Assembly (NCBI RefSeq): GCF_000702505.1
Contig: NZ_JNIM01000001.1
Coordinates: forward strand, 4,340,001 to 4,404,000
Reading direction: 5' to 3'
DNA from: Thermogemmatispora carboxidivorans
GTDB taxonomy: Bacteria > Chloroflexota > Ktedonobacteria > Ktedonobacterales > Ktedonobacteraceae
Length of the DNA: 64,000 bases
Shown here: positions 1 through 64,000 of the stretch, in pieces
How positions within the stretch are numbered: the first letter of the stretch is position 1
Layout: every line of letters starts with the position of its first letter
Program-made: the position numbers and the translations under genes
The notes under the pieces: generated by a model
Database searches by the model: none
Told to the model about the DNA's origin: nothing
What the model saw: only the letters and a program-made list of their open reading frames with translations

Positions 1-1
1 T

Positions 2-31
2 TTCGAACGCATCCGCCGCGGCGACTTCTAG
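2..31 (+). CDS. 3' end of an unidentified protein (partial)
   Basis: The window opens inside a reading frame whose last residues read FERIRRGDF before a TAG stop. The frame cannot be confirmed further because the rest lies outside the window, and no function can be assigned. It is listed because the charged ending followed by an AT-poor non-coding stretch fits a gene end. Confidence 0.35.
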   Translation, partial: FERIRRGDF

Positions 32-302
32 GCAGGCCAGAGCGCGGCGGTCCACCGGCAGACCGGACCGCATCACTCCCGAATTCAACCGATCAGGCGG
101 CGATGGAGGGAGAGGAAAGCCACCTTCCTGTGGGGAGCAGCCTAACCAAGCGCCGCCGCGGCGTCGGCGGCTGCTTACCCCCAGCAGCCTTGCCTCTGCA
201 GAGCAGGCGGGGGCAAGGGCCTCCTACGCGGCGGCGAGGCTACCGGTCAGACCACCCCCTCGGCTTCGCGCCACAGGAAGGATCTCCGGTCTTGCGGCGA
301 CC

Positions 303-461
303 TTATTTCTTGCTCGCGCCAGGCAGAATGCGGTTCAGGCGCGTGCCACAGACGGGACAGGTACCCTGCAGCGCCGCCCGCCCATTCTTCATCGTCACCT
401 GATGCGCATCCTTGATTTCCCGCTTCTCTTTGCACTTGACACAATACGCCATGTCTGCCAT
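303..461 (-). CDS. DUF5679-like small zinc-ribbon protein
   Basis: A 52-residue protein beginning MADMAYCVKCKEKREI and ending LNRILPGASKK. Two cysteine pairs, CVKC near residue 7 and CPVC near residue 35, would bind one zinc ion, with a basic, hydrophilic body between them. Small CxxC...CxxC proteins of this make-up belong to the DUF5679 family, whose function is unknown; a nucleic-acid or ribosome-associated role is only a guess. The start is set by a Shine-Dalgarno stretch GGAAAGGAA about 9 bases upstream; a second ATG three codons in is possible. It stands alone: the next gene is divergent. The family assignment is from memory of the motif pattern, not from a search. Confidence 0.85.
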   Translation of the reverse strand: MADMAYCVKCKEKREIKDAHQVTMKNGRAALQGTCPVCGTRLNRILPGASKK

Positions 462-806
462 AACTTACATTCCTTTCCGTCTAAAGCTTATGTACACGAC
501 AAACGACCGTCAGTCACGGTAGTTAATCGTGCCCTGCCCCTCGTACTTCACGAAGGACAGAGGCTATCTAGGTACACGACAATATTACTCTCTCTGGTTC
601 ATTTCCCGAAAGCATAGGGCTGGATTGGCTATGCAAAGTGTCTCTCTCCCTGTGCTATAGTAAAATCCAGAGCCTTGCCGCCTGCCTGCCACAGCAGAAA
701 GAAAGGCACAACGCACTTCATATCCAGAGAAACAGAGAAAATCATATATTATTATAAATAAAAGGCGGTAAGTGACTCTCCTGTCACTGTCGGCAAGATA
801 CGAGGA
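462..806. other. Divergent intergenic region with a repeated 11-mer
   Basis: There is no convincing gene here. The spacer separates the minus-strand zinc-ribbon gene from the plus-strand MFS gene. GTACACGACAA occurs twice (492-502 and 572-582), and between them lies a small inverted repeat ACCGT-N5-ACGGT around 508-522. The part nearest the MFS gene (735-765) is AT-rich and may hold its promoter. Confidence 0.4.
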
Positions 807-2189
807 ATGTCTGTGAGGGATCTTGAACCAGAACGAGGCATATCTGAAGCCTCTAGCGGCGCGCAGGCTCGCCACGACCCCTATCGTGCCCTGCGCTACC
901 GCAACTTTCGCCTGCTCTTTATTGGCATCTTTCTCTCTTCGATTGGCGAGCAGATGGTCACGGTGGCCATTGGCTGGGAGCTATACGACCGCACACACTC
1001 GGCATTGGCCCTGGGACTAGTTGGCCTGGTGCAGGTGGTGCCCGTGCTCTGCCTCTCGCTGCTAGCTGGCCACCTGGCGGACCGTCTGAATCGGCGCCGC
1101 ATGGTCATGCTGGCGCAGGCTGTCCTGGCCCTCTGCTCCCTGGAGCTGATGCTCCTCTCCTGGCAGCGCGGCCCGCTCTGGCTCATCTATGGTTGTCTGC
1201 TAATCATCGGCACGGCCACGGCCTTCAACGAGCCGGCCAGTGCGGCGCTCCTGCCCCAGACCCTGCCACCGGCCCTCTACGCCAACGCCGCCACCTGGGA
1301 GAGCAGCGCCTGGCAGCTGGCGTCAGTCGTTGGGCCGGCCCTGGGTGGCTTCCTGGTGGCTCTCTTCCAGGGCGCCACGCCTGTCTACGGTCTCAATGCC
1401 CTGGCCATTGGTCTCTATCTCGTCCTGCTGGCCCTGCTGCGCCTGCATCCGGCTCCAGCGGCGCCATCTCGGAGCGACGAGCAGAGCAAGGAGGGGACCC
1501 TGCGCTCGCTAGCCGAGGGCCTGCGCTTCTTGCGGCGTAGCCAGATCATTCTAGCAGCCATCACGCTCGACCTCTTTGCCGTTCTCTTCGGTGGCGCCAC
1601 CAGCCTGCTGCCGATCTACGCGCGCGACATCCTGCAGGTCGGTCCCACTGGTCTGGGCTGGCTCCAGGCTGCTCCATCGATCGGCGCCGTCTGTGTGGCC
1701 TTCCTGCTGGCCCACCTCCCGCCCTTTCAGCGAGCCGGGCGCACTCTCCTGCTAGCGGTGGCCGGCTTTGGCCTGGCCACCATCATCTTTGGTCTTTCGC
1801 GCTCCTTCTGGCTCTCGCTGCTCATGCTCTTCATCCTGGGCGGACTCGACAACATCAGCGTAGTCATTCGCGGCACCCTGCTGATGACGCGCACGCCGGA
1901 CCACATGCGTGGGCGCGTGGCGGCGGTCAATACCATCTTCATCGCCGCCTCCAACAAGCTGGGTGGCTTTGAGTCGGGTCTGGCCGCTCAGCTCTTCGGT
2001 CCCGTCATCGCCGTCTCCGGTGGCGGTCTGGGCACCATCCTGGTGGTGCTCTGTGTGGCCTTGATCTGGCCCGAGATACGCCGCCTTGGCCCGCTCGCCC
2101 CCGAAGGCCAGGGCCAGCCAGCCGAGCAGCTTGCTGGCCAGATCGCTGCAGAGGTACAGGAAGAGACCGCGGCCCAGCGCCAGCTCTGA
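807..2189 (+). CDS. MFS exporter, EntS/MFS_3-like
   Basis: A 460-residue major facilitator superfamily protein of the usual 12-helix size. After a hydrophilic N-terminus of about 30 residues the first helix follows RYRNFRLLFIG. The family loop between helices 2 and 3 is clear as GHLADRLNRRRMVM, and a second conserved loop is seen as RGTLLMTRTPDHMRGRV in the C-terminal half. This resembles the EntS/MFS_3 group of exporters of small molecules such as siderophores; the substrate cannot be read from sequence. The ATG used here lies almost on top of an AGGA, so a GTG two codons later (813) with better spacing is an alternative start. No partner gene is adjacent: the GntR gene is convergent and separated by a strong terminator. 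Confidence 0.9.
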   Translation: MSVRDLEPERGISEASSGAQARHDPYRALRYRNFRLLFIGIFLSSIGEQMVTVAIGWELYDRTHSALALGLVGLVQVVPVLCLSLLAGHLADRLNRRRMVMLAQAVLALCSLELMLLSWQRGPLWLIYGCLLIIGTATAFNEPASAALLPQTLPPALYANAATWESSAWQLASVVGPALGGFLVALFQGATPVYGLNALAIGLYLVLLALLRLHPAPAAPSRSDEQSKEGTLRSLAEGLRFLRRSQIILAAITLDLFAVLFGGATSLLPIYARDILQVGPTGLGWLQAAPSIGAVCVAFLLAHLPPFQRAGRTLLLAVAGFGLATIIFGLSRSFWLSLLMLFILGGLDNISVVIRGTLLMTRTPDHMRGRVAAVNTIFIAASNKLGGFESGLAAQLFGPVIAVSGGGLGTILVVLCVALIWPEIRRLGPLAPEGQGQPAEQLAGQIAAEVQEETAAQRQL

Positions 2190-2200
2190 GCACAGCAGCA

Positions 2201-2263
2201 TCAGCGGACAGGCTCGCCCTCTCTCTCCGTGCCGATAGCGACGAGGGCGAACCTGTCCGCTGA
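2201..2263. terminator. Bidirectional hairpin terminator
   Basis: Two 21-base arms (2201-2221 and 2243-2263) pair perfectly except for one C/A mismatch and enclose a 21-base loop. The hairpin lies exactly between the convergent MFS and GntR genes. No long T tract follows on either side. Confidence 0.75.
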
Positions 2264-2303
2264 CCTGGGCCAGGTCCTTGACTGCAGGCCGACAGGCCCG
2301 ATC

Positions 2304-2984
2304 TCACTCCTCCCCTGCTTGCTCTTCGGAGGACGGTGCCGCCCGCAACCATTCGCCGGCCTCCTCGATATGACGCCGCATCACCTGCTCAGCCCGTTCT
2401 GGATCACGGTCCCGCAGGGCCTCGATGATGACCTGATGGCGCTCGGCCAGCTCCTGGGGCGTGCGCTGTGCGATCGCCACCGTCACGAAGGTCGTCGTGT
2501 AGAGCTGCATGCTGTCCCAGTACTGCAACAACAGGCGGTTACCCGCCGCCTGTACAATCAGGCGGTGAAAAGCAATATTGGCCGCCGTCTGGGCATGTAG
2601 TTCGTTGCGCACGGCAGCATCGCGCATCTCAGCGAGCAGCTCCTCCAGCTGGCGCAGCGTCGCCTTGTCGATGCGCATCGCTGCCGCGCGGGCTGCCACT
2701 CCCTCCAGGGCGGCACGAATGGGATAGAGTTCAAGCAGGTCGCGCCGCGAGACCTTGCGCACCTGCGTGCCACGATAGGGCGAACTGACCACGAAGCCGA
2801 GCAGCTCCAGGTCGCGCAGCGCCTCCCGTACTGGCCCCTGGCTCACGCCCAGCTCTTGGGCCACGCGGCTCTCCACAATGCGCTCCCCAGGCCGATACTG
2901 GCCTTTGACGATGGCATCGATAAGAAATTCTTTGATATCCTCGCGCAAAACGCGCCGGCCAAGAATGGGTGTACGTATATTCAT
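2304..2984 (-). CDS. GntR-family regulator, FCD (FadR) subfamily
   Basis: A 226-residue regulator. An N-terminal GntR winged helix spans about residues 12-75, with the signature GERIVESRVAQELGVSQGPV followed by REALRDLELLGFV. It is followed by an all-helical FCD ligand domain with the metal-type residues of the family (RAALEGVAARAAA, NIAFHRLIVQAAGN, RHQVIIEALRDRD). FCD regulators usually sense carboxylic acids. The ATG at 2984 is preferred because AGGAT lies about 10 bases upstream; an upstream ATG at 3038 would add 18 poorly conserved-looking residues. A good promoter lies at 3068-3097. Its own palindrome AATCGATTATTGATT near 3053-3067 could be an autoregulatory site, which is inference. No obvious target operon is adjacent. 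Confidence 0.92.
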   Translation of the reverse strand: MNIRTPILGRRVLREDIKEFLIDAIVKGQYRPGERIVESRVAQELGVSQGPVREALRDLELLGFVVSSPYRGTQVRKVSRRDLLELYPIRAALEGVAARAAAMRIDKATLRQLEELLAEMRDAAVRNELHAQTAANIAFHRLIVQAAGNRLLLQYWDSMQLYTTTFVTVAIAQRTPQELAERHQVIIEALRDRDPERAEQVMRRHIEEAGEWLRAAPSSEEQAGEE

Positions 2985-3067
2985 CGGTGTGGAAATCCTG
3001 CAAAAATTGGCCCCGTATTCCGGGACGCTGCTCCTCACCTACAAAGAGGCACAATCGATTATTGATT

Positions 3068-3097
3068 AGTATAGGTCAGGGAGAAAAAGGGCGTCAA
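3068..3097 (-). promoter_or_regulatory. Sigma-70-type promoter of the GntR gene
   Basis: On the minus strand TTGACG (3097-3092), an 18-base spacer and TATACT (3073-3068) form a near-consensus promoter pointing to the GntR gene. An imperfect palindrome sits just downstream of the -10 box, where a repressor could block it. Confidence 0.65.
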
Positions 3098-3138
3098 GGC
3101 GGAGAGGCAGGGCCAGACGCCCTTTGAGCAAAAGCCCC

Positions 3139-4905
3139 TCAATCTGTGTGGCGATAGTGAGCTACCATGCGCGCCGCCTGCTCATTGGCCGTAGAGGCGG
3201 CCCCCTTTTTGAGCAAGATATAGCCGTCCTGCATATCGATCACACCATACTCCCCACCACTGAGGACGGCGTCGACCGTATGTTCATAGTCAGCATAGGT
3301 CTTGAAGGGATAATAGTAGCCGGGAGCATTGAGCAGGATATAGTCGGCGTAGCCAGCCCCATAGGGGAAGAGATAGATGCTCTGCCGCTCGCTCAGGTGG
3401 GGGACCAGCATCGTCTGCGTTGAGACGGAGGCGTCGGGAGGAATCTCCTGCAGAAAATGATAGGCGAGGCGGTCGTGGGCATCCTGGGCAGGCCAGATAA
3501 AGCCCGCGGCATAGGGCATGGCGCTGTAGACATCGTAGCGCGCGGTTGCCTTCACGGCGTGCACCATCACATAGCTCAGCAGGAGCAGCAGGAAGAGAGC
3601 GCGCAGGACAGGCCAGAGCTGCCAGCCCGCGCCAGGGGCGCGCCGTGCCCCTGGCCAGGAGGACCAGGCAGGAGGCTCCTCACCCTGGAGGCTGCCAGCA
3701 GGGGAGGCTGAACCCTGAGCAGAGGCCGCACGCTGGAAGAATAGGGACCTGCCAAGATCGAGAGAGCGGCGGAGGAGCCAGAGGAGCAGGACCGTTGCCT
3801 CGATAGTGGCGAAAATGAGGATGGGCACGATCTCCGCATTGTATTGATAGCGCCCACTGTACATGTTGGGCGAGGAGCTGAGCAGGTTGAGAGCCAGAGT
3901 CGGCGAGGCTAATACCAGGACCCAGGGAGCCAGCAAGGGCAAGTAGCCCGCCGGCGTCAGGAGCTTCTCCAGATAGAGACGATGCTGCGGCTCCAGTACG
4001 TGCTCGCGCACAACCTGCAGCGGGTGCCGCAGAATCGTCAGCGCTACCTCTAGCGGCGAGTCACCATACTCCGACCAGCGCGAGGCCAGCAGCGAGTGAC
4101 CAACAGGACTAGCGTAGTGGACAACCAGCAGGCCGATAGCGGTCCAGCCAACCGCCAGCCCGAAGACGATCAGGCCAACTCGCCAGCGACGTTGGAAGAT
4201 AGCCATCCACAGCCCCAACAGGGCAATGATCCCGGCGATCTCCTCCTTACAGGCCAGGGAGAGAATGGCAAAGGCCAGAAACCAGCCGTTGCGCTGGGTA
4301 TACATAAAGTAGAGCGCGAAGAGGAGCAAGGAGAGCGTCAGCGTCACGGCGTGGAAATCATAGTCGACCGCATACTGCTGCGCAGGGTAGAGGAGATAGA
4401 GCAGGGCGAAAGGGACAGCGGCCAGATCGCTGCGCAGGCGCAGGCGAGCCAGCCAGAAAGCCGGCAGCGCTCCTGTGGCCACTACCAGGACCTGGAGAAT
4501 CAGCAACGTTTTCGGATCAGCCCAAAAAAGATAGAGAGGGGCAATTAAAAAGAGAATCGGCTCATAGTGAATGGCGAAGCGGTTGATACCCTCAAGACCA
4601 TAGCAGTTGGTATCGGTCAGGATATTACAGATGGTCTGGTGCAGCAGGGAACCATGCAACGTATTCCAGATAGCCTGGTCCATGATGCCCAGGTCTTCGC
4701 CATTGGTGGCAAAAGCATCCTGCTTGCTGGTTACAAAGATGATGAAATAGATGCTGTAGGCGAGCATCGCCAACACAACCAGGCCCAGGGCCAACCAGAA
4801 GGCGCGTCCCCGTGGCAGCGGTTCAGGGGGGGGATAGAGTTCCTTCCTCCAGACTACCCTCCAGCGCCGCAGTGTCAGATGGAGCCACTTGCCAATTTTG
4901 TTCAT
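3139..4905 (-). CDS. DUF2079 polytopic membrane protein
   Basis: A 588-residue integral membrane protein with about 10-12 hydrophobic segments. The DUF2079 family is recognisable from the N-terminal half: DLGIMDQAIWNTLHGS, the HYEPILFLIAPLY loop, LYLLYPAQQYAVDYDFHA and the acidic SLACKEEIAGIIAL segment. DUF2079 proteins resemble GT-C glycosyltransferases and other large membrane mannosyltransferases, but no activity is established. A low-complexity Gly/Pro/Ser cytoplasmic-looking insert occurs near residues 400-435, followed by a last transmembrane helix and a soluble C-terminal domain of about 120 residues (VSTQTMLVPHLSERQSIYLFPYG). It is a single gene between the GntR promoter and a long spacer. 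The start is the ATG at 4905; its Shine-Dalgarno is weak. Confidence 0.85.
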   Translation of the reverse strand: MNKIGKWLHLTLRRWRVVWRKELYPPPEPLPRGRAFWLALGLVVLAMLAYSIYFIIFVTSKQDAFATNGEDLGIMDQAIWNTLHGSLLHQTICNILTDTNCYGLEGINRFAIHYEPILFLIAPLYLFWADPKTLLILQVLVVATGALPAFWLARLRLRSDLAAVPFALLYLLYPAQQYAVDYDFHAVTLTLSLLLFALYFMYTQRNGWFLAFAILSLACKEEIAGIIALLGLWMAIFQRRWRVGLIVFGLAVGWTAIGLLVVHYASPVGHSLLASRWSEYGDSPLEVALTILRHPLQVVREHVLEPQHRLYLEKLLTPAGYLPLLAPWVLVLASPTLALNLLSSSPNMYSGRYQYNAEIVPILIFATIEATVLLLWLLRRSLDLGRSLFFQRAASAQGSASPAGSLQGEEPPAWSSWPGARRAPGAGWQLWPVLRALFLLLLLSYVMVHAVKATARYDVYSAMPYAAGFIWPAQDAHDRLAYHFLQEIPPDASVSTQTMLVPHLSERQSIYLFPYGAGYADYILLNAPGYYYPFKTYADYEHTVDAVLSGGEYGVIDMQDGYILLKKGAASTANEQAARMVAHYRHTD

Positions 4906-5424
4906 AGTCCAGAACTCTCAAGGGGATCAAAGCGAGGCCTCTTGCAATGAAGGCGAGCTGACTGGGAAAGGCCTCTTTTCCAGACGATTGGCTCTGCTAT
5001 GATAGCATGAATCTTTTCAATAGGCCAGTCTCCAGGACGTTTGGCTAATCCTTCCAGAGACGAGCCAGCCAATTTCATCGGTCCTTCTCCTCGATCTCCT
5101 TCCTCTCCTTGTCAATTTATTGATCATGATTGAGATACTGATTTTCATTTTGTGTCTTGAGTATCATAAGTAGTGGAAGCAGCACGTAAGCCGCCTCGGG
5201 CTTCTGGGGAAAGTAAGCCGGTGTACGGGCTATGATGCAAGTAAGCCACAGATTGTAGACAGACGAAATCGCCTCCAACAAGGGGTTGACACGACGCGAG
5301 TTGAAGCAAGGAAGAAGCAAGCAAGCACGAGGAGAGGAAGAGCTGCTACTTCGTTCCTGATCGCCGACGGGCAGTAGACGCCATGCCCCTGCTTGCTTAT
5401 AACTGCAGTGGTGAAGGAGACGTG
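4906..5424. other. Divergent spacer with regulatory-looking repeats
   Basis: This 519-base spacer separates the DUF2079 gene from the secreted propeller gene. It holds the 27-28 base GTAAGCC repeat array listed separately. A TTGACA at 5284-5289 has no good -10 partner. The open frame at 5117-5320 on the minus strand has no ribosome-binding site or recognisable composition and is not called. Confidence 0.4.
5186..5247. repeat. Short tandem array of GTAAGCC units
   Basis: GTAAGCC recurs at 5186, 5213 and 5241, spaced 27 and 28 bases. The first two units also share a CGGGCT about 11-14 bases on, so each unit contains an inverted pair AAGCC...GGCT. This is the look of a multi-site binding region about 180 bases upstream of the secreted propeller gene; the binding protein is unknown. 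Confidence 0.5.
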
Positions 5425-8049
5425 ATGATCAACCTCTCTCGCTTGTTGCCCCGAGTAGCGGCAGTACTGCCCCTGCTGCTACTCGGGGGCCTGCTCTTTT
5501 GCTCCTGGCTGCCCGGAGGAACCGGCAGAGCCTTGGCCTGGAGGCCCTCCTCCGACCAACAGGTCGCGGGCCACAGGTCGCACTCTGCCGCCTACGCTGC
5601 CCCGGCGAGCGGTACCGCCGTGCTGACCTTCAAGTACAATAACCGGCACAGTGGCCATAATCCCGCAGAGGTGCTGCTGACGACGAGCAATGTCAATGCC
5701 AGTACCTTCGGGAAGCGTCTGACGCTGGCAGTCGACGGCCAGGTCTATGCTCAGCCGCTTTATGTGCCCAGCCTGCCGATCCAGGGTCGGGCGCGCAATG
5801 TGGTCTTTGTGGCGACCGAGCACGATAGTGTCTACGCCTTCGATGCCGATGCCCCCAGCTCCGAGCGAGCCTTGCTTTGGCGGACCAGTTTCCTGGGGCG
5901 CGGCATCCAGGTTCCGACCAATCATGACGTGGCCTGTAACGACCTGGTGCCTGAGATCGGGATCACCGGGACGCCGGTCATCGATGCCGCCACTCGGACG
6001 CTCTATGTGGTGGCTTTCACTAAAGAGGGTGGTCGCCTGGTCTATCGCCTCCATGCCCTGGATATCGCAACCGGTAAAGAGCGCAAGGGCAGCCCGGTGA
6101 CGATTCAGGCCAGTGTGCGCGGCACAGGTGCCGGCAGCCGCCGCGGCCTCCTGGCTTTCGACCCACGCTTCCAGCGCCAGCGCGCGGCCCTGGTACTGGC
6201 CAATGGCCGGATCTATATCGCCTGGGGCTCGTTTTGCGATAATATGCCGTACCACGGCTGGATCATGAGCTACCAGTACAACGGCAGCGCCTTCCGCCAG
6301 ATGGCCGTCTTTAACGATACGCCCGATGGCGCGCGGGCTGGAATCTGGGGTTCTGGCGGCGCTTTGACCGCTGATGAGCATGGCTTTCTCTATTTTACGA
6401 GTGGCAATGGCTCCTTTAATCTCCAGTTGGGCGGTCGCAATGCTGGCGATTCAGTGGGCAAGCTCTCGCCCGATCTGCGCCTGGTTGACTATTTTACGCC
6501 CTTCAATGAGCGTTGCCTGGACGACGCCGACGCCGATCTTGGCTCTGCTGCGCCCCTGCTACTGCCAACGGTCGGGGAGCTGATCGCTTCGGGCAAAGAG
6601 GGGCGGATCTACGTGCTGGCCCGCAATCACCTGGGCCGCTACCATACTATTCCTGATGCCTGCAATCACCAGGGGCGCAACGATGTGGATCAGATCGTGC
6701 AGGAGTTTCCACCGACGACGATTGGCGGCCTCTTCAGCACACCCGCCTACTGGAATGGTCCCGAGGGCGAGTATGTCTACTTTGCCAGCGTGAACCGTCC
6801 GGTGGTGGCCTACCGTCTGATCAATGGCCGCCTCTCGTCTCAGCCGGTCTCATCCACTCCCGAGGAGCTGCCTTTCCCAGGCGCCAATGTGGTGGTGACC
6901 TCTAGCGGCAATCAGGCCGGGACAGGTATTCTCTGGCTGGTTGATCCGCGCGGGGTCCTGCGGGCCTACGATGCCAGCAATCTGGCGCGCGAACTGTACA
7001 GTAGCGATCAGAGTCCCGAGCGTGATGCTTTGCCAGGGTACGTGAAATTCAGCGTGCCGACCGTGGCCGACGGGCGGGTCTTTGTGCCGAGCGGCAAGGC
7101 GCTGGTGATCTATGGCCTGCTGACCAGAGGGCGCCCCCTGCCGTCCCCGTCGCAGACGCAGGGAGATCCCCAGCAGGTGGAGTCGCATCCGGTTCAGCCG
7201 CTGCGCCTGCCTCACCCTGGACCACAGAGGCAGCCGGGTCCGCAGAATCGGCCTGGCCCTCAGTCGGAGCCGGGGCCGGGCCGGTCACCGGCCAGTGACC
7301 TGAGAGTGGGTCCCCGCCCGCTGAGCACGCTGCCAGCCCGTAGTTCGAGTGCTACCGCAGCGGCACCTGCACCTATAGCGGCCTCTCGTTCATTGCCAGC
7401 TTCTGGGCCAGGCCAGCCTGGGCAGGCGCCCAGTCAGGCCGCGCGCAGCGCTTCGTCAGCGTCCAGCCCAGCACAGTCTGATCCGCGTACGGCCCCTCCT
7501 TACAACAATGTGGGGGTCAGTAACGACGATCGTCCGGCGCTGGCCAACTTTGATCAGGGAGGCAATAGCTACTCAGCGCAGGCGCTCCAGCGCGCCGGAG
7601 TCAATCCCGGCGACCATGTCTTTGCCGGCGGCTTCGTCTTCGTCTGGCCCAATGTGCTTTCGGGCGAGCCGGATAACTATGTGGCAGCGGGTCAGACGCT
7701 GCCGGTGGAGCACCAGCCACGCGCGAAGCTGCTCGGCCTCCTCGGGGCCGCTGATCATGGCGTGGCCCGCGGCCAACTCTTGATTACCTTTACCGATGGG
7801 ACAACCCAGGCGGTGCCTGTCGCCTTCAGCGATTGGACGCTGGACGGTGGCGGCTCACGCCCCCTGGCCAGCAGTCCCCAGGCCGTGAGCATGCCCTACT
7901 TTAATAGTCCCAACGGCCCAGTTCAGATGAAGTGCTATCTGTTCTATGTGAGCATCGCCCTGCCGCAGGGAAAGACTGTGAAAAGTGTGACCTTGCCGGC
8001 AGCGGTGAGCGGCGGCAGGATGCATGTCTTCGCCGTCGCTCTGCAGTAG
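5425..8049 (+). CDS. Secreted PQQ-like beta-propeller protein with C-terminal module
   Basis: An 874-residue exported protein. A signal peptide covers about residues 1-35 (basic start, then LPLLLLGGLLFCSWLPGG). Residues 60-565 contain repeated beta-propeller blades of the PQQ/quinoprotein type, for example VVFVATEHDSVYAFDAD, GITGTPVIDAATRTLYVV and LYFTSGNGSFN. A Pro/Gln/Ser-rich linker of about 125 residues follows. The last 180 residues (from YNNVGVSNDDRPALANF) form a beta-sandwich module that I associate with the C-termini of actinobacterial secreted hydrolases and oxidases. No catalytic residues could be pinned down, so it may be a binding or oxidoreductase-like protein. The start at 5425 is chosen because AAGGAG lies 5 bases upstream; an earlier ATG at 5383 lacks such a site. 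Confidence 0.85.
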   Translation: MINLSRLLPRVAAVLPLLLLGGLLFCSWLPGGTGRALAWRPSSDQQVAGHRSHSAAYAAPASGTAVLTFKYNNRHSGHNPAEVLLTTSNVNASTFGKRLTLAVDGQVYAQPLYVPSLPIQGRARNVVFVATEHDSVYAFDADAPSSERALLWRTSFLGRGIQVPTNHDVACNDLVPEIGITGTPVIDAATRTLYVVAFTKEGGRLVYRLHALDIATGKERKGSPVTIQASVRGTGAGSRRGLLAFDPRFQRQRAALVLANGRIYIAWGSFCDNMPYHGWIMSYQYNGSAFRQMAVFNDTPDGARAGIWGSGGALTADEHGFLYFTSGNGSFNLQLGGRNAGDSVGKLSPDLRLVDYFTPFNERCLDDADADLGSAAPLLLPTVGELIASGKEGRIYVLARNHLGRYHTIPDACNHQGRNDVDQIVQEFPPTTIGGLFSTPAYWNGPEGEYVYFASVNRPVVAYRLINGRLSSQPVSSTPEELPFPGANVVVTSSGNQAGTGILWLVDPRGVLRAYDASNLARELYSSDQSPERDALPGYVKFSVPTVADGRVFVPSGKALVIYGLLTRGRPLPSPSQTQGDPQQVESHPVQPLRLPHPGPQRQPGPQNRPGPQSEPGPGRSPASDLRVGPRPLSTLPARSSSATAAAPAPIAASRSLPASGPGQPGQAPSQAARSASSASSPAQSDPRTAPPYNNVGVSNDDRPALANFDQGGNSYSAQALQRAGVNPGDHVFAGGFVFVWPNVLSGEPDNYVAAGQTLPVEHQPRAKLLGLLGAADHGVARGQLLITFTDGTTQAVPVAFSDWTLDGGGSRPLASSPQAVSMPYFNSPNGPVQMKCYLFYVSIALPQGKTVKSVTLPAAVSGGRMHVFAVALQ

Positions 8050-8111
8050 CGCCCGTCGCTATCGGTTCGTTTAGCAGACCCACCTCATAGCGAGCGTCGT
8101 TCACCCCGGCT

Positions 8112-8165
8112 GGAAGGGTAGCGGGGAGGAGCCAGCAAGGAGGCTGCTCACCTCGTTACCCTTCC
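8112..8165. terminator. Bidirectional terminator hairpin at the end of the rib operon
   Basis: GGAAGGGTA (8112-8120) pairs with TACCCTTCC (8157-8165), and pairing continues inward with two mismatches. The 3' arm overlaps the ribE stop codon. It lies between the convergent propeller gene and the rib operon. Confidence 0.55.
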
Positions 8166-8869
8166 TGGCGTTTTGCCCCCCCTGCTCCCTTGCCCTCCTT
8201 TGCCCTTGCTTCCTGTGAATGTGCCTGCGTCGGTGGGTCTCCGGCTGCCGGCTCGCTCTGTAGCGCGACAGGATAATGGCCCAGAAGCTGCACCAGGTAG
8301 CGCCCGACGATGTCGCTCTCCAGGTTGAGGAGGCTGCCCGGACGTAACCGACCCAGGTTGGTATGGGCCCGGGTATAGGGAATGAGGGCCACGGTGAAGC
8401 GATCGTCCTGACAGGCAACGACGGTGAGACTGACCCCGTTGAGGGCGACAAAGCCTTTGGGGATAATAAAGGGCCGCAGCGCAGCAGGCAGGGTGATGGC
8501 GCAGAGGAGCGAGTTGCCCTCTGGATGCACGCTCAGAACAGGGACCACAGCTTCGATATGCCCCTGAACGATGTGCCCTCCGAAACGGCCTCCTACTGGC
8601 AGCGAGCGCTCTAGATTGACGGCGCGTTCGTCTTGATCGCTCCCTTCCCCCATGAGAAGGGGGGCGAAGCGCGTGCGGCGCAGGGTCTCGGGCATGAGTT
8701 CAACACGCAGCCAGTCTTCGCCGCGAGCAACGACGGTGAGACAGGCCCCGTCAACGGCGATGCTGTCACCGAGTTTGACGTCGGACCAGGTGGCCGGGAT
8801 GGCGATTTCCAGGGTGGTGGCGCTGGTCGCCAGCACAGTGCCAACTTCTTCGACGATGCCGGTAAACAT
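8156..8869 (-). CDS. ribE: Riboflavin synthase, alpha chain
   Basis: This enzyme dismutates two molecules of 6,7-dimethyl-8-ribityllumazine to riboflavin plus the pyrimidinedione precursor. The protein has 237 residues and shows the classic duplicated lumazine-binding fold. The first barrel begins MFTGIVEEVGTV with the motif GDSIAVDGACLTVV; the second carries GGHIVQGHIEAV and KGFVALNGVSLTVV. It is about 25 residues longer than usual because of a basic, low-complexity C-terminal tail after HYPVALQ. It is the last gene of the riboflavin operon, starting 6 bases after the ribH stop, with its ribosome-binding site (AAAGGAG) inside the end of ribH. Regulation by the FMN riboswitch at 12683-12867 is inferred from gene order and spacing. 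Confidence 0.95.
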   Translation of the reverse strand: MFTGIVEEVGTVLATSATTLEIAIPATWSDVKLGDSIAVDGACLTVVARGEDWLRVELMPETLRRTRFAPLLMGEGSDQDERAVNLERSLPVGGRFGGHIVQGHIEAVVPVLSVHPEGNSLLCAITLPAALRPFIIPKGFVALNGVSLTVVACQDDRFTVALIPYTRAHTNLGRLRPGSLLNLESDIVGRYLVQLLGHYPVALQSEPAAGDPPTQAHSQEARAKEGKGAGGAKRQEG

Positions 8870-8875
8870 CTGGAC

Positions 8876-9403
8876 TTAGCTGCTCCTTTCCTTGGTGCCG
8901 ACGATGTCCGACCATTGGCGCCCCCCGGGGCGATGCTCACCCGCACGGCGGAGGTGCCGCAGGGTAGAGGCTAGCTCGATGGCAGCCAGGGCGCACTCGG
9001 CGGCGCGGGGAATGCGCGCCTGGGCCTGGAGACGATTGGCAGCACAGATGACGCCGAAGATCACTGGCAGACCAGTGTCGAGGGCGACGCGCTGGATACC
9101 CTGGGCAGCTGCGTCGCCGACAAGAACGTCATGGCGCGTCTCGCCTTTCATGACACAGCCCAGGCAGATGATGGCGTCGTAGCGCTGGCTGGCAGCCAGG
9201 GCCTGGGCCAGGAGAGGGAGCTCAAAGGAGCCGGGGGCCTGCCAGATGTCGATGTCTTCCTCGGCCACACCGTAGGCGATGAGGCTGCGCCGGGCCGTCT
9301 CCTGCATGGCTCCAGTGATCTGGGGATGGTACCGGGCGACGGCCAGGGCAATGCGTAGCCTGCCGCCGTCGGGACGCTCTTCAGCGCTGATGGCTTCAGA
9401 CAT
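8876..9403 (-). CDS. ribH: 6,7-dimethyl-8-ribityllumazine synthase
   Basis: A 175-residue enzyme that condenses the pyrimidine intermediate with 3,4-dihydroxy-2-butanone 4-phosphate, the step before riboflavin synthase. Family features are IALAVARYHPQIT at the N-terminus, APGSFELPLLAQAL, and GCVMKGETRHDVLVGDAA, where the His is the proposed proton-transfer residue. A Gly/Arg/Ser tail follows the last helix. The start at ATG 9403 is set by the strong GGAGGAG just upstream; it overlaps the ribBA stop by 8 bases, suggesting translational coupling. A longer frame extends upstream but lies inside ribBA. Proteins of this family assemble into pentamers or 60-subunit shells; which applies here cannot be told. 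Confidence 0.95.
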   Translation of the reverse strand: MSEAISAEERPDGGRLRIALAVARYHPQITGAMQETARRSLIAYGVAEEDIDIWQAPGSFELPLLAQALAASQRYDAIICLGCVMKGETRHDVLVGDAAAQGIQRVALDTGLPVIFGVICAANRLQAQARIPRAAECALAAIELASTLRHLRRAGEHRPGGRQWSDIVGTKERSS

Positions 9404-10718
9404 GGCTCTCCTCCTCTCTTCGCCAGCCATCGCGGCTCGCCTGGCTGATGGTCTCACGCGCGCCCGGGCCTGATCCCGTTGGGATCGTGAGGAGATGGCC
9501 CAGGCGACGGCGACGGGCTTCGAGATAGGCACGGTTCCTGTCGCTGGCCGCGATCTCCAGTGCTACACGCTCGACCTGGAGGCCGGCGCTCTGTAAGGCC
9601 CTTAGCTTGGCCGGATTGTTGGTGAGCAGGCGCAGGCGGCGCAGGCCCAGCTCGGCCAGGATGGCGACGGCCTCATCGTAGGAGCGCGCGTCGGCAGGAT
9701 AACCGAGACGCTCATTGGCTTCCACGGTATCAGAGCCGTTATCTTGCAGGCGGTAGGCATGCAATTTGCCAGCCAGGCCAATGCCGCGCCCTTCCTGCGG
9801 TAAATAGAGGAGCAAACCACGCCCTTCACGTCCGATGAGGGCCAGGGCCTGCCTGAGCTGGGCCTGGCAATCGCAGCGTTGCGAGCCAAAGACCTCGCCG
9901 GTGGTGCAGGCCGAATGAAGACGCACCAGGGGCGGCTCGTCGCCGTTGTCGAGTTCTCCCAGAATGAGGGCCAGGTAATCGCGGGCCTGGCGAGTGTCGC
10001 GATAGTGGCGGAGCTGAAAGTCGCCTTCTGGCAGCGGTAGGCGCGTCTCATTCACCAGGATAACAGGCCGCTCGCTCCGAAAGCGGGCGATGGCGTCCAC
10101 AGTGATGAGGCCCAGACCGTGACGCTGGGCAAAGCGCAGCAGAGATGCACCGCGCGCCGGCTCGCCTTCTTCATCGAGCACCTCGCAGATGACAGCTCCC
10201 GGCTCCAGAGCAGCCAAACGCATGAGGTCAACCGCTCCCTCGGTGTGGCCGCGCCGGCCCAGGGTGCCGGCTGGATGGGCGCGCAGCGGGAAGAGATGGC
10301 CAGGGCGCGCGAAGTCCTCCGGCTGTGCGGTTGGGTCGACAAGCAGACGAGCGGTTAGGGCGCGGTCGCGGGCGGAGACGCCAGTAGTAGTGCCACGGCG
10401 GGCGTCGACGGAGGCCGTAAAGGCGGTGTCCTGCAGGGGAGCGTTAGCGCGCTCGGCCAGGGGAATGGCCAGAGCATCAAGCCGCTCGCCGGCCAGGGCT
10501 ACACAGAGCAGGCCGCGCGCTTGCTGGAGCATAAAGTTGATGCGCTCAGCGGTGGCGAACTGGGCCGCCAGGCAGAGGTCGGCCTCGTGCTCGCGTGTCT
10601 CGTCGTCGCAGAGCAAGATCATCTGACCAGCCTGCAGCCGACGTAGGGCGGCAGGCACGGAGAGCCACAGGCCATCGGTCTCTAACAGGTGATTTGCTGG
10701 CATCACAAGATCTCTCAC
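9396..10718 (-). CDS. ribBA: Bifunctional DHBP synthase / GTP cyclohydrolase II
   Basis: A 440-residue two-domain enzyme supplying both riboflavin precursors. Residues 15-215 are the 3,4-dihydroxy-2-butanone 4-phosphate synthase domain (DDETREHEADL, RRGTTTGVSARDR, RPGHLFPLRAHPAGTLGRRG, then HTEGAVDLMRLA). Residues 220-405 are GTP cyclohydrolase II, with the zinc cysteines in CTTGEVFGSQRCDC and the catalytic block GRGIGLAGKLHAYRLQ plus LLTNNPAKLRAL. The first domain reads REHEADL where RENEGDL is usual, a mild deviation; all metal and catalytic positions I can identify remain. The frame opens with GTG at 10718, overlapping the ribD TGA (GTGA); an ATG at 10703 is an alternative. A Gly/Arg-rich C-terminal tail precedes the overlap with ribH. 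Confidence 0.95.
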   Translation of the reverse strand: MRDLVMPANHLLETDGLWLSVPAALRRLQAGQMILLCDDETREHEADLCLAAQFATAERINFMLQQARGLLCVALAGERLDALAIPLAERANAPLQDTAFTASVDARRGTTTGVSARDRALTARLLVDPTAQPEDFARPGHLFPLRAHPAGTLGRRGHTEGAVDLMRLAALEPGAVICEVLDEEGEPARGASLLRFAQRHGLGLITVDAIARFRSERPVILVNETRLPLPEGDFQLRHYRDTRQARDYLALILGELDNGDEPPLVRLHSACTTGEVFGSQRCDCQAQLRQALALIGREGRGLLLYLPQEGRGIGLAGKLHAYRLQDNGSDTVEANERLGYPADARSYDEAVAILAELGLRRLRLLTNNPAKLRALQSAGLQVERVALEIAASDRNRAYLEARRRRLGHLLTIPTGSGPGARETISQASRDGWRREEESHV

Positions 10719-11947
10719 TTTCTTGTCGGGTTCTGCGCTGCTTCCGTCGCAGGTGAGGTGGTGGAGGTGGCGGAAGCGGCAGAGGTATAGCAGACCTCGC
10801 CCTCGATCAGCAGGTCGTCGCCAAGCGCCTGCGTGTGCCGATCATCCAAGGTAGCCGCCAGGCTTAAGCGGGGCAGGCCCTGGCCGGCAAGAGGGACCGG
10901 GGCGCAGGCCCCACCGATCAGCCGGGACGCGACGATGACTGCGACATGGTCAATGCAGCGACAGTCGAAGGCACTGCCCGTGAGGGCGGCCCCGCCTTCG
11001 AGCAGGATATGCATCAGGCCCTCGGCGGCCAGACGCTGCAGAGCCTGCTGGAGATCGACGCGCCCCGTCGGCTCGCAGGGCACTTCGATGAGGCGCACCC
11101 CCGGACGGGTCAGGACGGCGCGTTGCCCGGCGGGTACCTGCTCGCCGATCAGCAGCCAGGTCTCTCCGGCTTCGGGCGTGTTGAGCAGCCGTAGCTGTGG
11201 CGGGAGTTGGCCGCTGCTGGTTATGACTAGTCGCCGCGGCGGCTGGTGACGTGGTCTACGCTCGCTGCTGGCGGCCAGGCGCACGGTGAGCAAGGGATCG
11301 TCGCGGCGCGCCGTGCCGGCTCCCACCAGGATGCCATCGACGCGGTCGCGCAGCTCGTGGCTCCAGGCCCGAGCCGGCGGTCCACTGATCCAGAAGGCGT
11401 CACCTGTTCGCGCCGCAATCTTGCCATCGAGGGTCATGGCCCACTTGACCGTGACATAGGGGCGCTTGCTGCGCACAAAGGTGGCAAAGGGACGCAGCAA
11501 CTCGCGCGCCTGCCGGGCCTGGGGATCAACCTCGTCCAGCAGCACAACCGCGATCCCAGCCTGCTGGAGCTGCGCCAGCCCACGCCCATCGACCCGCGGG
11601 TTGGGATCGTGAGCGGCCACAACGACGCGCCGGACCCCCGCGGCAATGAGGGCCTCAGTACAGGGCGGCGTGTGCAGCGCGATACAGCACGGCTCTAACG
11701 TCACATAGAGATCAGCCCCTCGGGCCTGGGAACCAGCTGCCCGTAGCGCCTCGACCTCGGCATGGGGTCCATACGGTGGCGCCGTCGCTCCCTGACCTAC
11801 GATTTGCCCGTCGCGCACAAGTACCGCCCCCACCGGCGGGCGCGGACTGGTACGCCCCTCGACGCTCCGCGCCAGGGCCAGCGCTCGCAGCATCAGAGGC
11901 CGCTCCTGTTCGCTCAATACAATGGCAGGCCCTTCAGGCATGGGCAT
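10715..11947 (-). CDS. ribD: Riboflavin deaminase/reductase
   Basis: A 410-residue bifunctional enzyme that deaminates and then reduces the GTP-derived pyrimidine. The N-terminal zinc deaminase domain (residues 8-150) has PVGAVLVRDGQIVGQGAT, the HAEVEAL motif and LEPCC...TPPC. The middle of that last motif reads IALHT where the family usually has HYGRT or HFGRT, so the zinc cysteines are kept but the conserved His is replaced. The C-terminal reductase (residues 165-370) has RPYVTVKWAMTLDGKIA, GILVGAGTARRDDPLLTVR and LLEGGAALTGSAF. The start at 11947 has GGAGGAA upstream and lies inside the sigma-factor gene (14-base overlap). The last 30 residues are an Ala/Ser/Thr tail. Confidence 0.94.
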   Translation of the reverse strand: MPMPEGPAIVLSEQERPLMLRALALARSVEGRTSPRPPVGAVLVRDGQIVGQGATAPPYGPHAEVEALRAAGSQARGADLYVTLEPCCIALHTPPCTEALIAAGVRRVVVAAHDPNPRVDGRGLAQLQQAGIAVVLLDEVDPQARQARELLRPFATFVRSKRPYVTVKWAMTLDGKIAARTGDAFWISGPPARAWSHELRDRVDGILVGAGTARRDDPLLTVRLAASSERRPRHQPPRRLVITSSGQLPPQLRLLNTPEAGETWLLIGEQVPAGQRAVLTRPGVRLIEVPCEPTGRVDLQQALQRLAAEGLMHILLEGGAALTGSAFDCRCIDHVAVIVASRLIGGACAPVPLAGQGLPRLSLAATLDDRHTQALGDDLLIEGEVCYTSAASATSTTSPATEAAQNPTRK

Positions 11948-12677
11948 GGCATTCCTCCAGAGCAGGCAGTGCCAGCGGCTCCTTTGCTCCGACGACGGGA
12001 GCCGGGACCGCTTCTTGTGCAAATACAGCCTTGGCATTCTCCTCCGACGCCCCCGGTCTCGGAGCCTCAGCAGGAGGCAGCAGCGTCTCAACCAGGCACT
12101 GCACGGGATCACCCTGAGCTACCGCCAGGAAGCTGCTCAAGAGGGCATGATGCTCCTCGGGCTTCACCCTGAAGCGGGCCCGAGCCTGGGCAGCACGCAG
12201 CCGCGCCCGGGCTCGATGCAGGAGCTGGCGGCAGGCGCTGGCGCTCCTGTTGAGCAGGCGGGCGATCTCGTCGTAAGGACAGGCAAAGGCCTCGTGGAGG
12301 AGAAAGACGGCCCGTTCAGCGGGACTGAGCCGCTCCTGCAGGAGCCAGAGAGCACGCGCCAGGGCCTCACGCTGCTCCAGGGTCTCGACAACCAGCGCTT
12401 CTGGCTCTGGCGTTGTCCTTGGCCCATCCACCACCGAGACCGGCGGCCAAAGGCCAAGGGGCTGCTCGCGCTGCACACGGGCCGATTTGAGGCGATCCAG
12501 GCAGAGGCGGGTCACAATCGTCAACAGATAGGCGCGTAGCGAGCCTATCTGTTGCGCCGCTGCCGTAGCATAGCGGATGTAGCTTTCCTGAATAATATCC
12601 TCGATCTCATCGCAGCTGCCCAACAGGCTACGCGCAGTGGCGAAGAGCAGAGGATAGTAGCGATCGAACTCTTCCAA
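11934..12677 (-). CDS. ECF sigma factor, ECF41/SigJ-like with truncated tail
   Basis: A 247-residue extracytoplasmic-function sigma factor. Region 2 lies at about residues 5-70 (YYPLLFATARSLLGSCDEIEDI, then IQESYIRYAT) and region 4 at about 110-160 (ERLSPAERAVFLLHEAFACP, then YDEIARLLNRSASACRQLLHR). The segment after region 4 (KPEEHHALLSSFLAVAQGD) matches the beginning of the SnoaL-like domain that regulates ECF41 sigma factors, but that domain then stops and is replaced by about 55 low-complexity residues; the usual DGGGK motif is absent. The start is a TTG with AGGAG 11 bases upstream. That AGGAG lies in the last stem strand of an FMN riboswitch. It is the first gene of the rib operon and overlaps ribD, so FMN should repress its synthesis along with riboflavin enzymes. 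No anti-sigma gene is adjacent. Confidence 0.9.
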   Translation of the reverse strand: MEEFDRYYPLLFATARSLLGSCDEIEDIIQESYIRYATAAAQQIGSLRAYLLTIVTRLCLDRLKSARVQREQPLGLWPPVSVVDGPRTTPEPEALVVETLEQREALARALWLLQERLSPAERAVFLLHEAFACPYDEIARLLNRSASACRQLLHRARARLRAAQARARFRVKPEEHHALLSSFLAVAQGDPVQCLVETLLPPAEAPRPGASEENAKAVFAQEAVPAPVVGAKEPLALPALEECHAHA

Positions 12678-12682
12678 TCGTC

Positions 12683-12867
12683 AGTCTTCTCCTATCGGAC
12701 TATACCGTCGGCCCTGGAACTTCCCCAGGTCATGCCCTCGCGCTGCCATGCGACAGCCAGCGCGGAGGCGTACGGGCTATACCGCCGATCGGGAATTGGG
12801 AGAGGCCATCGTCTCAGTCAGCTCCTGAGCACCGGCTGGCCCACATCCCTCACCCTGCCCCGAAGAC
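12683..12867 (-). ncRNA. FMN riboswitch (RFN element)
   Basis: The minus-strand RNA reads UCUUCGGGGCAGGGUG at its 5' end (about 12867), then a long P2 arm, AUUCCCGAUCGGCGGUAUAG (12790-12770 region), CCUGGGGAAGUUCCAGGG (12727 region), GCCGACGGUAUAGUCCGAU and AGGAGAAGA at its 3' end (12685). These match the conserved blocks of the RFN aptamer in order, and UCUUC at one end pairs with GAAGA at the other to form P1. The ribosome-binding AGGAG of the sigma gene touches P1, so control of translation initiation by sequestration is likely. No T-rich terminator is seen between aptamer and gene. Confidence 0.95.
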
Positions 12868-13057
12868 ATCGTTCTCTATTTTTTCTTTCTACTAGAGGAG
12901 ACGAGTCAGACCCCTCTTCTGTGACAGCTTTGCTGCATCTCTTCTGCTCAGCGCGGTTGCCAGCAGCCACACGCTTGATTTCTCAGAGGCGACAATGCTA
13001 CGATTGAACAGGGCTTCAAAAGAGGAGGGCGCGGCCTATCGCCTTCTCGCGTCTTGT

Positions 13058-13082
13058 CTCGCCTCGCCTCGCCTCGCCTCGC
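13058..13082. repeat. Five tandem CTCGC pentanucleotides
   Basis: Five perfect copies of CTCGC end 6 bases before the ribosome-binding site (AAGGAGG, 13089-13095) of the deaminase/aldolase gene. Slippage here would change promoter-to-RBS spacing but not the reading frame. Confidence 0.8.
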
Positions 13083-13103
13083 CGGCACAAGGAGGAACCG
13101 CCA

Positions 13104-14441
13104 ATGACAGAGCCTCAGTCTCCACAGTCTCCTCAGATCCAGCCGCCATACCTGCCAGTCGCCGGCGCGGAGCAATCTCCCGTCTTGCCCAGGAACGGCG
13201 CTGCCTCCCCGGCCAGCGCGCCTGAGCGCCGTCAGGAACGGGCGCAGCCCATGCTCCGCGACTACCAGTATTACCGCGAGATCTTCCGCGGGCATCCCAT
13301 GCCTCTGGCCTACGTGGACCTGGACCTGCTAGAGGAGAACATTCGTCTGACACGCGAGCGCGCCAGCGGCAAGCGGGTGCGCATCGCCTCGAAGTCGCTG
13401 CGCAGTGTCGCCATCATCAAGCGCATTCTGGCCGCCGAGCCGACCTTTCAGGGTATTATGGCCTTCACAGCTCGCGAGGCCGTCTATCTGGCCGGCCAGG
13501 GCCTGGACGATCTGCTGATCGGCTATCCAAGCTGGCATGAGGAGGATATCGCGGCGGTGGCACGCGCTAGCGCGGAAGGGGCCCACATCACCCTGATGGT
13601 CGATAGCCTGGCTCACGTGGAACAGATCGAGAGTGTGGCCCGCCGCCACGGCGTGCGCCTGCCGCTCTGCCTCGATATCGACATGGCCATCGACTTCCCC
13701 GGCCTGCATTTCGGGGTCTGGCGCTCGCCGCTGCGCACAGCGGAACAGGCGCGCCCGGTCATCGAGCGGATTATGTCTTCGCCCCATGTCTGGCTCGATG
13801 GCCTCATGGGCTACGAGGCCCAGATCGCTGGGGTTGGCGATCGCTATCCGGGCCAACTGCTCAAGAACAGCCTGGTGACCTGGCTCAAGCGCCGCTCATT
13901 GGATGAGATCGCCGCTCGCCGTGCCGCCCTGGTGGCCCTGGTTAAGGAGTATGCCCCCCAGGTGCGCTTCGTCAACGGCGGCGGCACCGGCAGCGTGCAT
14001 ACAACACGCCAGGAAGCCAGCGTCAGCGAGATCACCGTCGGCTCGGCCTTCTATGGCCCGGCCCTCTTCGATCACTATCGCGACTTCCGCTATCAGCCGG
14101 CGGCAGGCTTCGCCATTGAGATCGTGCGCCGCCCGCATCCGCAGATCTATACCTGCCTCGGCGGGGGCTACGTCGCCTCCGGCGCCGCGGGTCCTGATAA
14201 GCTGCCACAGCCCTATCTACCCCAGGGGGCGCAGCTCATCGCCACCGAGGGCGCCGGCGAGGTTCAGACCCCCATCCGCTACAGCGGTCCCCTGACCCTC
14301 TCGCTGGGCGACCCGATCTTTCTGCGCCACGCTAAGGCCGGAGAGCTGTGTGAGCGCTTCACTCACCTGCTGCTGGTCAGCAATGGAAGCATCGTCGACA
14401 AGGTCACCACCTACCGCGGCGACGGCCAGTGCTTCCTCTAA
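13104..14441 (+). CDS. Amino acid deaminase/aldolase, PLP-dependent alanine-racemase fold
   Basis: A 445-residue fold-type III PLP enzyme. After a Pro/Gln-rich N-terminal extension of about 50 residues, the alanine racemase N-terminal-like barrel begins PLAYVDLDLLEENIRLT and has RIASKSLRS, where the Lys is the probable PLP lysine. LCLDIDMAID and FVNGGGTGSVHTT follow, the latter a phosphate-binding type loop, and a D-threonine-aldolase-like C-terminal beta domain carries YTCLGGGYVASGAAG and ATEGAGEVQTP. Homologues are annotated as amino acid deaminase/aldolase; the substrate is uncertain (D-amino acids such as D-Thr or D-Ser are plausible). The ribosome-binding site is AAGGAGG. It is followed on the same strand, 250 bases on, by a sugar-lactone oxidase; I recall this pairing from Actinobacteria and related groups. 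Confidence 0.88.
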   Translation: MTEPQSPQSPQIQPPYLPVAGAEQSPVLPRNGAASPASAPERRQERAQPMLRDYQYYREIFRGHPMPLAYVDLDLLEENIRLTRERASGKRVRIASKSLRSVAIIKRILAAEPTFQGIMAFTAREAVYLAGQGLDDLLIGYPSWHEEDIAAVARASAEGAHITLMVDSLAHVEQIESVARRHGVRLPLCLDIDMAIDFPGLHFGVWRSPLRTAEQARPVIERIMSSPHVWLDGLMGYEAQIAGVGDRYPGQLLKNSLVTWLKRRSLDEIAARRAALVALVKEYAPQVRFVNGGGTGSVHTTRQEASVSEITVGSAFYGPALFDHYRDFRYQPAAGFAIEIVRRPHPQIYTCLGGGYVASGAAGPDKLPQPYLPQGAQLIATEGAGEVQTPIRYSGPLTLSLGDPIFLRHAKAGELCERFTHLLLVSNGSIVDKVTTYRGDGQCFL

Positions 14442-14604
14442 GCAGCAGCCCAGCAGCTAGCAGTCCACCAAGAGCAGACAGCCGCTGGCAGCGAGGCAAC
14501 CCCCAGCTCTTGCCAGGCCCGGCATCTCGCCCTCTAAACTATAGGAAATTCCAGCGTGTCTGGCAAGGCAAGAGGAGCGAGGAAGACGGTAAGCAGAGAA
14601 CGTA

Positions 14605-14620
14605 AGAGAGAGAGAGAGAG
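14605..14620. repeat. (AG)8 dinucleotide tract upstream of the lactone oxidase
   Basis: An uninterrupted AG repeat of 16 bases lies in the 249-base spacer before the lactone oxidase gene, about 70 bases upstream of its ATG. It could be a slippage site in the 5' untranslated region. Confidence 0.7.
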
Positions 14621-14690
14621 CGGACGAGCATAGCAAGCTACGAGTACAGCAGCAATCAAGCAGACAAACAAGAAGGAAGGAGCAGAGGCT

Positions 14691-16055
14691 ATGATTGCCG
14701 GAGAGAAAGAGAGCTGGCGGAACTGGTCAGGCACCGTTGCCTGTCGACCGGAGATCATCCAGCCAGCGAGCCTGGAAGAGCTAGCCAGAACCGTCGCCGA
14801 ATGTGCGCGCGCCGGGCGTCATTTGCGCGTCGTGGGCGCTGGTCACTCGTTCACCCCCCTCGTCGAAAGCGATGATGTCCTGCTCTCCCTGGACCACCTG
14901 CAGGGCCTGGAGAAAGTTGACCGCGAGCGCGGTACGGCAGTCGTACTGGCCGGTACACGTCTTGGGCGCCTGGGTGAGCTGCTGCTTGCCCACGGCCTGG
15001 CCCAGGAAAATCTGGGTGACATCGATGTCCAGAGCATCGCCGGGGCCATCAGCACCGGTACCCACGGCACGGGCCTCCGCTTCGGCTCGCTCTCCACCCA
15101 GGTTGTGGCCCTGACGCTGGTCACCGCCAGCGGCGACCTCATCGAGTGCTCCGAAGAAGAGAACCGCGACCTCTTCAAGGCGGCCCAGGTCTCGCTCGGC
15201 ACCCTGGGCGTCATTGCCAAGGTCACCCTGCGCGTGGTGCCGGCCCGCCCCCTCCATTACATCGGGCGCCGTGCCTCGCTGGATGATTGCCTGGATAACC
15301 TGGAGCGCTACCGTCAGGAAAACGAGCATTTTGAGTTCTTCTGGTTCCCGTACACGCCCTGGGTGCAAGCCAAGTGGATCAACACCACGGAGGAAGCTGT
15401 CCGCCAGCACAGTCGCTGGGGCCGGCTATGGAGCAACGTGAATCAGCTCGTGCTGGAGAACGGCGTCTTCTGGCTGCTGTCGGAAGCCAATCGCCTGGTG
15501 CCGGCTCTCTCGGCAACCGTCAGCCGCATCTCGGCCCTGGGCGTGGCTAGCGTCGACGAAATTGACTATCCCCACCGTATTTTCGCCACGCCACGCCTGG
15601 TGCGCTTCGTCGAGATGGAGTACAGTATTGCGGCAGACCAGCTGCGACCCGTTCTTGAGGAGATTCGTGCCTGTATTGAGGAGCAGCGCTTTAAGGTGCA
15701 TTTTCCAGTCGAGTGCCGCTTTGTGAAGGGAGACGACATCTGGCTCAGCCCAGCCTATGGGCGCGACTCGGCCTACGTGGCTGTGCATATGTATAAGGGG
15801 ATGGAATACAAGCCCTATTTCCGCCACGTGGAGGCCATTTTCCGCCGCTACGAAGGACGCCCGCACTGGGGCAAGATTCACACGCGCCGCCCCGAGGAGC
15901 TGGCAGCCCTCTATCCTCGCTGGCACGATTTCCGCCGCCTGCGCGCCCAGCTCGATCCCCAGGGCGTCTTTCTGAACCCCTATCTGCGCGAGCTGTTCGC
16001 CGTCGACGAGCCGCTTCCCACGCCAGCCAGCCAGTCAGAGCCTGCTTCCTCCTGA
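14691..16055 (+). CDS. FAD-linked sugar-1,4-lactone oxidase/dehydrogenase
   Basis: A 454-residue flavoenzyme of the D-arabinono-1,4-lactone / L-gulono-1,4-lactone oxidase family, oxidising an aldonolactone or alditol. The N-terminal PCMH-type FAD domain has RVVGAGHSFTPL, where the His is the usual site of covalent FAD attachment, and NLGDIDVQSIAGAISTGTHG. VSLGTLGVIAKVTLRVVPA ends that domain. The C-terminal ALO domain ends with HWGKIHT, the conserved active-site block, and RRLRAQLDPQGVFLNPYL. Length matches the family. The ribosome-binding site GAAGGAAGGAG precedes ATG 14691. A short Pro/Ser tail follows the family end. The exact sugar substrate is not readable; vitamin-C-like or xylitol-type oxidation are both possible. 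Confidence 0.9.
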   Translation: MIAGEKESWRNWSGTVACRPEIIQPASLEELARTVAECARAGRHLRVVGAGHSFTPLVESDDVLLSLDHLQGLEKVDRERGTAVVLAGTRLGRLGELLLAHGLAQENLGDIDVQSIAGAISTGTHGTGLRFGSLSTQVVALTLVTASGDLIECSEEENRDLFKAAQVSLGTLGVIAKVTLRVVPARPLHYIGRRASLDDCLDNLERYRQENEHFEFFWFPYTPWVQAKWINTTEEAVRQHSRWGRLWSNVNQLVLENGVFWLLSEANRLVPALSATVSRISALGVASVDEIDYPHRIFATPRLVRFVEMEYSIAADQLRPVLEEIRACIEEQRFKVHFPVECRFVKGDDIWLSPAYGRDSAYVAVHMYKGMEYKPYFRHVEAIFRRYEGRPHWGKIHTRRPEELAALYPRWHDFRRLRAQLDPQGVFLNPYLRELFAVDEPLPTPASQSEPASS

Positions 16056-16321
16056 TCAGGCCAGTTAGCCAGGAAGGGAGTCAGCAGTGTGATCTAGTTC
16101 ACAGTTCGACTGTGAGCTGCTCCATAGCTGGCTCCCTCCCCCGACAGGCATACTTCCTTAAGAAAGCAAGCACTTATCAGGTCAGGGTCATACAGCATCA
16201 GGCCCGTCGCGACCCGCTCTGTTCGCCCAGTCGAGGCAGGAGCGATCTCTTATCCATCTCTTGTTTTATCATGTATACTCTCTCTTAAAGCATTTCTCAA
16301 AAATCAAAGGCCAAAAAGTGC

Positions 16322-16966
16322 ATGATTAGAAAGATAGCCAAAAGACACCCTGGCTCGCTCCGCCTGTTGTTCCTGGTTCTGAGCGCCCTTAGTCTGGCGC
16401 TGGCAGCCTGGATGCTACCAACAAGCGGAGCGAGTCATCCTCAGAGCCAGGCCAATGCTGCTCCGATGGTCCAGGGTCAGCTGGTCAGCACCCCCTCGTC
16501 AGGTGGCTACCCGATCAAGGTCTTTTTCTCGCGCTACCCTGACTCTGTCACGAGTGATCCGACCGCTGTCTCGCCGGTAGAGCGCATCTCACCGACGCTT
16601 GCTGTGGGAACCTTTGCCTTGCAGATGCTCATCGCCGGACCGACCCCCAGCGAGCGCAGCGCCGGCCTCTTCAGCGAGCTGAATACCATGCTGAGTGGCC
16701 CTTCGAACTGCGCGGCACCGCTGCCGGTCGGTGGTCCAGACTTCACCCTGACGCTGAACCAGCGCGGCAGCCACAATGAGCCTGGCACAGCCACCGTAGG
16801 CTTCTGCCGCCAGCTCACCTCGCCCGGCATTGGTGCCGACGCCCGGGTACAGGCCGAGATCACCGCGACCCTGACGCAGTTCCCTAGCATTCAGAGGGTA
16901 GTGATTCTGACGCGCGATGGCCACTGCTTCGGCGACGAGAGTGGACTGGATCGCTGCTTGAGCTAG
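16322..16966 (+). CDS. Exported GerMN-domain protein
   Basis: A 214-residue protein with an N-terminal signal or anchor (LRLLFLVLSALSLALAAWML, residues 15-34) after a basic start. The mature part from about residue 60 carries a GerMN-like domain: IKVFFSRYPDS, then ISPTLAVGTFALQMLIAGPT followed by PSERSAGLFSEL, the helix typical of the fold, and a beta-rich end (FPSIQRVVILTRDG). Three or four cysteines (NCAAP, GFCRQ, GHCFG, RCLS) could form disulfides. GerMN domains occur in spore-germination and envelope lipoproteins; here there is no lipobox. It is a single gene with no operon partner: the next gene is convergent. A possible -10 TATACT lies at 16274-16279. Confidence 0.75.
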   Translation: MIRKIAKRHPGSLRLLFLVLSALSLALAAWMLPTSGASHPQSQANAAPMVQGQLVSTPSSGGYPIKVFFSRYPDSVTSDPTAVSPVERISPTLAVGTFALQMLIAGPTPSERSAGLFSELNTMLSGPSNCAAPLPVGGPDFTLTLNQRGSHNEPGTATVGFCRQLTSPGIGADARVQAEITATLTQFPSIQRVVILTRDGHCFGDESGLDRCLS

Positions 16967-17129
16967 CCAGAATCAGAGGCCAGGCTGGGCGCTACGCTGC
17001 ATCCAGAGAACTGCTCGCCAACCAGTGGGAGAGCTGCGCCGCACAGGCGCAGTCGCAGATTGCTTCATCTCACCACGCTGTGCTCCTTTCCTGTCTTGTA
17101 CAGGGGGATCGCTTCCCTAACGCAACGCA

Positions 17130-17169
17130 GCGGAGCCGTCTCATCCCCTAGGGGATGGGACGGCTCCGC
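17130..17169. terminator. 20-bp hairpin terminator between convergent genes
   Basis: Arms 17130-17149 and 17150-17169 are complementary along 20 bases with one T/G wobble and almost no loop. There is no poly-T, but the position between two gene ends fits bidirectional termination. Confidence 0.6.
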
Positions 17170-17215
17170 GTCCTCTGTACCTGTCCCCAGATGTGGTGAA
17201 ATTCTGCTGAAGAGA

Positions 17216-17282
17216 GCGGGGCTGGCGCTCCTCAGCCTTCGGACCGGGGCTCCGGGCCGAGGAGCGCCGCCAACACCCCCGC
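17216..17282. other. Nested stem-loop, possible structured RNA
   Basis: An outer helix GCGGGG (17216-17221) / CCCCCGC (17276-17282) encloses a perfect 10-base helix GGCGCTCCTC (17224-17233) / GAGGAGCGCC (17259-17268), with a GC-rich apical part. It could be the 3' structure of the GH15 mRNA, a second terminator, or a small RNA. No known RNA family was recognised. Confidence 0.4.
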
Positions 17283-17313
17283 GGGCAAGGACGACCCGAA
17301 GGAAGAAGCACAA

Positions 17314-20300
17314 TTAAGGAATGACTATGCCTTGTAAGATCACTGGCTGATGGCGCGTATAGTCCAGCTCGTCGCCCTGCTGCACACCGGCTGGGGTCAG
17401 GGTGTCCATGACCTTCGGCACCGTGCCCGGATCAACGGTGCAGTGCGGGTCGCTGCTGGCCGAGGCGCAGACGCCGAAGGTATAGGGGCCAGGCGTGCTG
17501 GTGAAGGCGCGCGCCTGATCCGGCTGAAAGCCATCCTGGCCCGCCAGGGTGACCGTGAAGCCCCAGCCGGGTCCGGGCTGACCAAGGCTGGCCTTTGGGA
17601 TGCTGAAGGTGATAAAGTGCGAGATGCTGTTTGCACTGATGCTGACGCTGCCCAGGGTCGTGCCCTGCGCGTCGATGTAGCGCTGCCCGAAGCCCTGGAC
17701 CTCGATGAGCCGGCTCCAGGCCGCCGTAGCGGCAATGGTATAGTTGCGCTGCGGGAAGGATGGCGCCGTCGAGGCGTCGCTGGGGGCGGCATTCGGATCG
17801 TGCACGTAGACATCGATGAGCTGGGCCCCAAGCGGGCTGCCAAAGGTCGGCGTCAGATCGCGCACCTTCAGCTTGAAGACAATGCTGTCGCCGCTGTCGA
17901 TGACGCGAAACTCCAGGATGTCGAAGGCCCCAGCGTGGAAATCAGCAGCGGTCGGGTAAGCGTAGTTGCCCGGTCCGTTGTCGTCTCCCGCAGGATCGCT
18001 GACGTCGAGCAGCACGGTGCCTGGCGTGTAGTCCCAGACGATGGTTTCTGTGGCATGGGCCGTGGCCCCCTGGGGACTGACAGCGACCACGGTGATGACG
18101 GTGGTGCCACCACTGATGGGCAGCTGGACGCTGAAAGTGCCGTCCGCCGCGGCGACCGTGCTCACGAGCGTTGTCTGGCTGTTGTTATCGGTATTGGTGC
18201 CAGCTACGTAGATCCTGTTGCCCGGGGCCGAGCTGCCGCGCACTGTTACCGGTGAGCCATCAACTGCCGTCAGGTCGCCGGGGGCGGCAATGCTCAGCGT
18301 GGTCTGGATCGGATGCTGTAGCACATAGCGGGCGTAGGTCGCGGCGGGTCGCTCCAGCAGGGTGTGAGCGCCCAGGTCGAGGAAGAGGCGCACAAAAGCC
18401 CCTTCGGCCCAGGTGAGCGGCGAGGCCGAGCCGGCGGGATGGCCATTCTGGAAGCCGATGGAGGCCACGGCCGGATCGGTACCGTAAGGCGAGGGGGCCA
18501 GATCAGGCAGCTCCCAGTCTTGTTCAGGGATGAGGCCCACGCCCGAGGCAAAGCGCTGCATGGTGGCCAGTAGCTCGCTCGCCATCGCCAGATTGCCATT
18601 GGCCAGAGCGTACTCGCCGCGCTCCTCGCTCAGCACCGGCCAGACATGACCCGTGCCGACGCCAGAGGGGGCCCAGGGATACCCATTGCTGGCAGCATCG
18701 CCGTAGCCGTCGCCGTTATAGCGATGCCAGCCCGGTCCGCTATTTGTCTGGCTCTTGATGGAGGCATCAACAACCGGCAGCGATTCGGCGATCACGGGAT
18801 CGCTGGCCGGCTTCAGTCCGAGGCGGACCAGCTCCAGGAAACCGGCGTCGATGACGCTGCGCTGATCGAGGGTCGGGCCCCCATTGCCCAGGTTATAGCT
18901 GACGGCTGCGTTGGGATCGCCGGTCTTCGACAGGCGGATATAGTAGGGATGATTGGCCAGCGGGCCAGTAGTGGTCACGGTCCAGCGCTCGAGGGAGCGC
19001 TGCCAGTCGTCGGCGACTCCCAGCCAGAGCCGCGCATTGGCCTCATCCCCATTGGCGTGGGCGATCTGGGCCGCTGCCACCAGACCGGCGATCTCGGCGG
19101 CGATCGTCGAGGGCGAGTAACCGCTCTGTTCTTCCCAGCGCTCCACACCGTAAGCCGGGCCGTGGCTCATCACAAAATAGGCCGCTGGCTTGATGTGATG
19201 CTGATAGAGATCGGCATTGGTCATCTGGAGCTGATAGGCCATCAAGGTTGGATAGCTGGCCTCATCGAGCTGGGTGCCGAAGGAATCGGGAGCAAGCTGA
19301 CCGTTGAGCAGGCTATTGCGCGGCATGGAGCCGTCGGGGCGCTGCTGACGGTAGAACAGGAAGGTGACGGCGTCGCGGGCCGTCTGCAGGTCGCCATCCA
19401 GGAGCAGGCCGGTCCAGGCTTCGTAGAGGTCGCGAGCGAAGACCTCGCGATAGGAGCCGAAGAAGAGATTGTTGGGATCACCGGCGGAGACAGCCTGTCC
19501 CCAGGGTGAAGCCAGGCTGGCAACGATGGCCCCGGGAAAAGTCTTGTCCTCGGAAGCCTTGATGACGTTGGCGCTCAGATAGTATTCACGCCGCAGCGCC
19601 TGCCATTGGGCGTCATCGAGACCCGGCAGACGCGGCGCTGCACGCAGCGCAGCATCATAGCGCAGCCAGCCGGCAGCATAGTCGGCACGCAGGCGCGCAA
19701 AGGGAAGACTCAGCGAGCTGCGCGCCGCCTGCAGGGCCGCCGTGCGCGTAGTGCCAAAGCCCAGGACGACCGTTAGCTCGGCTCCGTGACTCAAGTCCAG
19801 CTGGGCCGTCTGCACCACGTTGCCGTTGTCAGCTTCGTCGTAGATCTGCGTCAGGGCGTGAGTCTGCTCAAGCTGCACCAGGCCATCGCTGCCTGCCCCG
19901 AGGAAACCGTTACTCACCTGCAAGAAGGGTCGCGAGGCGGCGAGGGCCGCATAGACCGGCACAGCATAGCTGCGATTGGCGGCGTTACTATGGGTGTTGG
20001 TGTCGAAGGCCACTGGCAGCGGCTGGCCGGTCGAGGTATCGGTCAGGGCACTGTCAGCTCCGCCATTACCGGAGCCGCCGCCCCCATTGCCGTTGATCGT
20101 CGGATCGAAATACAGGTAGAGATGATAGTCGCTCAGGCTGCCAGCCAGGGGCGTAAAGCGCAGGTGCATCACCACGCTGTTGCGCGCCGGGTCCGTCAGA
20201 TAATCGGTCACGATGCGATAGCGACCGCTGCGAGCCGTCGTGATAACGCGACAGTCGAGGGCCGCCCCATCGAGCAGCTGCACGCTATAGGTGGTATCGC

Positions 20301-20700
20301 GTGTTTGCAGATCGGTAAAGGTCTGCCCATCGGTCACAATATATTGCAGGGCCTTGACATTGGTATTATCGATAGTGGGGAAATAGACATCGCTGAGCAC
20401 GCCGTCGGCCAGGGTAAACCAGACCTTTGAGGTGGTATTGCGGGCCGTGCCGACGCAGTCCTTGCGCGCCAGGTCGAAATAGGAGAGCGCGCCCGGCCCA
20501 TCGGCGGCTACACGATAGGGCTGGCGGACCTGGGCGCTGGCAGAGCCGCCAGGGAGGACCAGCAAGAGCGCACAGCAGAGTAGCGCGAGGATCAGGCGCG
20601 TCGGTGCCGGCTGCCTCAGCCAGGCATCATAGCCGGAACTGGCGTTCTGGCTCCTTCCATACATCAGACGCTGCATGCGTCGAACCTCTTTGGCAATCAT
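17314..20700 (-). CDS. Secreted GH15 glucodextranase/glucoamylase-like enzyme
   Basis: An exported 1128-residue glycoside hydrolase releasing glucose from the ends of alpha-glucans. The signal peptide is LILALLCCALLLVLPGGSAS, ending near residue 57. An N-terminal super-beta-sandwich (about 60-330) precedes the (alpha/alpha)6 barrel. The two GH15 acids lie in VERWEEQSGYSPS (near residue 520) and GLIPEQDWELPD (near 724). Residues about 800-893 resemble the Ig-like glucodextranase B domain (GSPVTVRGSSAPGNRIYVAG), and the rest matches the glucodextranase C-terminal binding module (VLLDVSDPAGDDNGPGNYAY). This four-part layout is that of Arthrobacter glucodextranase. The ATG at 20700 is chosen because GAAGG lies 11 bases upstream; GTG 20712 is possible. 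It stands alone. Confidence 0.93.
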   Translation of the reverse strand: MIAKEVRRMQRLMYGRSQNASSGYDAWLRQPAPTRLILALLCCALLLVLPGGSASAQVRQPYRVAADGPGALSYFDLARKDCVGTARNTTSKVWFTLADGVLSDVYFPTIDNTNVKALQYIVTDGQTFTDLQTRDTTYSVQLLDGAALDCRVITTARSGRYRIVTDYLTDPARNSVVMHLRFTPLAGSLSDYHLYLYFDPTINGNGGGGSGNGGADSALTDTSTGQPLPVAFDTNTHSNAANRSYAVPVYAALAASRPFLQVSNGFLGAGSDGLVQLEQTHALTQIYDEADNGNVVQTAQLDLSHGAELTVVLGFGTTRTAALQAARSSLSLPFARLRADYAAGWLRYDAALRAAPRLPGLDDAQWQALRREYYLSANVIKASEDKTFPGAIVASLASPWGQAVSAGDPNNLFFGSYREVFARDLYEAWTGLLLDGDLQTARDAVTFLFYRQQRPDGSMPRNSLLNGQLAPDSFGTQLDEASYPTLMAYQLQMTNADLYQHHIKPAAYFVMSHGPAYGVERWEEQSGYSPSTIAAEIAGLVAAAQIAHANGDEANARLWLGVADDWQRSLERWTVTTTGPLANHPYYIRLSKTGDPNAAVSYNLGNGGPTLDQRSVIDAGFLELVRLGLKPASDPVIAESLPVVDASIKSQTNSGPGWHRYNGDGYGDAASNGYPWAPSGVGTGHVWPVLSEERGEYALANGNLAMASELLATMQRFASGVGLIPEQDWELPDLAPSPYGTDPAVASIGFQNGHPAGSASPLTWAEGAFVRLFLDLGAHTLLERPAATYARYVLQHPIQTTLSIAAPGDLTAVDGSPVTVRGSSAPGNRIYVAGTNTDNNSQTTLVSTVAAADGTFSVQLPISGGTTVITVVAVSPQGATAHATETIVWDYTPGTVLLDVSDPAGDDNGPGNYAYPTAADFHAGAFDILEFRVIDSGDSIVFKLKVRDLTPTFGSPLGAQLIDVYVHDPNAAPSDASTAPSFPQRNYTIAATAAWSRLIEVQGFGQRYIDAQGTTLGSVSISANSISHFITFSIPKASLGQPGPGWGFTVTLAGQDGFQPDQARAFTSTPGPYTFGVCASASSDPHCTVDPGTVPKVMDTLTPAGVQQGDELDYTRHQPVILQGIVIP

Positions 20701-20847
20701 AGCAGCTTTCACCTTCTAGCGGAGGCGGGAGCTGCACCATCCAGGTGCCTCTCTCTCCTCCTGGCCGTTCTTTCCTCTGCCCTTTCCTTCCCTGCTCCCC
20801 ACTGAGGCAGTTTTCTGCTGGAAAGACATAGTTGCAAGAATCATGCC

Positions 20848-20902
20848 CATTTCTGTGCTACACACAGCACACAAATGGAGCGGCCTGGAGGGCAGGCCGC
20901 TC
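20848..20902. repeat. Two adjacent inverted repeats
   Basis: The first is CATTTCTGTGCT (20848-20859) with AGCACACAAATG (20866-20877), 12-base arms with one mismatch and a 6-base gap, an operator-like shape. The second follows at once: GAGCGGCCT (20878-20886) and AGGCCGCTC (20894-20902), a perfect 9-base stem with a 7-base loop. Confidence 0.6.
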
Positions 20903-21044
20903 TCTGACAGTGCAACCTACCAGCCGGGCTACGGACGCTCTGACGCCACTGGCTCTCAAGACAGTTTTTTCATGCTTATTACTTCTTACTACAAATATTC
21001 TTCATCCCAACAATAACTAGATAAAAATACTTATATTCTATTCA

Positions 21045-21073
21045 TTGACAATTGCCAATATACCGAACATATA
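21045..21073 (+). promoter_or_regulatory. Probable promoter of the first Pro/Thr-linker membrane gene
   Basis: TTGACA (21045-21050), a 17-base spacer and CATATA (21068-21073) in a strongly AT-rich stretch point at the gene starting at 21155. The -10 box is imperfect; TATATA two bases later is an alternative. Confidence 0.55.
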
Positions 21074-21154
21074 TATGTTTGTCACCGTTGTGCTAGGCAG
21101 AGCGAATGGTAGAGGAATTGTCGCGCAAGCATTTCCGCGGAGAGGAGAACAAGT

Positions 21155-22327
21155 ATGCAATCGTGGCCGACGGCAGGAGCAGCGTATCCGCCGGAGGGAT
21201 CTGGCGCGACGGGGCACACTCTCTGGCAGCAGCTGCCGCAGCGAGGCGGGTGGCTACTGCTGCTCAACGTGCTGTACGGGCTGGCCGCCCTGCTGGCTCT
21301 AGTGGCGAGCCTGGTCAGTGTCACCCTGGGCCGAGAGGCCAGCCTCAGCATTATTCTTTTTGGCCTCCTGAGTCTACTCCTTTTTCTGCTTGTGAACATC
21401 CTGATACTAGTCACCGATGGCCCCCGTTTCTGGAGTTTAGGAGGAGAATCAGCGTGGACAGCCCGCAGTTGGGACCGCAGGCTGCTGACAGGAGCGCTCT
21501 ATCTGCTCCTCGCGATCATGCCTCTGGTCTATCTGCGTCAGGCCACACGCCGCTACCTTGAGGCAGACGAAGCCACCCAGGGGAGAGCGCAGCTACAAAT
21601 CTGGCGTGGCTGGGGAGCGAGGCAGCGTCTGGCCTTTGGTGTCGGAGGAAGCATCTTGCTACTCATCTGCGCCCTCTGCTCCTGCCTGGCGGGCATGCTG
21701 AGTCAGAGCCTCATCCAGGCAAGCATGCCCTCGGCCTCGCCTACGGTCTCGTCGGAGAACCGCGCCGTCTCCCTGGCAGCTTCGCCGACTGCTGGCAGCA
21801 CTGTCACCGTCAGCAGCGCGACCCCGACCCCAACAACAGCACGCAAGCCGGGCGCGACCGTTGCTCCGACTCGTGCGCCAACGCCTACGCCCAAACCGAC
21901 CCCAACCCCCACACCTACACCATCGCCTACCCCTACGCCTACACCATCACCTACCCCTACGCCTACACCTACACCTACACCATCGCCCTCACCTACTCCT
22001 TCACCTGTACCCACTGAGGCACCGACACCGACGCCTACACCGACGCCTACACCATCACCTACACCCGCGCCTACCGAGGCACCGACGCCCACCCCCTGCC
22101 CTGGCGTCAACTGTAATCCCTGGGGCTACAACTTCGACCCCACCAATGGGAGCCTCATCTACTCGCCTCCCGCCGATTTTTGCAGCTACTTTGACTGCAT
22201 CTCCAGCTTCTGGAAAGGCAAAGGCTATGTCGTTGAATGCAACGACGGCATGTACAGCAAATCGGGTGGTCTCCCAGGGGTCTGCTCCGATCACGGCGGC
22301 GTCTGGCGCCCCCTCTACGCCCATTAA
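21155..22327 (+). CDS. Membrane protein with Pro/Thr linker and Cys-rich DUF3761-like tail (paralogue 1)
   Basis: A 390-residue protein of unknown function. Four predicted transmembrane segments occur at about residues 33-60, 65-87, 110-128 and 160-180. A long low-complexity linker of alternating Pro and Thr (about 215-325) is encoded by an 11-12 base CACCTAC-like minisatellite. The last 75 residues begin [13 protein letters not shown], contain [12 protein letters not shown] and end [16 protein letters not shown]. The ending [12 protein letters not shown]...CSDHGGV resembles DUF3761, a small Cys domain often seen in exported proteins. The topology suggests an anchor, a rigid stalk and an exposed disulfide-bonded head; this is inference. 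AGGAGA precedes the ATG. A strong terminator follows and a tandem paralogue lies 315 bases downstream. Confidence 0.85.
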
Positions 22328-22642
22328 AGGGTCAGGGATAGACGCAGCGATCTCCTCCGGAGCCCTCGAAGCCGGCGGCTAGCGTGGCATAGCCGTCGGC
22401 TTTTTCTACTGACAAGGCTGCCGCTCCTCCAGATAGCGAGAGCCTGCTCTCCATCAGCCCGCAGACCACTCGCCGGGCAGCCGCTGGCAGGGCTGCCTGT
22501 AAAGCCAGTATAGGCCCAGTTTCCGTTTTTCTCGAACAGGTTAAGATCTATATATTGAAATTCAATAGATTTATATGACAGAATATTACTCCCCCGAGAA
22601 AGCAAGGGAGCATATTCACTGTAAAGCGAGGAGAAAGGCAGT
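22328..22642. other. Spacer between the tandem paralogues
   Basis: The spacer holds the terminator at 22371-22405, then an AT-rich promoter-like stretch with a palindrome TATTGAAATTCAATA near 22552-22566. No clean -35/-10 pair could be fixed. No gene is seen. Confidence 0.5.
22371..22405 (+). terminator. Intrinsic terminator after paralogue 1
   Basis: GCCGGCGGCTA (22371-22381) pairs with TAGCCGTCGGC (22390-22400) with one wobble, an 8-base loop and TTTTT directly after. It separates the two paralogous genes into independent transcripts. Confidence 0.85.
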
Positions 22643-23641
22643 ATGGAACCACCAGCCGAAGCGACCCCTGTAGTTCCTGGTAGCCCTGGAGGCCGGCGCA
22701 GAGTACTATTATTGATCGCTTTACTATTTTCCTATTTCTTTCTTCTCTTTCTCTTTTTCATCGATGGTGGGATTACTAGCGACGTTAGTGCTTCCGGCAC
22801 AGTCACTGGTCTGGGGCCTTTAGAAGTCATTGAAACGCTTTTGCTGCTGCTAATGCTGTTCACGCTCATCATCAGCGAGGGTCGTCGTCTGTTGAGCCTG
22901 GAGGGGCGGCTCAACTGGAAGCGGCTGAGCCGTTTTCAAAAGGTGCTCCTGGTGCTGGGGTATCTCAGCACCAGCATTGTGCCGATCTACCTCGTCCTGG
23001 CCCTGCGGTCGCAGCTGCGGCGTCAACAGCAAAGCCTGGGTCAGTTCCTGTGGAGCGAGTGGCAGCGCTATCGTCAGCGCTCACAACGCAGCCAGCTCGC
23101 GTTAGTGCTGGGCTGCATCTCGCTTGTCCTTGTCTGCTCTTTCTGCACGAGTGCGGCAGTGTTTAGCGAGCGTCAGGCCCTGCTTGCCAGCCTCACGCCC
23201 ACAGTGGCCAGCGCTGGCCAGGGTGCCGCGCTCGCCCAGCAGCCAGCCGTCAGCGCAGTGGTCTATGGCACCCAGCTTCCCCAGGCAACGCGCCAGGCAG
23301 CCACTCCTACGGCAACGCGGGCGCTGTCGCCGACGCCCAGTCCCACACCGACACCGCGCCCTCAGCCGACACCGACGCCCAGGCCGAAGCCGACGCCCAC
23401 TCCGACCCCTATTCCCTGCCCTGGCGTCAACTGCAATCCCTGGGGCTACAACTTCGAGCCGGGGGCCTTGATCTACTCGCCCCCAGCCAGCTTCTGCGCT
23501 TACTTTTCCTGCATCGGCAATTTCTGGAATGGCAGGGGCTATGTCGTTGAATGCAACGACGGCATGTACAGCAAATCGGGCGGCATCCGCGGCGCCTGCT
23601 CCTATCACGGTGGCGTCTGGCGCCCGCTCTACGCCCACTAG
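22643..23641 (+). CDS. Membrane protein with Pro/Thr linker and Cys-rich DUF3761-like tail (paralogue 2)
   Basis: A 332-residue tandem paralogue of the preceding gene. Hydrophobic segments lie at about residues 20-38, 52-75, 95-115 and 150-175. A shorter Pro/Thr/Lys/Arg linker (about 220-255) leads to the same head: [25 protein letters not shown], then [16 protein letters not shown] and [14 protein letters not shown] at the end. The heads are nearly identical while membrane parts and linkers have diverged, which suggests duplication with selection on the exposed domain. The ribosome-binding site is GAGGAGAAAG. Its own AT-rich upstream region and the terminator before it suggest separate regulation from paralogue 1. 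Function unknown. Confidence 0.85.
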   Translation: MEPPAEATPVVPGSPGGRRRVLLLIALLFSYFFLLFLFFIDGGITSDVSASGTVTGLGPLEVIETLLLLLMLFTLIISEGRRLLSLEGRLNWKRLSRFQKVLLVLGYLSTSIVPIYLVLALRSQLRRQQQSLGQFLWSEWQRYRQRSQRSQLALVLGCISLVLVCSFCTSAAVFSERQALLASLTPTVASAGQGAALAQQPAVSAVVYGTQLPQATRQAATPTATRALSPTPSPTPTPRPQPTPTPRPKPTPTPTPIPCPGVNCNPWGYNFEPGALIYSPPASFCAYFSCIGNFWNGRGYVVECNDGMYSKSGGIRGACSYHGGVWRPLYAH

Positions 23642-23696
23642 GCTGCCGGGTCGCTCGTCCGCTGCGTCGCGTTGGCAGGCTGGGGCTGGCTCAGCC

Positions 23697-24668
23697 TCAG
23701 TCGCCAACGCGGCAGCTCTCTGCTGTGCTGGTTGCCACCGTCGTGGCCGTCTCGGGTGTGGAGGAAAGCCGCTGCTCCCCCCCGGGGGTAGGAAACTTGC
23801 CGCGCGTATTCACCAGCAAGACCCCCACAATGACTATCAGTCCTCCGAGCAATTCGAGCAGTGTGGGAGCCTCGTGCAGCCAGAGCCAGGAGATTGCCAG
23901 GGCCAGGAGCGGGGAAATATTGAGAAAGCTGGTGGCCAGCGAGGCTGGCAGGCGAGCCAGAGTGAAGGCCCAGGTACCGTAAGCGATGGCCGCTGGGAAG
24001 AGGCCCAGATAGACCACTGCCAGCGTCGCCGCCGGCGTGGCCTGGGGCCAATCGTGCAACAAGGCCGGTGCAAAGGGCAGCATAAAGAGCGTTCCAGCCC
24101 ACATCGTGTAGGCCGTCATCTCGCTGCTGCTGTAGCGCTGCATGTAGCGTTTCTGAACGATGAAGTAGACGCTTTCGCAGAGCGAGGCGAGCAGCACCAG
24201 TAGAGCGCCGGGAGTGAAATGGAGGCCCTCCTTGCCGCCCAGCGAGATAATGGTGACGCCTGCGACGCTGATGGCGATTCCCAGCCAGCCCCAGAGCGTC
24301 AGGCGTTCGCGCAGTACGAGCAGGGCTAGCAAGGCCGTGAAGCAGGGGACCGAGGCTACCAGGAAGCTGGCCGTGCCGGCGTTGACGGTCAGCTCACCGA
24401 AGGTCAGGCCAGCGTGGTAACCGGTGATGCCTATCAGGCCGAGCACAAGCAGGCCGGGCAGGTCACGCCAGGCCGGCAGGCGCATGCGCGTGAGCAGGGC
24501 ATAGAGTGCCAGGGCCAGCGAGGCGACGAGAAAACGCAGCAGGATGAGGGCACCGGGCGAGTAGCTCTGCAGACCTGCGCGAATGCCAGCGAAGGCTGAA
24601 GCCCACAGCAGCAGAGTGACGATCAGCGAGAGGGCGGCGCGGGCATCGCCTGGTTTAGTCGAATGCAT
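23697..24668 (-). CDS. EamA/DMT-family transporter
   Basis: A 323-residue drug/metabolite transporter with ten predicted helices arranged as two EamA repeats. The first repeat starts LLLWASAFAGIRAGLQSYSP and ends with the helix around SVAGVTIISLGG. The second starts ALLVLLASLCESVYFIVQKR and ends LLGGLIVIVGVLLVNTRG. Members export amino acids, purines or other metabolites; the substrate is not readable. The start at 24668 is chosen because GAGGT lies 8 bases upstream and the first helix then begins near residue 14; a longer upstream frame to 24773 has no site. A hydrophilic Thr/Ser tail of about 35 residues ends the protein. Its end lies close to the end of the convergent paralogue 2. Confidence 0.92.
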   Translation of the reverse strand: MHSTKPGDARAALSLIVTLLLWASAFAGIRAGLQSYSPGALILLRFLVASLALALYALLTRMRLPAWRDLPGLLVLGLIGITGYHAGLTFGELTVNAGTASFLVASVPCFTALLALLVLRERLTLWGWLGIAISVAGVTIISLGGKEGLHFTPGALLVLLASLCESVYFIVQKRYMQRYSSSEMTAYTMWAGTLFMLPFAPALLHDWPQATPAATLAVVYLGLFPAAIAYGTWAFTLARLPASLATSFLNISPLLALAISWLWLHEAPTLLELLGGLIVIVGVLLVNTRGKFPTPGGEQRLSSTPETATTVATSTAESCRVGD

Positions 24669-25109
24669 CGTTGCAACCTCTATTCTCAATACCAATAGCG
24701 GTAAGTGTAACCCAGGCACGCGCTCCTTTTCACCAGCCAGGCGCCAAAGAGGAGGCCGGCCAATGCCGCTCATACTGAGTGCAGCAGTGGGAATGAGAGG
24801 GCTGGCCAGGCTGAAGTTGGTTTTTGTTCATACTTTGCAGTGGGTTGAGCAGCAAGCAGCAGCGCTCATGGCGATGGGCATCGCTTGCTGAAGTGCTAGC
24901 AGCTCTGCGCAAGTGCGGTAATCCATTTGCACAATCTCTGCGTATCCTTCTCACGAGGCGGAAGCGGGTGGCCAGGGAATGCTTTGCCGCTCTGGTTTCT
25001 CAGCAGTGACGGCCCCATCCCGGTTCGGTGAACGGGCGCACGCCGTTCCCCTTCCTGACCATCGCGCGCCGCCTTGCTGTTGGAGAAGCCCGGCCCAAGA
25101 GCCAATGGG
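24669..25109. other. Spacer upstream of the EamA gene
   Basis: There are 441 bases without a supported gene between two minus-strand genes. A small stem GCGAT-gggc-ATCGC near 24874-24887, within AGCAAGC...GCTTGCT arms, is the only structure noticed. Open frames here lack ribosome-binding sites. Confidence 0.4.
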
Positions 25110-26498
25110 TCAGCCAGCCGGTCGTGTTGTCCCATCAATCCAGAGCAGCCCCTCATGCAAGGGGACACGATGCTTGCGATTCTGCCATTTGACATTGCGA
25201 GCGCGCAGCGGCTCAAAGCGCCAGGAGTGGAAGCCGTTGGCCAGGGCCAGCCCACCAAGCCACTCCTCCACTGGGACATGAACACCATAGGGGGCGGAGT
25301 CCCCTATCACCAGGCAGACCAGTCCCCCCGCGGCGGTGACACGGCGTAGCGCCTGCCAGCTACGGGCCATATCCAAAAAATAGGCGGCGATCATGGTATG
25401 GTAGGCTTTTCTGCCGCCATGCAAGAGCCGCTCCTCCTCCAAGCGCGCGCAGGTGGCCCGCAGCTCTGGCTGTAACGGGGCCAGCAGCGGATCAGCCAGC
25501 AACTGATCGGTCTCCTGCACCAGGGCACTGACGTGCTGAGTACAGGAGCGAATCAGATGGCGACGGACCGCCAGCTGCAGATCGCTCCAGCGTTCGATCT
25601 CCCCAAAAAAGCAGAGTTCCAGACGGGTGGCATCGGCATAGTCATAGTTGTTGGCATAGGGCGGGGAGGTAATCACCAGCTCGGCCCAGCCGGCAGGCAC
25701 TCCCTCGCAGGTGCGCGCATCGCCTCGCAAGACCTTTGCTTCTCCATCGCGAGCCTGACGCTGCCAGCAGCGCATGTCTTCAGCCATCAGCTCAACCCGG
25801 GAGAGAAAGGCCTCAAAAGGATCAGCAACCTGGGTTTTGGTCTTAGAAGGCAGGACATATTGCCATTGGGCCGTTCCTACCGAGGCACAGGGACGCAGAA
25901 TAGCGGCCAGGGCCAGCCAGAGGAGTGCGGAGAGTGTCGCAGGCCAGGCAGACACCTGCTCCTGCCAGGCCCGTAGCAACTGCCTCAGCCGCTGGAGCGT
26001 CTCAGGCCGATAACATCTGAGCAACAGCTCAGGCAGCTCCTCGACAGTCGTCGGCAACGTCCGAGCCAGAGCCAGAAGATCGGAGGCAGCTTGTCGCAGC
26101 AAGGAGGCCTCTTCTCGCCAGTGCAGCTTCGCCTCCGCTACTCGTACGAGAAAGGGATGGGCCTCCAGACCCACAGCCTCCAGGCCAGCATATTCGGCTT
26201 CAAGCAGCACCGTTCCCGTGCCGCAGAACGGATCAAGCACGTGCCTTCGGCCCCGGTCGCGCTCACGCTGCAGAAGCTGACGCACCCAGAGGGCCGAGAA
26301 GCCAGCAGGATAACGAAACCAGCGATGTACAGGCAGGCTCAGATTGTCGGCAAAGGTGCCACTGCGTTCAGGCCGCACCTCTATCGGCAGTGACGCCAGC
26401 TCGGGAAAGAGTGTTTCAGAGAAATAGCGCTCTTGTGCCTCTTGTGCCACAGCTTTCGCGACGGCCTTCCAGGTTGATGGCGACCATCCTACCACCAT
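25110..26498 (-). CDS. Solitary DNA methyltransferase (TSPPY type)
   Basis: A 462-residue AdoMet-dependent DNA methyltransferase. Motif I, the AdoMet-binding loop, is HVLDPFCGTGTVLLEAEYAG (about residues 85-104). The catalytic motif IV is ITSPPYANNYDYADATRLE (about 280-298). The SPPY form is typical of N4-cytosine and some N6-adenine enzymes of beta/gamma-like architecture. The residues between the motifs are helical and variable and may hold target recognition. No restriction endonuclease is adjacent. Upstream on the same strand (200-base gap) is a TIR-nucleoside phosphorylase fusion, so this may belong to a defence-like locus or be an orphan enzyme. The start at 26498 lacks a strong ribosome-binding site, so the N-terminus is uncertain by a few residues. 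Confidence 0.88.
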   Translation of the reverse strand: MVVGWSPSTWKAVAKAVAQEAQERYFSETLFPELASLPIEVRPERSGTFADNLSLPVHRWFRYPAGFSALWVRQLLQRERDRGRRHVLDPFCGTGTVLLEAEYAGLEAVGLEAHPFLVRVAEAKLHWREEASLLRQAASDLLALARTLPTTVEELPELLLRCYRPETLQRLRQLLRAWQEQVSAWPATLSALLWLALAAILRPCASVGTAQWQYVLPSKTKTQVADPFEAFLSRVELMAEDMRCWQRQARDGEAKVLRGDARTCEGVPAGWAELVITSPPYANNYDYADATRLELCFFGEIERWSDLQLAVRRHLIRSCTQHVSALVQETDQLLADPLLAPLQPELRATCARLEEERLLHGGRKAYHTMIAAYFLDMARSWQALRRVTAAGGLVCLVIGDSAPYGVHVPVEEWLGGLALANGFHSWRFEPLRARNVKWQNRKHRVPLHEGLLWIDGTTRPAG

Positions 26499-26698
26499 CC
26501 CTGGTTAGCCTTGCTCCTCTCTCAGATTCAACAGATGTGCAGCTCGTCCTTAGTCTACCACAGCGAGATCTCACCACCGGCCCGCCCTGGTCCAGCAGTA
26601 CTGCGTACCACGGCTACCCCACACGGGGCCGAGGCTGCGATCCGCGCAGGCCAGCCCGGTGACCGGGCACCGGACCGGACTGCCTGCCGCCGGCCAGG

Positions 26699-28030
26699 CT
26701 AGGAGGGCTTCAGACCGCCTCTCCCGAGCATGGTGAGGACAAAGCGGGCCGCATTTTCAGCAGCACGGCGCTGATTCTCGGCCTTGTTCTCACGCTTATG
26801 GCCATCTCCCCAATCGCAAATGGCCTTGACGACGATCCACTCGCAGCGCTCGCGCATGGCCGCCGCATAAAGGCCAGCGCCCTCCATCTCGCCCCCGATG
26901 GCCTCTCGTTCGAGGGCCAGCAACTGCCTGAGCAGGTCGGAATGATCGACAAGCTTCTCTCCACTGAGCAGTAACCCAAAATGTGCTTGGGCCCCGGTCC
27001 AGTCGAGATCGAGATCTTGAAAACGACTCAGCAGGCGCACCGAGGCCGTAACGCGGTCTCCCCGCGGGATCAGAGCCATTGCTCCCCCATCTCCCACGCC
27101 AACACGCTGCGGCTCGTAGCTCATGAGCTGCTGTGAGACCAGAATGTCACCTAGTTGCTGCTCGCCGGGCCGCAGGCCGAAGGCGATCCCCACCATGATT
27201 ACCGCCGCCGGCTTGAGAGAGCGAATGGCCTCGCTGACCGCTAGCGTCGCCCCACCAGCCCCCAGAGCCCCCATCTGTGTGCGCAGTAGCCAGGTGGCAG
27301 CCCCCCCAATCTCACCCAGCGAGTAATAGGTTTCAATGCGACTATACTGACGCTCGAAACGCGCCCCCCACTCGTTGACTGCCACCTCACGCACAGCTCG
27401 CACCTCGACATCGGTGGCCGTCACAAGCAGAACATCGCAGCGCTGAGCGGAGAGCGTCGAGCCACTGCGACGACTCTCAGCCGTCTGGCTCCCCCCAGCA
27501 TGGGAGGCAGGCCCAAAAGCGGTAGCTGCCGACGCCGCCGCTGGCCCAGGTCTCTCCTGCCCTCCTTCGCCCGTAGCCAGCTCCTCAGCCAGCGCGCGAA
27601 TTTGTAAGGCCAGATTTTTCAGCTCCCTTTCACGCTGCGCCGGCGGGAGGGCGTGCAGCGCTCGCCCATTGGAGGGGAAAATGACCAGATCGGCAAACGG
27701 CTCCAGCTCGTAAGGGCATTCCCGCAGCTTCACAGGAAAGAGACGCACACGCTCAGGCTCTTGCAGATAACGCGCCTGAGCAAGATCTCTCAACTCTGGA
27801 TAAAGTGAGTCAACAAGCAGATCAGGACTCAAAAGAATCAAGATAATTTGCGCCTCATTCAAGCGTCGGCGCAGCTCCTCGCGAATCAGTTGCCCGGCCC
27901 GAAGCTGCCGCGGCCCCCAGTCGTTGATCAGCCCGGCTTGGCGCAGCGGGCGGAGGAAGGTCTTCAGCTGATCAAGCAGGCGCTCATCGTCATCGCTACG
28001 CGCACAGAGATAGAAGAGGTTGACAGTCAC
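26699..28030 (-). CDS. TIR-like domain fused to nucleoside phosphorylase/nucleosidase domain
   Basis: A 443-residue fusion. Residues 1-120 resemble the bacterial TIR domain of effector proteins: FYLCARSDDDERLLDQLKTF, INDWGPRQLRAGQLIREELR and IILILLSPDLLVDSLYPEL, where the Glu after the SPDLL turn is a candidate NADase catalytic residue. A charged, Ala/Gly-rich linker spans about 145-197. Residues 198-438 are a PNP/MTA-SAH-nucleosidase-like domain: VLLVTATDVEVRAV, VGIAFGLRPGEQQLGDILVS, GEMEGAGLYAAA (purine/ribose site Glu) and KAICDWGDGHK (the catalytic Asp region). Such fusions are known from computational surveys of biological conflict systems, where both domains would consume nucleotides or NAD on activation; that role is inference here. 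It starts with GTG after GAGGTGATTT. A divergent second phosphorylase gene lies 520 bases away. Confidence 0.85.
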   Translation of the reverse strand: MTVNLFYLCARSDDDERLLDQLKTFLRPLRQAGLINDWGPRQLRAGQLIREELRRRLNEAQIILILLSPDLLVDSLYPELRDLAQARYLQEPERVRLFPVKLRECPYELEPFADLVIFPSNGRALHALPPAQRERELKNLALQIRALAEELATGEGGQERPGPAAASAATAFGPASHAGGSQTAESRRSGSTLSAQRCDVLLVTATDVEVRAVREVAVNEWGARFERQYSRIETYYSLGEIGGAATWLLRTQMGALGAGGATLAVSEAIRSLKPAAVIMVGIAFGLRPGEQQLGDILVSQQLMSYEPQRVGVGDGGAMALIPRGDRVTASVRLLSRFQDLDLDWTGAQAHFGLLLSGEKLVDHSDLLRQLLALEREAIGGEMEGAGLYAAAMRERCEWIVVKAICDWGDGHKRENKAENQRRAAENAARFVLTMLGRGGLKPS

Positions 28031-28552
28031 AAATCACCTCGTTTTCTTCTTCTTCTCCTTCTCACAGAGAGCCTTCATCAAGACAACTACAGTATAGCTA
28101 GAAGGTTGTCGCGCGGCAACACGGGCAGAGAGAGCAGACGACGGCCAAGGTTCAGGTGACCAGATTCCACAGTCTGCCGTGGCATTGCCCGGTTTTCCTC
28201 GCAGATCGCTCCTTCGCCTGGAACTATTGTACGCAAAAGACAGTCCATTTTAAATCTATAGCCTGTTTGTCAGTAGCGCCTGGTATCCACCCAAAAATAC
28301 AGCTTGCTTGCTAACTATAATGAACAGTCTTCAAGAATAAGAATTGATGGCAACGCCATTTACAATGGAGCAAGCAGGGTGCTATTTTAGAGAAAAGGGA
28401 TACTGATGAATGGCTCCATGAAAGAGGGAGGTGAATGTTTTCTATAAAATACACAAATACTAATCATAGCAACAGCGAAGCAAGTTATCCCAGAAACGAT
28501 GTACAAAAAGGGATTTATCAGATATTTATAATGGTGCAGAAAGGACTGCATC
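28031..28552. other. AT-rich divergent promoter region of the phosphorylase locus
   Basis: The region is markedly more AT-rich than its surroundings, as often seen around acquired genes. A -10 box TATAAT lies at 28316-28321 on the plus strand. GGGAGGTGA directly precedes an ATG at 28435, opening an 83-codon frame that overlaps the phosphorylase start in another phase and could be a leader peptide. It is not called as a gene. Confidence 0.45.
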
Positions 28553-29770
28553 ATGTCATCTCAAGAGAAACAGCGTCAGCTGCGAAGGGTGCTTATTGTC
28601 ACGCCACTCAGCATAGAGATGAAGGCTGTCCAGCGATACGCTCGCTCTATTCAGCGCTGGAGTCCCTCCGCAGCCAGTGCCAATGACTACGAGGTTGGTG
28701 AGTTCAAGGCGAGCGGCACACACTGGGAGATTGTTTTCAAGGAGAGCGGCCAGCGCAATACAGTCTGCTCGGTGGTGACCCAGCAGGCCCTCACTGATAC
28801 CCAGCCGGAGCTGGCGATGCTGGTAGGGGTTGCCGGCGGCCTGCGCGACGTAGTGCCTGGCGATGTGGTGATACCCGAGCTGATCTACGACTACGCTTCA
28901 GGAAAAGCCGGCGAGCAGTTTCAGCCACGACCACGTACCTTCGCTCCCGACCGGGTTCTGCTCGAACAGGCACGTAGATTGGCCCGAGACACGGCCTGGC
29001 AGCAGTGGCTGCCAGCTCCGCCGGAGCGCAATCCCTCCGTCCTGTGCAAGCCTCTGGCCGCAGGAGATATTCTGATGCACTCGCGCCGTGCCTCAGTCTA
29101 TCATTTTATTCGCACTTATTACGATGATGCCGTCGCAGTGGCAATGGAGGATGCCGGCTTCATGGAAGCTGCTCAGTATAACCGGACTCCGGCAATTGTG
29201 GTGCGCGCGATCTCCGACCTTCTTGATGATAAATCAGAGCGAGATGCTCAGGGCTACCAGGAGCAGGCTGCCAACCACGCTAGCGCTTTCGCTTTTGCTT
29301 TACTAGCTTCCGGCCTCCCGCCATTGGGTAACGGCTGCGCCAACAGCAGCGCACCTCGACCGGTCCCCGCTTCAGACTGCGCAGCGCTCGCTCTCTTGCA
29401 GGAAGATCTGCCGCACTATGAAGAGGAGCTAAAAGCAGCTTTGAGCCTGTTCTCAACTGCCAAAACGATTTATCCGGGTCAGTGCCGCCACTACAAAGAG
29501 TCGCTTGATAAGTTTGCTACCGCGGTCCAGCAAGCCATTGGCAAGCTGCCCGACGACTACGCCCTCTCTTTGCGCCTTGCCAATCTGGGAGACGCTCTGC
29601 TGCAGCTCCAGCAGGCCGCTGAGCGCTTGCGCCAGTGCTGTCCCCCCGGCGAATCGTCACAGGAACAGCGCGCTTACCAGCAGGCTCTCCGGCAAATCTG
29701 TCAGGCCCTTCAGAAAGTCCTGACCTGCCTGGAGCACCTGCACGAGTCCCTGGACAGGCGCCCCCCTTGA
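28553..29770 (+). CDS. Nucleoside phosphorylase-like protein with helical C-terminal domain
   Basis: A 405-residue protein. Residues 10-245 are a PNP/nucleosidase-type domain: RRVLIVTPLSIEMKAV, ELAMLVGVAGGLRDVVPGDV, AVAMEDAGFMEAA and VVRAISDLLDDKSE, with the Glu and Asp expected for purine and ribose binding. After a short Ser/Pro linker, residues 270-400 are all-helical (DLPHYEEELKAALSLFS...QALQKVLTCLEHLHESLD) and resemble no enzyme I know; such helical tails are typical of adaptor or oligomerisation modules in bacterial effectors. An AAAGGA site precedes ATG 28553. It is divergent from the TIR-phosphorylase gene and followed by two small helical genes on the same strand. A housekeeping nucleosidase would not carry this tail, so a conflict-system role is inferred. 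Confidence 0.85.
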   Translation: MSSQEKQRQLRRVLIVTPLSIEMKAVQRYARSIQRWSPSAASANDYEVGEFKASGTHWEIVFKESGQRNTVCSVVTQQALTDTQPELAMLVGVAGGLRDVVPGDVVIPELIYDYASGKAGEQFQPRPRTFAPDRVLLEQARRLARDTAWQQWLPAPPERNPSVLCKPLAAGDILMHSRRASVYHFIRTYYDDAVAVAMEDAGFMEAAQYNRTPAIVVRAISDLLDDKSERDAQGYQEQAANHASAFAFALLASGLPPLGNGCANSSAPRPVPASDCAALALLQEDLPHYEEELKAALSLFSTAKTIYPGQCRHYKESLDKFATAVQQAIGKLPDDYALSLRLANLGDALLQLQQAAERLRQCCPPGESSQEQRAYQQALRQICQALQKVLTCLEHLHESLDRRPP

Positions 29771-29772
29771 CC

Positions 29773-29801
29773 TTGAGTAACAGACACTCCTGGGCTATAA
29801 T
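29773..29801 (+). promoter_or_regulatory. Consensus promoter between the phosphorylase and helical gene
   Basis: TTGAGT (29773-29778), a 17-base spacer and a perfect TATAAT (29796-29801) begin 2 bases after the phosphorylase stop codon. The transcript would start near 29808 with an 80-base leader containing a GCGTGGG/CCCACGC stem-loop (about 29818-29835), then the gene at 29890. Confidence 0.8.
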
Positions 29802-29889
29802 GAGGCCCGTGGCCCTGGCGTGGGATGGCCCACGCTGGCCCTGGCTCACGAGGGTTATCCCCGGGAGACTCAGATGTGGTGAAATTTTC

Positions 29890-30300
29890 ATGGTAAATGA
29901 GTCGGATGTCATCTTTTCCCGAGGCCAGGAGCATGCAGAAGAGCGGACGCGCCGTTACCTGCGCGGAGTAAGGGGTTGTATCGAAGAAATGCGTGCGGTC
30001 TTCCTCTATAGGGTGAATCTACATGAGATCGGTATTGCCACCCTGCAGCGCTTCGAACAGGAGCTGCGCGGTATCCATGAGCAGCTTGATACAGATCCCA
30101 CCCTGAAGGCCGCCCTCCGCAATGTCGACGCAATCATCGCCGCTATCCAGGATGCTAAGACTAGCATCTATCTCGCTATCGATCTGCAAAATATGCGCCA
30201 GACGTACGAGAATCGGAAGCGGCTCTACCAAGAATATAGAAATATCGCTCATGCACTCACCTACGCCCTCGAAGACCTCCTGGCTATTCCCCCACGTTGA
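29890..30300 (+). CDS. Small all-helical protein of unknown function
   Basis: A 136-residue protein (MVNESDVIFSRGQEHAEE...) predicted to be almost wholly alpha-helical, with heptad-like spacing of hydrophobic residues (LHEIGIATLQRFEQELRGIH, IYLAIDLQNMRQTYENRKRL) and many charges. There is no signal peptide, membrane segment or recognisable catalytic motif. A consensus promoter and a structured leader lie immediately upstream, and the phosphorylase with the helical tail ends 120 bases before the ATG, so the two may interact through helical domains. The frame is open further upstream, but ATG 29890 is preferred because it follows the promoter; its ribosome-binding site is weak (GTGGTGAAAT). Confidence 0.65.
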   Translation: MVNESDVIFSRGQEHAEERTRRYLRGVRGCIEEMRAVFLYRVNLHEIGIATLQRFEQELRGIHEQLDTDPTLKAALRNVDAIIAAIQDAKTSIYLAIDLQNMRQTYENRKRLYQEYRNIAHALTYALEDLLAIPPR

Positions 30301-30603
30301 TTTGAATGTTTGTTCAAATATTTTTTATGCCTTCTTTATGCCCCCCTGTGCTAATATAATAGTGGCGATGGCTTTCGCTTTGTCGATAAAGCAAGCATGC
30401 TGAAAACAAAGAGCGTGGCTCGGGGCGTGAGATTCTTCTCTTATAGAGAGAGGCCGAAGAGGAAATTGGCAGGTTTCTGCGTCTATATGAGTGATGTGAT
30501 CAGTCCGCTCGGGAAGAGTCAACCTGAAGCAACTGGATAGGTTCCTCTCCCGCCACCCCTACCCAAGCAGAGGATCTCAGTCACGAGAGGAGGGAGGTTC
30601 GCT
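30301..30603. other. AT-rich spacer with terminator-like repeat and promoter box
   Basis: ATTTGAA-N6-TTCAAAT (about 30300-30319) followed by a T-run (ATTTTTTATG) looks like a weak terminator for the preceding helical gene. A TATAAT near 30354-30359 probably belongs to the promoter of the next gene. No other gene is seen. Confidence 0.5.
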
Positions 30604-31284
30604 TTGAATGATACTGTTGGCAGGCCAGCGGAGCTGTTCGCCGCCCCAACGACGAGGCACTCGCTCGACCAGTTCCGCCAGACCCTGAATCATTATTTCG
30701 CTGTGATTGGGCAGCAACAAGAGGCACTTTTGTTAGAGTACCTTGCTCTGCGGAGCCAGGCCTGCCTCCGACTGGATCAGTGCCTGCGCCTGCAGCGCCT
30801 GCTAAGCCAGTATCACGAGCAGCTTCTATCGTTCCGTGGCCTGTTGGAGCAGCCTCAGCAGCTCCCCGATGAGATCGTCCCTCGCCGCTATCTGCCCCTG
30901 CTCTTCCTACACAATGCCGAGAGTCAGACGCGCCATCTGCTCGATCTATTGATAATGCTCCCGCCCGTTGAGCAAGAGCGCGCTCCAGCCCGACAGCGCC
31001 AGCGCCAACTACAGACCTTCCTGCAGAGCTGGGAGCAACTGCTCCATTCCTCCGAGGAGCTGACCTTTCATACGCGCGCGCTCTGTGACCAGACGCGCTT
31101 TCTCCTGCGCCGTCTCAGCTGCGAAGTGAGGAAGGATACTGCCCCCCAACCGGCTGATGGCGATCAGGCTGCTTCAGATCGCTCAGATGCCGCTCATTCT
31201 TCAGATCAGTCTGCTGAGCCATCCTCACCCGTTCCACCTGACCAGTACGAGCGCCAGTCTGGCCCGGATACTCAAGAGCGCTAG
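30604..31284 (+). CDS. Helical protein of unknown function
   Basis: A 226-residue protein with a TTG start, supported by a very strong ribosome-binding site (GGAGGGAGG, 6 bases upstream). Residues 15-175 are helical and Gln/Leu/Arg-rich ([40 protein letters not shown]); the last 45 residues are a disordered Ser/Asp/Pro tail. There are no membrane segments or known motifs. It is the third helix-rich protein in a row on this strand after the nucleoside phosphorylase, and they may form one functional set, but each seems to have its own promoter. The aldo/keto reductase downstream is separated by a stem-loop. Confidence 0.65.
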
Positions 31285-31291
31285 GCGCCAG

Positions 31292-31316
31292 GGCCTGCCC
31301 TTGCATTGGGCAGGCC
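31292..31316. terminator. Perfect 9-bp stem-loop
   Basis: GGCCTGCCC (31292-31300) and GGGCAGGCC (31308-31316) form a perfect stem with a 7-base loop directly after the helical gene and 20 bases before the aldo/keto reductase start. There is no T tract, so it may also act as a leader structure. Confidence 0.5.
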
Positions 31317-31336
31317 GGCGCGCGACAATAAGAGAT

Positions 31337-32296
31337 ATGGAGTACCGCACACTTGGACGAACTGGCTTACGGGTCTCACGCCTCTGTCTGGGCACCATGC
31401 AATGGGGCTGGACGGTCGATGAGCCGACGGCCTTTGCGCTCATGGATGCCTTCGTTGAGCGCGGAGGCAATTTCTTCGATACCGCCGACTTCTACGCGCG
31501 CTGGATTCCAGGCAAGCGCGGCGGCGAGTCCGAGGAGATCATCGGGCGCTGGCTGCGCGCGCGCGGCAACCGCAGCCAGGTGGTGATTGCCACCAAGGTC
31601 TATCATCCGATGGGTGAGGGTCCGAACGAGCGCGGCCTCTCGCGTCAGCATATCATAGAGGCCGTTGAGGATTCGCTGCGTCGCTTGCAGACCGACTATC
31701 TCGATCTCTATCTGGCCCACGCCTTCGACGCGGAGACGCCGATCGAGGAGACGCTGCGTGCCTTCGACGATCTGCAGCGCAGCGGCAAGGTGCGCTATAT
31801 TGGCGCCTCCAATTATCCGGCCTGGCGCCTGGTCGAGGCCCTCTGGTGCGCGCGCTACGAGCGTACGGCCCGCTACGAGGTGCTGGAACCACACTATAAC
31901 CTGGTGCATCGCGCCGAGTTTGAGCAGGAGCTACAGACGATCTGCCTGCAGTATGGCCTTGGCGTGATCCCTTATAGTCCCCTGGCGGGTGGCTTCCTCG
32001 GCGGCAGCTACCGCCGCGGCGAGGGCCGCCAGAGTGCGCGCGCCGCCGCTGTCTTGGGACGCTACGATCAAGAGCAGGCCTGGCGCACCCTGGAAACTGT
32101 GCAGGCCATTGCCGAAGAGACCCAGGCTACGCCCGCGGCAGTGGCCCTGGCCTGGCTGCTGGCGCAGCCGGCGGTGACCGCGCCGATCATCGGCGCCAGC
32201 CGGCCAGCTCATCTGGAGGACGGCTTTGCCGCTCTGACGCTCCAGCTCGCGCCGGAGCAACTGGCTCGCTTGAGGACAGTCTCACAGGGCCTCTAG
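31337..32296 (+). CDS. Aldo/keto reductase
   Basis: A 319-residue NADPH-dependent oxidoreductase of the aldo/keto reductase barrel family. Family marks are [20 protein letters not shown] at the N-terminus, [13 protein letters not shown] (catalytic Asp/Tyr pair), ATKVYHPMG (catalytic Lys) and [11 protein letters not shown]. The usual WGVSN block is replaced by [10 protein letters not shown], and the C-terminal cofactor region reads [18 protein letters not shown]. It resembles the YajO/general stress Gsp69 group, whose natural substrates are unclear. ATG 31337 is chosen because it begins at the conserved family start; the open frame runs back into the preceding gene, but that part is not family sequence. 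The ribosome-binding site is weak. It appears to be a single gene. Confidence 0.93.
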
Positions 32297-32679
32297 TCTG
32301 GCCTGTTCTCCGCTTGTCGCTTTGCCGCGCCAGCCAGCGTCAACCGGGCAGGCACCTGTATGAGAGCCACCTACCAGAACAAGAGGGCAGGCCCTGGTCT
32401 CACCCCGCGCCTCGCCGTCCTGCAGCTCGTTGCCCGACTGGGTAGCCAGCTACAAACGGCAGCCAGGCCAGTGGATACGGGAATAAGACGAGGGCCTGCC
32501 TTGCTCTACTGCGCTTGCTTCTCTTCTTCTTTCTCAACAAGCAGGGAGATAGACCGTTCCCCAGTGAAGGAGGCTCTGCTCTGCGCTCTTCAGGTCTCTT
32601 CCGGTTTCTCAGCAGTGGACTCCGATGGCCTGCCCGGTCTTTCCTCGGCGCTTCCTATTCTGCTTGTCGGGATCTGATC
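32297..32679. other. Convergent spacer, no gene recognised
   Basis: There are 383 bases between the convergent aldo/keto reductase and ferritin-like genes. No strong hairpin, promoter or gene could be supported. Confidence 0.4.
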
Positions 32680-33471
32680 TTAGCCGCGACCGACGCCGCT
32701 GCTGGTCACAAAGGGGACGCGCTGTTCGACGCCGGCGTCTTCGGTGCTCACCTCATGATAGCGATAGCTGTTCCCTTCGGTGGGACTGAGATAGCCAGCG
32801 TCCTGGACCACCTGGGGGGCATCGGCCACTGCGGCAATGAGCACAGGCGTGAAAGCCCAGTTATCGGCAGGGCTTAGGCCGCCGATGACGCGCCCGAGGG
32901 CGCGATGCTCAGCCTCGATACAGGCGATCTGCCCGGCCACCTGAGCGAGATCGGGCCGCCCCATCGCGGCAAACTCTTTGATGGCCGCCAGGAAGGCCGA
33001 GTCAAAGACCCCTTCGAGCTGCTGCTGGGTCTCAATAAAGGTTTTGAGGTCGCTGAAGGTCTGGGCCCCTTTGGGGAAGCTGAAGGTGTCCGCCAGCGAC
33101 TGGCCTCCGTTGGCCGTGAAAAACTGCTGGTGGATCTGCTCTTCGACCAGGGCCGCCTTGAGATAGGCCAGGTCGTCGCCGCTGAGGCCTAGCGCACTGG
33201 CATTGGCAATGCCGTTACTGTAGAAAGTAACGGCCAGCTGTTCGGCTGTGCGGGCAATCGAGAGAATCTGCGTGACGGCATCATCAATGGTGACGAGCCG
33301 CTCGGCCAGCGCTCCCTGAGCCCGCACCACCAGCGGCCTGGCGCCGCTCTCAAGCAGAGCCAGACCACTGGCAGCTAGCCCCAGGCCCACCGTGGCCCGC
33401 TGGAGAAAGCGACGACGCCCTTGCCGCCCTTGCACCTTGCGTGGAGAGCGACGATCGATAGAGGTCTGCAT
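32680..33471 (-). CDS. Tat-exported ferritin-like domain protein
   Basis: A 263-residue protein with a twin-arginine signal, RRRFLQRATVGLGLAASGLA (residues 19-38). The mature part is a four-helix ferritin-like domain of the Ferritin_2 type: ILSIARTAEQLAVTFYSNGI with the first Glu, LKAALVEEQIHQQFFT with the ExxH-like metal pair, and QIACIEAEHRALGRVIGG with a second E..H pair. These residues could hold a di-iron centre. Relatives are envelope proteins of stress-related operons with no proven activity. It is the last gene of the carotenoid/UV-repair cluster, 180 bases after the membrane protein, so co-transcription is possible but not proved. A role against oxidative damage is inference. Confidence 0.88.
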   Translation of the reverse strand: MQTSIDRRSPRKVQGRQGRRRFLQRATVGLGLAASGLALLESGARPLVVRAQGALAERLVTIDDAVTQILSIARTAEQLAVTFYSNGIANASALGLSGDDLAYLKAALVEEQIHQQFFTANGGQSLADTFSFPKGAQTFSDLKTFIETQQQLEGVFDSAFLAAIKEFAAMGRPDLAQVAGQIACIEAEHRALGRVIGGLSPADNWAFTPVLIAAVADAPQVVQDAGYLSPTEGNSYRYHEVSTEDAGVEQRVPFVTSSGVGRG

Positions 33472-33632
33472 GGCGATGGACTGATCCTTTCTATAAAGCT
33501 TGAGCGAGAGATGGCTCGCGTTTTCCGGTTACCTCCACAATCCACCGCCTCCTCTCCTCACAGTTCCACTCTAGCAGGCTCTCTAAGAAAAGAATCGGCA
33601 TCCATCGATTCCAGCCAGGGGCGCAGGGTGCG

Positions 33633-33656
33633 AGGTCAGGTCAGGTCAGGTCAGGG
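33633..33656. repeat. Four tandem AGGTC pentanucleotides
   Basis: Four copies of AGGTC run into the 3' end of the membrane-protein gene. A change in copy number would not affect the coding frame much, since it lies at or beyond the stop; it may alter the spacer to the ferritin-like gene. Confidence 0.65.
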
Positions 33657-34148
33657 ACGCGGCGGCAGCTCCCGCTCGTCGCCGTAGAAGAGGGCCAGCG
33701 TCAGGCCAAAGGCCAGATGGCGCAGGAGGTTCTGCCCAAAGGAGGGCCAGGTCGCCAGGCGCGGGAGCTGGCCACGGCGAATGAGCGGATGCAGGCGGTC
33801 GGCCAAGGGTGTGAGCCACCAGACAGAGGCCAGAAAGCCTTCGCCGAAGAGGAGTCCCTTGAGCCAGATCGGGCCGGGCAGACGCGGTCTGACCAGGGCG
33901 GCATAGATTTCGCCCAGCAGGACCCCGTTGAGCAGATGGAGGCCCCAGGCCAGGAGACGGCGACTGTCAGACCGTCTCTCTCCCCCCCCGAGCAGGCCCT
34001 CGATGAAGCGCACATCGCTGAAGCGGTTGCCGCTGAGGCGCTGATCCAGGGCCATCACAAGGCTGTAGACACCAGTGGCCAGGAGGCCGGCCAGCGCCGC
34101 CCGTCCAGGACGCCAGGTCGGTGGACGACGTTCAACAAGCTCTTGCAT
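33651..34148 (-). CDS. Small membrane protein of unknown function in the carotenoid cluster
   Basis: A 165-residue protein with about four hydrophobic segments (ALAGLLATGVYSLVMALDQR; WGLHLLNGVLLGEIYAALV; LLFGEGFLASVWWLTPLA; RHLAFGLTLALFYG). It resembles the loosely defined YagU/DUF1440-like group of membrane proteins, which have no established function; I do not assign it firmly. GGAAGGAG precedes its ATG by 9 bases, and it begins 24 bases after the amine-oxidase-like gene ends, so it is part of that operon. A structural or permeability role in the pigmented membrane can only be guessed. Confidence 0.75.
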   Translation of the reverse strand: MQELVERRPPTWRPGRAALAGLLATGVYSLVMALDQRLSGNRFSDVRFIEGLLGGGERRSDSRRLLAWGLHLLNGVLLGEIYAALVRPRLPGPIWLKGLLFGEGFLASVWWLTPLADRLHPLIRRGQLPRLATWPSFGQNLLRHLAFGLTLALFYGDERELPPRP

Positions 34149-34172
34149 CGTTTCTCGCTCCTTCCCTTCTCC

Positions 34173-35477
34173 TCACCCGGCAGGACGTAGCCGCTCCCGC
34201 TGGTCGGCCAGCACCAGCCGCGCCGTATGCGCTCCACTGCTGAGGGCGCCGTGGATGCTGCTCGAATGCAGGTATTCGCCGGCCAGATAGAGACCCGGCT
34301 CCTCGCTGCGCGCCTCCGGCAGCTGGGCGAAGATGCCCGACGGCTGGGCAAATTGAGCGAAGGGCAGGCGATAGACGGCCAGCAAGCGCCAGTGTCGCAA
34401 GTCATGCTCCGGGAACCAGGTGGCCAACTCCTGGAGAGCGCGCTGAGCCAGACGCTCATCGTCATTCTCAGCCTGGGCCACTTCATCCAGGATGGTGACC
34501 GAGAGCAGGTGCTGCCCCGGCGGGGCATACTGCGGAACAATATTGGTGAGCTGCACAGCATGATTCATCAGGCCGTCAGGGTCACAGTTGAGGAGCAGCG
34601 CCGGCTCATTGTAGAGCGACAGCGGGCCAGCGAAGTAGAGGCAGGTGCAGCCCCGGCCTGCGGTTGGTAAGGACAGGCCGGTAAGGCGGGCCGCCGTCGG
34701 GCTATCGGTGGCGATCACGACGGCCTCGGCCTGCAGCTCCTCGCCGCTCTCCAGACGCACGCCCGAGATCCGCCCGTCCTCACGCAGCAAGGCCACAACA
34801 CGCGCGCCCAGACGCAGGCTGTTCGCCGGCAGAGAGGCCGCTAGCTGGGCAGTGATCGCCCCCATACCCTCCTCCGGTAAGACAATATCGCCGCTTGCCA
34901 GCATGCGCCAGACAAAGCGCAACATGCGGGCACTGGTCTGCAGCTTTCGATCAAGAAAGATGCCGCCGAAGAAGGGGCGAGCGAAGTTGGCCATGAAGCC
35001 CTTGCGGCTGAAGCCCCAGTGACGCAGGTACAGCTCGCTGGTCTCGTCGAGTGTGGCCACGGGCCAGGCCGCCGGGCTTTCCATAGAAACCGTCTGTAGG
35101 ATCGTGCGCGTCAGGCGCAGGACGCGCCACTTGTCGGCCAGCGGGATGAGGGGATTGCCGGCAGAGGCAGTCAGCCAGCCAGGCTGGCGTCGCGGATCAG
35201 CCAGGGGATAGCGCCGGTCCCCTTTGACCAGCAAGGCCCCGGGCAGGAAACGTCTCGGTCTGAGCGCAGCGAGATCCAGCTCACGCTGCACGGCGGGATA
35301 GGCTGTAAACAGGACCTGGAAGCCGCGGTCGAGCAGGAAGCCCTCGGGATGGCGATCGGTGCTGACGCGGCCCCCGGCCCGATCGGAGGCCTCCAGGACC
35401 AGGACACTCAGCCCGGCGCGACTCAGGTGGCGGGCGCAGGTCAGGCCAGCCAGGCCGGCTCCAACGACGATGATCAT
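34173..35477 (-). CDS. FAD-dependent amine-oxidase/desaturase-like protein
   Basis: A 434-residue flavoprotein. The N-terminal dinucleotide fold is complete (IIVVGAGLAGLTCARHLSRA ... VLVLEASDRAGGRVSTDR), and the C-terminal FAD motif reads GLYLAGEYLHSSSIHGALSS. It belongs with monoamine oxidase / phytoene-desaturase-like NAD(P)- or FAD-dependent oxidoreductases often found in bacterial carotenoid clusters, and may carry out a late desaturation, oxidation or isomerisation of the carotenoid or another lipid. It is shorter than the CrtI in the same cluster and not its duplicate. AGAGAGG lies upstream of the ATG, and 96 bases separate it from uvsE. The exact reaction is not readable. Confidence 0.88.
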   Translation of the reverse strand: MIIVVGAGLAGLTCARHLSRAGLSVLVLEASDRAGGRVSTDRHPEGFLLDRGFQVLFTAYPAVQRELDLAALRPRRFLPGALLVKGDRRYPLADPRRQPGWLTASAGNPLIPLADKWRVLRLTRTILQTVSMESPAAWPVATLDETSELYLRHWGFSRKGFMANFARPFFGGIFLDRKLQTSARMLRFVWRMLASGDIVLPEEGMGAITAQLAASLPANSLRLGARVVALLREDGRISGVRLESGEELQAEAVVIATDSPTAARLTGLSLPTAGRGCTCLYFAGPLSLYNEPALLLNCDPDGLMNHAVQLTNIVPQYAPPGQHLLSVTILDEVAQAENDDERLAQRALQELATWFPEHDLRHWRLLAVYRLPFAQFAQPSGIFAQLPEARSEEPGLYLAGEYLHSSSIHGALSSGAHTARLVLADQRERLRPAG

Positions 35478-35573
35478 GGTGATGCCTCTCTCCTTTCTAC
35501 ACCAACACGCAGCGCGATCGCTGCGTTACCTCACCTGAATTAAGCACGTGAAGGCGCCCGGATAAGAGTCACC

Positions 35574-36491
35574 TCAGCCTTGCTGGCCGCTGTCCTCAAC
35601 GGGCAGGGGCCTGGCAACGATCAGGCCCAGCTCTTGACGCAGGCGCAGCAGAGCCAGGTCCTTGGCTTTGCACTCAAGCATGACATCATAGTCAGACCAG
35701 GGCACAGCGGCGAGAAAGGCCCGGAAGTGGTCGGCATTGACATACTCGCTGTGGGCACCGGGGCGTTTGTGGGGGTCCTGCTCAGCGTAGTGCAGCTTGG
35801 GCCGGCGCCCGCCCCAGGTCGTCAGGATGCGCTCCCAGGGCAGGCGCTCCAGCGGCGTCTCCGCGCCACCATTGAGGGCATGATGCAGGTTGTCGACCAC
35901 CAGCGGCAGGCCACTCGCCTCGCAGATCGGCAGGAGCTGCCTCACCGACCAGCAGCGCTCATCGTTTTCCAGACGCAGCCGCCGGCGCACACTCTCCGGT
36001 AGCTCCTCGATGTGAGCCAGGATGCGCCGAAGCGTGGCGGCGCGGTCGCCGTAGACACCACCGCCATGCAGAATGATATCGCCCTCGATGCCGAGTCGTT
36101 CCATGACCTCAGCATGATAGCACAGGTCGCGATAGCTACTTTCCCAGACGGGGCCGTCGGCGGAGATCAGGGTATATTGGCCAGGATGCATCGAAAGGCG
36201 CATGTTGCCCACGCGAGCCAGCCGCGTCACCTCGGCCACCCGGGCCGGGTCAAAGCGGATCTGCTCTAGCGCGACCTCGGGATGGGAGCCAAGCGGCACC
36301 AGATCAGAGGAGATGCGGAAGACGCTGATGCCCTGGGCGAGGTTCCAGCGTAGGATGGTCGCGAGGAGTGCCAGATTCTCATCGACCAGGGCCTGCAGAT
36401 AGGCAGGGCCACGCTCGCGCAGCGTAGCCAGGCGCAGACTGCGCATCTTCCCCCCCAGCGAGAGATTGACGCAGGCATAGCCGAGTCTCAT
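35574..36491 (-). CDS. uvsE: UV DNA damage endonuclease
   Basis: A 305-residue TIM-barrel endonuclease that nicks DNA 5' of UV photoproducts, starting an excision pathway independent of UvrABC. The family is clear from MRLGYACVNLSLG, FRISSDLVPLGSHP, MHPGQYTLI, ILHGGGVYGDR, LENDERCWSV, VDNLHHALN and the C-terminal HSEYVNADHF. The metal-binding His, Glu and Asp residues occupy these motifs. Length is normal. AGGGGGGAG directly precedes ATG 36491. It starts 46 bases after the crtI stop on the same strand, placing UV repair in the carotenoid operon, which suggests one light- or ROS-induced regulon. Confidence 0.95.
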   Translation of the reverse strand: MRLGYACVNLSLGGKMRSLRLATLRERGPAYLQALVDENLALLATILRWNLAQGISVFRISSDLVPLGSHPEVALEQIRFDPARVAEVTRLARVGNMRLSMHPGQYTLISADGPVWESSYRDLCYHAEVMERLGIEGDIILHGGGVYGDRAATLRRILAHIEELPESVRRRLRLENDERCWSVRQLLPICEASGLPLVVDNLHHALNGGAETPLERLPWERILTTWGGRRPKLHYAEQDPHKRPGAHSEYVNADHFRAFLAAVPWSDYDVMLECKAKDLALLRLRQELGLIVARPLPVEDSGQQG

Positions 36492-36537
36492 ACTCCCCCC
36501 TCTCCACGACGCGGGCGACCAGGCTTATCGCTTACCT

Positions 36538-38088
36538 TCAGGCACGGCATGCCAGGTCCTCCCGCACAAGACGAGCCGTAATGGCGGCGGAGAGCAGGAC
36601 GCCCGGGATGCCCGCCCCGGGATGGGTACCAGCACCCACAAAGTAGAGGCCCCCAACCTGGGCAGCGCGGTTGTGTGGACGGAAGTAGGCCGATTGGAGC
36701 AGGGTCGGCTCCAGCGAGAAGGCTGCGCCCAGATGGCTGCGCAGCTCGCTGGCGAAGTCGAGGGGCGTAAAGCGCTGCTCGTAGACGATGCTGGCGCGCA
36801 GTTCGTGCAGGCCCGCCTGCTCTTCGAGATAGCGCAGGATGCGCTCGCGAAAAGCCAGCGTCTCGCGCCGCCAGTCGACGCCGTGCCCAAGATGCGGCAC
36901 CGGCGCCAGCACGTAAAGACTCTCTCCTCCCGGCGGCGCCATGCTGGCATCGGTCCGTGTCGGCGTGTGCAGATAGAGCGCTAGATCATCCGGCAGACCC
37001 TGGCCGTCAAAGAGCTGCTGGATCATCCCCCGATAGTCGCGGGGCATAAAGATGGTGTGATGGCGCAGCTGCGGATACTGCTGGTTGAGGCCGAGGTAGA
37101 GCAGGAAACAGCTCATCGAGTAGCGGGCCTGCTCCAGGCGACGCACCAGCCCGCGGGGGCGCACTTCGGCGGGGAGCAGGCGCAGATAGGTGGTGGCGAC
37201 GTCGCTATTGGCCACCACCGCCTCGGCCTGCAGGAGAGCGCCGTCGGCCAGCAACACACCCCAGACCTGCCCGGAGCGCACCAGGATGCGCTCAACGGGC
37301 TGACCGCAGCGCAGCTCGCCACCCAGCGAGGTGAAGAGACGCGTCATGGCCTCGACGAGCGCATACATTCCTCCAGGTATGAAGTGAACGCCACCCAGAC
37401 GCTCTAGATAAGGGACAATGCTGTAGATGGCGCTGGCCCGGAAAGGGTTCCCGCCGATGAAGAGGGGATGGAACGAGAAGACCATCCGCAGTTGCGGATG
37501 ACGGAAGTAGCGCGAGACAAAGTGGTAGACGCTGCGGTGGGCCCCCAGGCGCACCAGCTCCGGGGCCACACGCAGAAAATCGCTCAGGCGCAGGAACGGC
37601 TCACCGGCCAGCTCGGCAAAGGCCCGCTGGTAGATGCGTTGCGTCGCCGCCAGGAAGGCGCGGTAGCCGGCAACGTCGCGCGCTTCAAAGCGGGCGATTT
37701 CGGCCTCGTCTGCAGCGGGATCGCCCCAATAGTCGAAGTGGTTGCCGTCGGCAAAGCCGATGCGATAGAAGGGCCGCAACGGCACCAGGGTCAGGTCTTC
37801 TTCCAGATGGCGCCCGGCAGCCTGCCAGAGGTCCTGCAGCAGCCAGGGCGCGGTCAGCAGACTTGGCCCCATGTCGAAGGTGAAACCATCAGCTCTGAGC
37901 TGGTAGGCCCGTCCCCCAGGCTGGGAACGCGCCTCGATCAAGATGACCTGGGCCCCGGCGGCCTGCAGACGAATGGCCGCTGCCAGCCCGCCGAAGCCGG
38001 CCCCAATGACAATCACTCGCGGGCGCGCGCCGCTTCCGCCTGTCGGCAGCTTGTCAGTAGTGGATGTCACACTGGAGCGACTGCTCAT
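36538..38088 (-). CDS. crtI: Phytoene desaturase
   Basis: A 516-residue CrtI-type desaturase that inserts double bonds into phytoene to give neurosporene or lycopene. The N-terminal FAD fold reads VIVIGAGFGGLAAAIRLQAA and is followed by LIEARSQPGGRAYQLRADGF and TFDMGPSLLTAPWLL, all diagnostic. The C-terminal bacterial phytoene desaturase signature appears as LYFVGAGTHPGAGIPGVLLS. A short disordered N-terminus of about 22 residues precedes the fold. Its ATG overlaps the stop codon of the CruF-acyltransferase gene (ATGA). The number of desaturation steps, and so the product, cannot be told from sequence. Confidence 0.95.
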   Translation of the reverse strand: MSSRSSVTSTTDKLPTGGSGARPRVIVIGAGFGGLAAAIRLQAAGAQVILIEARSQPGGRAYQLRADGFTFDMGPSLLTAPWLLQDLWQAAGRHLEEDLTLVPLRPFYRIGFADGNHFDYWGDPAADEAEIARFEARDVAGYRAFLAATQRIYQRAFAELAGEPFLRLSDFLRVAPELVRLGAHRSVYHFVSRYFRHPQLRMVFSFHPLFIGGNPFRASAIYSIVPYLERLGGVHFIPGGMYALVEAMTRLFTSLGGELRCGQPVERILVRSGQVWGVLLADGALLQAEAVVANSDVATTYLRLLPAEVRPRGLVRRLEQARYSMSCFLLYLGLNQQYPQLRHHTIFMPRDYRGMIQQLFDGQGLPDDLALYLHTPTRTDASMAPPGGESLYVLAPVPHLGHGVDWRRETLAFRERILRYLEEQAGLHELRASIVYEQRFTPLDFASELRSHLGAAFSLEPTLLQSAYFRPHNRAAQVGGLYFVGAGTHPGAGIPGVLLSAAITARLVREDLACRA

Positions 38089-39806
38089 GAGTGCAGCATC
38101 TCCTTTCCGGGAAAGAGGCTCAGGCCCAGGCCCTGGTCGAGATCAAGCCCGGAGAGCACCCGCACGCAACTCTCGAGCGCACTCATGAATTGGGCAGTGT
38201 CGGCGTAGAGGCGACGGAAGAGGGGCGCCCCCAGACGCAGGGTCAGCGACGGCGGACGTGTCTCGCTCCAGATGATACCCGCCGGAACCACTGGAATGCT
38301 GCTGCCACTCGCACGCTCGGCCAGCTCTACAAGACGGGCCAGGCCGGGCCGGAAGGGGAGCAGGGGCTGCTCCGGGGAGCGCGGTGAGGGCTGAGGATCA
38401 ACCACAGGATAGCCCTCGGGGAAGATGACCAACAGGTCGCCGCGACAGAGTAGGGCCTGGGCCTGACGCAAGGCCCGACGTAGATAGGGAGCAACCTCGC
38501 CCAGACGGTAGGCACTGATGGGAGCACCCGTCTCCTCGGGGCGCAGGCGCTCAGGACGCAAGATGACCGGCCAGCCAGCCAGAGCACAAAGCAGCTCCAT
38601 GAGCCGGCGCTGCCAGGGGCTGCGCGTCCAGTCGAGGGCAACCAGAATGTGCACCGGACGCGGGATCACCCGCAAGAACAGGCAACCATCGTAGAGATGG
38701 TGATAGTGGCGCGCGGCGACAATGACCGGGCCACGGGCCGGCAGATGCTCGCCTCCCTCGATGATGATGCGCAACCGGCGACGCCAGAGCAAGAGAGCCG
38801 CCCCAACGCGCATGACCAGACGGGTAATCCTCTGCAACAGGGCCTGCCCTTCCGCTCGGCTGTGCGCTTCAAGCCCACGGTTCCCCTGTTGGGCCTGAGC
38901 CAGATCCGCGGCCAGCCCAGCCCGCTCCGAGAGCGTCGGTACAGCGGTTCCACTTCCGCGCTCGCCTCCTTCGCTGCCATCGCGGCGTAGCACCAGGGCC
39001 GCCGGTAGTATGCCCAGCAAGAGGCCCAGCAGCGGCGGCAGCCAGAGACCCACGCTCAGATCGAGGACAATGGCAAAGAGGGTATTGGCCGCATAGATGC
39101 CAAAGGGCAGCCAGGCCAGGCCCTTCAGACGGCCTTCTTCGAGATCGCTGCGCCAGAGCAGGCGACTGACCCCCATATAGAGCAAGCCAGTGACCGACCA
39201 GCCCACCAGATTTTGGACGGGCATGCCGAAGTAGGCGCCGCGTACTCCCCACTGCCAGAAGTGCAGAGGCAGCCGCTCGCTGGCCATCGCCGGATCAAGC
39301 GTCAGGTCCCAGACGGTCAGCAGGTAGGCACCCAGCAGCACAGTCCACAGGCCACGCCCTCGCTGGCCGACGCCTTGAGCGCGACGGGTCAGGAGCAGAT
39401 GGGCCAGCAGGAAGGAGGAGAAGCCCATGTAGAACCAGGAGAGCGGGATCGAATAGGGAACGTGACCAAGGATCTTGAAGCCCAGGAAACTGTTGTAGGA
39501 GTAGGGGCCGAAGGGAAAGCCGGTCGAGGTGCCGATCAGCTCTATGCTGAGCGAGATCAACGTCGAGGCGGCGAAAAAGATCAGGGTGCGGCGTACCCCC
39601 ACCACCCGTAGCCCAAAAAGGAGCACTGTGGCCGCCCCAAAGAGGATGTGCAGCGAACCGGCATAGTTGATGCCGAAGCTGAAGACCGAGACCAGCAGCG
39701 GGCTAAAACTCCAGAGTTCGGGATGGGGCAGAGCGATCAATAGCCCGGCGAGGCCGAAGATGAGCGCTGCCAGATGGCAAATAAAGAGCACCTTTACGGC
39801 TTTCAT
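38085..39806 (-). CDS. CruF-like carotenoid hydratase fused to a PlsC-like acyltransferase
   Basis: A 573-residue fusion. Residues 1-265 are a polytopic DUF422/CruF carotenoid 1',2'-hydratase domain with about seven helices (LIGTSTGFPFGPYSYNSFLG, LLTVWDLTLDPAMASE, ACFGMP-like GAYFGMPVQNLVGW). Residues 320-565 are a glycerol-3-phosphate-acyltransferase-like domain (GGEHLPARGPVIVAARHYHH, then LYDG; DLLVIFPEGYPVVD; IPVVPAGIIW). The catalytic HxxxxD box is irregular: the sequence is RHYHHLYDG, where D is six residues from the first His and the residue expected to be His is Tyr; the FPEG box is kept. The fusion suggests that one polypeptide hydrates the carotenoid end and acylates the sugar added by the neighbouring glycosyltransferase. 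GGAGG precedes the ATG, which overlaps the glycosyltransferase stop. Confidence 0.88.
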   Translation of the reverse strand: MKAVKVLFICHLAALIFGLAGLLIALPHPELWSFSPLLVSVFSFGINYAGSLHILFGAATVLLFGLRVVGVRRTLIFFAASTLISLSIELIGTSTGFPFGPYSYNSFLGFKILGHVPYSIPLSWFYMGFSSFLLAHLLLTRRAQGVGQRGRGLWTVLLGAYLLTVWDLTLDPAMASERLPLHFWQWGVRGAYFGMPVQNLVGWSVTGLLYMGVSRLLWRSDLEEGRLKGLAWLPFGIYAANTLFAIVLDLSVGLWLPPLLGLLLGILPAALVLRRDGSEGGERGSGTAVPTLSERAGLAADLAQAQQGNRGLEAHSRAEGQALLQRITRLVMRVGAALLLWRRRLRIIIEGGEHLPARGPVIVAARHYHHLYDGCLFLRVIPRPVHILVALDWTRSPWQRRLMELLCALAGWPVILRPERLRPEETGAPISAYRLGEVAPYLRRALRQAQALLCRGDLLVIFPEGYPVVDPQPSPRSPEQPLLPFRPGLARLVELAERASGSSIPVVPAGIIWSETRPPSLTLRLGAPLFRRLYADTAQFMSALESCVRVLSGLDLDQGLGLSLFPGKEMLHS

Positions 39807-41050
39807 GCAATACCTCCAGGAGCGTTTCCACGGATGATGAGGCGTCCGCGCCAGCGATGACGACGCCGCAGGGCCTGCCGACCAAGCTGCAGCGTCACCG
39901 CCAGGTCGCAGAGCGGAGAGAGCCAGTAAGTCCAGGGCGGACGATGATAAGCACGGCGCATGCCCACCAGGGCCCCGAGACGGAGGAGCAGCAGCCCGGT
40001 ATTCAAGCCCAGCATGGCGACGAGCAGCCAGGGAGAAGCCTGCCGCCCGCGCCTTCGTCGGGCGATCAGCGCACCCACCAGCAGGCAGAGCAGGGGGAGA
40101 GGCAGAGCCTGGACCAGCAAGACCTCCAGCCAGCCGAGGCAGGTATGCCAGACAGGACTGAGATGATCATGCAGAGGCAAGGAGCGCGTCCAGTTCTGCC
40201 AGGCTTCGCGCGCCGTGCGATACATCTCGACGGAGGCCAGGCTCCCCCCTTCGACGAAGGCCAGACGTCGACCGTCCTGCACCAGCAGGCGCGCTAAGGT
40301 GATGTCCTCGCAGAGCGAGTGACGCAAAGGGGCAAAGCCACCACAGGCGGCCAGAGCCTCGCGCTGCACCAGAAAACATTGGCCATTGGCCTGTACGTGC
40401 AGTCGATGGACCGGCCCCTCATAAACCGCTCCCGGAAGGCCGTAGCGGTAGACGAAGGTGGCCAGTAGCGAGGGATGGAGCAGGCCCAAAAGCGGCGCCG
40501 GTGGCAGTTCCTGCAGGGTTGCCAGACTGATGGCAGCCAGCCTGGCGCGCTGGGCGCAGGCCAGCAGCGCTCTCACCAGGCCCGGCCTCGGTCGCACATC
40601 GGCATCAATGGTCAGCACCCAAGGGAAGGTAGGAGGAAGTGCGCGCCAGCCGGTTTCCAGGCCCCAGACCTTGCCATTCCAGCCGTCAGGAATCGGGGCC
40701 GCGGAGAGCAGGCGCAGACGGCGATCGCGCCGGGCATAGGTAGAGACCAGCTTGTCCGTCCCATCCTCGGAGCCGCCATCGATGACCAGAATCAGCCCGA
40801 CCTCCGGCCCTTGAGCGAGCAGGCCCTCCAGACAGGGGGCCAGGCGTTCGCGCTCGTTGAGCACAGGCACAAGCACCGCCACGCCGGCTCGGGTGGTGAT
40901 GGCATCAGCATAGGGCAAAGAGAGAGCCGTCAGGCGTTGGCCGCCGGCCCCAGGCAACCAGCGGCGGATCACGCGCAGGGCCAGCCCCAGCTGTCCTGCG
41001 GAGAGCGCGCCCAGTGCCAGCCAGTCCATCCACAGTGGCCTACGGCTCAT
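39803..41050 (-). CDS. GT2 glycosyltransferase, probably carotenoid-specific
   Basis: A 415-residue membrane-associated family 2 glycosyltransferase. The GT-A core shows VAVLVPVLNERERLAPCLEG, ILVIDGGSEDGTDKLV, the DxD-type WVLTIDADVRP, an acceptor block GQCFLVQREALAACGGF and the EDITLARLLVQDGRR base region. Hydrophobic segments occur at the N-terminus (about 10-30) and in pairs near 295-345 and 355-375. Similar enzymes in carotenoid clusters (CruC/CrtQ type) add a sugar to the 1'-hydroxyl made by CruF, which fits the neighbours here. ATG 41050 is preferred over TTG 41056 because GGAGGTGA lies 6-9 bases upstream; it overlaps the crtB end by 11 bases, so translation is probably coupled. Confidence 0.9.
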   Translation of the reverse strand: MSRRPLWMDWLALGALSAGQLGLALRVIRRWLPGAGGQRLTALSLPYADAITTRAGVAVLVPVLNERERLAPCLEGLLAQGPEVGLILVIDGGSEDGTDKLVSTYARRDRRLRLLSAAPIPDGWNGKVWGLETGWRALPPTFPWVLTIDADVRPRPGLVRALLACAQRARLAAISLATLQELPPAPLLGLLHPSLLATFVYRYGLPGAVYEGPVHRLHVQANGQCFLVQREALAACGGFAPLRHSLCEDITLARLLVQDGRRLAFVEGGSLASVEMYRTAREAWQNWTRSLPLHDHLSPVWHTCLGWLEVLLVQALPLPLLCLLVGALIARRRRGRQASPWLLVAMLGLNTGLLLLRLGALVGMRRAYHRPPWTYWLSPLCDLAVTLQLGRQALRRRHRWRGRLIIRGNAPGGIA

Positions 41051-42074
41051 CCTCAAGGTTCACCTCCAACCCGAAAGCCCCGAGCTGCTCGCCACGGCGC
41101 CAGAGGCGATCGAGGGTCAGAGCCAGCATGGCCTCGCACAGTTTCTCCGTCAGGGTTGTATGGGCGCGCGCGCGCAGCACATCGTAGTCGCGCTGCTCAA
41201 TGGCGTGCAAGATGCGCCGGTAGAGACGCCCGGCCAAGAGAATGGGCAGGCGGCGATCGGGCGGCAAGAGCCAGACCCCGGGCAGGCTCTGAGCATAGCA
41301 GAGATGGGTCCGTGCCAGCTCGTAGCGCATGAGATCGCGGAAGGCTGCATCCGGCCCCTGACCAGCATCGAGCAGCTGCAGCAAGCGAGAGCGGGAGAGT
41401 CCGAAGCGAGCCAGATCCTCCAGAGGCAGATAGAGGCGTCCTTTGCGCAGGTCGCCCCCGACGTCGCGCAAGATATTGGTCAGCTGCATGGCGATCCCGA
41501 GGCCCTCCGCCGCCGCCAGCGCCCCCTCGGAAGTCGCGCCGAGCACGTAGGCCAGGGCCAGCCCAACGGTGCCGGCCACGCGATAGCAATAGGCACGCAG
41601 TCGGGAGAAGCTGGCGAATTCCCGCGGCCACAGATCCCAGTGCAGCCCCTCCAGAAAATCCAGGAAGAGTGTGCCTGGTACCCCGTAGCGCTCTACCACC
41701 TGCGTCAGGCGGCTCCCGAGCGGCTCGCGTGGAGCCGTTCCCTGGCAGTTGGCCAGGAACCAGGCCCGCCAGGCACGCAATTCCTCGGCGATGGCACGCG
41801 GCTCCTCCTCGGGTCCACGCTCGTCGACCAGATCGTCGAGCGTGCGGAAAAAAGCGTAGAGCGTGACGAACGAGGGACGTAGCTCCCCAGGCAGGAAGCG
41901 TGCCGCGAAATGGAAGGTTTTCCCGTGGTGAGCAAGCAGGGCCTCCTCTTGGGCTTCACTCGCTGCAGCGGCGGGTACAGAACAGAGTGAGGAAGCGCCA
42001 GTAAGTTCCTCTGGAGGGCCAGCGGAAGCCGAAGACGCCCCCTCTCTCTGGAAGCTCGGTTTAACCACGCGCAT
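41040..42074 (-). CDS. crtB: Phytoene synthase
   Basis: A 344-residue squalene/phytoene synthase condensing two geranylgeranyl diphosphates. The first Asp-rich motif is FFRTLDDLVDERG and the second is QLTNILRDVGGDLRKGRLYL, both with the expected acidic residues; YCYRVAGTVGLALAYVLG lies between. The family start (HHGKTFHFAARFLPGELRP) is at about residue 50, preceded by a low-complexity Ser/Ala/Glu extension. ATG 42074 follows GAGAGGAGC at a slightly long spacing. It is the first enzyme gene of the carotenoid cluster and lies 415 bases downstream of the anti-sigma gene on the same strand. An inverted repeat at 42322-42361 and an 83-codon leader frame precede it. Confidence 0.94.
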   Translation of the reverse strand: MRVVKPSFQREGASSASAGPPEELTGASSLCSVPAAAASEAQEEALLAHHGKTFHFAARFLPGELRPSFVTLYAFFRTLDDLVDERGPEEEPRAIAEELRAWRAWFLANCQGTAPREPLGSRLTQVVERYGVPGTLFLDFLEGLHWDLWPREFASFSRLRAYCYRVAGTVGLALAYVLGATSEGALAAAEGLGIAMQLTNILRDVGGDLRKGRLYLPLEDLARFGLSRSRLLQLLDAGQGPDAAFRDLMRYELARTHLCYAQSLPGVWLLPPDRRLPILLAGRLYRRILHAIEQRDYDVLRARAHTTLTEKLCEAMLALTLDRLWRRGEQLGAFGLEVNLEDEP

Positions 42075-42079
42075 AGCGG

Positions 42080-42331
42080 CTATCTGCTCCTCTCCAGCCG
42101 GCCCGGCCTTCTGCACTCCTGTTCGCCATTCGGCCAGGCCAGGCCAGAACTGGCTCCAGCCCGAGCCTGGCTCAGCCGACGGACGACACCAGGCCAAGCA
42201 GCCGAGGGCATCTTCCCCGATCTGTCAGGCCGGGTACGGGCTGGCAGCAGCGAGGGAAAAGGCGAGATGCACCTGGGGAAGAGCGCGACGGCGGCAGGTC
42301 GGGCAAGCATCATGGGCATAGCGAGCGTCAT
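42080..42331 (-). CDS. Possible leader ORF upstream of crtB
   Basis: An 83-codon frame (MTLAMPMMLARPAAV...) with AAGGATCAGGAG just upstream of its ATG. It ends 5 bases before the crtB ATG, so that the crtB ribosome-binding site lies in its last codons, a layout seen with coupled leader peptides. Its start codon sits in the 3' arm of the inverted repeat at 42322-42361 and its ribosome-binding site in the loop. The amino-acid composition is Arg/Pro/Ala-rich and unlike a folded protein; it may be chance in GC-rich DNA. Confidence 0.3.
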   Translation of the reverse strand: MTLAMPMMLARPAAVALFPRCISPFPSLLPARTRPDRSGKMPSAAWPGVVRRLSQARAGASSGLAWPNGEQECRRPGRLERSR

Positions 42332-42361
42332 ACGCTCCTGATCCTTTCCATATGACGCTCG
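42322..42361. promoter_or_regulatory. 11-bp inverted repeat at the head of the carotenoid operon
   Basis: CGAGCGTCATA (42322-42332) and TATGACGCTCG (42351-42361) are perfect inverted arms 18 bases apart. In the minus-strand RNA they form a stem whose loop presents AAGGATCAGGAG. A TAGAAT box at 42376-42371 could be the -10, placing the stem at the 5' end of the transcript. It may be an operator, or an RNA switch for the leader frame. Confidence 0.5.
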
Positions 42362-42489
42362 GTCCGGCCCATTCTAGTAACAGCTCTTTGGCTCACCGGG
42401 ACGCCGCGCGCGCTGGAGCCTGCCAGCGCGCAGGGCTAGCTAGTCCACGTGCAGAGAGCTACGTGATTGATCCATTCGTTCCTGCTCCA

Positions 42490-43854
42490 TCAGGAGCCAG
42501 GAGAGCTGGAAGCGGTCGGTGCCGGGGCCAAAAGCTGGAGGGTACGCTGTCCAGTGGCTGCTACATGGACCTGCAGCAGACGCCCATCGCGCAACCAGAA
42601 TGGGAAGAGCTGGCGAGCGCCGGGCTCCGGCTGCGGCAGCACAATAGGCGAACCAGAGAAGATGTGGACGTGGAGACGCCCGTCGTCGCTGTAGACCAGG
42701 GCGCGCCCATCGGGCGACCAGCTCCAGCCATCAAGCTCTCCCTGCAGCGGGAGGCTGAGCAGCGGGCGCCCGTCGGGGACCGCCAGGGTTGTTAACAGGG
42801 TGTGACCAGCCGCGTCGCGGCGCGCATAGGTGAGGCGCTGGCTGTCCGGCGACCAGCCAAAGCTGGTGATGGTAAAGTCGCCGAAGGGTACCAGCGCTGT
42901 CACCTGGCCACTCGCGTGATCCATGAGATAGATGGCGCGGCCTGGGCCATTCAAGCCCTCGTTGCTGACGAGCAAGGCCAGATAGCGCCCATCAGGCGAC
43001 CAGGCCAGGTGCTGGACGGTCAGGCGCAGGTTCATAGTGGCCAGGAGCTGCGTCGGATGCCCGCCGCGCGTCGTCTGCCAGAGCTGCGTTTGCCCGTTCG
43101 CCCCAGTGACATAGGTGATCGTCGTGCTGCCTGTGCCAGGGGTCCAGGTAGCAGCCAGAGCAGCCTCACCCAGCGGGTACATATATTGGCCATAGGGCAC
43201 AAGCGCCAGCAGCGGCTGCTCAGCCCCGGGCGGCGTCACCACGGTGACCAGGGCCGTCCCGTCAGGCGACCAGGCGGCGTCGTGGGCCTCGCGCATCGCC
43301 AGTAGCTGACTTCCCACAGGATCGCTCAGGCTGGCGGTATACATGACCCCGGGATCGCGTCCATCCTGGATCACCAGATGATGCCCCGTGGGGTCGACAG
43401 CGACCAGGCGCCCGCCCTGGGCTAGCGCTGGTGGGGCCGCCAGGGTCTGCGCTACCTGGTAACGTACCCCATTGGCCAGCGGCGGCGCTGGTGGCGCCTG
43501 CGGCAAGAACAGCAGCAGTATGAGCACAAGGCAGAGCAGCAGTGTCAAGGTCGCTGCCAGGGCGAGAACCAGGCGCGAGCGGCGGCGAATGCGCCGGTCG
43601 CGGCGCTCAGGAGCACGAGGAGGTAGCCCACTGAGGATGCGCGCACGCAGCTCGGGAGAGAAGTGAATATGGGCGGCCTGCTCCTGCAGGGCGCGCCGAA
43701 TGACCTCCCCCAGGAGCACATCGTCCCCAGGGGTCCGATGGTTGACTCGCTCCCGCTCCCCGGCCCCCTGCCGTCCGTGGCGCTCTGCCGACTGGGCGGA
43801 CCGGTCCGTCGGCAGCTCTTCGCTCGGCTGCGGCTCGTGAGGCGCATCACTCAT
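42490..43854 (-). CDS. Membrane anti-sigma factor with extracellular beta-propeller
   Basis: A 454-residue single-pass protein. Residues 1-90 are cytoplasmic and hydrophilic, with a short helical stretch (VLLGEVIRRALQEQAAHIHF) that may bind the sigma factor. One transmembrane helix lies at about 95-118 (LVLALAATLTLLLCLVLILL). The outside part is a WD40-like/TolB-type propeller with repeated WSPDG blades (AAWSPDGTALVTV, LAWSPDGRYLALL, FGWSPDSQRLTYA, WSWSPDGRALVYS). Location directly after and overlapping (8 bases) an ECF sigma gene identifies it as the likely anti-sigma factor; no zinc-binding HxxxCxxC motif is present. GGAGGGAGG precedes ATG 43854. The propeller could sense a surface signal. 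Confidence 0.85.
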   Translation of the reverse strand: MSDAPHEPQPSEELPTDRSAQSAERHGRQGAGERERVNHRTPGDDVLLGEVIRRALQEQAAHIHFSPELRARILSGLPPRAPERRDRRIRRRSRLVLALAATLTLLLCLVLILLLFLPQAPPAPPLANGVRYQVAQTLAAPPALAQGGRLVAVDPTGHHLVIQDGRDPGVMYTASLSDPVGSQLLAMREAHDAAWSPDGTALVTVVTPPGAEQPLLALVPYGQYMYPLGEAALAATWTPGTGSTTITYVTGANGQTQLWQTTRGGHPTQLLATMNLRLTVQHLAWSPDGRYLALLVSNEGLNGPGRAIYLMDHASGQVTALVPFGDFTITSFGWSPDSQRLTYARRDAAGHTLLTTLAVPDGRPLLSLPLQGELDGWSWSPDGRALVYSDDGRLHVHIFSGSPIVLPQPEPGARQLFPFWLRDGRLLQVHVAATGQRTLQLLAPAPTASSSPGS

Positions 43855-44617
43855 GCTGTTCCTCCCTCCCTGAAGCGATCTGAGACGGGGGTTCATCGGC
43901 ACCGGCAGCCTCTTCTTGTACCGCTGGGCGCTCCTGAGACCTGATCTGCAAGAGGCGGCGCATCTTCTTGAGCGCCAGCTGCAGGCGCTTGCGCAGGGTA
44001 TTTTCGGCTACCCCGAGCATGGCGGCGATCTCCGGCATGGTCAGACGATGGTAGTAGAAGAGCACCAGCACCGCACGCTGTTTGACAGGGAGGCGCTGCA
44101 AAGCCTCCACCACGTCCAGCCAGTCCTCGATCCGTCCCTCACGCTGTGTCGCCTTCTGCAGCAGCTGCTCCTGCTCTTCGCCCGTGAGACGCTCACGTAA
44201 CAGCGCCGCTTGACGCGCAAGCTGACGCTTGAGGCTCATCGCCTGGTTCACCAGGATCTTGAGCAGCCAGGAGCGCAAGAGCGCCGGGTCGCGCAAGGTC
44301 GCCATGTTCTTCCAGGCGAGAAAGAAGGTCTCCTGGACCAGATCCTTTGCTCCTTCCTCATCCTTGACTAATAAATACGCTGTACGCAAGAGCAGCCCCC
44401 CATAGGTATCAACGATGCGCGCAAAGGCCTCTTCATCGCCGGCGAGGCAGCGCGCCACCAGCTCCCGCTCCCACGAAGAGCTTGGGGCATCTTCCGCCTG
44501 ACTCGCTTGACCCAGACGCTCCGCTGGCGACAGCGATTCTATTCCTTCCGCCCCCGTCTCTCCAGCAGGCGACCCCAACCGGCTGTCTCTCTCCACTCCA
44601 GATGGTTCCTGTGACAC
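43847..44617 (-). CDS. ECF sigma factor upstream of the carotenoid cluster
   Basis: A 256-residue ECF sigma factor. About 50 acidic, disordered residues precede region 2 (ARIVDTYGGLLLRTAYLLVK, AKDLVQETFFLAWKNM, LRSWLLKILVNQAMSLKR). Region 4 reads LQRLPVKQRAVLVLFYYHRL followed by TMPEIAAMLGVAENTLRKRL. A hydrophilic tail of about 30 residues ends it. The GTG start has GAGAGG upstream. It overlaps the propeller anti-sigma gene, and the carotenoid/UV-repair genes follow on the same strand, so they are candidate targets. Which promoter it recognises could not be determined; no repeated GAAC-type -35 could be matched with confidence. Confidence 0.92.
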   Translation of the reverse strand: MSQEPSGVERDSRLGSPAGETGAEGIESLSPAERLGQASQAEDAPSSSWERELVARCLAGDEEAFARIVDTYGGLLLRTAYLLVKDEEGAKDLVQETFFLAWKNMATLRDPALLRSWLLKILVNQAMSLKRQLARQAALLRERLTGEEQEQLLQKATQREGRIEDWLDVVEALQRLPVKQRAVLVLFYYHRLTMPEIAAMLGVAENTLRKRLQLALKKMRRLLQIRSQERPAVQEEAAGADEPPSQIASGREEQHE

Positions 44618-45005
44618 AATGCGTACCTCTCGTTCCTCACATGGTGGCCCCCCGGCCCCATGTTTGTCTTCCTCTTCGGTGGCTTCTCTGATCCAGGTGT
44701 TCCATTCTCAGGACGTGCAGAAGATGGCGAATAGGTAATCAGGCGGCGATGTTAGAGACTGGTACCATTTTGCGAGAGACCTGACGTCTCCTGAATTGAA
44801 GCTTCGAATTCCGGGTACCTCTCTATTCACGGCCTTCCTGGATCAGGGACGATCACAGCTTTGTCCTGTTGTCTCGTCATCCTGCCTCCTCACCGGGATG
44901 ATGTGAACACAGGAGCGGTGGCTCTCGCGACTGGTGCGTGCCAGGCCACCTGGGTCGGGCGCGTGCCAGTCGCCATCAGCCTATCTTCAACAAGGAGGAT
45001 ACTTG
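44618..45005. other. Divergent spacer between the sigma factor and the DUF4397 gene
   Basis: There are 388 bases without a gene. An imperfect palindrome around GAATTGAAGCTTCGAATTC (44793-44811) is the only notable structure. The promoters of both flanking genes must lie here but could not be fixed. Confidence 0.4.
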
Positions 45006-45854
45006 ATGCGTCGCAATGCTCTATTGGCATGCATGAAAGCGATTCCTGCCTTTTTGCTGGCGCTGGCGCTGGTACTCTGGCTGCTACCTGGGGGGCAGGC
45101 CGCCGCTCAGGGCAACGCTCTGGTACGTGTCGTTCATGCCTCGCCGGCAGCCGGCAACGTCGATGTCTTTGTCGATGGCGGCAAGCTCTTGAGCAACTTC
45201 GCCTTTGGCACGGTCACCGATTATGTCTCCGTGGCAGCGGGGCCGCACCGTATCCAGGTGGCTCCGGCGGGCAAAGGCATCGATGCAGCGGTGATTAACG
45301 AGACCGTCTCGGTTGATGCCGACATGGCCTACACGGTGGCCGCCATCGGCGATAGTGCTTCGAATCTGGGCCTGCAGGCTTTTGTCGATAACAACCAGCT
45401 CAGCAGTGGCATGGCCAAGGTACGGGTCTACCATCTCTCGCCCAATGCCGGCCCGGTCGATATCGCTACTGGCGGCAAGACGGTCATTAGCGGGCTGACG
45501 TATAAGAACGCCAGCGACTATTTGAGTGTGCCGCCCGGCTCCTATACCTTCAATGTGACGGCCACTCAGGCCAACGCCACTGTGCCGGTTTCGGCGACCT
45601 TGCAGAGCGGCATGGTCTACAGCGTCTTCGCCGTGGGCCTCTACAAGGGGACACCCGAGCTGAAGTTTGTGGTGGCCGCCGTCAGTGGTGTACCTGGCAT
45701 GCCCAATACGGGTAGCGATCCCAATGCTCTGCCACAGTCGGCGAGCACGCCTACGGTCCTCCCCTGGGTGTCTGGTCTGATCGCTCTGCTGGCTCTGGGC
45801 GCGCTGGGGGCAGGAGCGTGGGGGATCATGGTCCGGCGGCGTCGCTCGGCGTAG
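45006..45854 (+). CDS. DUF4397 surface protein with C-terminal anchor
   Basis: A 282-residue exported protein. The signal peptide is LLALALVLWLLPGGQAAA with cleavage near residue 36. Two DUF4397 repeats follow (VRVVHASPAAGNVDVFVDGG and VRVYHLSPNAGPVDIATGGK). The C-terminus has MPNTGSDP, about 20 polar residues, a hydrophobic segment (VSGLIALLALGALGAGAWGI) and RRRRS, an arrangement like a cell-wall sorting signal, although the gap between motif and membrane helix is longer than usual. The next gene is a class F sortase, which could anchor it. AAGGAGG precedes the ATG at 45006. The function of DUF4397 is unknown; adhesive or structural roles are possible. Confidence 0.88.
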   Translation: MRRNALLACMKAIPAFLLALALVLWLLPGGQAAAQGNALVRVVHASPAAGNVDVFVDGGKLLSNFAFGTVTDYVSVAAGPHRIQVAPAGKGIDAAVINETVSVDADMAYTVAAIGDSASNLGLQAFVDNNQLSSGMAKVRVYHLSPNAGPVDIATGGKTVISGLTYKNASDYLSVPPGSYTFNVTATQANATVPVSATLQSGMVYSVFAVGLYKGTPELKFVVAAVSGVPGMPNTGSDPNALPQSASTPTVLPWVSGLIALLALGALGAGAWGIMVRRRRSA

Positions 45855-45951
45855 CGCAGGCCCGTTCGAGCGCTCGCCGCGGAACGGAATGAAGCCCCCC
45901 GCGTTCAAGCGCAAGATGCTTCGGCACTCTCTCCCCTCCTCCGACAGCGGG

Positions 45952-45983
45952 TGCGGCTCAGCGGGAATTTCTCCTGAGCCGCA
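45952..45983. terminator. Perfect 10-bp stem-loop between DUF4397 and sortase genes
   Basis: TGCGGCTCAG (45952-45961) and CTGAGCCGCA (45974-45983) enclose a 12-base loop, 100 bases after the DUF4397 stop and 33 before the sortase start. There is no T-run. It may terminate or attenuate read-through into the sortase gene. Confidence 0.5.
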
Positions 45984-46015
45984 TTCCACCTCTTCTCTCC
46001 GAAGGAGCCTGGTCT

Positions 46016-46711
46016 GTGCAAGGAAAGGCAAAGCCGACATGTCACGACTACCCCCACGGCCAACCAGGTTTTGGCAGCAGCGCACGCCGCCGCTGGCTGC
46101 TCTTGCTGTTGCCAGTGCTGCTGGTCAGCAGCGGGCTGCTGGCGGCAGGCTGTGGCGCGGTCAGTTCGCCAGCAATGGATGAAGGCACAGGCGTGGAGCG
46201 CCAGCCTCCGGCTCCGGTGACGGCAACGGCGACAGCTCCTGCACCAGCGCTCAGCCCGGCACTGCCGACCCAGCTCCTCATTCCAGCGATTGGCGTAGCG
46301 GCTCCCGTCGAGCGTGTCGGGCTGGGTGCCGACGGGACGCTGGCCACGCCCCAACAGCATCCCTGGGATGATGTCGGCTGGTATGGCTTCGGGCCTTTGC
46401 CAGGGCAGCAAGGAAGCGCAGTAATAGCGGGACATCTCGACCGGCCCGGAGGCTACCCGGCGGTCTTCTGGAACCTGCACCTGCTGCGCCCCGGTACGGC
46501 GCTTACCGTTGTGGACGAGCGGGGACAGCGCTGGCATTTTCGCGTCACGGCTGTCGCCTCCTACCCACCCGCGCGGGCGCCGCTCTTTCACATTTTTGCC
46601 GATCGCTCGGGGCGCTATCTGAATCTGATTACCTGCGCCGGGACCTGGATTCCCAGTGAGCATCAGACGACAGAGCGCCTGGTTGTCTATAGTGTGCTCC
46701 AGGGAAGCTAG
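46016..46711 (+). CDS. Class F sortase
   Basis: A 231-residue membrane-anchored transpeptidase. A signal/anchor segment (WLLLLLPVLLVSSGLLAAGC, residues 27-46) ends in a Cys that could be lipidated. An Ala/Pro/Thr linker leads to the sortase barrel: LLIPAIGVAAPVERVGLGAD, then SAVIAGHLDRPGG with the catalytic His, LITCAGTW with the catalytic Cys, and TTERLVVYSV with the Arg. These are the class F (actinobacterial type) features. The start is GTG with GAAGGAG 8 bases upstream. The neighbouring DUF4397 protein is a plausible substrate. Its last codons share a 22-base palindrome with the end of the convergent transporter gene. Confidence 0.93.
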   Translation: MQGKAKPTCHDYPHGQPGFGSSARRRWLLLLLPVLLVSSGLLAAGCGAVSSPAMDEGTGVERQPPAPVTATATAPAPALSPALPTQLLIPAIGVAAPVERVGLGADGTLATPQQHPWDDVGWYGFGPLPGQQGSAVIAGHLDRPGGYPAVFWNLHLLRPGTALTVVDERGQRWHFRVTAVASYPPARAPLFHIFADRSGRYLNLITCAGTWIPSEHQTTERLVVYSVLQGS

Positions 46712-46720
46712 CTTCCCTGG
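46699..46720. terminator. 22-bp perfect palindrome at the shared 3' end of two convergent genes
   Basis: Bases 46699-46720 are a perfect palindrome centred on GCTAGC. It contains the TAG stops of both the sortase (plus) and the DHA2 transporter (minus), so both proteins end QGS. Pairing extends outward through GTGC/GCAC with one bulged T, making a bidirectional terminator likely. Confidence 0.7.
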
Positions 46721-48402
46721 GCACCGCTGGCCGGCGCTGCGGCAGGAGCCGTGGCTGAGGTAGGGCCGGCACCTTCTTCAGCGGTGGCGCGCGCCGCCGC
46801 CAGGCGTGCCCGTCCGGGCAGGGTCAAGGCCAGGACAGCAACCGCCAGCGCCAGCCAGAAGGTCACAATGTAGGCATCATTGATGCTTTGCATGAACTGC
46901 TGTGGCACCAGCGAGCCGAGTAGCTGCCCGGCAGCGGCCTTCTGCGCTGCCGCCGCCGGCAGGCCACGCATCTGTAGTACCTGCACGAGCTGTAGGAAGC
47001 GCTGACCCAGGGAAGTGGCTGCGTTATACAAGTCATTGCGGGCAGCATCCTGGTAAGCCGTGAGCTGATGGGTGACGATGGTGCCCAGCATGGCGATGCC
47101 AAAGGATTGGAAGACGTTACGAGTGGCGTTGAGCAGCGAGCTGGCACGTGGGAGCTGGGCCGGCTTGAGGCCAGTCAGGGCCACGGTCAGTGTCGTCTGC
47201 AGTGTCAGGCCGAGGGCCACGCCGCGAATAGCCACCAGCACCATGATCTCGTTATAGGAGGCATCCAGGGTCAGATGGGCAAAGCCCCAGGTATTGACCG
47301 CCAGCAGCAGGCTGCCAGCGAAGATCAGCCAGCGCGGGCCGATGCGGTTGTAGAGGGCGCCGGCCAGAGGGGTAACGATCCCCGAGCTGATGGCCAGCGG
47401 CAGGACCAGCAAGCCGGCCTGCAGGGGCGTGCGCTCGCGCAGGCTCTGCAGGTAGATCGGTAGTAGGAACTCGGCACCGAAGAGAGCGATTGTGCTCACC
47501 CAGCCGATGACGCTGGCCACCGTAAAGGTGCGGCGCGTGAAGAGGCGCAGATCGAGCAGGGGATCACGCCGGAATAGCTCAACGACCACAAAGACGGCGA
47601 AGGTTAACAGACCGATGGAGAGCAGGGTCAGGATACGGGCCGAGGTCCAGCCTTCGCTTGAGCCGCGCTGGATCGCGTAGAGCAGGGTTCCGAAGCTGAT
47701 CACCGAGAGCAGAACGCCTGGCAGATCGAGGCGGGCAGCGGTGCCGCGCCGGCTCTCGCGCAGCCAGAAGAAGCCGAGCAGCAGGCCAGCCAGGCCAACC
47801 GGGATATTGATGAAGAAGATGTAGCGCCAGTCGAGGTACTCTACGAAGTAGCCACCGAGCACAGGACCGCTGGCCGGGGCGACGACCAGCGGGATGCCGT
47901 AGAGGCCAAAGGCCAGGCCGCGCTGCTTTTCAGGAAAGGCCCCAAAGAGTAGGGAGATGCCCAGAGGACCAAGCATACCGCCACCCAATCCCTGCAGGGC
48001 ACGAAAGGCTACGAGCCAGGGGAGCGATGGAGCAAAGGCGCAGAGGACCGAACCCAGCACGAAGAGAAAGAGCGAGATCAGGTACATGCGCTTGATGCCA
48101 AAGCGCTCGGAGAGGTAGCCAGCCAGGGGCGTGATGATGCCCAGGGCCAGCACGTAGGCCGTCAGGACACCGTCGACCTGGTCAACGGGCGCCTTGAAGA
48201 CATGCTGGAGGGTGGGCAGGGCTACATTGACGGCGGTGGCGTCCAGGATCACCATGAAGGTGCCGAAGACGACCGAGAAAAGGACTTTCCAGCGATAGTT
48301 TGGGTCAGCTGGAGCCGCTTCGGCTGACGTGGCGGGCGCCGTCGATGCCTGCCGCTGCGCTTCAGGCTGTGGCTGCCCCCCCAGGGTCATATCGGACTCC
48401 AT
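46708..48402 (-). CDS. DHA2-family (EmrB/QacA) multidrug MFS transporter
   Basis: A 564-residue proton-coupled exporter with 14 predicted helices. The family start is WKVLFSVVFGTFMVILDATA followed by VNVALPTLQHVF, motif A is GYLSERFGIKRMYLISLFLF, and motif C in helix 5 appears as GIPLVVAPASGPVLGGYFVE. The EmrB signature continues with DWRYIFFINIPVG. A Pro/Gln-rich N-terminus and an Ala/Pro tail flank the membrane part. AGGAGG precedes ATG 48402. It lies 59 bases downstream of a TetR regulator on the same strand, with a palindromic operator between them, so induction by a substrate through TetR is likely. The drugs handled cannot be predicted. Confidence 0.94.
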   Translation of the reverse strand: MESDMTLGGQPQPEAQRQASTAPATSAEAAPADPNYRWKVLFSVVFGTFMVILDATAVNVALPTLQHVFKAPVDQVDGVLTAYVLALGIITPLAGYLSERFGIKRMYLISLFLFVLGSVLCAFAPSLPWLVAFRALQGLGGGMLGPLGISLLFGAFPEKQRGLAFGLYGIPLVVAPASGPVLGGYFVEYLDWRYIFFINIPVGLAGLLLGFFWLRESRRGTAARLDLPGVLLSVISFGTLLYAIQRGSSEGWTSARILTLLSIGLLTFAVFVVVELFRRDPLLDLRLFTRRTFTVASVIGWVSTIALFGAEFLLPIYLQSLRERTPLQAGLLVLPLAISSGIVTPLAGALYNRIGPRWLIFAGSLLLAVNTWGFAHLTLDASYNEIMVLVAIRGVALGLTLQTTLTVALTGLKPAQLPRASSLLNATRNVFQSFGIAMLGTIVTHQLTAYQDAARNDLYNAATSLGQRFLQLVQVLQMRGLPAAAAQKAAAGQLLGSLVPQQFMQSINDAYIVTFWLALAVAVLALTLPGRARLAAARATAEEGAGPTSATAPAAAPASGAQGS

Positions 48403-48421
48403 TGTGGAGACCTCCTTTTAC

Positions 48422-48435
48422 TTATCAAGTGATAA
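48422..48435. promoter_or_regulatory. TetR-type operator 1 (upstream of DHA2 exporter)
   Basis: TTATCAAGTGATAA is an inverted repeat TTATCA-N2-TGATAA 20 bases before the exporter start. The same arms recur upstream of tetR, making this a strong candidate for the binding site of the adjacent regulator. Confidence 0.8.
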
Positions 48436-48461
48436 ATTTCTGCGACAAAAAAAGAGGACGC

Positions 48462-49127
48462 TTAACGTGCCAGGCCGTAGAGGAGGACGTGCACGAGCAG
48501 GGCGGCCTGCTCGCTGGCGAGGGTCTCGCGACGGCTCTCGGCCACGGCGGGCAGGGTTTCGCGTCCCCAGACGACGAAACGGGACATCAGGCTCATAAAG
48601 AGATAGGCGGCCATCCTGGCGTCGACGCCGCCTTCGTTGGGCGAGCGCAGCAGGCCCTGCTCTAGACCGTCGCTGAAGACTGCGGCGATGGGTGCGATCA
48701 GGCTCTCTTCGAAAAGCGTGTGGAGCTGGGCGCGCACCTCGGCTGATAGCTCGTAGCGGATGTCGTGTAGCATCAGCGCCAGGTCGTGGCGGGTCGTCGT
48801 GAGCAGGTAGCTGGCGAGACGGCGCAGGCGCTCGGCTAGAGGCTCGCTGCGGCGCGCGATGCGCTCCAGGACCGCTTTGAGGCGGGCCAGCTCTTCGCGG
48901 GCCATCGCCAGATAGAGGGCTTCTTTGTCGGCAAAATAGTGATAGAGAGCCGGCTGCGTCAGGCCGCAGGCATCAGCGATCTGCCGCGTGGTGACGGCCC
49001 GATAGCCGTATTCCATAAAGAGCTGTTGGGCGACCTGCAGAATGAGGCGCCGTGTCTCTTCGCTCTCTTCTTCTTTGGCGATGCGCGCCTGACCCTCACG
49101 GGGGCTGCGCCGCGCTGGCTTTTTCAT
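48462..49127 (-). CDS. TetR/AcrR-family repressor
   Basis: A 221-residue regulator. The N-terminal helix-turn-helix domain covers about residues 22-70 (TRRLILQVAQQLFMEYGYRA, VTTRQIADACGLTQPALYHY, FADKEALYLAMA), a textbook TetR_N domain. The rest is the helical ligand and dimerisation domain. It lies upstream of and on the same strand as the DHA2 exporter. A palindrome TTATCA-N2-TGATAA occurs both in front of this gene and in front of the exporter, so it probably represses both and is released by an exporter substrate. Its first residues are Lys/Arg-rich. The ribosome-binding site is not obvious. Confidence 0.94.
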   Translation of the reverse strand: MKKPARRSPREGQARIAKEEESEETRRLILQVAQQLFMEYGYRAVTTRQIADACGLTQPALYHYFADKEALYLAMAREELARLKAVLERIARRSEPLAERLRRLASYLLTTTRHDLALMLHDIRYELSAEVRAQLHTLFEESLIAPIAAVFSDGLEQGLLRSPNEGGVDARMAAYLFMSLMSRFVVWGRETLPAVAESRRETLASEQAALLVHVLLYGLAR

Positions 49128-49171
49128 GCTGCTGCGCCAGGCCGCCTTTCTTTCTCGGTTGGTCTATTTAT

Positions 49172-49185
49172 TTATCAACTGATAA
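49172..49185. promoter_or_regulatory. TetR-type operator 2 (upstream of tetR gene)
   Basis: TTATCAACTGATAA, with the same TTATCA-N2-TGATAA arms as the site at 48422-48435, lies 45 bases before the regulator's start, fitting autorepression. Confidence 0.8.
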
Positions 49186-49263
49186 GCAGTATATCCCGGG
49201 ATAGCAAGGATGTCAAGGGCAGCCAGGGGAGCTCACCATTTCACAGTCCCGGTTCCAGCGCTC

Positions 49264-49347
49264 TCAACGCCAGGGGTCTTCAGTGTCTTCAGGAATGTTT
49301 GTTTCCGCCACGGCCTCCAGCAGCCAATAGCTCTTCGCGTGCTCCAT
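49264..49347 (-). CDS. Possible 27-residue peptide
   Basis: ATG 49347 is preceded by AGGAGGGAACG, an ideal ribosome-binding site, and opens a frame of 27 residues starting MEHAKSYWLLEAVAETN and rich in acidic residues at its end. No family is recognised and no partner gene is adjacent on the strand. It is supported mainly by the ribosome-binding site. Confidence 0.35.
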   Translation of the reverse strand: MEHAKSYWLLEAVAETNIPEDTEDPWR

Positions 49348-49706
49348 CGTTCCCTCCTGGCTCGCCGGCCTCGGCCCAGCAGGCAGGGGAGAGCTCCCAG
49401 CAGAGAGTCGCCCCTCCCGGCACAGGCTCGCCGGCTCTTCACTCTAGCCTGCCCCCGGGACTGCGCACCCAGATCATAGATATGTTATTTCCCTTCCTTT
49501 ACGACCTCGCGGAAGGCTTGCAGAGCGGTTTTTCTGCCAGTCTGTACTGTCCGATAGGCGTCATTCAGCTCTCCAAATATGAAGGCGGCCCTGAAGCGTC
49601 AGCAGTGAGCCGGTCACGGTTTTTCGCTCTCCCAGAAGCGCCCTCCTCCGGCGGCAACCGCCCATCTCCTGCTCGTTCGCCAGCGGCTCTGCTTTCCCTG
49701 CTCCTC

Positions 49707-52301
49707 TTAGCTCCCCAATTTCCCCAGCCCACTCCGCTCCAGGATCAGTCGATACGCCCTCAGCTCCTCCTTCGGCAGTCTTCTCAGCAGCCGCCTCGCT
49801 ACTTCCCCCTCCTCCGCCTGCGGATACCTCCTCACCACCTCCACCAGCGCCGGCGCCATCCACCCCTGCACCCCCGCTCGCTCCAGCACCCTCAGCCACA
49901 CCCTACACCCCCGCTCCAGCGCCGCTTTCGACCATCCCCGCCCTCTCTGTTGCTGCTCCTCCTCTCCCGCCAGCGGGTCCAGCTCTCTCCTCCTCCGCTC
50001 TTCCAGCAGCCAGGCCAGCTGATAGTACCCCACGCCCCTGCACCCCTCCACAACCTCTCCTGCCAGCGCTCCCTGCGCCAGCAGCCTCCCGATCTTCTCC
50101 CGCCTGCTCTCCTCCCCTGCCCCCCCCAGCTCCAGCACCGCCTCCACCACGTAGGGCAGCAGCTCCTCCTTTTCTATCCCTCGCAGCTCCTCCCTCACCT
50201 CCTCCTCACTCAGGTCCTCCATCCTCCTCACCAGCAGCCGCAACCGCTCCACCCCCCGCCCTCCTGACTCCTGCTCCTCCCCCCCTTCGACCAGCTCCCC
50301 CAGTCCCGCCCGCCACAAAAGCTCCCGATACGGTCGCAGCTCCTCTTTCGACAGCCTCCCCAGCAACTGCCGAGCCATCTTCCCCTCCCACGTCTTCGGC
50401 ACATGCCACGCCATCACCACCAACGCCGGCGCCATCCACGGCTGCACCCCTGCTCTCTCCACCACCCTCAGCCACACTTCCGCCACCTCCCACCCCCAGC
50501 GGCACCGCTCCCCCTCATAGCTCAAGAAGTAAGAGGCCACTGGCCCACACTGCTCCACCAGCCCCTGCTCCGTCCTCGGCTCCACCAGCCATCCCGCCAG
50601 CCCCCCATACACATCCAGCACCCAGCAGTCATAGCTCGACAGCCCACAGCCCGCCGTCTCCCCCTCCTCCTGCTCACCCCCCTCCCCATGATACGGGCGT
50701 CCTGGCACCAGCAGCGCCGCCAGCAGCTGCGGGAGCAGCTCCTCTGCCGGTACCTCCCACAACAGGCTAAACACCTCACGCTCATATTGGGGATCTCCCA
50801 CCAGACGCAGCACGCTGGCCAGCGCCTTTGCATTCCACGGATACCCCAGTTCCTGCAAGAACACAAAGATCGGGATCTCCCACCCTCTCTGGCTCCGGTC
50901 CTCCAGCAGCGCCGCCAGCACCTCCACCACTCGCTCCCCCTCCGCCCGCAAGCGCTCCTTCAGCTCCTGCAGCCGCAATTTTTCCTGCTCACCACTATGC
51001 CACCACCACTCATGATAGCTCTCCGCATAGTCTTTCACCAGCCCTCCCAGCTCTCCCCACTCCTGCCCCATCTCCGTCCCGGCCCTCTGCTCCTCCTCAC
51101 TCCACTGCCCCACTCTCCCCCATTTCTCCCGCGCTGCCTGAGAGGCTGCCTCCTCGCCCACCAGCTCCCCCAGCCCCAGCAAGCGCAGTATCTCCCGATA
51201 CCGCCGCAGCTCCTCCTTCGACAGTCTTCCCAGCAGCCGCCTCGCTACTTCCCCCTCCCCCACCTGCGGGTACCTCCTCACCACCTCCACCAGCGCCGGC
51301 GCCATCCACGGCTCCACTCCCACTCGCTCCAGCACCCTCAACCACACCCCCAGCTCCCGACTCCCTGGCCTCACCCACCCCGCTGCCGGCTCTCCCTCTC
51401 TCATCCTCTCTTCCTCCAGCTCCCACACCACTCTGACATACGCCAGTCCCGCCCCCCTCTCCTTCCCTACAGACCCCAGCTCGCTCGCCATCTCTTCCAG
51501 CTCCCCCTCCTGCCCACCCACCTCTGTCCCCCGCTCCACCCACCTCGGCTCCAGCAGCCTCATCAACCGCTCTTCCTGCCTGCCCGCTCCTCCCTCCTCC
51601 GGCAGCTTCCTCAACAGCCGCCGCGCTCGCTCCAGCTCCCCCGCCCCGGGGTAATGCCTCATCACCCCGATGAGTCCCGGCACCATCCATCCGTGGACCC
51701 CCGCTCGCTCCAGCAGCTTCAGCTCCGTCTCCAGCCAATACAGCCGCTCCCCCTCCCTCCAGCTCCGCGACCGGCACGTCCATAGATCATCGCATAGCAA
51801 CTGGTAGTAGATCACCTCCACACATCCCCGGACCACCTCCCGATCCATCCCGGGCAGCAGCAGCAGATTCTGTATCCCATAGACATCCTCCTCCCAGGTC
51901 GTCTTCCCCGTCGTATATCGCCCGTGATACGGCTCCCACGGCCACAGCAGGGCTGCGATCACGTGCGGCACCAGCTCCTCCACCGGCACGCGCTGCAGAA
52001 AGGTCGCCGCATCAAGCCAGGCCCAATTATTGCGATAGCCCACGTGGGAGAGCGCCGCTGGCAACGCGGCCACCTGCGCCGGCAGGGCCATCTCCTGCAG
52101 CAGCTCCAGGGCCGTCGTCGCCGAGCCGCGCCGTGGGGGCTTGGCCAGCGTCTCCAGCAGCACCGGCAGCAGTTCCTCCTGCTGCGCCAGCAGGCAGGCC
52201 CGCAGCCTGCTGGCGCGGGCTGCCAGCCGCTCCCTGCCGATCACCTGCTCCTGATGCACCAGCAGGTCGTAGCGATCGAAGCGCTCTTGTATCGCGCTCA
52301 T
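49707..52301 (-). CDS. Large internally repeated helical protein, function unknown
   Basis: An 864-residue Glu/Arg/Leu-rich protein with no signal peptide or membrane segment. A motif of about 55-60 residues recurs four times (residues about 196-246, 324-383, 615-672, 806-864) with the core LERAGVQPWMAPALVEVVRR followed by ARRLLGRLSKEELR. A second motif, VPxEELxPxxxAALL, occurs near residues 106-118 and 517-530. The pattern suggests a HEAT/ARM-like solenoid. The DNA encoding units 2 and 4 is nearly identical over long runs, pointing to recent internal duplication. It lies 430 bases downstream of a truncated Rhs gene on the same strand; a role as an immunity or accessory protein of that system is possible but only positional. 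The start at 52301 is uncertain by a few codons. Confidence 0.75.
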   Translation of the reverse strand: MSAIQERFDRYDLLVHQEQVIGRERLAARASRLRACLLAQQEELLPVLLETLAKPPRRGSATTALELLQEMALPAQVAALPAALSHVGYRNNWAWLDAATFLQRVPVEELVPHVIAALLWPWEPYHGRYTTGKTTWEEDVYGIQNLLLLPGMDREVVRGCVEVIYYQLLCDDLWTCRSRSWREGERLYWLETELKLLERAGVHGWMVPGLIGVMRHYPGAGELERARRLLRKLPEEGGAGRQEERLMRLLEPRWVERGTEVGGQEGELEEMASELGSVGKERGAGLAYVRVVWELEEERMREGEPAAGWVRPGSRELGVWLRVLERVGVEPWMAPALVEVVRRYPQVGEGEVARRLLGRLSKEELRRYREILRLLGLGELVGEEAASQAAREKWGRVGQWSEEEQRAGTEMGQEWGELGGLVKDYAESYHEWWWHSGEQEKLRLQELKERLRAEGERVVEVLAALLEDRSQRGWEIPIFVFLQELGYPWNAKALASVLRLVGDPQYEREVFSLLWEVPAEELLPQLLAALLVPGRPYHGEGGEQEEGETAGCGLSSYDCWVLDVYGGLAGWLVEPRTEQGLVEQCGPVASYFLSYEGERCRWGWEVAEVWLRVVERAGVQPWMAPALVVMAWHVPKTWEGKMARQLLGRLSKEELRPYRELLWRAGLGELVEGGEEQESGGRGVERLRLLVRRMEDLSEEEVREELRGIEKEELLPYVVEAVLELGGAGEESRREKIGRLLAQGALAGEVVEGCRGVGYYQLAWLLEERRRRELDPLAGEEEQQQRGRGWSKAALERGCRVWLRVLERAGVQGWMAPALVEVVRRYPQAEEGEVARRLLRRLPKEELRAYRLILERSGLGKLGS
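49710..51716. repeat. Four intragenic repeat units of the 864-residue protein
   Basis: The coding units lie at about 49710-49886, 50286-50459, 51153-51332 and 51564-51716. Units 1 and 3 in this order share long stretches of identical DNA (for example CAGCAGCCGCCTCGCTACTT), whereas the 51.6 kb unit is the most diverged. Identity at synonymous positions implies recent duplication or gene conversion. Confidence 0.75.
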
Positions 52302-52729
52302 CTCTGCACCTCTCTCAGCTTCCTGGCACTTTTCTTGTTCAGCACACCGAGCACACCGCCACCTCCCCGCCCAGCCGGCCCCGAGCAGGGCCCCTGGTCA
52401 CGAAGGAGTGCACTGCTCCCTCCAGCCCCCAGCACACATCTAGACCCTGGTATAGAGGCCAATCAATCCCTTATTATCTCGCTCCTCCGCACTCTCTCCT
52501 TCCTTGCCACTCTCACCACTTTCTCCATCCACACAGGCCATCATCGACGTCGTCATACAGTGCTGGTCAACGACATCCACCGTGCCCGTGATCCCTATGG
52601 ACCCGCAGCTCATCCCCACCTGTATAGAGACGCCAGTCAGCACATCCCCTATAGCCAGCGAGCAACTCAGCGGGAGCTGGCCCCCCACTGCTCCCTTCAG
52701 CGAGACCTGACTGACCAGCTTACTGCAGC
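52302..52729. other. Region between the repeat-protein gene and the Rhs fragment
   Basis: Most of this 428-base stretch is covered by the doubtful minus-strand frame 52440-52757. The part from 52302 to 52440 shows nothing recognisable. Confidence 0.35.
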
Positions 52730-52757
52730 CTACCACATCGTTGTAGTAGGTTTCCAT
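52440..52757 (-). CDS. Possible 105-residue protein or frameshifted Rhs tail
   Basis: A frame beginning METYYNDVVGCSKLVSQ overlaps the end of the Rhs fragment in another phase and runs 290 bases beyond it. It is Val/Gly/Ser/Cys-rich with GGQLPLSCSLAIGDVLTG and CGSIGITGTVDVVDQHC, and ends in a Glu/Ser-rich tail. No ribosome-binding site is visible. It could be the original C-terminal (toxin-like) tail of the Rhs protein displaced by a frameshift, a small gene, or chance. Confidence 0.35.
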   Translation of the reverse strand: METYYNDVVGCSKLVSQVSLKGAVGGQLPLSCSLAIGDVLTGVSIQVGMSCGSIGITGTVDVVDQHCMTTSMMACVDGESGESGKEGESAEERDNKGLIGLYTRV

Positions 52758-53896
52758 ACACGGGGCTGGAGTTTCCCCCTGGCCACCACCGCCACCCCCC
52801 GTCCGCGGAACCCTGACTGAGACACACCAGAGACAACCGCCACCACCAGCGGCGACCCCAACCACCCCCCTTCCTTCACCGCACTCGATCCCCCCCCACC
52901 ACATCCCCCTACCCCAGGGCAGACATACATCAGCCCCGTTGGATCGTTGAACGTCTCTGGGTTCCCCGCAACATAGGCGTAGGGGTTCAGCCCCTGCGCA
53001 TTCCCCTGGACCGGGTCCGCCGACAGAAACAGCCCAACCTGCGGGTCATAGTAGCGCGCCCCATAGTAGTCCAGCCCGCTGACATCATCCCCATACTGGC
53101 CTGTAAACCCTCGCGCCGTCCCCATGTCACCCGCCCGGTAGCGCTGGCTCCCATACGGCCCATACCCCTGGTTCCCGACCAGGGCCGCCGCCCCATCCGC
53201 ATTGCTGAAGGTCGCAACCACACTACCCCCCTGGTCCGTCAAGAAGAGCTGTGTATTGCCCGGCTGGCTCCCCACACCGCTCAGCTCGCCCAGCAACTGG
53301 CCCCCCAGGTCATAGTAGTGCGTCGTGCTCAGCAGGCGACCATCACCGGTATAGACATGCTCCTCCAGCCCGAAAGCGTAGACCGTCAGCGTCGTCGACC
53401 CCGGCGTCACCGAGCGACGTAGCACCCGCTCGCCAGCGGCATCGTAGCTGCGCGTCTGGCTGAAGATGCTGCCACTCTGACCGCTACCGCTACCCCAGAG
53501 TGCCTGCACCGCTACCGGACGCAGATCAGCATCGTAGCTGAATTGCTCCGTGGCCGCTGGAGCGTTGCCGCTGGCCGTCTGGATCGTCACCGTGTCAGGC
53601 AGAGCGCGCGCGTTGTAGGTCACGCTCGCCAGCAAGGGACTGCTCCCCGTCGTGGGACTCAGACCGACCAGGGTGCCAGCGTCGGGATCATAGACCTGCG
53701 TGAAGCTGTAGCCTGGGTCACCCGCTACACTGGTGCTGGCCGTGGTGGTCGTGACCTGGTCAGCGTCGTTGTAGCTGATCTGCTGCTGATAGGTCGGCAG
53801 CGGGGTCGTTACGTTCCAGGAGGCCGGCAACCCCAGCGCCAGCGTACTGGTCGTCAGATACAGAGCTTCATCTGGACGTAGGGGCAGCAGCGGAGT
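52730..53896 (-). pseudogene. 5'-truncated Rhs/YD-repeat gene with core domain
   Basis: Only the C-terminal part of an Rhs protein is present. The open frame begins right after a stop at 53897-53899 with no usable ATG (first near-start is TTG 53830). It reads through YD-repeat sequence (ISYNDADQVTTTT, FSYDADLRPVAVQ, RSYDAAGERVLRRSV) into the Rhs core: YYDLGGQLLGEL, TGQYGDDVSGLDYYGARYYD, GLFLSADPVQGNAQGLNPYA and the boundary YVAGNPETFNDPTGL. After that boundary come about 65 variable residues ending in an abrupt stop. Intact Rhs proteins are well over 1,000 residues, so this is a broken remnant. The dispersed toxin-swapping history of Rhs loci fits the next frame and the repeat protein downstream. 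Confidence 0.85.
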
Positions 53897-54074
53897 TCAG
53901 GGCACCCTGCCATGATGTATACTAAGCAATAACAGCTATGGTCAGCCTGCCGTACGGGCAGAGATGCAGGCAGCATCAGCAGGCCAGACCAAAGAAGGAA
54001 GAAGGTGCAGCAGGCTTCTCTGTGAGCCTGCGCTGTCCCCTTGTCGACGGGAACGATAAGGAGGGAGAATCTGT

Positions 54075-55658
54075 ATGGCCGTCACTACCAAGGTCTACCG
54101 CAGCGAGCTGACGCCGGTCAGCTTTTTGGAGCGCAGCGCTCTCGTCTTCCCCAATAAGGTGGCCGTAGTCCACGGCGAGCGCCGCTATACTTACCGCCAG
54201 TTCGCCGAGCGCGTCTATCGCCTGGCCAACCAACTGCGCGCCGCCGGCTTGCGCAAACACGACCGTGTCGCCTTCCTCAGCCCCAATGCCCCCGCCCTGC
54301 TCGAAGCACATTTCGGTGTGCCCGCCGCCGGCGGCATCCTGGTGGCAATCAATACGCGCCTGACCAGTAGGGAGATCGACTATATTTTGAAGCATTCCGG
54401 CTCACGCTTCCTCTTTGTCGACGCCGAGCTGCTGCCACTGGTGGAATCCTTAGAGCTGCCCGGCATCGAGCTGGTGCGCATCGATGACACCGGGCAGCCC
54501 GATGATCCCTACGAGCAGTTTTTGGCCGCCGGTTCGCCAGAACCACCGGAGAGCTGGCTGGAGGACGAAGAGGAGACGATTTCGATCAATTACACGTCAG
54601 GCACAACGGGCAACCCGAAGGGCGTGATGTATACCTACCGCGGCGCTTATCTGAATGCCCTGGGCGAGGTCATCGAGACAGGTATGAGCAGCAGCAGCGT
54701 CTATCTGTGGACGCTGCCGATGTTCCACTGCAATGGCTGGTGTTTTCCCTGGGCAGTAACCGCTGTGGGAGCGCGCCATGTCTGCCTGCGCAAGGTCGAT
54801 CCTGGGCTGGTCTGGGATCTGCTGGAGCAGGAAGGGGTGACACACTACAACGGAGCACCAACGGTGCATATCTTTATTGTGAACCATCCGAAGGCCCACC
54901 GCATCGAGCGCGGAGTGACAGTGACGGTGGCCGGAGCCCCGCCTTCGCCGACGCTCCTGGCTCAGATGCGTCGCCTGAATATGCGCCCGATCCACGTCTA
55001 CGGACTGACGGAGACCTACGGCCCATATACGGTCTGCGAGTGGCACGAGGAATGGAGCACGCTCCCAGAGGACGAGCAGGCTCGCTTGCTGGCGCGCCAG
55101 GGTCAGGGCTACGTGGTCGCTGAGCGGGCGCGCGTGGTCGATAGCGAGATGCACGACGTGCCCTGGGATGGGCAGACAATGGGTGAGGTGCTGATGAGGG
55201 GCAATAATGTGGCCAAAGGCTATTATGAGAACCCCGCGGCGACGGAGCAGGCCTTTGCCGGCGGCTGGTTTCACTCTGGCGACATGGCGGTCTGGCATCC
55301 CGACGGCTATATCGAGCTGCGCGATCGCGCCAAGGATATCATCATCTCGGGTGGCGAGAATATCTCAACGATCGAGGTCGAGCAGGTAGTGGCACGCCAT
55401 CCCGCTGTATTGGAGTGCGCGGTGATCGGTATCCCCGACCCAACCTGGGGTGAGCGCCCGAAGGCCTTTGTGACGCTGAAGCCCGGCCACGGCGCGACAG
55501 CGCAGGAGATCATCGAGTTTTGCCGCCAGCATCTGGCGCATTTTAAGTGCCCGGTGGCGGTCTCCTTCGGCGCCCTGCCGAAGACATCGACGGGCAAGAT
55601 TCAGAAGTTTGTGCTGCGTGAACGCGAATGGGCTGCACGCGAGAAGCGTATTAATTAA
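54075..55658 (+). CDS. Fatty-acyl-CoA synthetase (AMP-binding)
   Basis: A 527-residue ANL-superfamily ligase that activates a carboxylic acid through an acyl-AMP and attaches it to CoA. The core motifs are in order: SINYTSGTTGNPKGVMYTYR (P-loop-like A3), GWCFPW and NGAPTV (A4/A5), YGLTETYGPYTVCEWHEEW (A5), GWFHSGDMAVWHPDGYIEL (A7), RAKDIIISGGENIS (A8) and PKTSTGKIQKFVLRE with the catalytic Lys (A10). The layout matches the long/medium-chain acyl-CoA synthetase group related to DMSP/3-methylmercaptopropionyl-CoA ligases; the exact acid is unknown. AAGGAGGGAG precedes the ATG. It appears to be a single gene, closed by the strong hairpin at 55695-55739. Confidence 0.94.
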   Translation: MAVTTKVYRSELTPVSFLERSALVFPNKVAVVHGERRYTYRQFAERVYRLANQLRAAGLRKHDRVAFLSPNAPALLEAHFGVPAAGGILVAINTRLTSREIDYILKHSGSRFLFVDAELLPLVESLELPGIELVRIDDTGQPDDPYEQFLAAGSPEPPESWLEDEEETISINYTSGTTGNPKGVMYTYRGAYLNALGEVIETGMSSSSVYLWTLPMFHCNGWCFPWAVTAVGARHVCLRKVDPGLVWDLLEQEGVTHYNGAPTVHIFIVNHPKAHRIERGVTVTVAGAPPSPTLLAQMRRLNMRPIHVYGLTETYGPYTVCEWHEEWSTLPEDEQARLLARQGQGYVVAERARVVDSEMHDVPWDGQTMGEVLMRGNNVAKGYYENPAATEQAFAGGWFHSGDMAVWHPDGYIELRDRAKDIIISGGENISTIEVEQVVARHPAVLECAVIGIPDPTWGERPKAFVTLKPGHGATAQEIIEFCRQHLAHFKCPVAVSFGALPKTSTGKIQKFVLREREWAAREKRIN

Positions 55659-55694
55659 TTAGGATACGAAGCAGCGGCTGCTGACCATGTTTCG

Positions 55695-55739
55695 CCAGAA
55701 GAGCGCCCAGGCTTAGAACCGCCTTGGGCGCTCTTCTGG
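55695..55739 (+). terminator. Strong stem-loop after the acyl-CoA synthetase
   Basis: CCAGAAGAGCGCCCA (55695-55709) pairs perfectly with TGGGCGCTCTTCTGG (55725-55739), extended inward by GGC/GCC with one bulge and an 8-base loop. It is not followed by a T-run. Confidence 0.7.
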
Positions 55740-55914
55740 GCTGGGCCCGGCTGTCGCCTGCTATGCCACTTGAGCGGCGACCACGCTCTTACGCCTCCAC
55801 TGTGCCTCTTGCTTTCTTCCCCGCTGTTACATATACTGGTTACAGTCGGTTAACGCTTATCTATCTCTAGCTGCGTTGCTGCACCCTGAGCAAGGCAGGA
55901 CGCGAGGGAGGGCA

Positions 55915-57588
55915 ATGGAAAGGCCCTGCGCGATCGCAGTTTTGGTTTCCTGGTCCGGGACTGTTACCGATGGCACCTGGCACGAGCGCCTGCTGAGGCT
56001 GCTGAGGCCGCTGGCAGCTCAGGGTTGGATCGCGCTCGGAGACGATGGCCCGCCCTCTATCGACAGCGCAGGTGGTCCTTCCGGTGCTGCTCTCTTCCTG
56101 GTCCTGCTCAGCCCCGATTATCTGGCGGCACCCGAGCGCGTGGCCGAGCTAGAGCAGGTCCAGCAACGTCATGCCAGCGGCGAGCTTGTGCTCATCCCGG
56201 TTGTGCTGCGCGCCTGTGCCTGGAGAGAGAGCGCAGTCGGCGACCTGACGCCGCTGCCCGCCGATGGGCAGGCGCTCACCAGCCGTGACGATCCCGAGGA
56301 GGGACTGCGCCAGGTTGAGCGCGGTCTACGCTGTGCTCTGGGCAGCCTGCTCTTTGCGCGCGCTCGCCAGCACGACGCCTCCGCCGCTGAGCTGCTGCGC
56401 TTCTGCTCCTGCCTGGCAGCTGCACCCGTTCCAGAAAGCTTGCTGACAGAGGGACTGGCCCGGCTTCCTCATCCACTGGCTACCACGGCTGCTGATCCCT
56501 CAGCCTTGACGGCTGCGCTTGCAGCCCTGGAGGCCGATGGTCTGCTTACTCGCGACCCTCAGAGCGGCAATCTACAGGTCCATGAGCTGGTGCGGGAGGC
56601 CCTGACGGAGCAGTTCCTTGCCGAGGAACTGACAGCCTGGCAGCGATTGGCCATCGAGGCTCTGGTCACCGCTTACCCGGGTCAGCAGCCGGAACACTGG
56701 CCCCTCTATGAGGGTCTGCTGCCGCACGCGCTGCACTGCGCCGCCTGGATCGCGAAGGAGCCAGCGCTGCAGACCGCTTCTGCCGCCAGCTTGCTTCAGC
56801 AGGCCGGCACCTACCTGCGCCAGCACGGACGCTATCAGGAGGCAGTCCCTTTGTTTGAGCAGGCGCTCTCTATTCGCCAACAGCTGTCTGGCCCTGAGTC
56901 TGCTGAGACGGCGGCCTCCCTCTACGATCTGGCGTTCGTCTATCGCTTCGTGGGTCGCTCCTCGGAGGCCCCGCCTCTGCTTGAGCGCGCACTGACTATC
57001 CGCGAGCAGGCGCTCGGTTCCGCTCACCCTCTGACCGTCGCTGCGCTTGAGGCTCTGGCTTCTCTCTATTTGAGTGCAGGACGTTTGACTGAAGCGTTCC
57101 CTCTCTTCGAACGCCTGGCCCCGCTCTCCGAGCAGGTTTTCGGTCCATCCCATCCTAAGACGATTGCGGCCCTGAACACGCTGGCGCTCTGCTACGAGCG
57201 TCAGGGCCGCGTTCCAGAGGCGTGCACTCTCTTCGAGCGTGCGCTCTCGCTCAGCGAGCAGGCTCCTCAGCCGGCCCCGAGCCTTACCGGTGCTATTCTG
57301 CAGAATCTGGCGCTCCTCTATCGCAATCTGGGCCGCCTGGCCGAGGCCCTTGCTCTGCTGGAACATGCTCGTGCAATCTGCGAGCAGACCTTTGGTCCAA
57401 CTGACCGGCGCGCTGCCACTATCCTGTACAATCTGGCGCTTCTCTATCAAGAGACGGGCCGCTCTGATGAAGCCCTGCCCCTGCTTGAGCGCGCGCTGGC
57501 CATCGGCGAGCGCTCAGCCGGCCCCAACCACCCGCTGACCCGCCAGCTACGCGAGACCTACCACCAGCTCCAGTCTGAAGCAGACTGA
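55915..57588 (+). CDS. TIR-TPR protein lacking an NB-ARC domain
   Basis: A 557-residue protein. Residues 1-145 are a TIR-like domain (AIAVLVSWSGTVTDGTWHER, ALFLVLLSPDYLAAPERVAE, VLIPVVLRACAWR). Residues about 155-260 look like the winged-helix part found after the ATPase of STAND proteins (LRFCSCLAAAPVPESLLTEG, VHELVREALTEQFL). Residues 275-545 hold six or so kinesin-light-chain-type TPRs with YxxALPLLERALAI-like units (EAVPLFEQALSIRQQL, EAPPLLERALTIREQAL). Ktedonobacterial relatives usually have TIR, NB-ARC and TPR; here the NB-ARC ATPase seems missing, so this may be a degenerate or ATP-independent version. ATG 55915 is set by GAGGGAGGG; an upstream TTG frame is not used. It is flanked by terminators. 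Confidence 0.85.
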   Translation: MERPCAIAVLVSWSGTVTDGTWHERLLRLLRPLAAQGWIALGDDGPPSIDSAGGPSGAALFLVLLSPDYLAAPERVAELEQVQQRHASGELVLIPVVLRACAWRESAVGDLTPLPADGQALTSRDDPEEGLRQVERGLRCALGSLLFARARQHDASAAELLRFCSCLAAAPVPESLLTEGLARLPHPLATTAADPSALTAALAALEADGLLTRDPQSGNLQVHELVREALTEQFLAEELTAWQRLAIEALVTAYPGQQPEHWPLYEGLLPHALHCAAWIAKEPALQTASAASLLQQAGTYLRQHGRYQEAVPLFEQALSIRQQLSGPESAETAASLYDLAFVYRFVGRSSEAPPLLERALTIREQALGSAHPLTVAALEALASLYLSAGRLTEAFPLFERLAPLSEQVFGPSHPKTIAALNTLALCYERQGRVPEACTLFERALSLSEQAPQPAPSLTGAILQNLALLYRNLGRLAEALALLEHARAICEQTFGPTDRRAATILYNLALLYQETGRSDEALPLLERALAIGERSAGPNHPLTRQLRETYHQLQSEAD

Positions 57589-57632
57589 CCATCCCCTGCT
57601 CCCCCTCACCTCACAGCCCTCCCCAAAAGCCA

Positions 57633-57674
57633 GCGGACCGGCATCGCAGCGCCCACGCTGCAACACCGGTCCGC
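57633..57674. terminator. Bidirectional hairpin between convergent genes
   Basis: GCGGACCGG (57633-57641) pairs with CCGGTCCGC (57666-57674), and inside it GCAGCG pairs with CGCTGC. It lies between the TIR-TPR gene and the convergent small membrane protein. Confidence 0.7.
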
Positions 57675-57721
57675 CTCTCGCCTGCTTCCGTCCCGCCTTC
57701 CCATCTCCCTCCCCCACCAAA

Positions 57722-57919
57722 CTATAAGAAGGCGCCATGTGCCTCCTCATTTCCCAGATGAAAGTACATACAAGCAATGACCAGGGAAAAGAGGCTCACA
57801 ATCAGCAGCGCATTGCGAATAGCCGCTTCGAACTGCCAGCCCAGCCAGACCACCAACAGCGTCGCCACCAGAGCGAGAACCCCCAACATGCGATAGAGTC
57901 CTACACTGGGATAGAGCAT
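57722..57919 (-). CDS. Small two-helix membrane protein
   Basis: A 65-residue protein of unknown function with two hydrophobic segments (LGVLALVATLLVVWLGWQF and ALLIVSLFSLVIACMYFHLG) and short polar ends. AAAGGGGGT lies about 7 bases upstream of its ATG, and the compact hydrophobic/polar pattern is unlike a chance frame. It stands alone between a terminator and the ROK gene. It might be a structural or regulatory membrane peptide. Confidence 0.65.
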   Translation of the reverse strand: MLYPSVGLYRMLGVLALVATLLVVWLGWQFEAAIRNALLIVSLFSLVIACMYFHLGNEEAHGAFL

Positions 57920-58158
57920 ATCAGACCCCCTTTCCGAGATGCTTCCTTTCGTCCCGTCGCCGACTTACACAGCTCACAGCCGGGCTGTCCGCCCACAGTG
58001 CCAGCAGGCCCAGATCTCCGGCAGCGCACAGGTAACCAGTCAGCCACCGATCGCACTTCTCTCTATAGCACGAGCGTCGCCGAAAGGCAAGAGGTCCTAG
58101 CCGCCTCCTGGCAGCCAAGCCAAGCAAAGCACCCTCCTCAACGCCCTGTCTGGTTCTA

Positions 58159-59040
58159 TCAGACCCACATTGACTGCAAGAGCATCGCCGCCCGTAAGGC
58201 CCCATAGAGAGGCGCATCGGCCCCAAGCTGTGAGGCCACTAACGGCGTCTGCCGCACACTCGGCGACCCATAGCGGAGCAGCCCCTCGCGCAAGACCGGC
58301 GCAAACAGATCAAACGCCCCTGTCAGCACTCCCCCAAAGATCAACACCTCGGGATCGAAGACACTCGCCAGGCCCGCCACCGCTATGCCCAGCACTGCCG
58401 CACACTCATTGACCAGCTTCGCACAGGTCGCCTGTCCCTCGCGCGCCCGCCCAATGATCTCCTCTGGCGACAGAGGCGGATCAAGCAAGCGTCCCTGCGA
58501 GGCCAGAGCCGACGCCGAAGCATACAGATCCAGATAGCCATGCTCAGCATCAGGCGCCTGCTGACGATCCAAGACCAGCCAGCCCAACGCCCCGGCGCTC
58601 CCGTGTGCCCCATGCACAATACGCCCTCCAAGCATCAGCGCCCCATTGATCCCCGTGCCCACACTCACCAGGGCCGCACTCTGCCGATCGCGCGCCGTCC
58701 CACGCCAAACCTCGCCCAGCAAGGCTAGCTGCGCATCGCTGGCCAGCATCACCGTGATCCCCAGCCGCGTCCGCAGATCATCAGCCAGATCACGCCCGTT
58801 CAGATAAGGCAGCGACGGTACCCAGACCACTCGCCGCTCAGTACAGTTACCAGGAATACTCACCCCCACGCGCCGAATGGCCTCGCCAACGCGCGAAGCC
58901 TCCTGCACCTGCTGCGCCAGCGCCTCTAGCAGCTCTTCATAGCTGGCCGGCACCGCTACCGGCGGCGTCAGCACGACCTCCTTCTGCTGAAAGTAGGCTC
59001 CGCGTAGAGCCTGTTCGCTCACTTCAAGACCGAGATACAT
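58159..59040 (-). CDS. ROK-family protein without zinc cysteines
   Basis: A 293-residue ASKHA-fold protein of the ROK (repressor/sugar kinase) family. The phosphate-1 region begins MYLGLEVSEQALRGAYF, the catalytic Asp region reads VMLASDAQLALLGEV, and GTGINGALMLGGRIVHGAHG is the ATP/sugar-binding stretch. The C-terminal adenosine region is LASVFDPEVLIFGGVLTG. The family CxCGxxGCxE zinc site, normally before YAS, is replaced by EHGYLDLYASASALA, so no zinc can bind there. There is no N-terminal helix-turn-helix, so a sugar-kinase role (glucokinase-like) is more likely than repression, but the lost zinc site makes activity uncertain. GGGGTGAAGC precedes the ATG. Confidence 0.88.
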   Translation of the reverse strand: MYLGLEVSEQALRGAYFQQKEVVLTPPVAVPASYEELLEALAQQVQEASRVGEAIRRVGVSIPGNCTERRVVWVPSLPYLNGRDLADDLRTRLGITVMLASDAQLALLGEVWRGTARDRQSAALVSVGTGINGALMLGGRIVHGAHGSAGALGWLVLDRQQAPDAEHGYLDLYASASALASQGRLLDPPLSPEEIIGRAREGQATCAKLVNECAAVLGIAVAGLASVFDPEVLIFGGVLTGAFDLFAPVLREGLLRYGSPSVRQTPLVASQLGADAPLYGALRAAMLLQSMWV

Positions 59041-59545
59041 GCTTCACCCCCTGTCCTTGCCTGGCAGCCGTCCGCCGGAGCAGAGCAGACGCCAGTCAAC
59101 GCGCTGCGCCTTCCGTCCCTGCCCGACAACTCCCTCACCCTCTTCTCGTGATTCATTGTAATCTTATCGCATCATTCCACCAATCAGCACGAACCCCGCA
59201 GGCAACCTTTTCACCATTCAACGAATTCCTATCTATCACCTCCCTACCACTTCTATAACGCAGCAACCTCAGCCCACGACTCCACTCACCGAGAAGACCT
59301 TTCAACCCCAGCCCTGGCACATCAGCGGCAAAGCACCAGAACAGAGAGAGCCCACCAGTCAGGAGGGGGAACAGAACCAGGAGAGAGAGACACACACAAG
59401 AGAAGAGGCATCTGGAGAACGCTCGCAGCGGCTGTCGACAAGCAGGCGGCTTGAACCGCGCCGCCCGCGACAGACCGCTGCCCTCACTCAAGAGGGGAAC
59501 AGACCCGAAAAGCAGGAAGTAGTCAAAAACCAGGCCCACCCAGCC
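59041..59545. other. Spacer between ROK and OsmC genes
   Basis: There are 505 bases. A 128-codon minus-strand frame (59153-59539) abuts the OsmC stop but has no ribosome-binding site and no recognisable composition, so it is not called. No hairpin or promoter was found with confidence. Confidence 0.4.
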
Positions 59546-59980
59546 TTACTGCTGGACCAGCTTCGCCTGCAGACGGATTTCCGTGGCGGCCAGCGCTTTC
59601 GAGACCGGACAATTCTGCTTGGCCTCGTTAGCCAGCTCCTGAAACTTCGCCTCATCGATTCCAGGCACCACCGCCACGGTCTCCAATTCGATTGGGCCAA
59701 TCACGTAGCCCTGACCTGTGGCATTGAAGTGCACCCGCGCATTCGTCTTGACACTCGTCGGCGTAAAGCCCGCGCGCGTCAGACCAGCCGAGAAGGCCAT
59801 CGAGAAGCAGGCCGCATGCGCCGCCGCAATCAGCTCCTCGGGATTGGTCCCGCTTGTATCATCGCCCATGCGCGTCTTAAACGAATACTGGCCCTCAAAG
59901 GCCCCTGTACCCAGCTTCAGCTGACCCTGGCCATTTTGCAGATCACCTTTCCATTCCGCCTCAGCGTTGCGAACTGGCAT
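59546..59980 (-). CDS. osmC: OsmC-family peroxiredoxin
   Basis: A 144-residue hydroperoxide reductase of the OsmC/Ohr superfamily, which reduces organic hydroperoxides and is often stress-induced. The two catalytic cysteines are in AHAACFSMAFSAGL and EAKQNCPVSKAL, and the family block TSGTNPEELIAAAHA precedes the first. GQYSFKTRMGDD at the N-terminus fits the OsmC rather than the Ohr subgroup. Length is normal. ATG 59980 follows AAGGAGG by 8 bases; an upstream frame (to 60019) is not used. It is a single gene, 237 bases downstream of the end of isocitrate dehydrogenase on the same strand. Confidence 0.94.
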   Translation of the reverse strand: MPVRNAEAEWKGDLQNGQGQLKLGTGAFEGQYSFKTRMGDDTSGTNPEELIAAAHAACFSMAFSAGLTRAGFTPTSVKTNARVHFNATGQGYVIGPIELETVAVVPGIDEAKFQELANEAKQNCPVSKALAATEIRLQAKLVQQ

Positions 59981-60217
59981 AGCAAGATCCTCCTTACGCA
60001 GATATCGAGATCGTTTCACATCTCCTGAGACTCAGCCGTAAACAGGCAAGAGAGCCTCTCTCAAGATAATAGCACACGGGAAGCAGGACCCTAGAAGTGA
60101 CCTGAGTCTCATTTCAAGGCCCCTCTGGCTGCACCTGCTTCCCACATGCACAGTTCTGACCAGCTGCCAGCCCGCTCGCTCACTGGCTCAGCCCACTGAC
60201 GGCTCACCGGTCAGCGG

Positions 60218-61666
60218 CTACTCGCCCGAGGCGGTCGAGAAGGCCGGTCGCCCGTCAAAGGTATAGAGGTGCTCGGTCTGAATGAAGTCGAAACCGGCCT
60301 CGGCCAGGCGATGCAACAGAGCAATGACCTGCTGCGGACGCAGGGCCTGCCCATTGTTGGCCAGGAAACGACAGCGCCAATGATCGGTACAGAAGGTCTC
60401 GGGCAGCCCATTGGGCCAAACCTTCGCACCTCGATTGGTGATCATCGTCAACTGCAGCCCATCGCCCTCCAGCCGCTTGACGGCCTCGCCCAACTGATCA
60501 GGGCCACCGTCGCGCCACTCTAGAAACACATCCACCCCCACCAGCTCCTTCTTCTCGAACGGCTCCTGACTGGCTCGCTGAAGACTGGCCAGCTTCGGCG
60601 CCGCCGTGTAGTTCACCGGCTTGAGCGTCTGCGGCACCTGACCCAGGCGCTCAATAATGGCCTGCGCAAACTCCTTCGTCCCAACCTTTTGCTTGCTGAC
60701 CTTCTCGCTGTAGATGTCGTAGGTATGAATACCATCCTCCAGCGTGCGCAGCCAGGCATTGTGCACCCGCGTCGCGACCTCCGGCTGCCCGATATGCACA
60801 AGCATCAGCACCGCCCCCAGCAGCAGCCCCGAGGGATTGGCCACGTTCTGACCAGCACGCCGCGGCGCCGAGCCATGAATGGCCTCAAACATCGCACACT
60901 GGTCACCAATGTTGGCCGAGCCGGCCATGCCGACTGAACCAGCAATCTGGGCCGCCACATCCGAGAGAATATCACCGTACAAGTTGGGCAGCACGACGAC
61001 ATCAAAGGCCTCCGGCGTATCCGCCAGCTTGGCCGAGCCAATGTCGACAATCCAGGTCTCGTTCTGGATGTCAGGATACTCGGCGGCTACCTTCTCAAAA
61101 ATCTTGTGGAAGAGGCCGTCCGTCTGCTTCATGATGTTGTCTTTGACGAAGCAGGTGACTTTCCTGCGGTTATAAGCCCGCGCATACTCGAAGGCGTAGC
61201 GAATGATCTTCTCGCTGCCCGGACGGCTGATGAGCTTGAGGCTCTGCACCATGTCGTGTGTCTGCCGGTACTCGATGCCGGTGTAGAGGTCCTCCTCATT
61301 CTCACGGATGATGACAACGTCCATCCCCGGATACTTGGTGTCAACAAAGGGATAGTAGGCAACACAGGGACGAACATTGGCATAGAGGCCGAACATCGTG
61401 CGAACGGTGACGTTCAGACTCTTGTAGCCCCCTCCTTGTGGCGTGGTAATGGGCGCTTTGAGAAAGACCTTGGTGCGGCGCAGAGATTCCCAGGCGCTCG
61501 GCTCAATGCCCGAGGGCACGCCGCGCAAGTAGACCTTCTCTCCTACTTCGATCTCTTCAATGTCGATCCGCGCCCCAGCGGCCTTGATCACTTCCAGGGT
61601 GGCCGCCATAATCTCCGGGCCAATGCCATCCCCATACGCAACGGTAATGGGCGTATTCTGTGACAT
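60218..61666 (-). CDS. icd: NADP-type isocitrate dehydrogenase with C-terminal extension
   Basis: A 482-residue TCA-cycle enzyme converting isocitrate to 2-oxoglutarate. It begins ITVAYGDGIGPEIMAATLEV. The substrate block is RTMFGLYANVRPCVAY, then REN EEDLYTGIEY with the Arg/Glu pair, and the metal Asp residues are in DVVVLPNLYGDILSDVAAQI. Nucleotide binding is by EAIHGSAPRRAGQNVANPSG. About 135 residues follow the usual end of a 345-residue enzyme (from VGVDVFLEWRDGG), matching the longer Thermus/Rickettsia-like isocitrate dehydrogenases that carry an extra C-terminal domain. The ATG has AGAGG upstream. It diverges from the L-2-hydroxyglutarate oxidase, which removes a side product of 2-oxoglutarate metabolism, a sensible pairing. 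Confidence 0.94.
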   Translation of the reverse strand: MSQNTPITVAYGDGIGPEIMAATLEVIKAAGARIDIEEIEVGEKVYLRGVPSGIEPSAWESLRRTKVFLKAPITTPQGGGYKSLNVTVRTMFGLYANVRPCVAYYPFVDTKYPGMDVVIIRENEEDLYTGIEYRQTHDMVQSLKLISRPGSEKIIRYAFEYARAYNRRKVTCFVKDNIMKQTDGLFHKIFEKVAAEYPDIQNETWIVDIGSAKLADTPEAFDVVVLPNLYGDILSDVAAQIAGSVGMAGSANIGDQCAMFEAIHGSAPRRAGQNVANPSGLLLGAVLMLVHIGQPEVATRVHNAWLRTLEDGIHTYDIYSEKVSKQKVGTKEFAQAIIERLGQVPQTLKPVNYTAAPKLASLQRASQEPFEKKELVGVDVFLEWRDGGPDQLGEAVKRLEGDGLQLTMITNRGAKVWPNGLPETFCTDHWRCRFLANNGQALRPQQVIALLHRLAEAGFDFIQTEHLYTFDGRPAFSTASGE

Positions 61667-61853
61667 GGATCTTTGTACCTCTGTTGCGTCTCTAGTGGTG
61701 ACTTGCGTTCTCTGGCTAACGAACCAGTGGGTTCTCAGTGGAGATTGCCACTTAAGTATAGCACACGACTAGCTCAACAGGAGCAGCCTCTCCCCCGACT
61801 CGCTCCCGCGGCTGGGAATAAAGCGGCAGGTGTCGCTGGTTATCTTTAAACAA

Positions 61854-63098
61854 ATGCAGCCCTATGATCTGATCATCATTGGCGCCGGCCTGGTAGGACT
61901 GGCTACGGCGCGCGAGTATCTGCGGCGCCGCCCTGGCCTGCGCCTGCTCGTGCTGGAGAAAGAGCCACGCATCGCCGCCCACCAGTCGGGACACAATAGC
62001 GGCGTGCTGCACACCGGTATCTACTATACCCCTGGCTCGCAGAAGGCCCGCGCCTGTGTGGCCGGCCATCGAGCTATGCTGGCCTTCTGCCGCGAGCACG
62101 GCCTTCCTTTCCAGCTCTGCGGCAAGGTCATTGTGGCCCTGACCAAGGAGGAGCTACCGCGCCTGCAGGCCCTCTATGAGCGCGGTCAGCGCAACGGCGT
62201 CCAGGGACTGGAATTGATCGGTCCCGAGCGCCTGCGCGAGATTGAGCCAGCAGCAGCGGGACTACGGGCCATTTACTCGCCCAATACGGGCATCGTCGAT
62301 TTTACGCGCGTAGCCGCCGCCCTGGCCGAGGAGATCACCGCCCAGGGGACCAGTCTGCGCCTGAATAGCCAGGTGGTAGGTCTCTTGCCGCGCGCCGATG
62401 AAGTGGTGGTCCAGATCCGCAGCCAGGCGCCGGCAGCCTCGGGCCAGCGCCGCAGCCAGGAAGAAGAGCTAAGGGCGCGCGCCGTGATTACCTGCGCCGG
62501 CCTCTACTCCGATCGCCTGGCCCGTTTGACCGGCGACGACGGCGGCCTGCGTATCGTGCCTTTCCGCGGCGACTATTATGTGCTGCGCCCCGAAAAGCGC
62601 CAGCTGGTTCGTGGCTTGATCTACCCTGTCCCCGATCCGCGTTTCCCTTTCCTGGGGGTCCATCTAACGCTGCGACCCAACGGCGAGGTCTGGGTCGGAC
62701 CGAATGCCGTACTGGCCCTGGCACGCGAGGGCTACGGTCGCTGGCAGCTACACCCGCGCGAGCTATGGGAAACCCTCAGCTACGGCGGCTTCTGGCGCCT
62801 GGCCCGCCGCTATTGGCGCATGGGCCTGGCCGAACTCTATCGCGACTACGTGAAGCGCGCCTATGTGCGCCAGGTCCAGCGCTATGTGCCCGCTCTGACA
62901 GAGGGGGACCTGCTGCCGGGACCGAGCGGCGTGCGGGCCCAGGCTTTGGCCCCCGATGGCAGCCTGGTCGACGACTTCGTGATCCGCCGCGGGCAGCGCG
63001 TCCTGCATGTGCAGAATGCGCCATCGCCGGCAGCCACCTCCTCGCTGGTGATCGCCCAGATGATCGTCGACGAGGCTCAGGCTCAGTTCGCCCTCTAG
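61854..63098 (+). CDS. lhgO: L-2-hydroxyglutarate oxidase
   Basis: A 414-residue FAD enzyme that oxidises L-2-hydroxyglutarate, a by-product of 2-oxoglutarate, back to 2-oxoglutarate, feeding electrons to the membrane or oxygen. The N-terminal dinucleotide fold is YDLIIIGAGLVGLATAREYL. The family block is HQSGHNSGVLHTGIYYTPGS, with the later PFRGDYYVLRPEKR, VHLTLRPNGEVWVGPNAV and GPSGVRAQALAPDGSLVDDF. It lies divergent from isocitrate dehydrogenase with a 187-base shared promoter region. ATG 61854 is preferred since the fold starts at once; a GTG at 61830 is possible and neither has a strong ribosome-binding site. Confidence 0.94.
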   Translation: MQPYDLIIIGAGLVGLATAREYLRRRPGLRLLVLEKEPRIAAHQSGHNSGVLHTGIYYTPGSQKARACVAGHRAMLAFCREHGLPFQLCGKVIVALTKEELPRLQALYERGQRNGVQGLELIGPERLREIEPAAAGLRAIYSPNTGIVDFTRVAAALAEEITAQGTSLRLNSQVVGLLPRADEVVVQIRSQAPAASGQRRSQEEELRARAVITCAGLYSDRLARLTGDDGGLRIVPFRGDYYVLRPEKRQLVRGLIYPVPDPRFPFLGVHLTLRPNGEVWVGPNAVLALAREGYGRWQLHPRELWETLSYGGFWRLARRYWRMGLAELYRDYVKRAYVRQVQRYVPALTEGDLLPGPSGVRAQALAPDGSLVDDFVIRRGQRVLHVQNAPSPAATSSLVIAQMIVDEAQAQFAL

Positions 63099-63236
63099 CT
63101 CGCGCTCTTCCCCACCACACCCGTAGCCTACCTCGCCAGCACGGGCTATCGATTGCGCCTGCATTGATCCCTGAAAAGACACCCCGGCCCGCGTTCTCCT
63201 GTTATAGAGTACCGAAGAGATGCAGGAGGATCGGTG

Positions 63237-64000
63237 ATGATCACGCTTAATTCCTCAGAGCCAGCCTCGGCTCTTAGCGAACAAATCCAGACTGCTCCTG
63301 ATCAAGTCCCTGGGGACCTGCAAGCAGCACCTTATGAGCGGATGCTGGCAACACTCCAGGAGATAGCAAATCAGCTTCTCCGCGTCGAACAACTCCTGCG
63401 GGCGGTCAACCTGCAGCTTGGAGAGGTACAAGAGGCCTGGCAGGGAGAGCTAGCCACGCTGAAAGGCAGGCTTCATTATCTCACTGAAGGGGGAGGCGGA
63501 CCCGAGCGCCTTCACACGGTCCGCACCTCACCTCTTTCCACTGATCCCCAGCTCGGCGCAAACGCCAAAGGCGCTTCTTCGCCCGGGTTGGCCATTATCT
63601 CCCTGCAAACGCACCCCCGCTATCTTCCGTCCACTGAGGCAGGCTCAACCACTCCCCTCCCGCCGCTCTACATCACCTGCTTCGGGCGCCTCACCGTCCG
63701 ACGCCTGCACGCCCAAGGGCCACTGATCCAGCTCTGTCGCAACAGTAAGGGGCAGGCCATCCTGCGCTATCTCCTGGCCCAACCACAGCAACAAGCCAGC
63801 ATCGATATGCTAATGGCCGATCTGTGGCCAGATGAAGAACGCGAGACCAGCCGCCACAAGCTGCAAATCGCCGTCAGTGCCCTGCGCGCCTCCCTCAATA
63901 GGGAGCAGATCCAGTCAGGTGGCGGCTATATCCTGTACAAAGAGCAAACCTACTTGCTGAATCCTGCCGCCAGCTTCATTACCGATGTCGCCGAATTTCG
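63237..64000 (+). CDS. SARP/BTAD-type transcriptional activator (partial, runs off window)
   Basis: At least 254 residues; the frame is open at the right edge. Residues 1-60 are helical and Gln/Leu-rich (LATLQEIANQLLRVEQLLRA), followed by a variable stretch. From about residue 140 the OmpR-like winged helix of SARP activators appears: LYITCFGRLTVRRL, RNSKGQAILRYLLAQPQQQA, SIDMLMADLWPDEERETSRH, KLQIAVSALRASLN, then GGGYILYKEQTYLLNP before the edge. This arrangement is typical of the large LuxR/AfsR-like regulators abundant in Ktedonobacteria. The start is ATG 63237 with AGGAGG 7 bases upstream (GTG 63234 possible). Its C-terminal BTAD domain presumably lies beyond the window. Confidence 0.8.
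   Translation, partial: MITLNSSEPASALSEQIQTAPDQVPGDLQAAPYERMLATLQEIANQLLRVEQLLRAVNLQLGEVQEAWQGELATLKGRLHYLTEGGGGPERLHTVRTSPLSTDPQLGANAKGASSPGLAIISLQTHPRYLPSTEAGSTTPLPPLYITCFGRLTVRRLHAQGPLIQLCRNSKGQAILRYLLAQPQQQASIDMLMADLWPDEERETSRHKLQIAVSALRASLNREQIQSGGGYILYKEQTYLLNPAASFITDVAEF

Follow-up and report, generated by a model that had tools for sequence, protein, structure and literature searches.

Why should a sigma factor gene stand first behind an FMN riboswitch, ahead of the riboflavin genes, and what would that sigma factor transcribe? The question arises from a 64,000-nucleotide stretch of the Thermogemmatispora carboxidivorans genome (hereafter the window), in which the original prediction placed an ECF41-like sigma factor under an FMN riboswitch and proposed that, through it, a shortage of FMN would also raise a broader sigma regulon. 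On the minus strand, a promoter-like site (12926-12900) is followed by the aptamer (12871-12680), the sigma gene (12677-11934), and ribD, ribBA, ribH, and ribE, which extend down to 8156. The features of the locus, in the direction of transcription, are as follows.

12900..12926, minus strand: ECF41-type promoter TGTCACA-N16-CGTC, -35 at 12920-12926 and -10 at 12900-12903 (exact signature match)
12680..12871, minus strand: FMN riboswitch aptamer, or RFN element (RF00050, model positions 1-138, 64.7 bits, E 1.3e-14)
12862..12867, minus strand: P1 5' strand, GUCUUC (sequence and Rfam alignment)
12798..12849, minus strand: extra stem in aptamer loop L2 (alignment; further rib-operon aptamers of the class have covarying stems in this position)
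12689..12693, minus strand: AGGAG, from which sigma is probably translated (ribosome-binding site; sequence, overlaps J6/1 and P1)
12684..12689, minus strand: P1 3' strand, GAAGAC (sequence and Rfam alignment)
11934..12677, minus strand: truncated ECF41-type sigma of 247 aa that starts at TTG and lacks the SnoaL domain (Pfam, TIGR02957, SigJ 5xe7)
10715..11947, minus strand: ribD (TIGR00326, 295 bits)
9396..10718, minus strand: ribBA (Pfam PF00926 and PF00925)
8876..9403, minus strand: ribH, start approximate (TIGR00114, 115 bits)
8156..8869, minus strand: ribE, riboflavin synthase (TIGR00187, 180 bits)

Besides the rib genes, the other neighbour of the sigma locus is a divergent PF01168 gene. 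Short G+C-rich near-repeats (GGCGA units) lie between this gene and the rib promoter, at 13040-13084 of the window.

The RFN aptamer and its P1 closing strands were recovered by the covariance search: the RF00050 match on the minus strand of the window is significant and spans the full model, with GUCUUC and GAAGAC as the two P1 strands. A default Rfam scan of the window listed no aptamer, the score of 64.7 bits being 1.5 below the gathering cut-off of 66.2; the rib aptamers of the congeners score 64.5-68 bits against the same model, and the missing 1.5 bits coincide with an additional stem in loop L2. Core positions of the aptamer are invariant in the alignment. On the basis of its E-value, full-length match, and synteny, the element is identified as an FMN aptamer, and it is predicted to bind FMN. 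Ligand-free folding of the rib leader gave a stability that is not unusual (z -1.14). In the ligand-free fold the aptamer 5' strand pairs with early sigma codons, but with an energy so ordinary that we propose no anti-aptamer.

Among the FMN aptamers compared (window 12798-12849; L068, L069, L071, L072, L145, L157-L161, and L163), those of rib operons of the class have the L2 extra stem (GGGUGA-stem-AAUUCCC) with compensatory changes, and the transporter-linked aptamers are without it, with the exception of L068. Every congener also has a second FMN riboswitch (L033, G000:C1:2539473-2539578), which has a weak Rfam score in several of them and is followed by genes for a permease and a substrate-binding protein resembling RibXY riboflavin uptake.

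The sigma gene starts at the TTG at 12675-12677, which lies 6 nt past P1, as originally described, and 2 nt past the end of the Rfam match; an in-frame TGA two codons upstream makes a longer sigma protein impossible. Located 11 nt before this TTG, the AGGAG lies against the P1 3' strand as had been noted, sharing its last G with that strand and having the remainder in the J6/1 strand. The AGGAG is invariant in the alignment of seven species, and the aptamer 3' end, AGGAG, TTG, and first sigma codons are invariant across six. Because an AGGAG-like stretch belongs to the aptamer's own consensus, it is the position of the motif that points to a role as ribosome-binding site. At the other end of the gene, the sigma stop and the ribD ATG overlap by 14 nt, and a GGAGG (11954-11958) is found inside the sigma 3' end, 6 nt ahead of the ribD start. 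The overlap suggests translational coupling of sigma and ribD as a second layer of control.

In all six Thermogemmatispora genomes (the window genome and five congeners), the riboswitch is followed first by the sigma gene, and the aptamer-sigma-rib order is kept in each, as far as the contig reaches in G039, where it ends within ribH. The named records with the same loci are those of Thermogemmatispora tikiterensis, T. aurantia, and two MAGs. Purifying selection acts on the sigma gene, which is intact and has a core dN/dS of 0.11-0.23 vs 0.10-0.19 for RibD, the latter range being drawn from the five congeners with the G000 rows left out. Regions 2 and 4 of the sigma are near-invariant in the six species and the C-terminal tail evolves fast.

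The sigma-first arrangement recurs outside the genus but within the family, in the draft genome G031, which has TGTCACA-N16-CGTC, an FMN aptamer, a spacer of about 235 nt, a sigma-RibBA fusion, RibH, and RibE. All seven sigmas linked to rib genes group in a single clade (support 99/97). In the G031 fusion, known from this one draft genome, a truncated ECF41 sigma is in frame with RibBA in an open frame of 654 codons (L145 1-2544, minus strand; G031:C262). The sequence AGGAAGGA occurs upstream of an internal ATG at the sigma-RibBA junction, so a separate RibBA may also be made. Since the G031 sigma starts about 235 nt past the aptamer, a mechanism based on P1 and AGGAG would not apply there unchanged; a terminator scan around the G031 aptamer returned a single weak site, which is antisense to it, with 0.5 expected.

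The ECF41-like identity of the sigma was borne out in its SigJ-type regions 2 and 4 (Pfam Sigma70_r2 and r4_2 in the open reading frame 11934-12677), whereas loss of the ECF41 sensor domain had been missed. Its best NCBIfam matches are SigJ/ECF41-type models, under their full-length cut-offs; TIGR02957 aligns over positions 1-198 of 281 only, and SigJ (5xe7) over residues 11-214 of 312 (E 1.5e-27). In the tree, the window sigma sits among the ECF41 sigmas of the class. The SnoaL-like C-terminal extension of about 100 aa is absent, the protein stopping ahead of the DGGGK and NPDKL motifs. All seven rib-linked sigmas terminate before motifs of this kind, which are kept by the other ECF41-like proteins of the class that were fetched, with the exceptions of L078 (a divergent paralog) and L141 (a contig end). 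The WLPEP linker motif between sigma2 and sigma4 has decayed to LWPPx or similar in the genus and to LLPDD in G031. There is no COE gene adjacent to the rib-linked sigma, and more than 30% of ECF41 genes are without this context (PMC3426412). Judged by these alignments, the window sigma is an ECF41-derived truncated sigma and not a complete ECF41. An AlphaFold model of the protein has a mean pLDDT of 55.9, and the conclusions rest on none of it.

The extent of the truncation bears on activity. Two ECF41 sigmas cut to residues 204 and 206 were about 20- and 120-fold more active, respectively, and complete removal of the extension (167 and 169 aa) left them inactive (Wecke et al., PMC3426412). 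Homology to ECF41 in the rib-linked sigma ends close to the published hyperactive cut point, and the truncated protein may thus be highly active.

Upstream of the aptamer, the window contains an exact match to the ECF41 promoter signature, TGTCACA-n16-CGTC (PMC3426412). The -35 and -10 elements are invariant in the six congeners and also present in G031, and the source genome has only two exact matches besides the rib site (spacers 15-17). The motif precedes the aptamer in 7/7 sigma-bearing loci vs 0/12 sigma-less rib operons of the class, a contrast that is not independent sampling, as the seven loci are one clade and represent about one evolutionary event. Conversely, a sigma70-like promoter scoring at least 9/12 was found in 11 of the 12 sigma-less operons vs none of the seven sigma-bearing loci, where a housekeeping-type promoter was sought at that threshold. 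No ECF41 site was present upstream of the transporter-linked aptamers of the genus. A survey of the phylum (400 genomes, one promoter pattern) found the promoter together with the aptamer 5' core in seven genomes, exactly the sigma carriers, and in none with the reversed control. Apart from that of its own operon, no ECF41-type promoter appears to be associated with the rib-linked sigma.

From these features we consider it likely that the sigma drives its own rib operon and that it is gated by the FMN riboswitch, which would hide its ribosome-binding site, instead of by a protein domain. Recognition of the promoter by this sigma would fit with a full-length ECF41 paralog, whose operon has the same promoter in all six congeners and which has the region-4 segment CRQLLHRA in common with the rib-linked sigma. 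Under the proposed circuit, an ECF41-type promoter would start an mRNA whose 5' portion is the FMN aptamer. At low FMN levels, the P1 helix would be open, ribosomes would access the AGGAG, and truncated sigma would be made; this would return RNA polymerase to its own promoter, so that sigma and ribD-BA-H-E increase together. With FMN bound, P1 and the binding core would lock the ribosome-binding site, sigma synthesis would halt, and transcription of the operon would decay. The full-length paralog could start the positive loop.

Ordinary ECF41 sigmas are restrained by their SnoaL domain; its loss here would put an RNA aptamer in the place of the protein sensor. We lean slightly towards a full exchange of sensors, in which control of an ECF sigma passed from a built-in protein domain, now gone, to an RNA aptamer, leaving the riboswitch as the sole restraint and turning a translational switch into transcriptional control with positive feedback.

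The paralog mentioned above could instead be what mainly serves the rib promoter, with the riboswitch-linked sigma merely adding to it or having another target. Its operon carries an exact TGTCACA-N16-CGTC promoter in all six congeners (G000 copy, L151 2040-4488), and identical promoters invite crosstalk; moreover, a positive loop requires a starter. The paralog lies behind a gene identified from sequence as coding for a FAD-dependent oxidoreductase. This explanation is nonetheless unlikely, because ECF41-like sigmas occur in 38 of the 47 genomes of the class, yet, among the rib operons compared, those with the ECF41 promoter are exactly those that contain the truncated sigma gene. At a slightly lower probability still is the wider regulon of the original prediction. 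Sigma factors can act in trans, the paralog operon shares the promoter type, and a degenerate intergenic site, TGTCACC-N-CTCGTC (TGTCACCGTCAAGGGGCAYGCTCGTC), is conserved in four of the six genomes (L173, L178, L175, and L180). However, each further exact site checked in the genus is either inside a reading frame or ahead of the paralog operon, and a search with exact and degenerate patterns in these genomes gave mostly sites inside reading frames and a total no higher than the reversed control. The two ECF41 sigmas that have been studied experimentally also appear to control a single operon each (PMC3426412). In two of the four genomes that have it, TGTCACCGTCAAGGGGCAYGCTCGTC is located 206-215 nt before a response-regulator-like frame.

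It is also conceivable that the sigma frame is an insertion in decay, or a leader gene that persists solely because ribD translation is coupled to it. The overlap of its stop with the ribD start, the GGAGG in its 3' end, and its fast-evolving C-terminal tail would fit such an origin; the selection on its core, the near-invariance of regions 2 and 4, its survival in a second genus, and the presence of a matching promoter make it very improbable. A self-driving operon with FMN as the brake seems a better reading than a wider regulon, and the claim that the FMN signal is passed to such a regulon is not upheld, as the one ECF41-type promoter associated with the sigma is its operon's own.

If the self-driving circuit is correct, a metabolite riboswitch governs a dedicated sigma that drives the same biosynthetic operon, and the locus would be an example of an RNA sensor taking over from a protein sensor domain. 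We know of no metabolite riboswitch that controls a dedicated sigma driving the same biosynthetic operon. No rib operon with an ECF sigma under riboswitch control emerged from a literature search; the search covered open-licence papers only and is weak evidence of absence. The circuit predicts that a pathway normally subject to simple feedback would respond in a sharp or bistable manner, and it would offer an FMN-gated pair of sigma and promoter.

The locus shares parts with three known systems. It has the aptamer core and downstream rib genes of other RF00050 riboswitches of riboflavin operons, and likely also their occlusion of the ribosome-binding site; unlike them, it has a sigma as the first gene, an extra stem in L2, and an ECF41-type instead of a housekeeping promoter. 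With the ECF41 sigmas SigJ of M. tuberculosis, Ecf41Bli, and Ecf41Rsp, the window sigma shares the sigma2-sigma4 sequence, the TGTCACA-N16-CGTC promoter, and probably control of its own operon, whereas it has lost the SnoaL extension and WLPEP, has a riboflavin target in place of a COE gene, and has an RNA switch in front. SigH of Corynebacterium glutamicum is likewise an ECF sigma that drives a rib operon (PMC4510997), but it acts from outside that operon and in a manner linked to RshA, and the C. glutamicum rib operon, unlike that of the window, appears not to be under an FMN riboswitch (PMC4510997).
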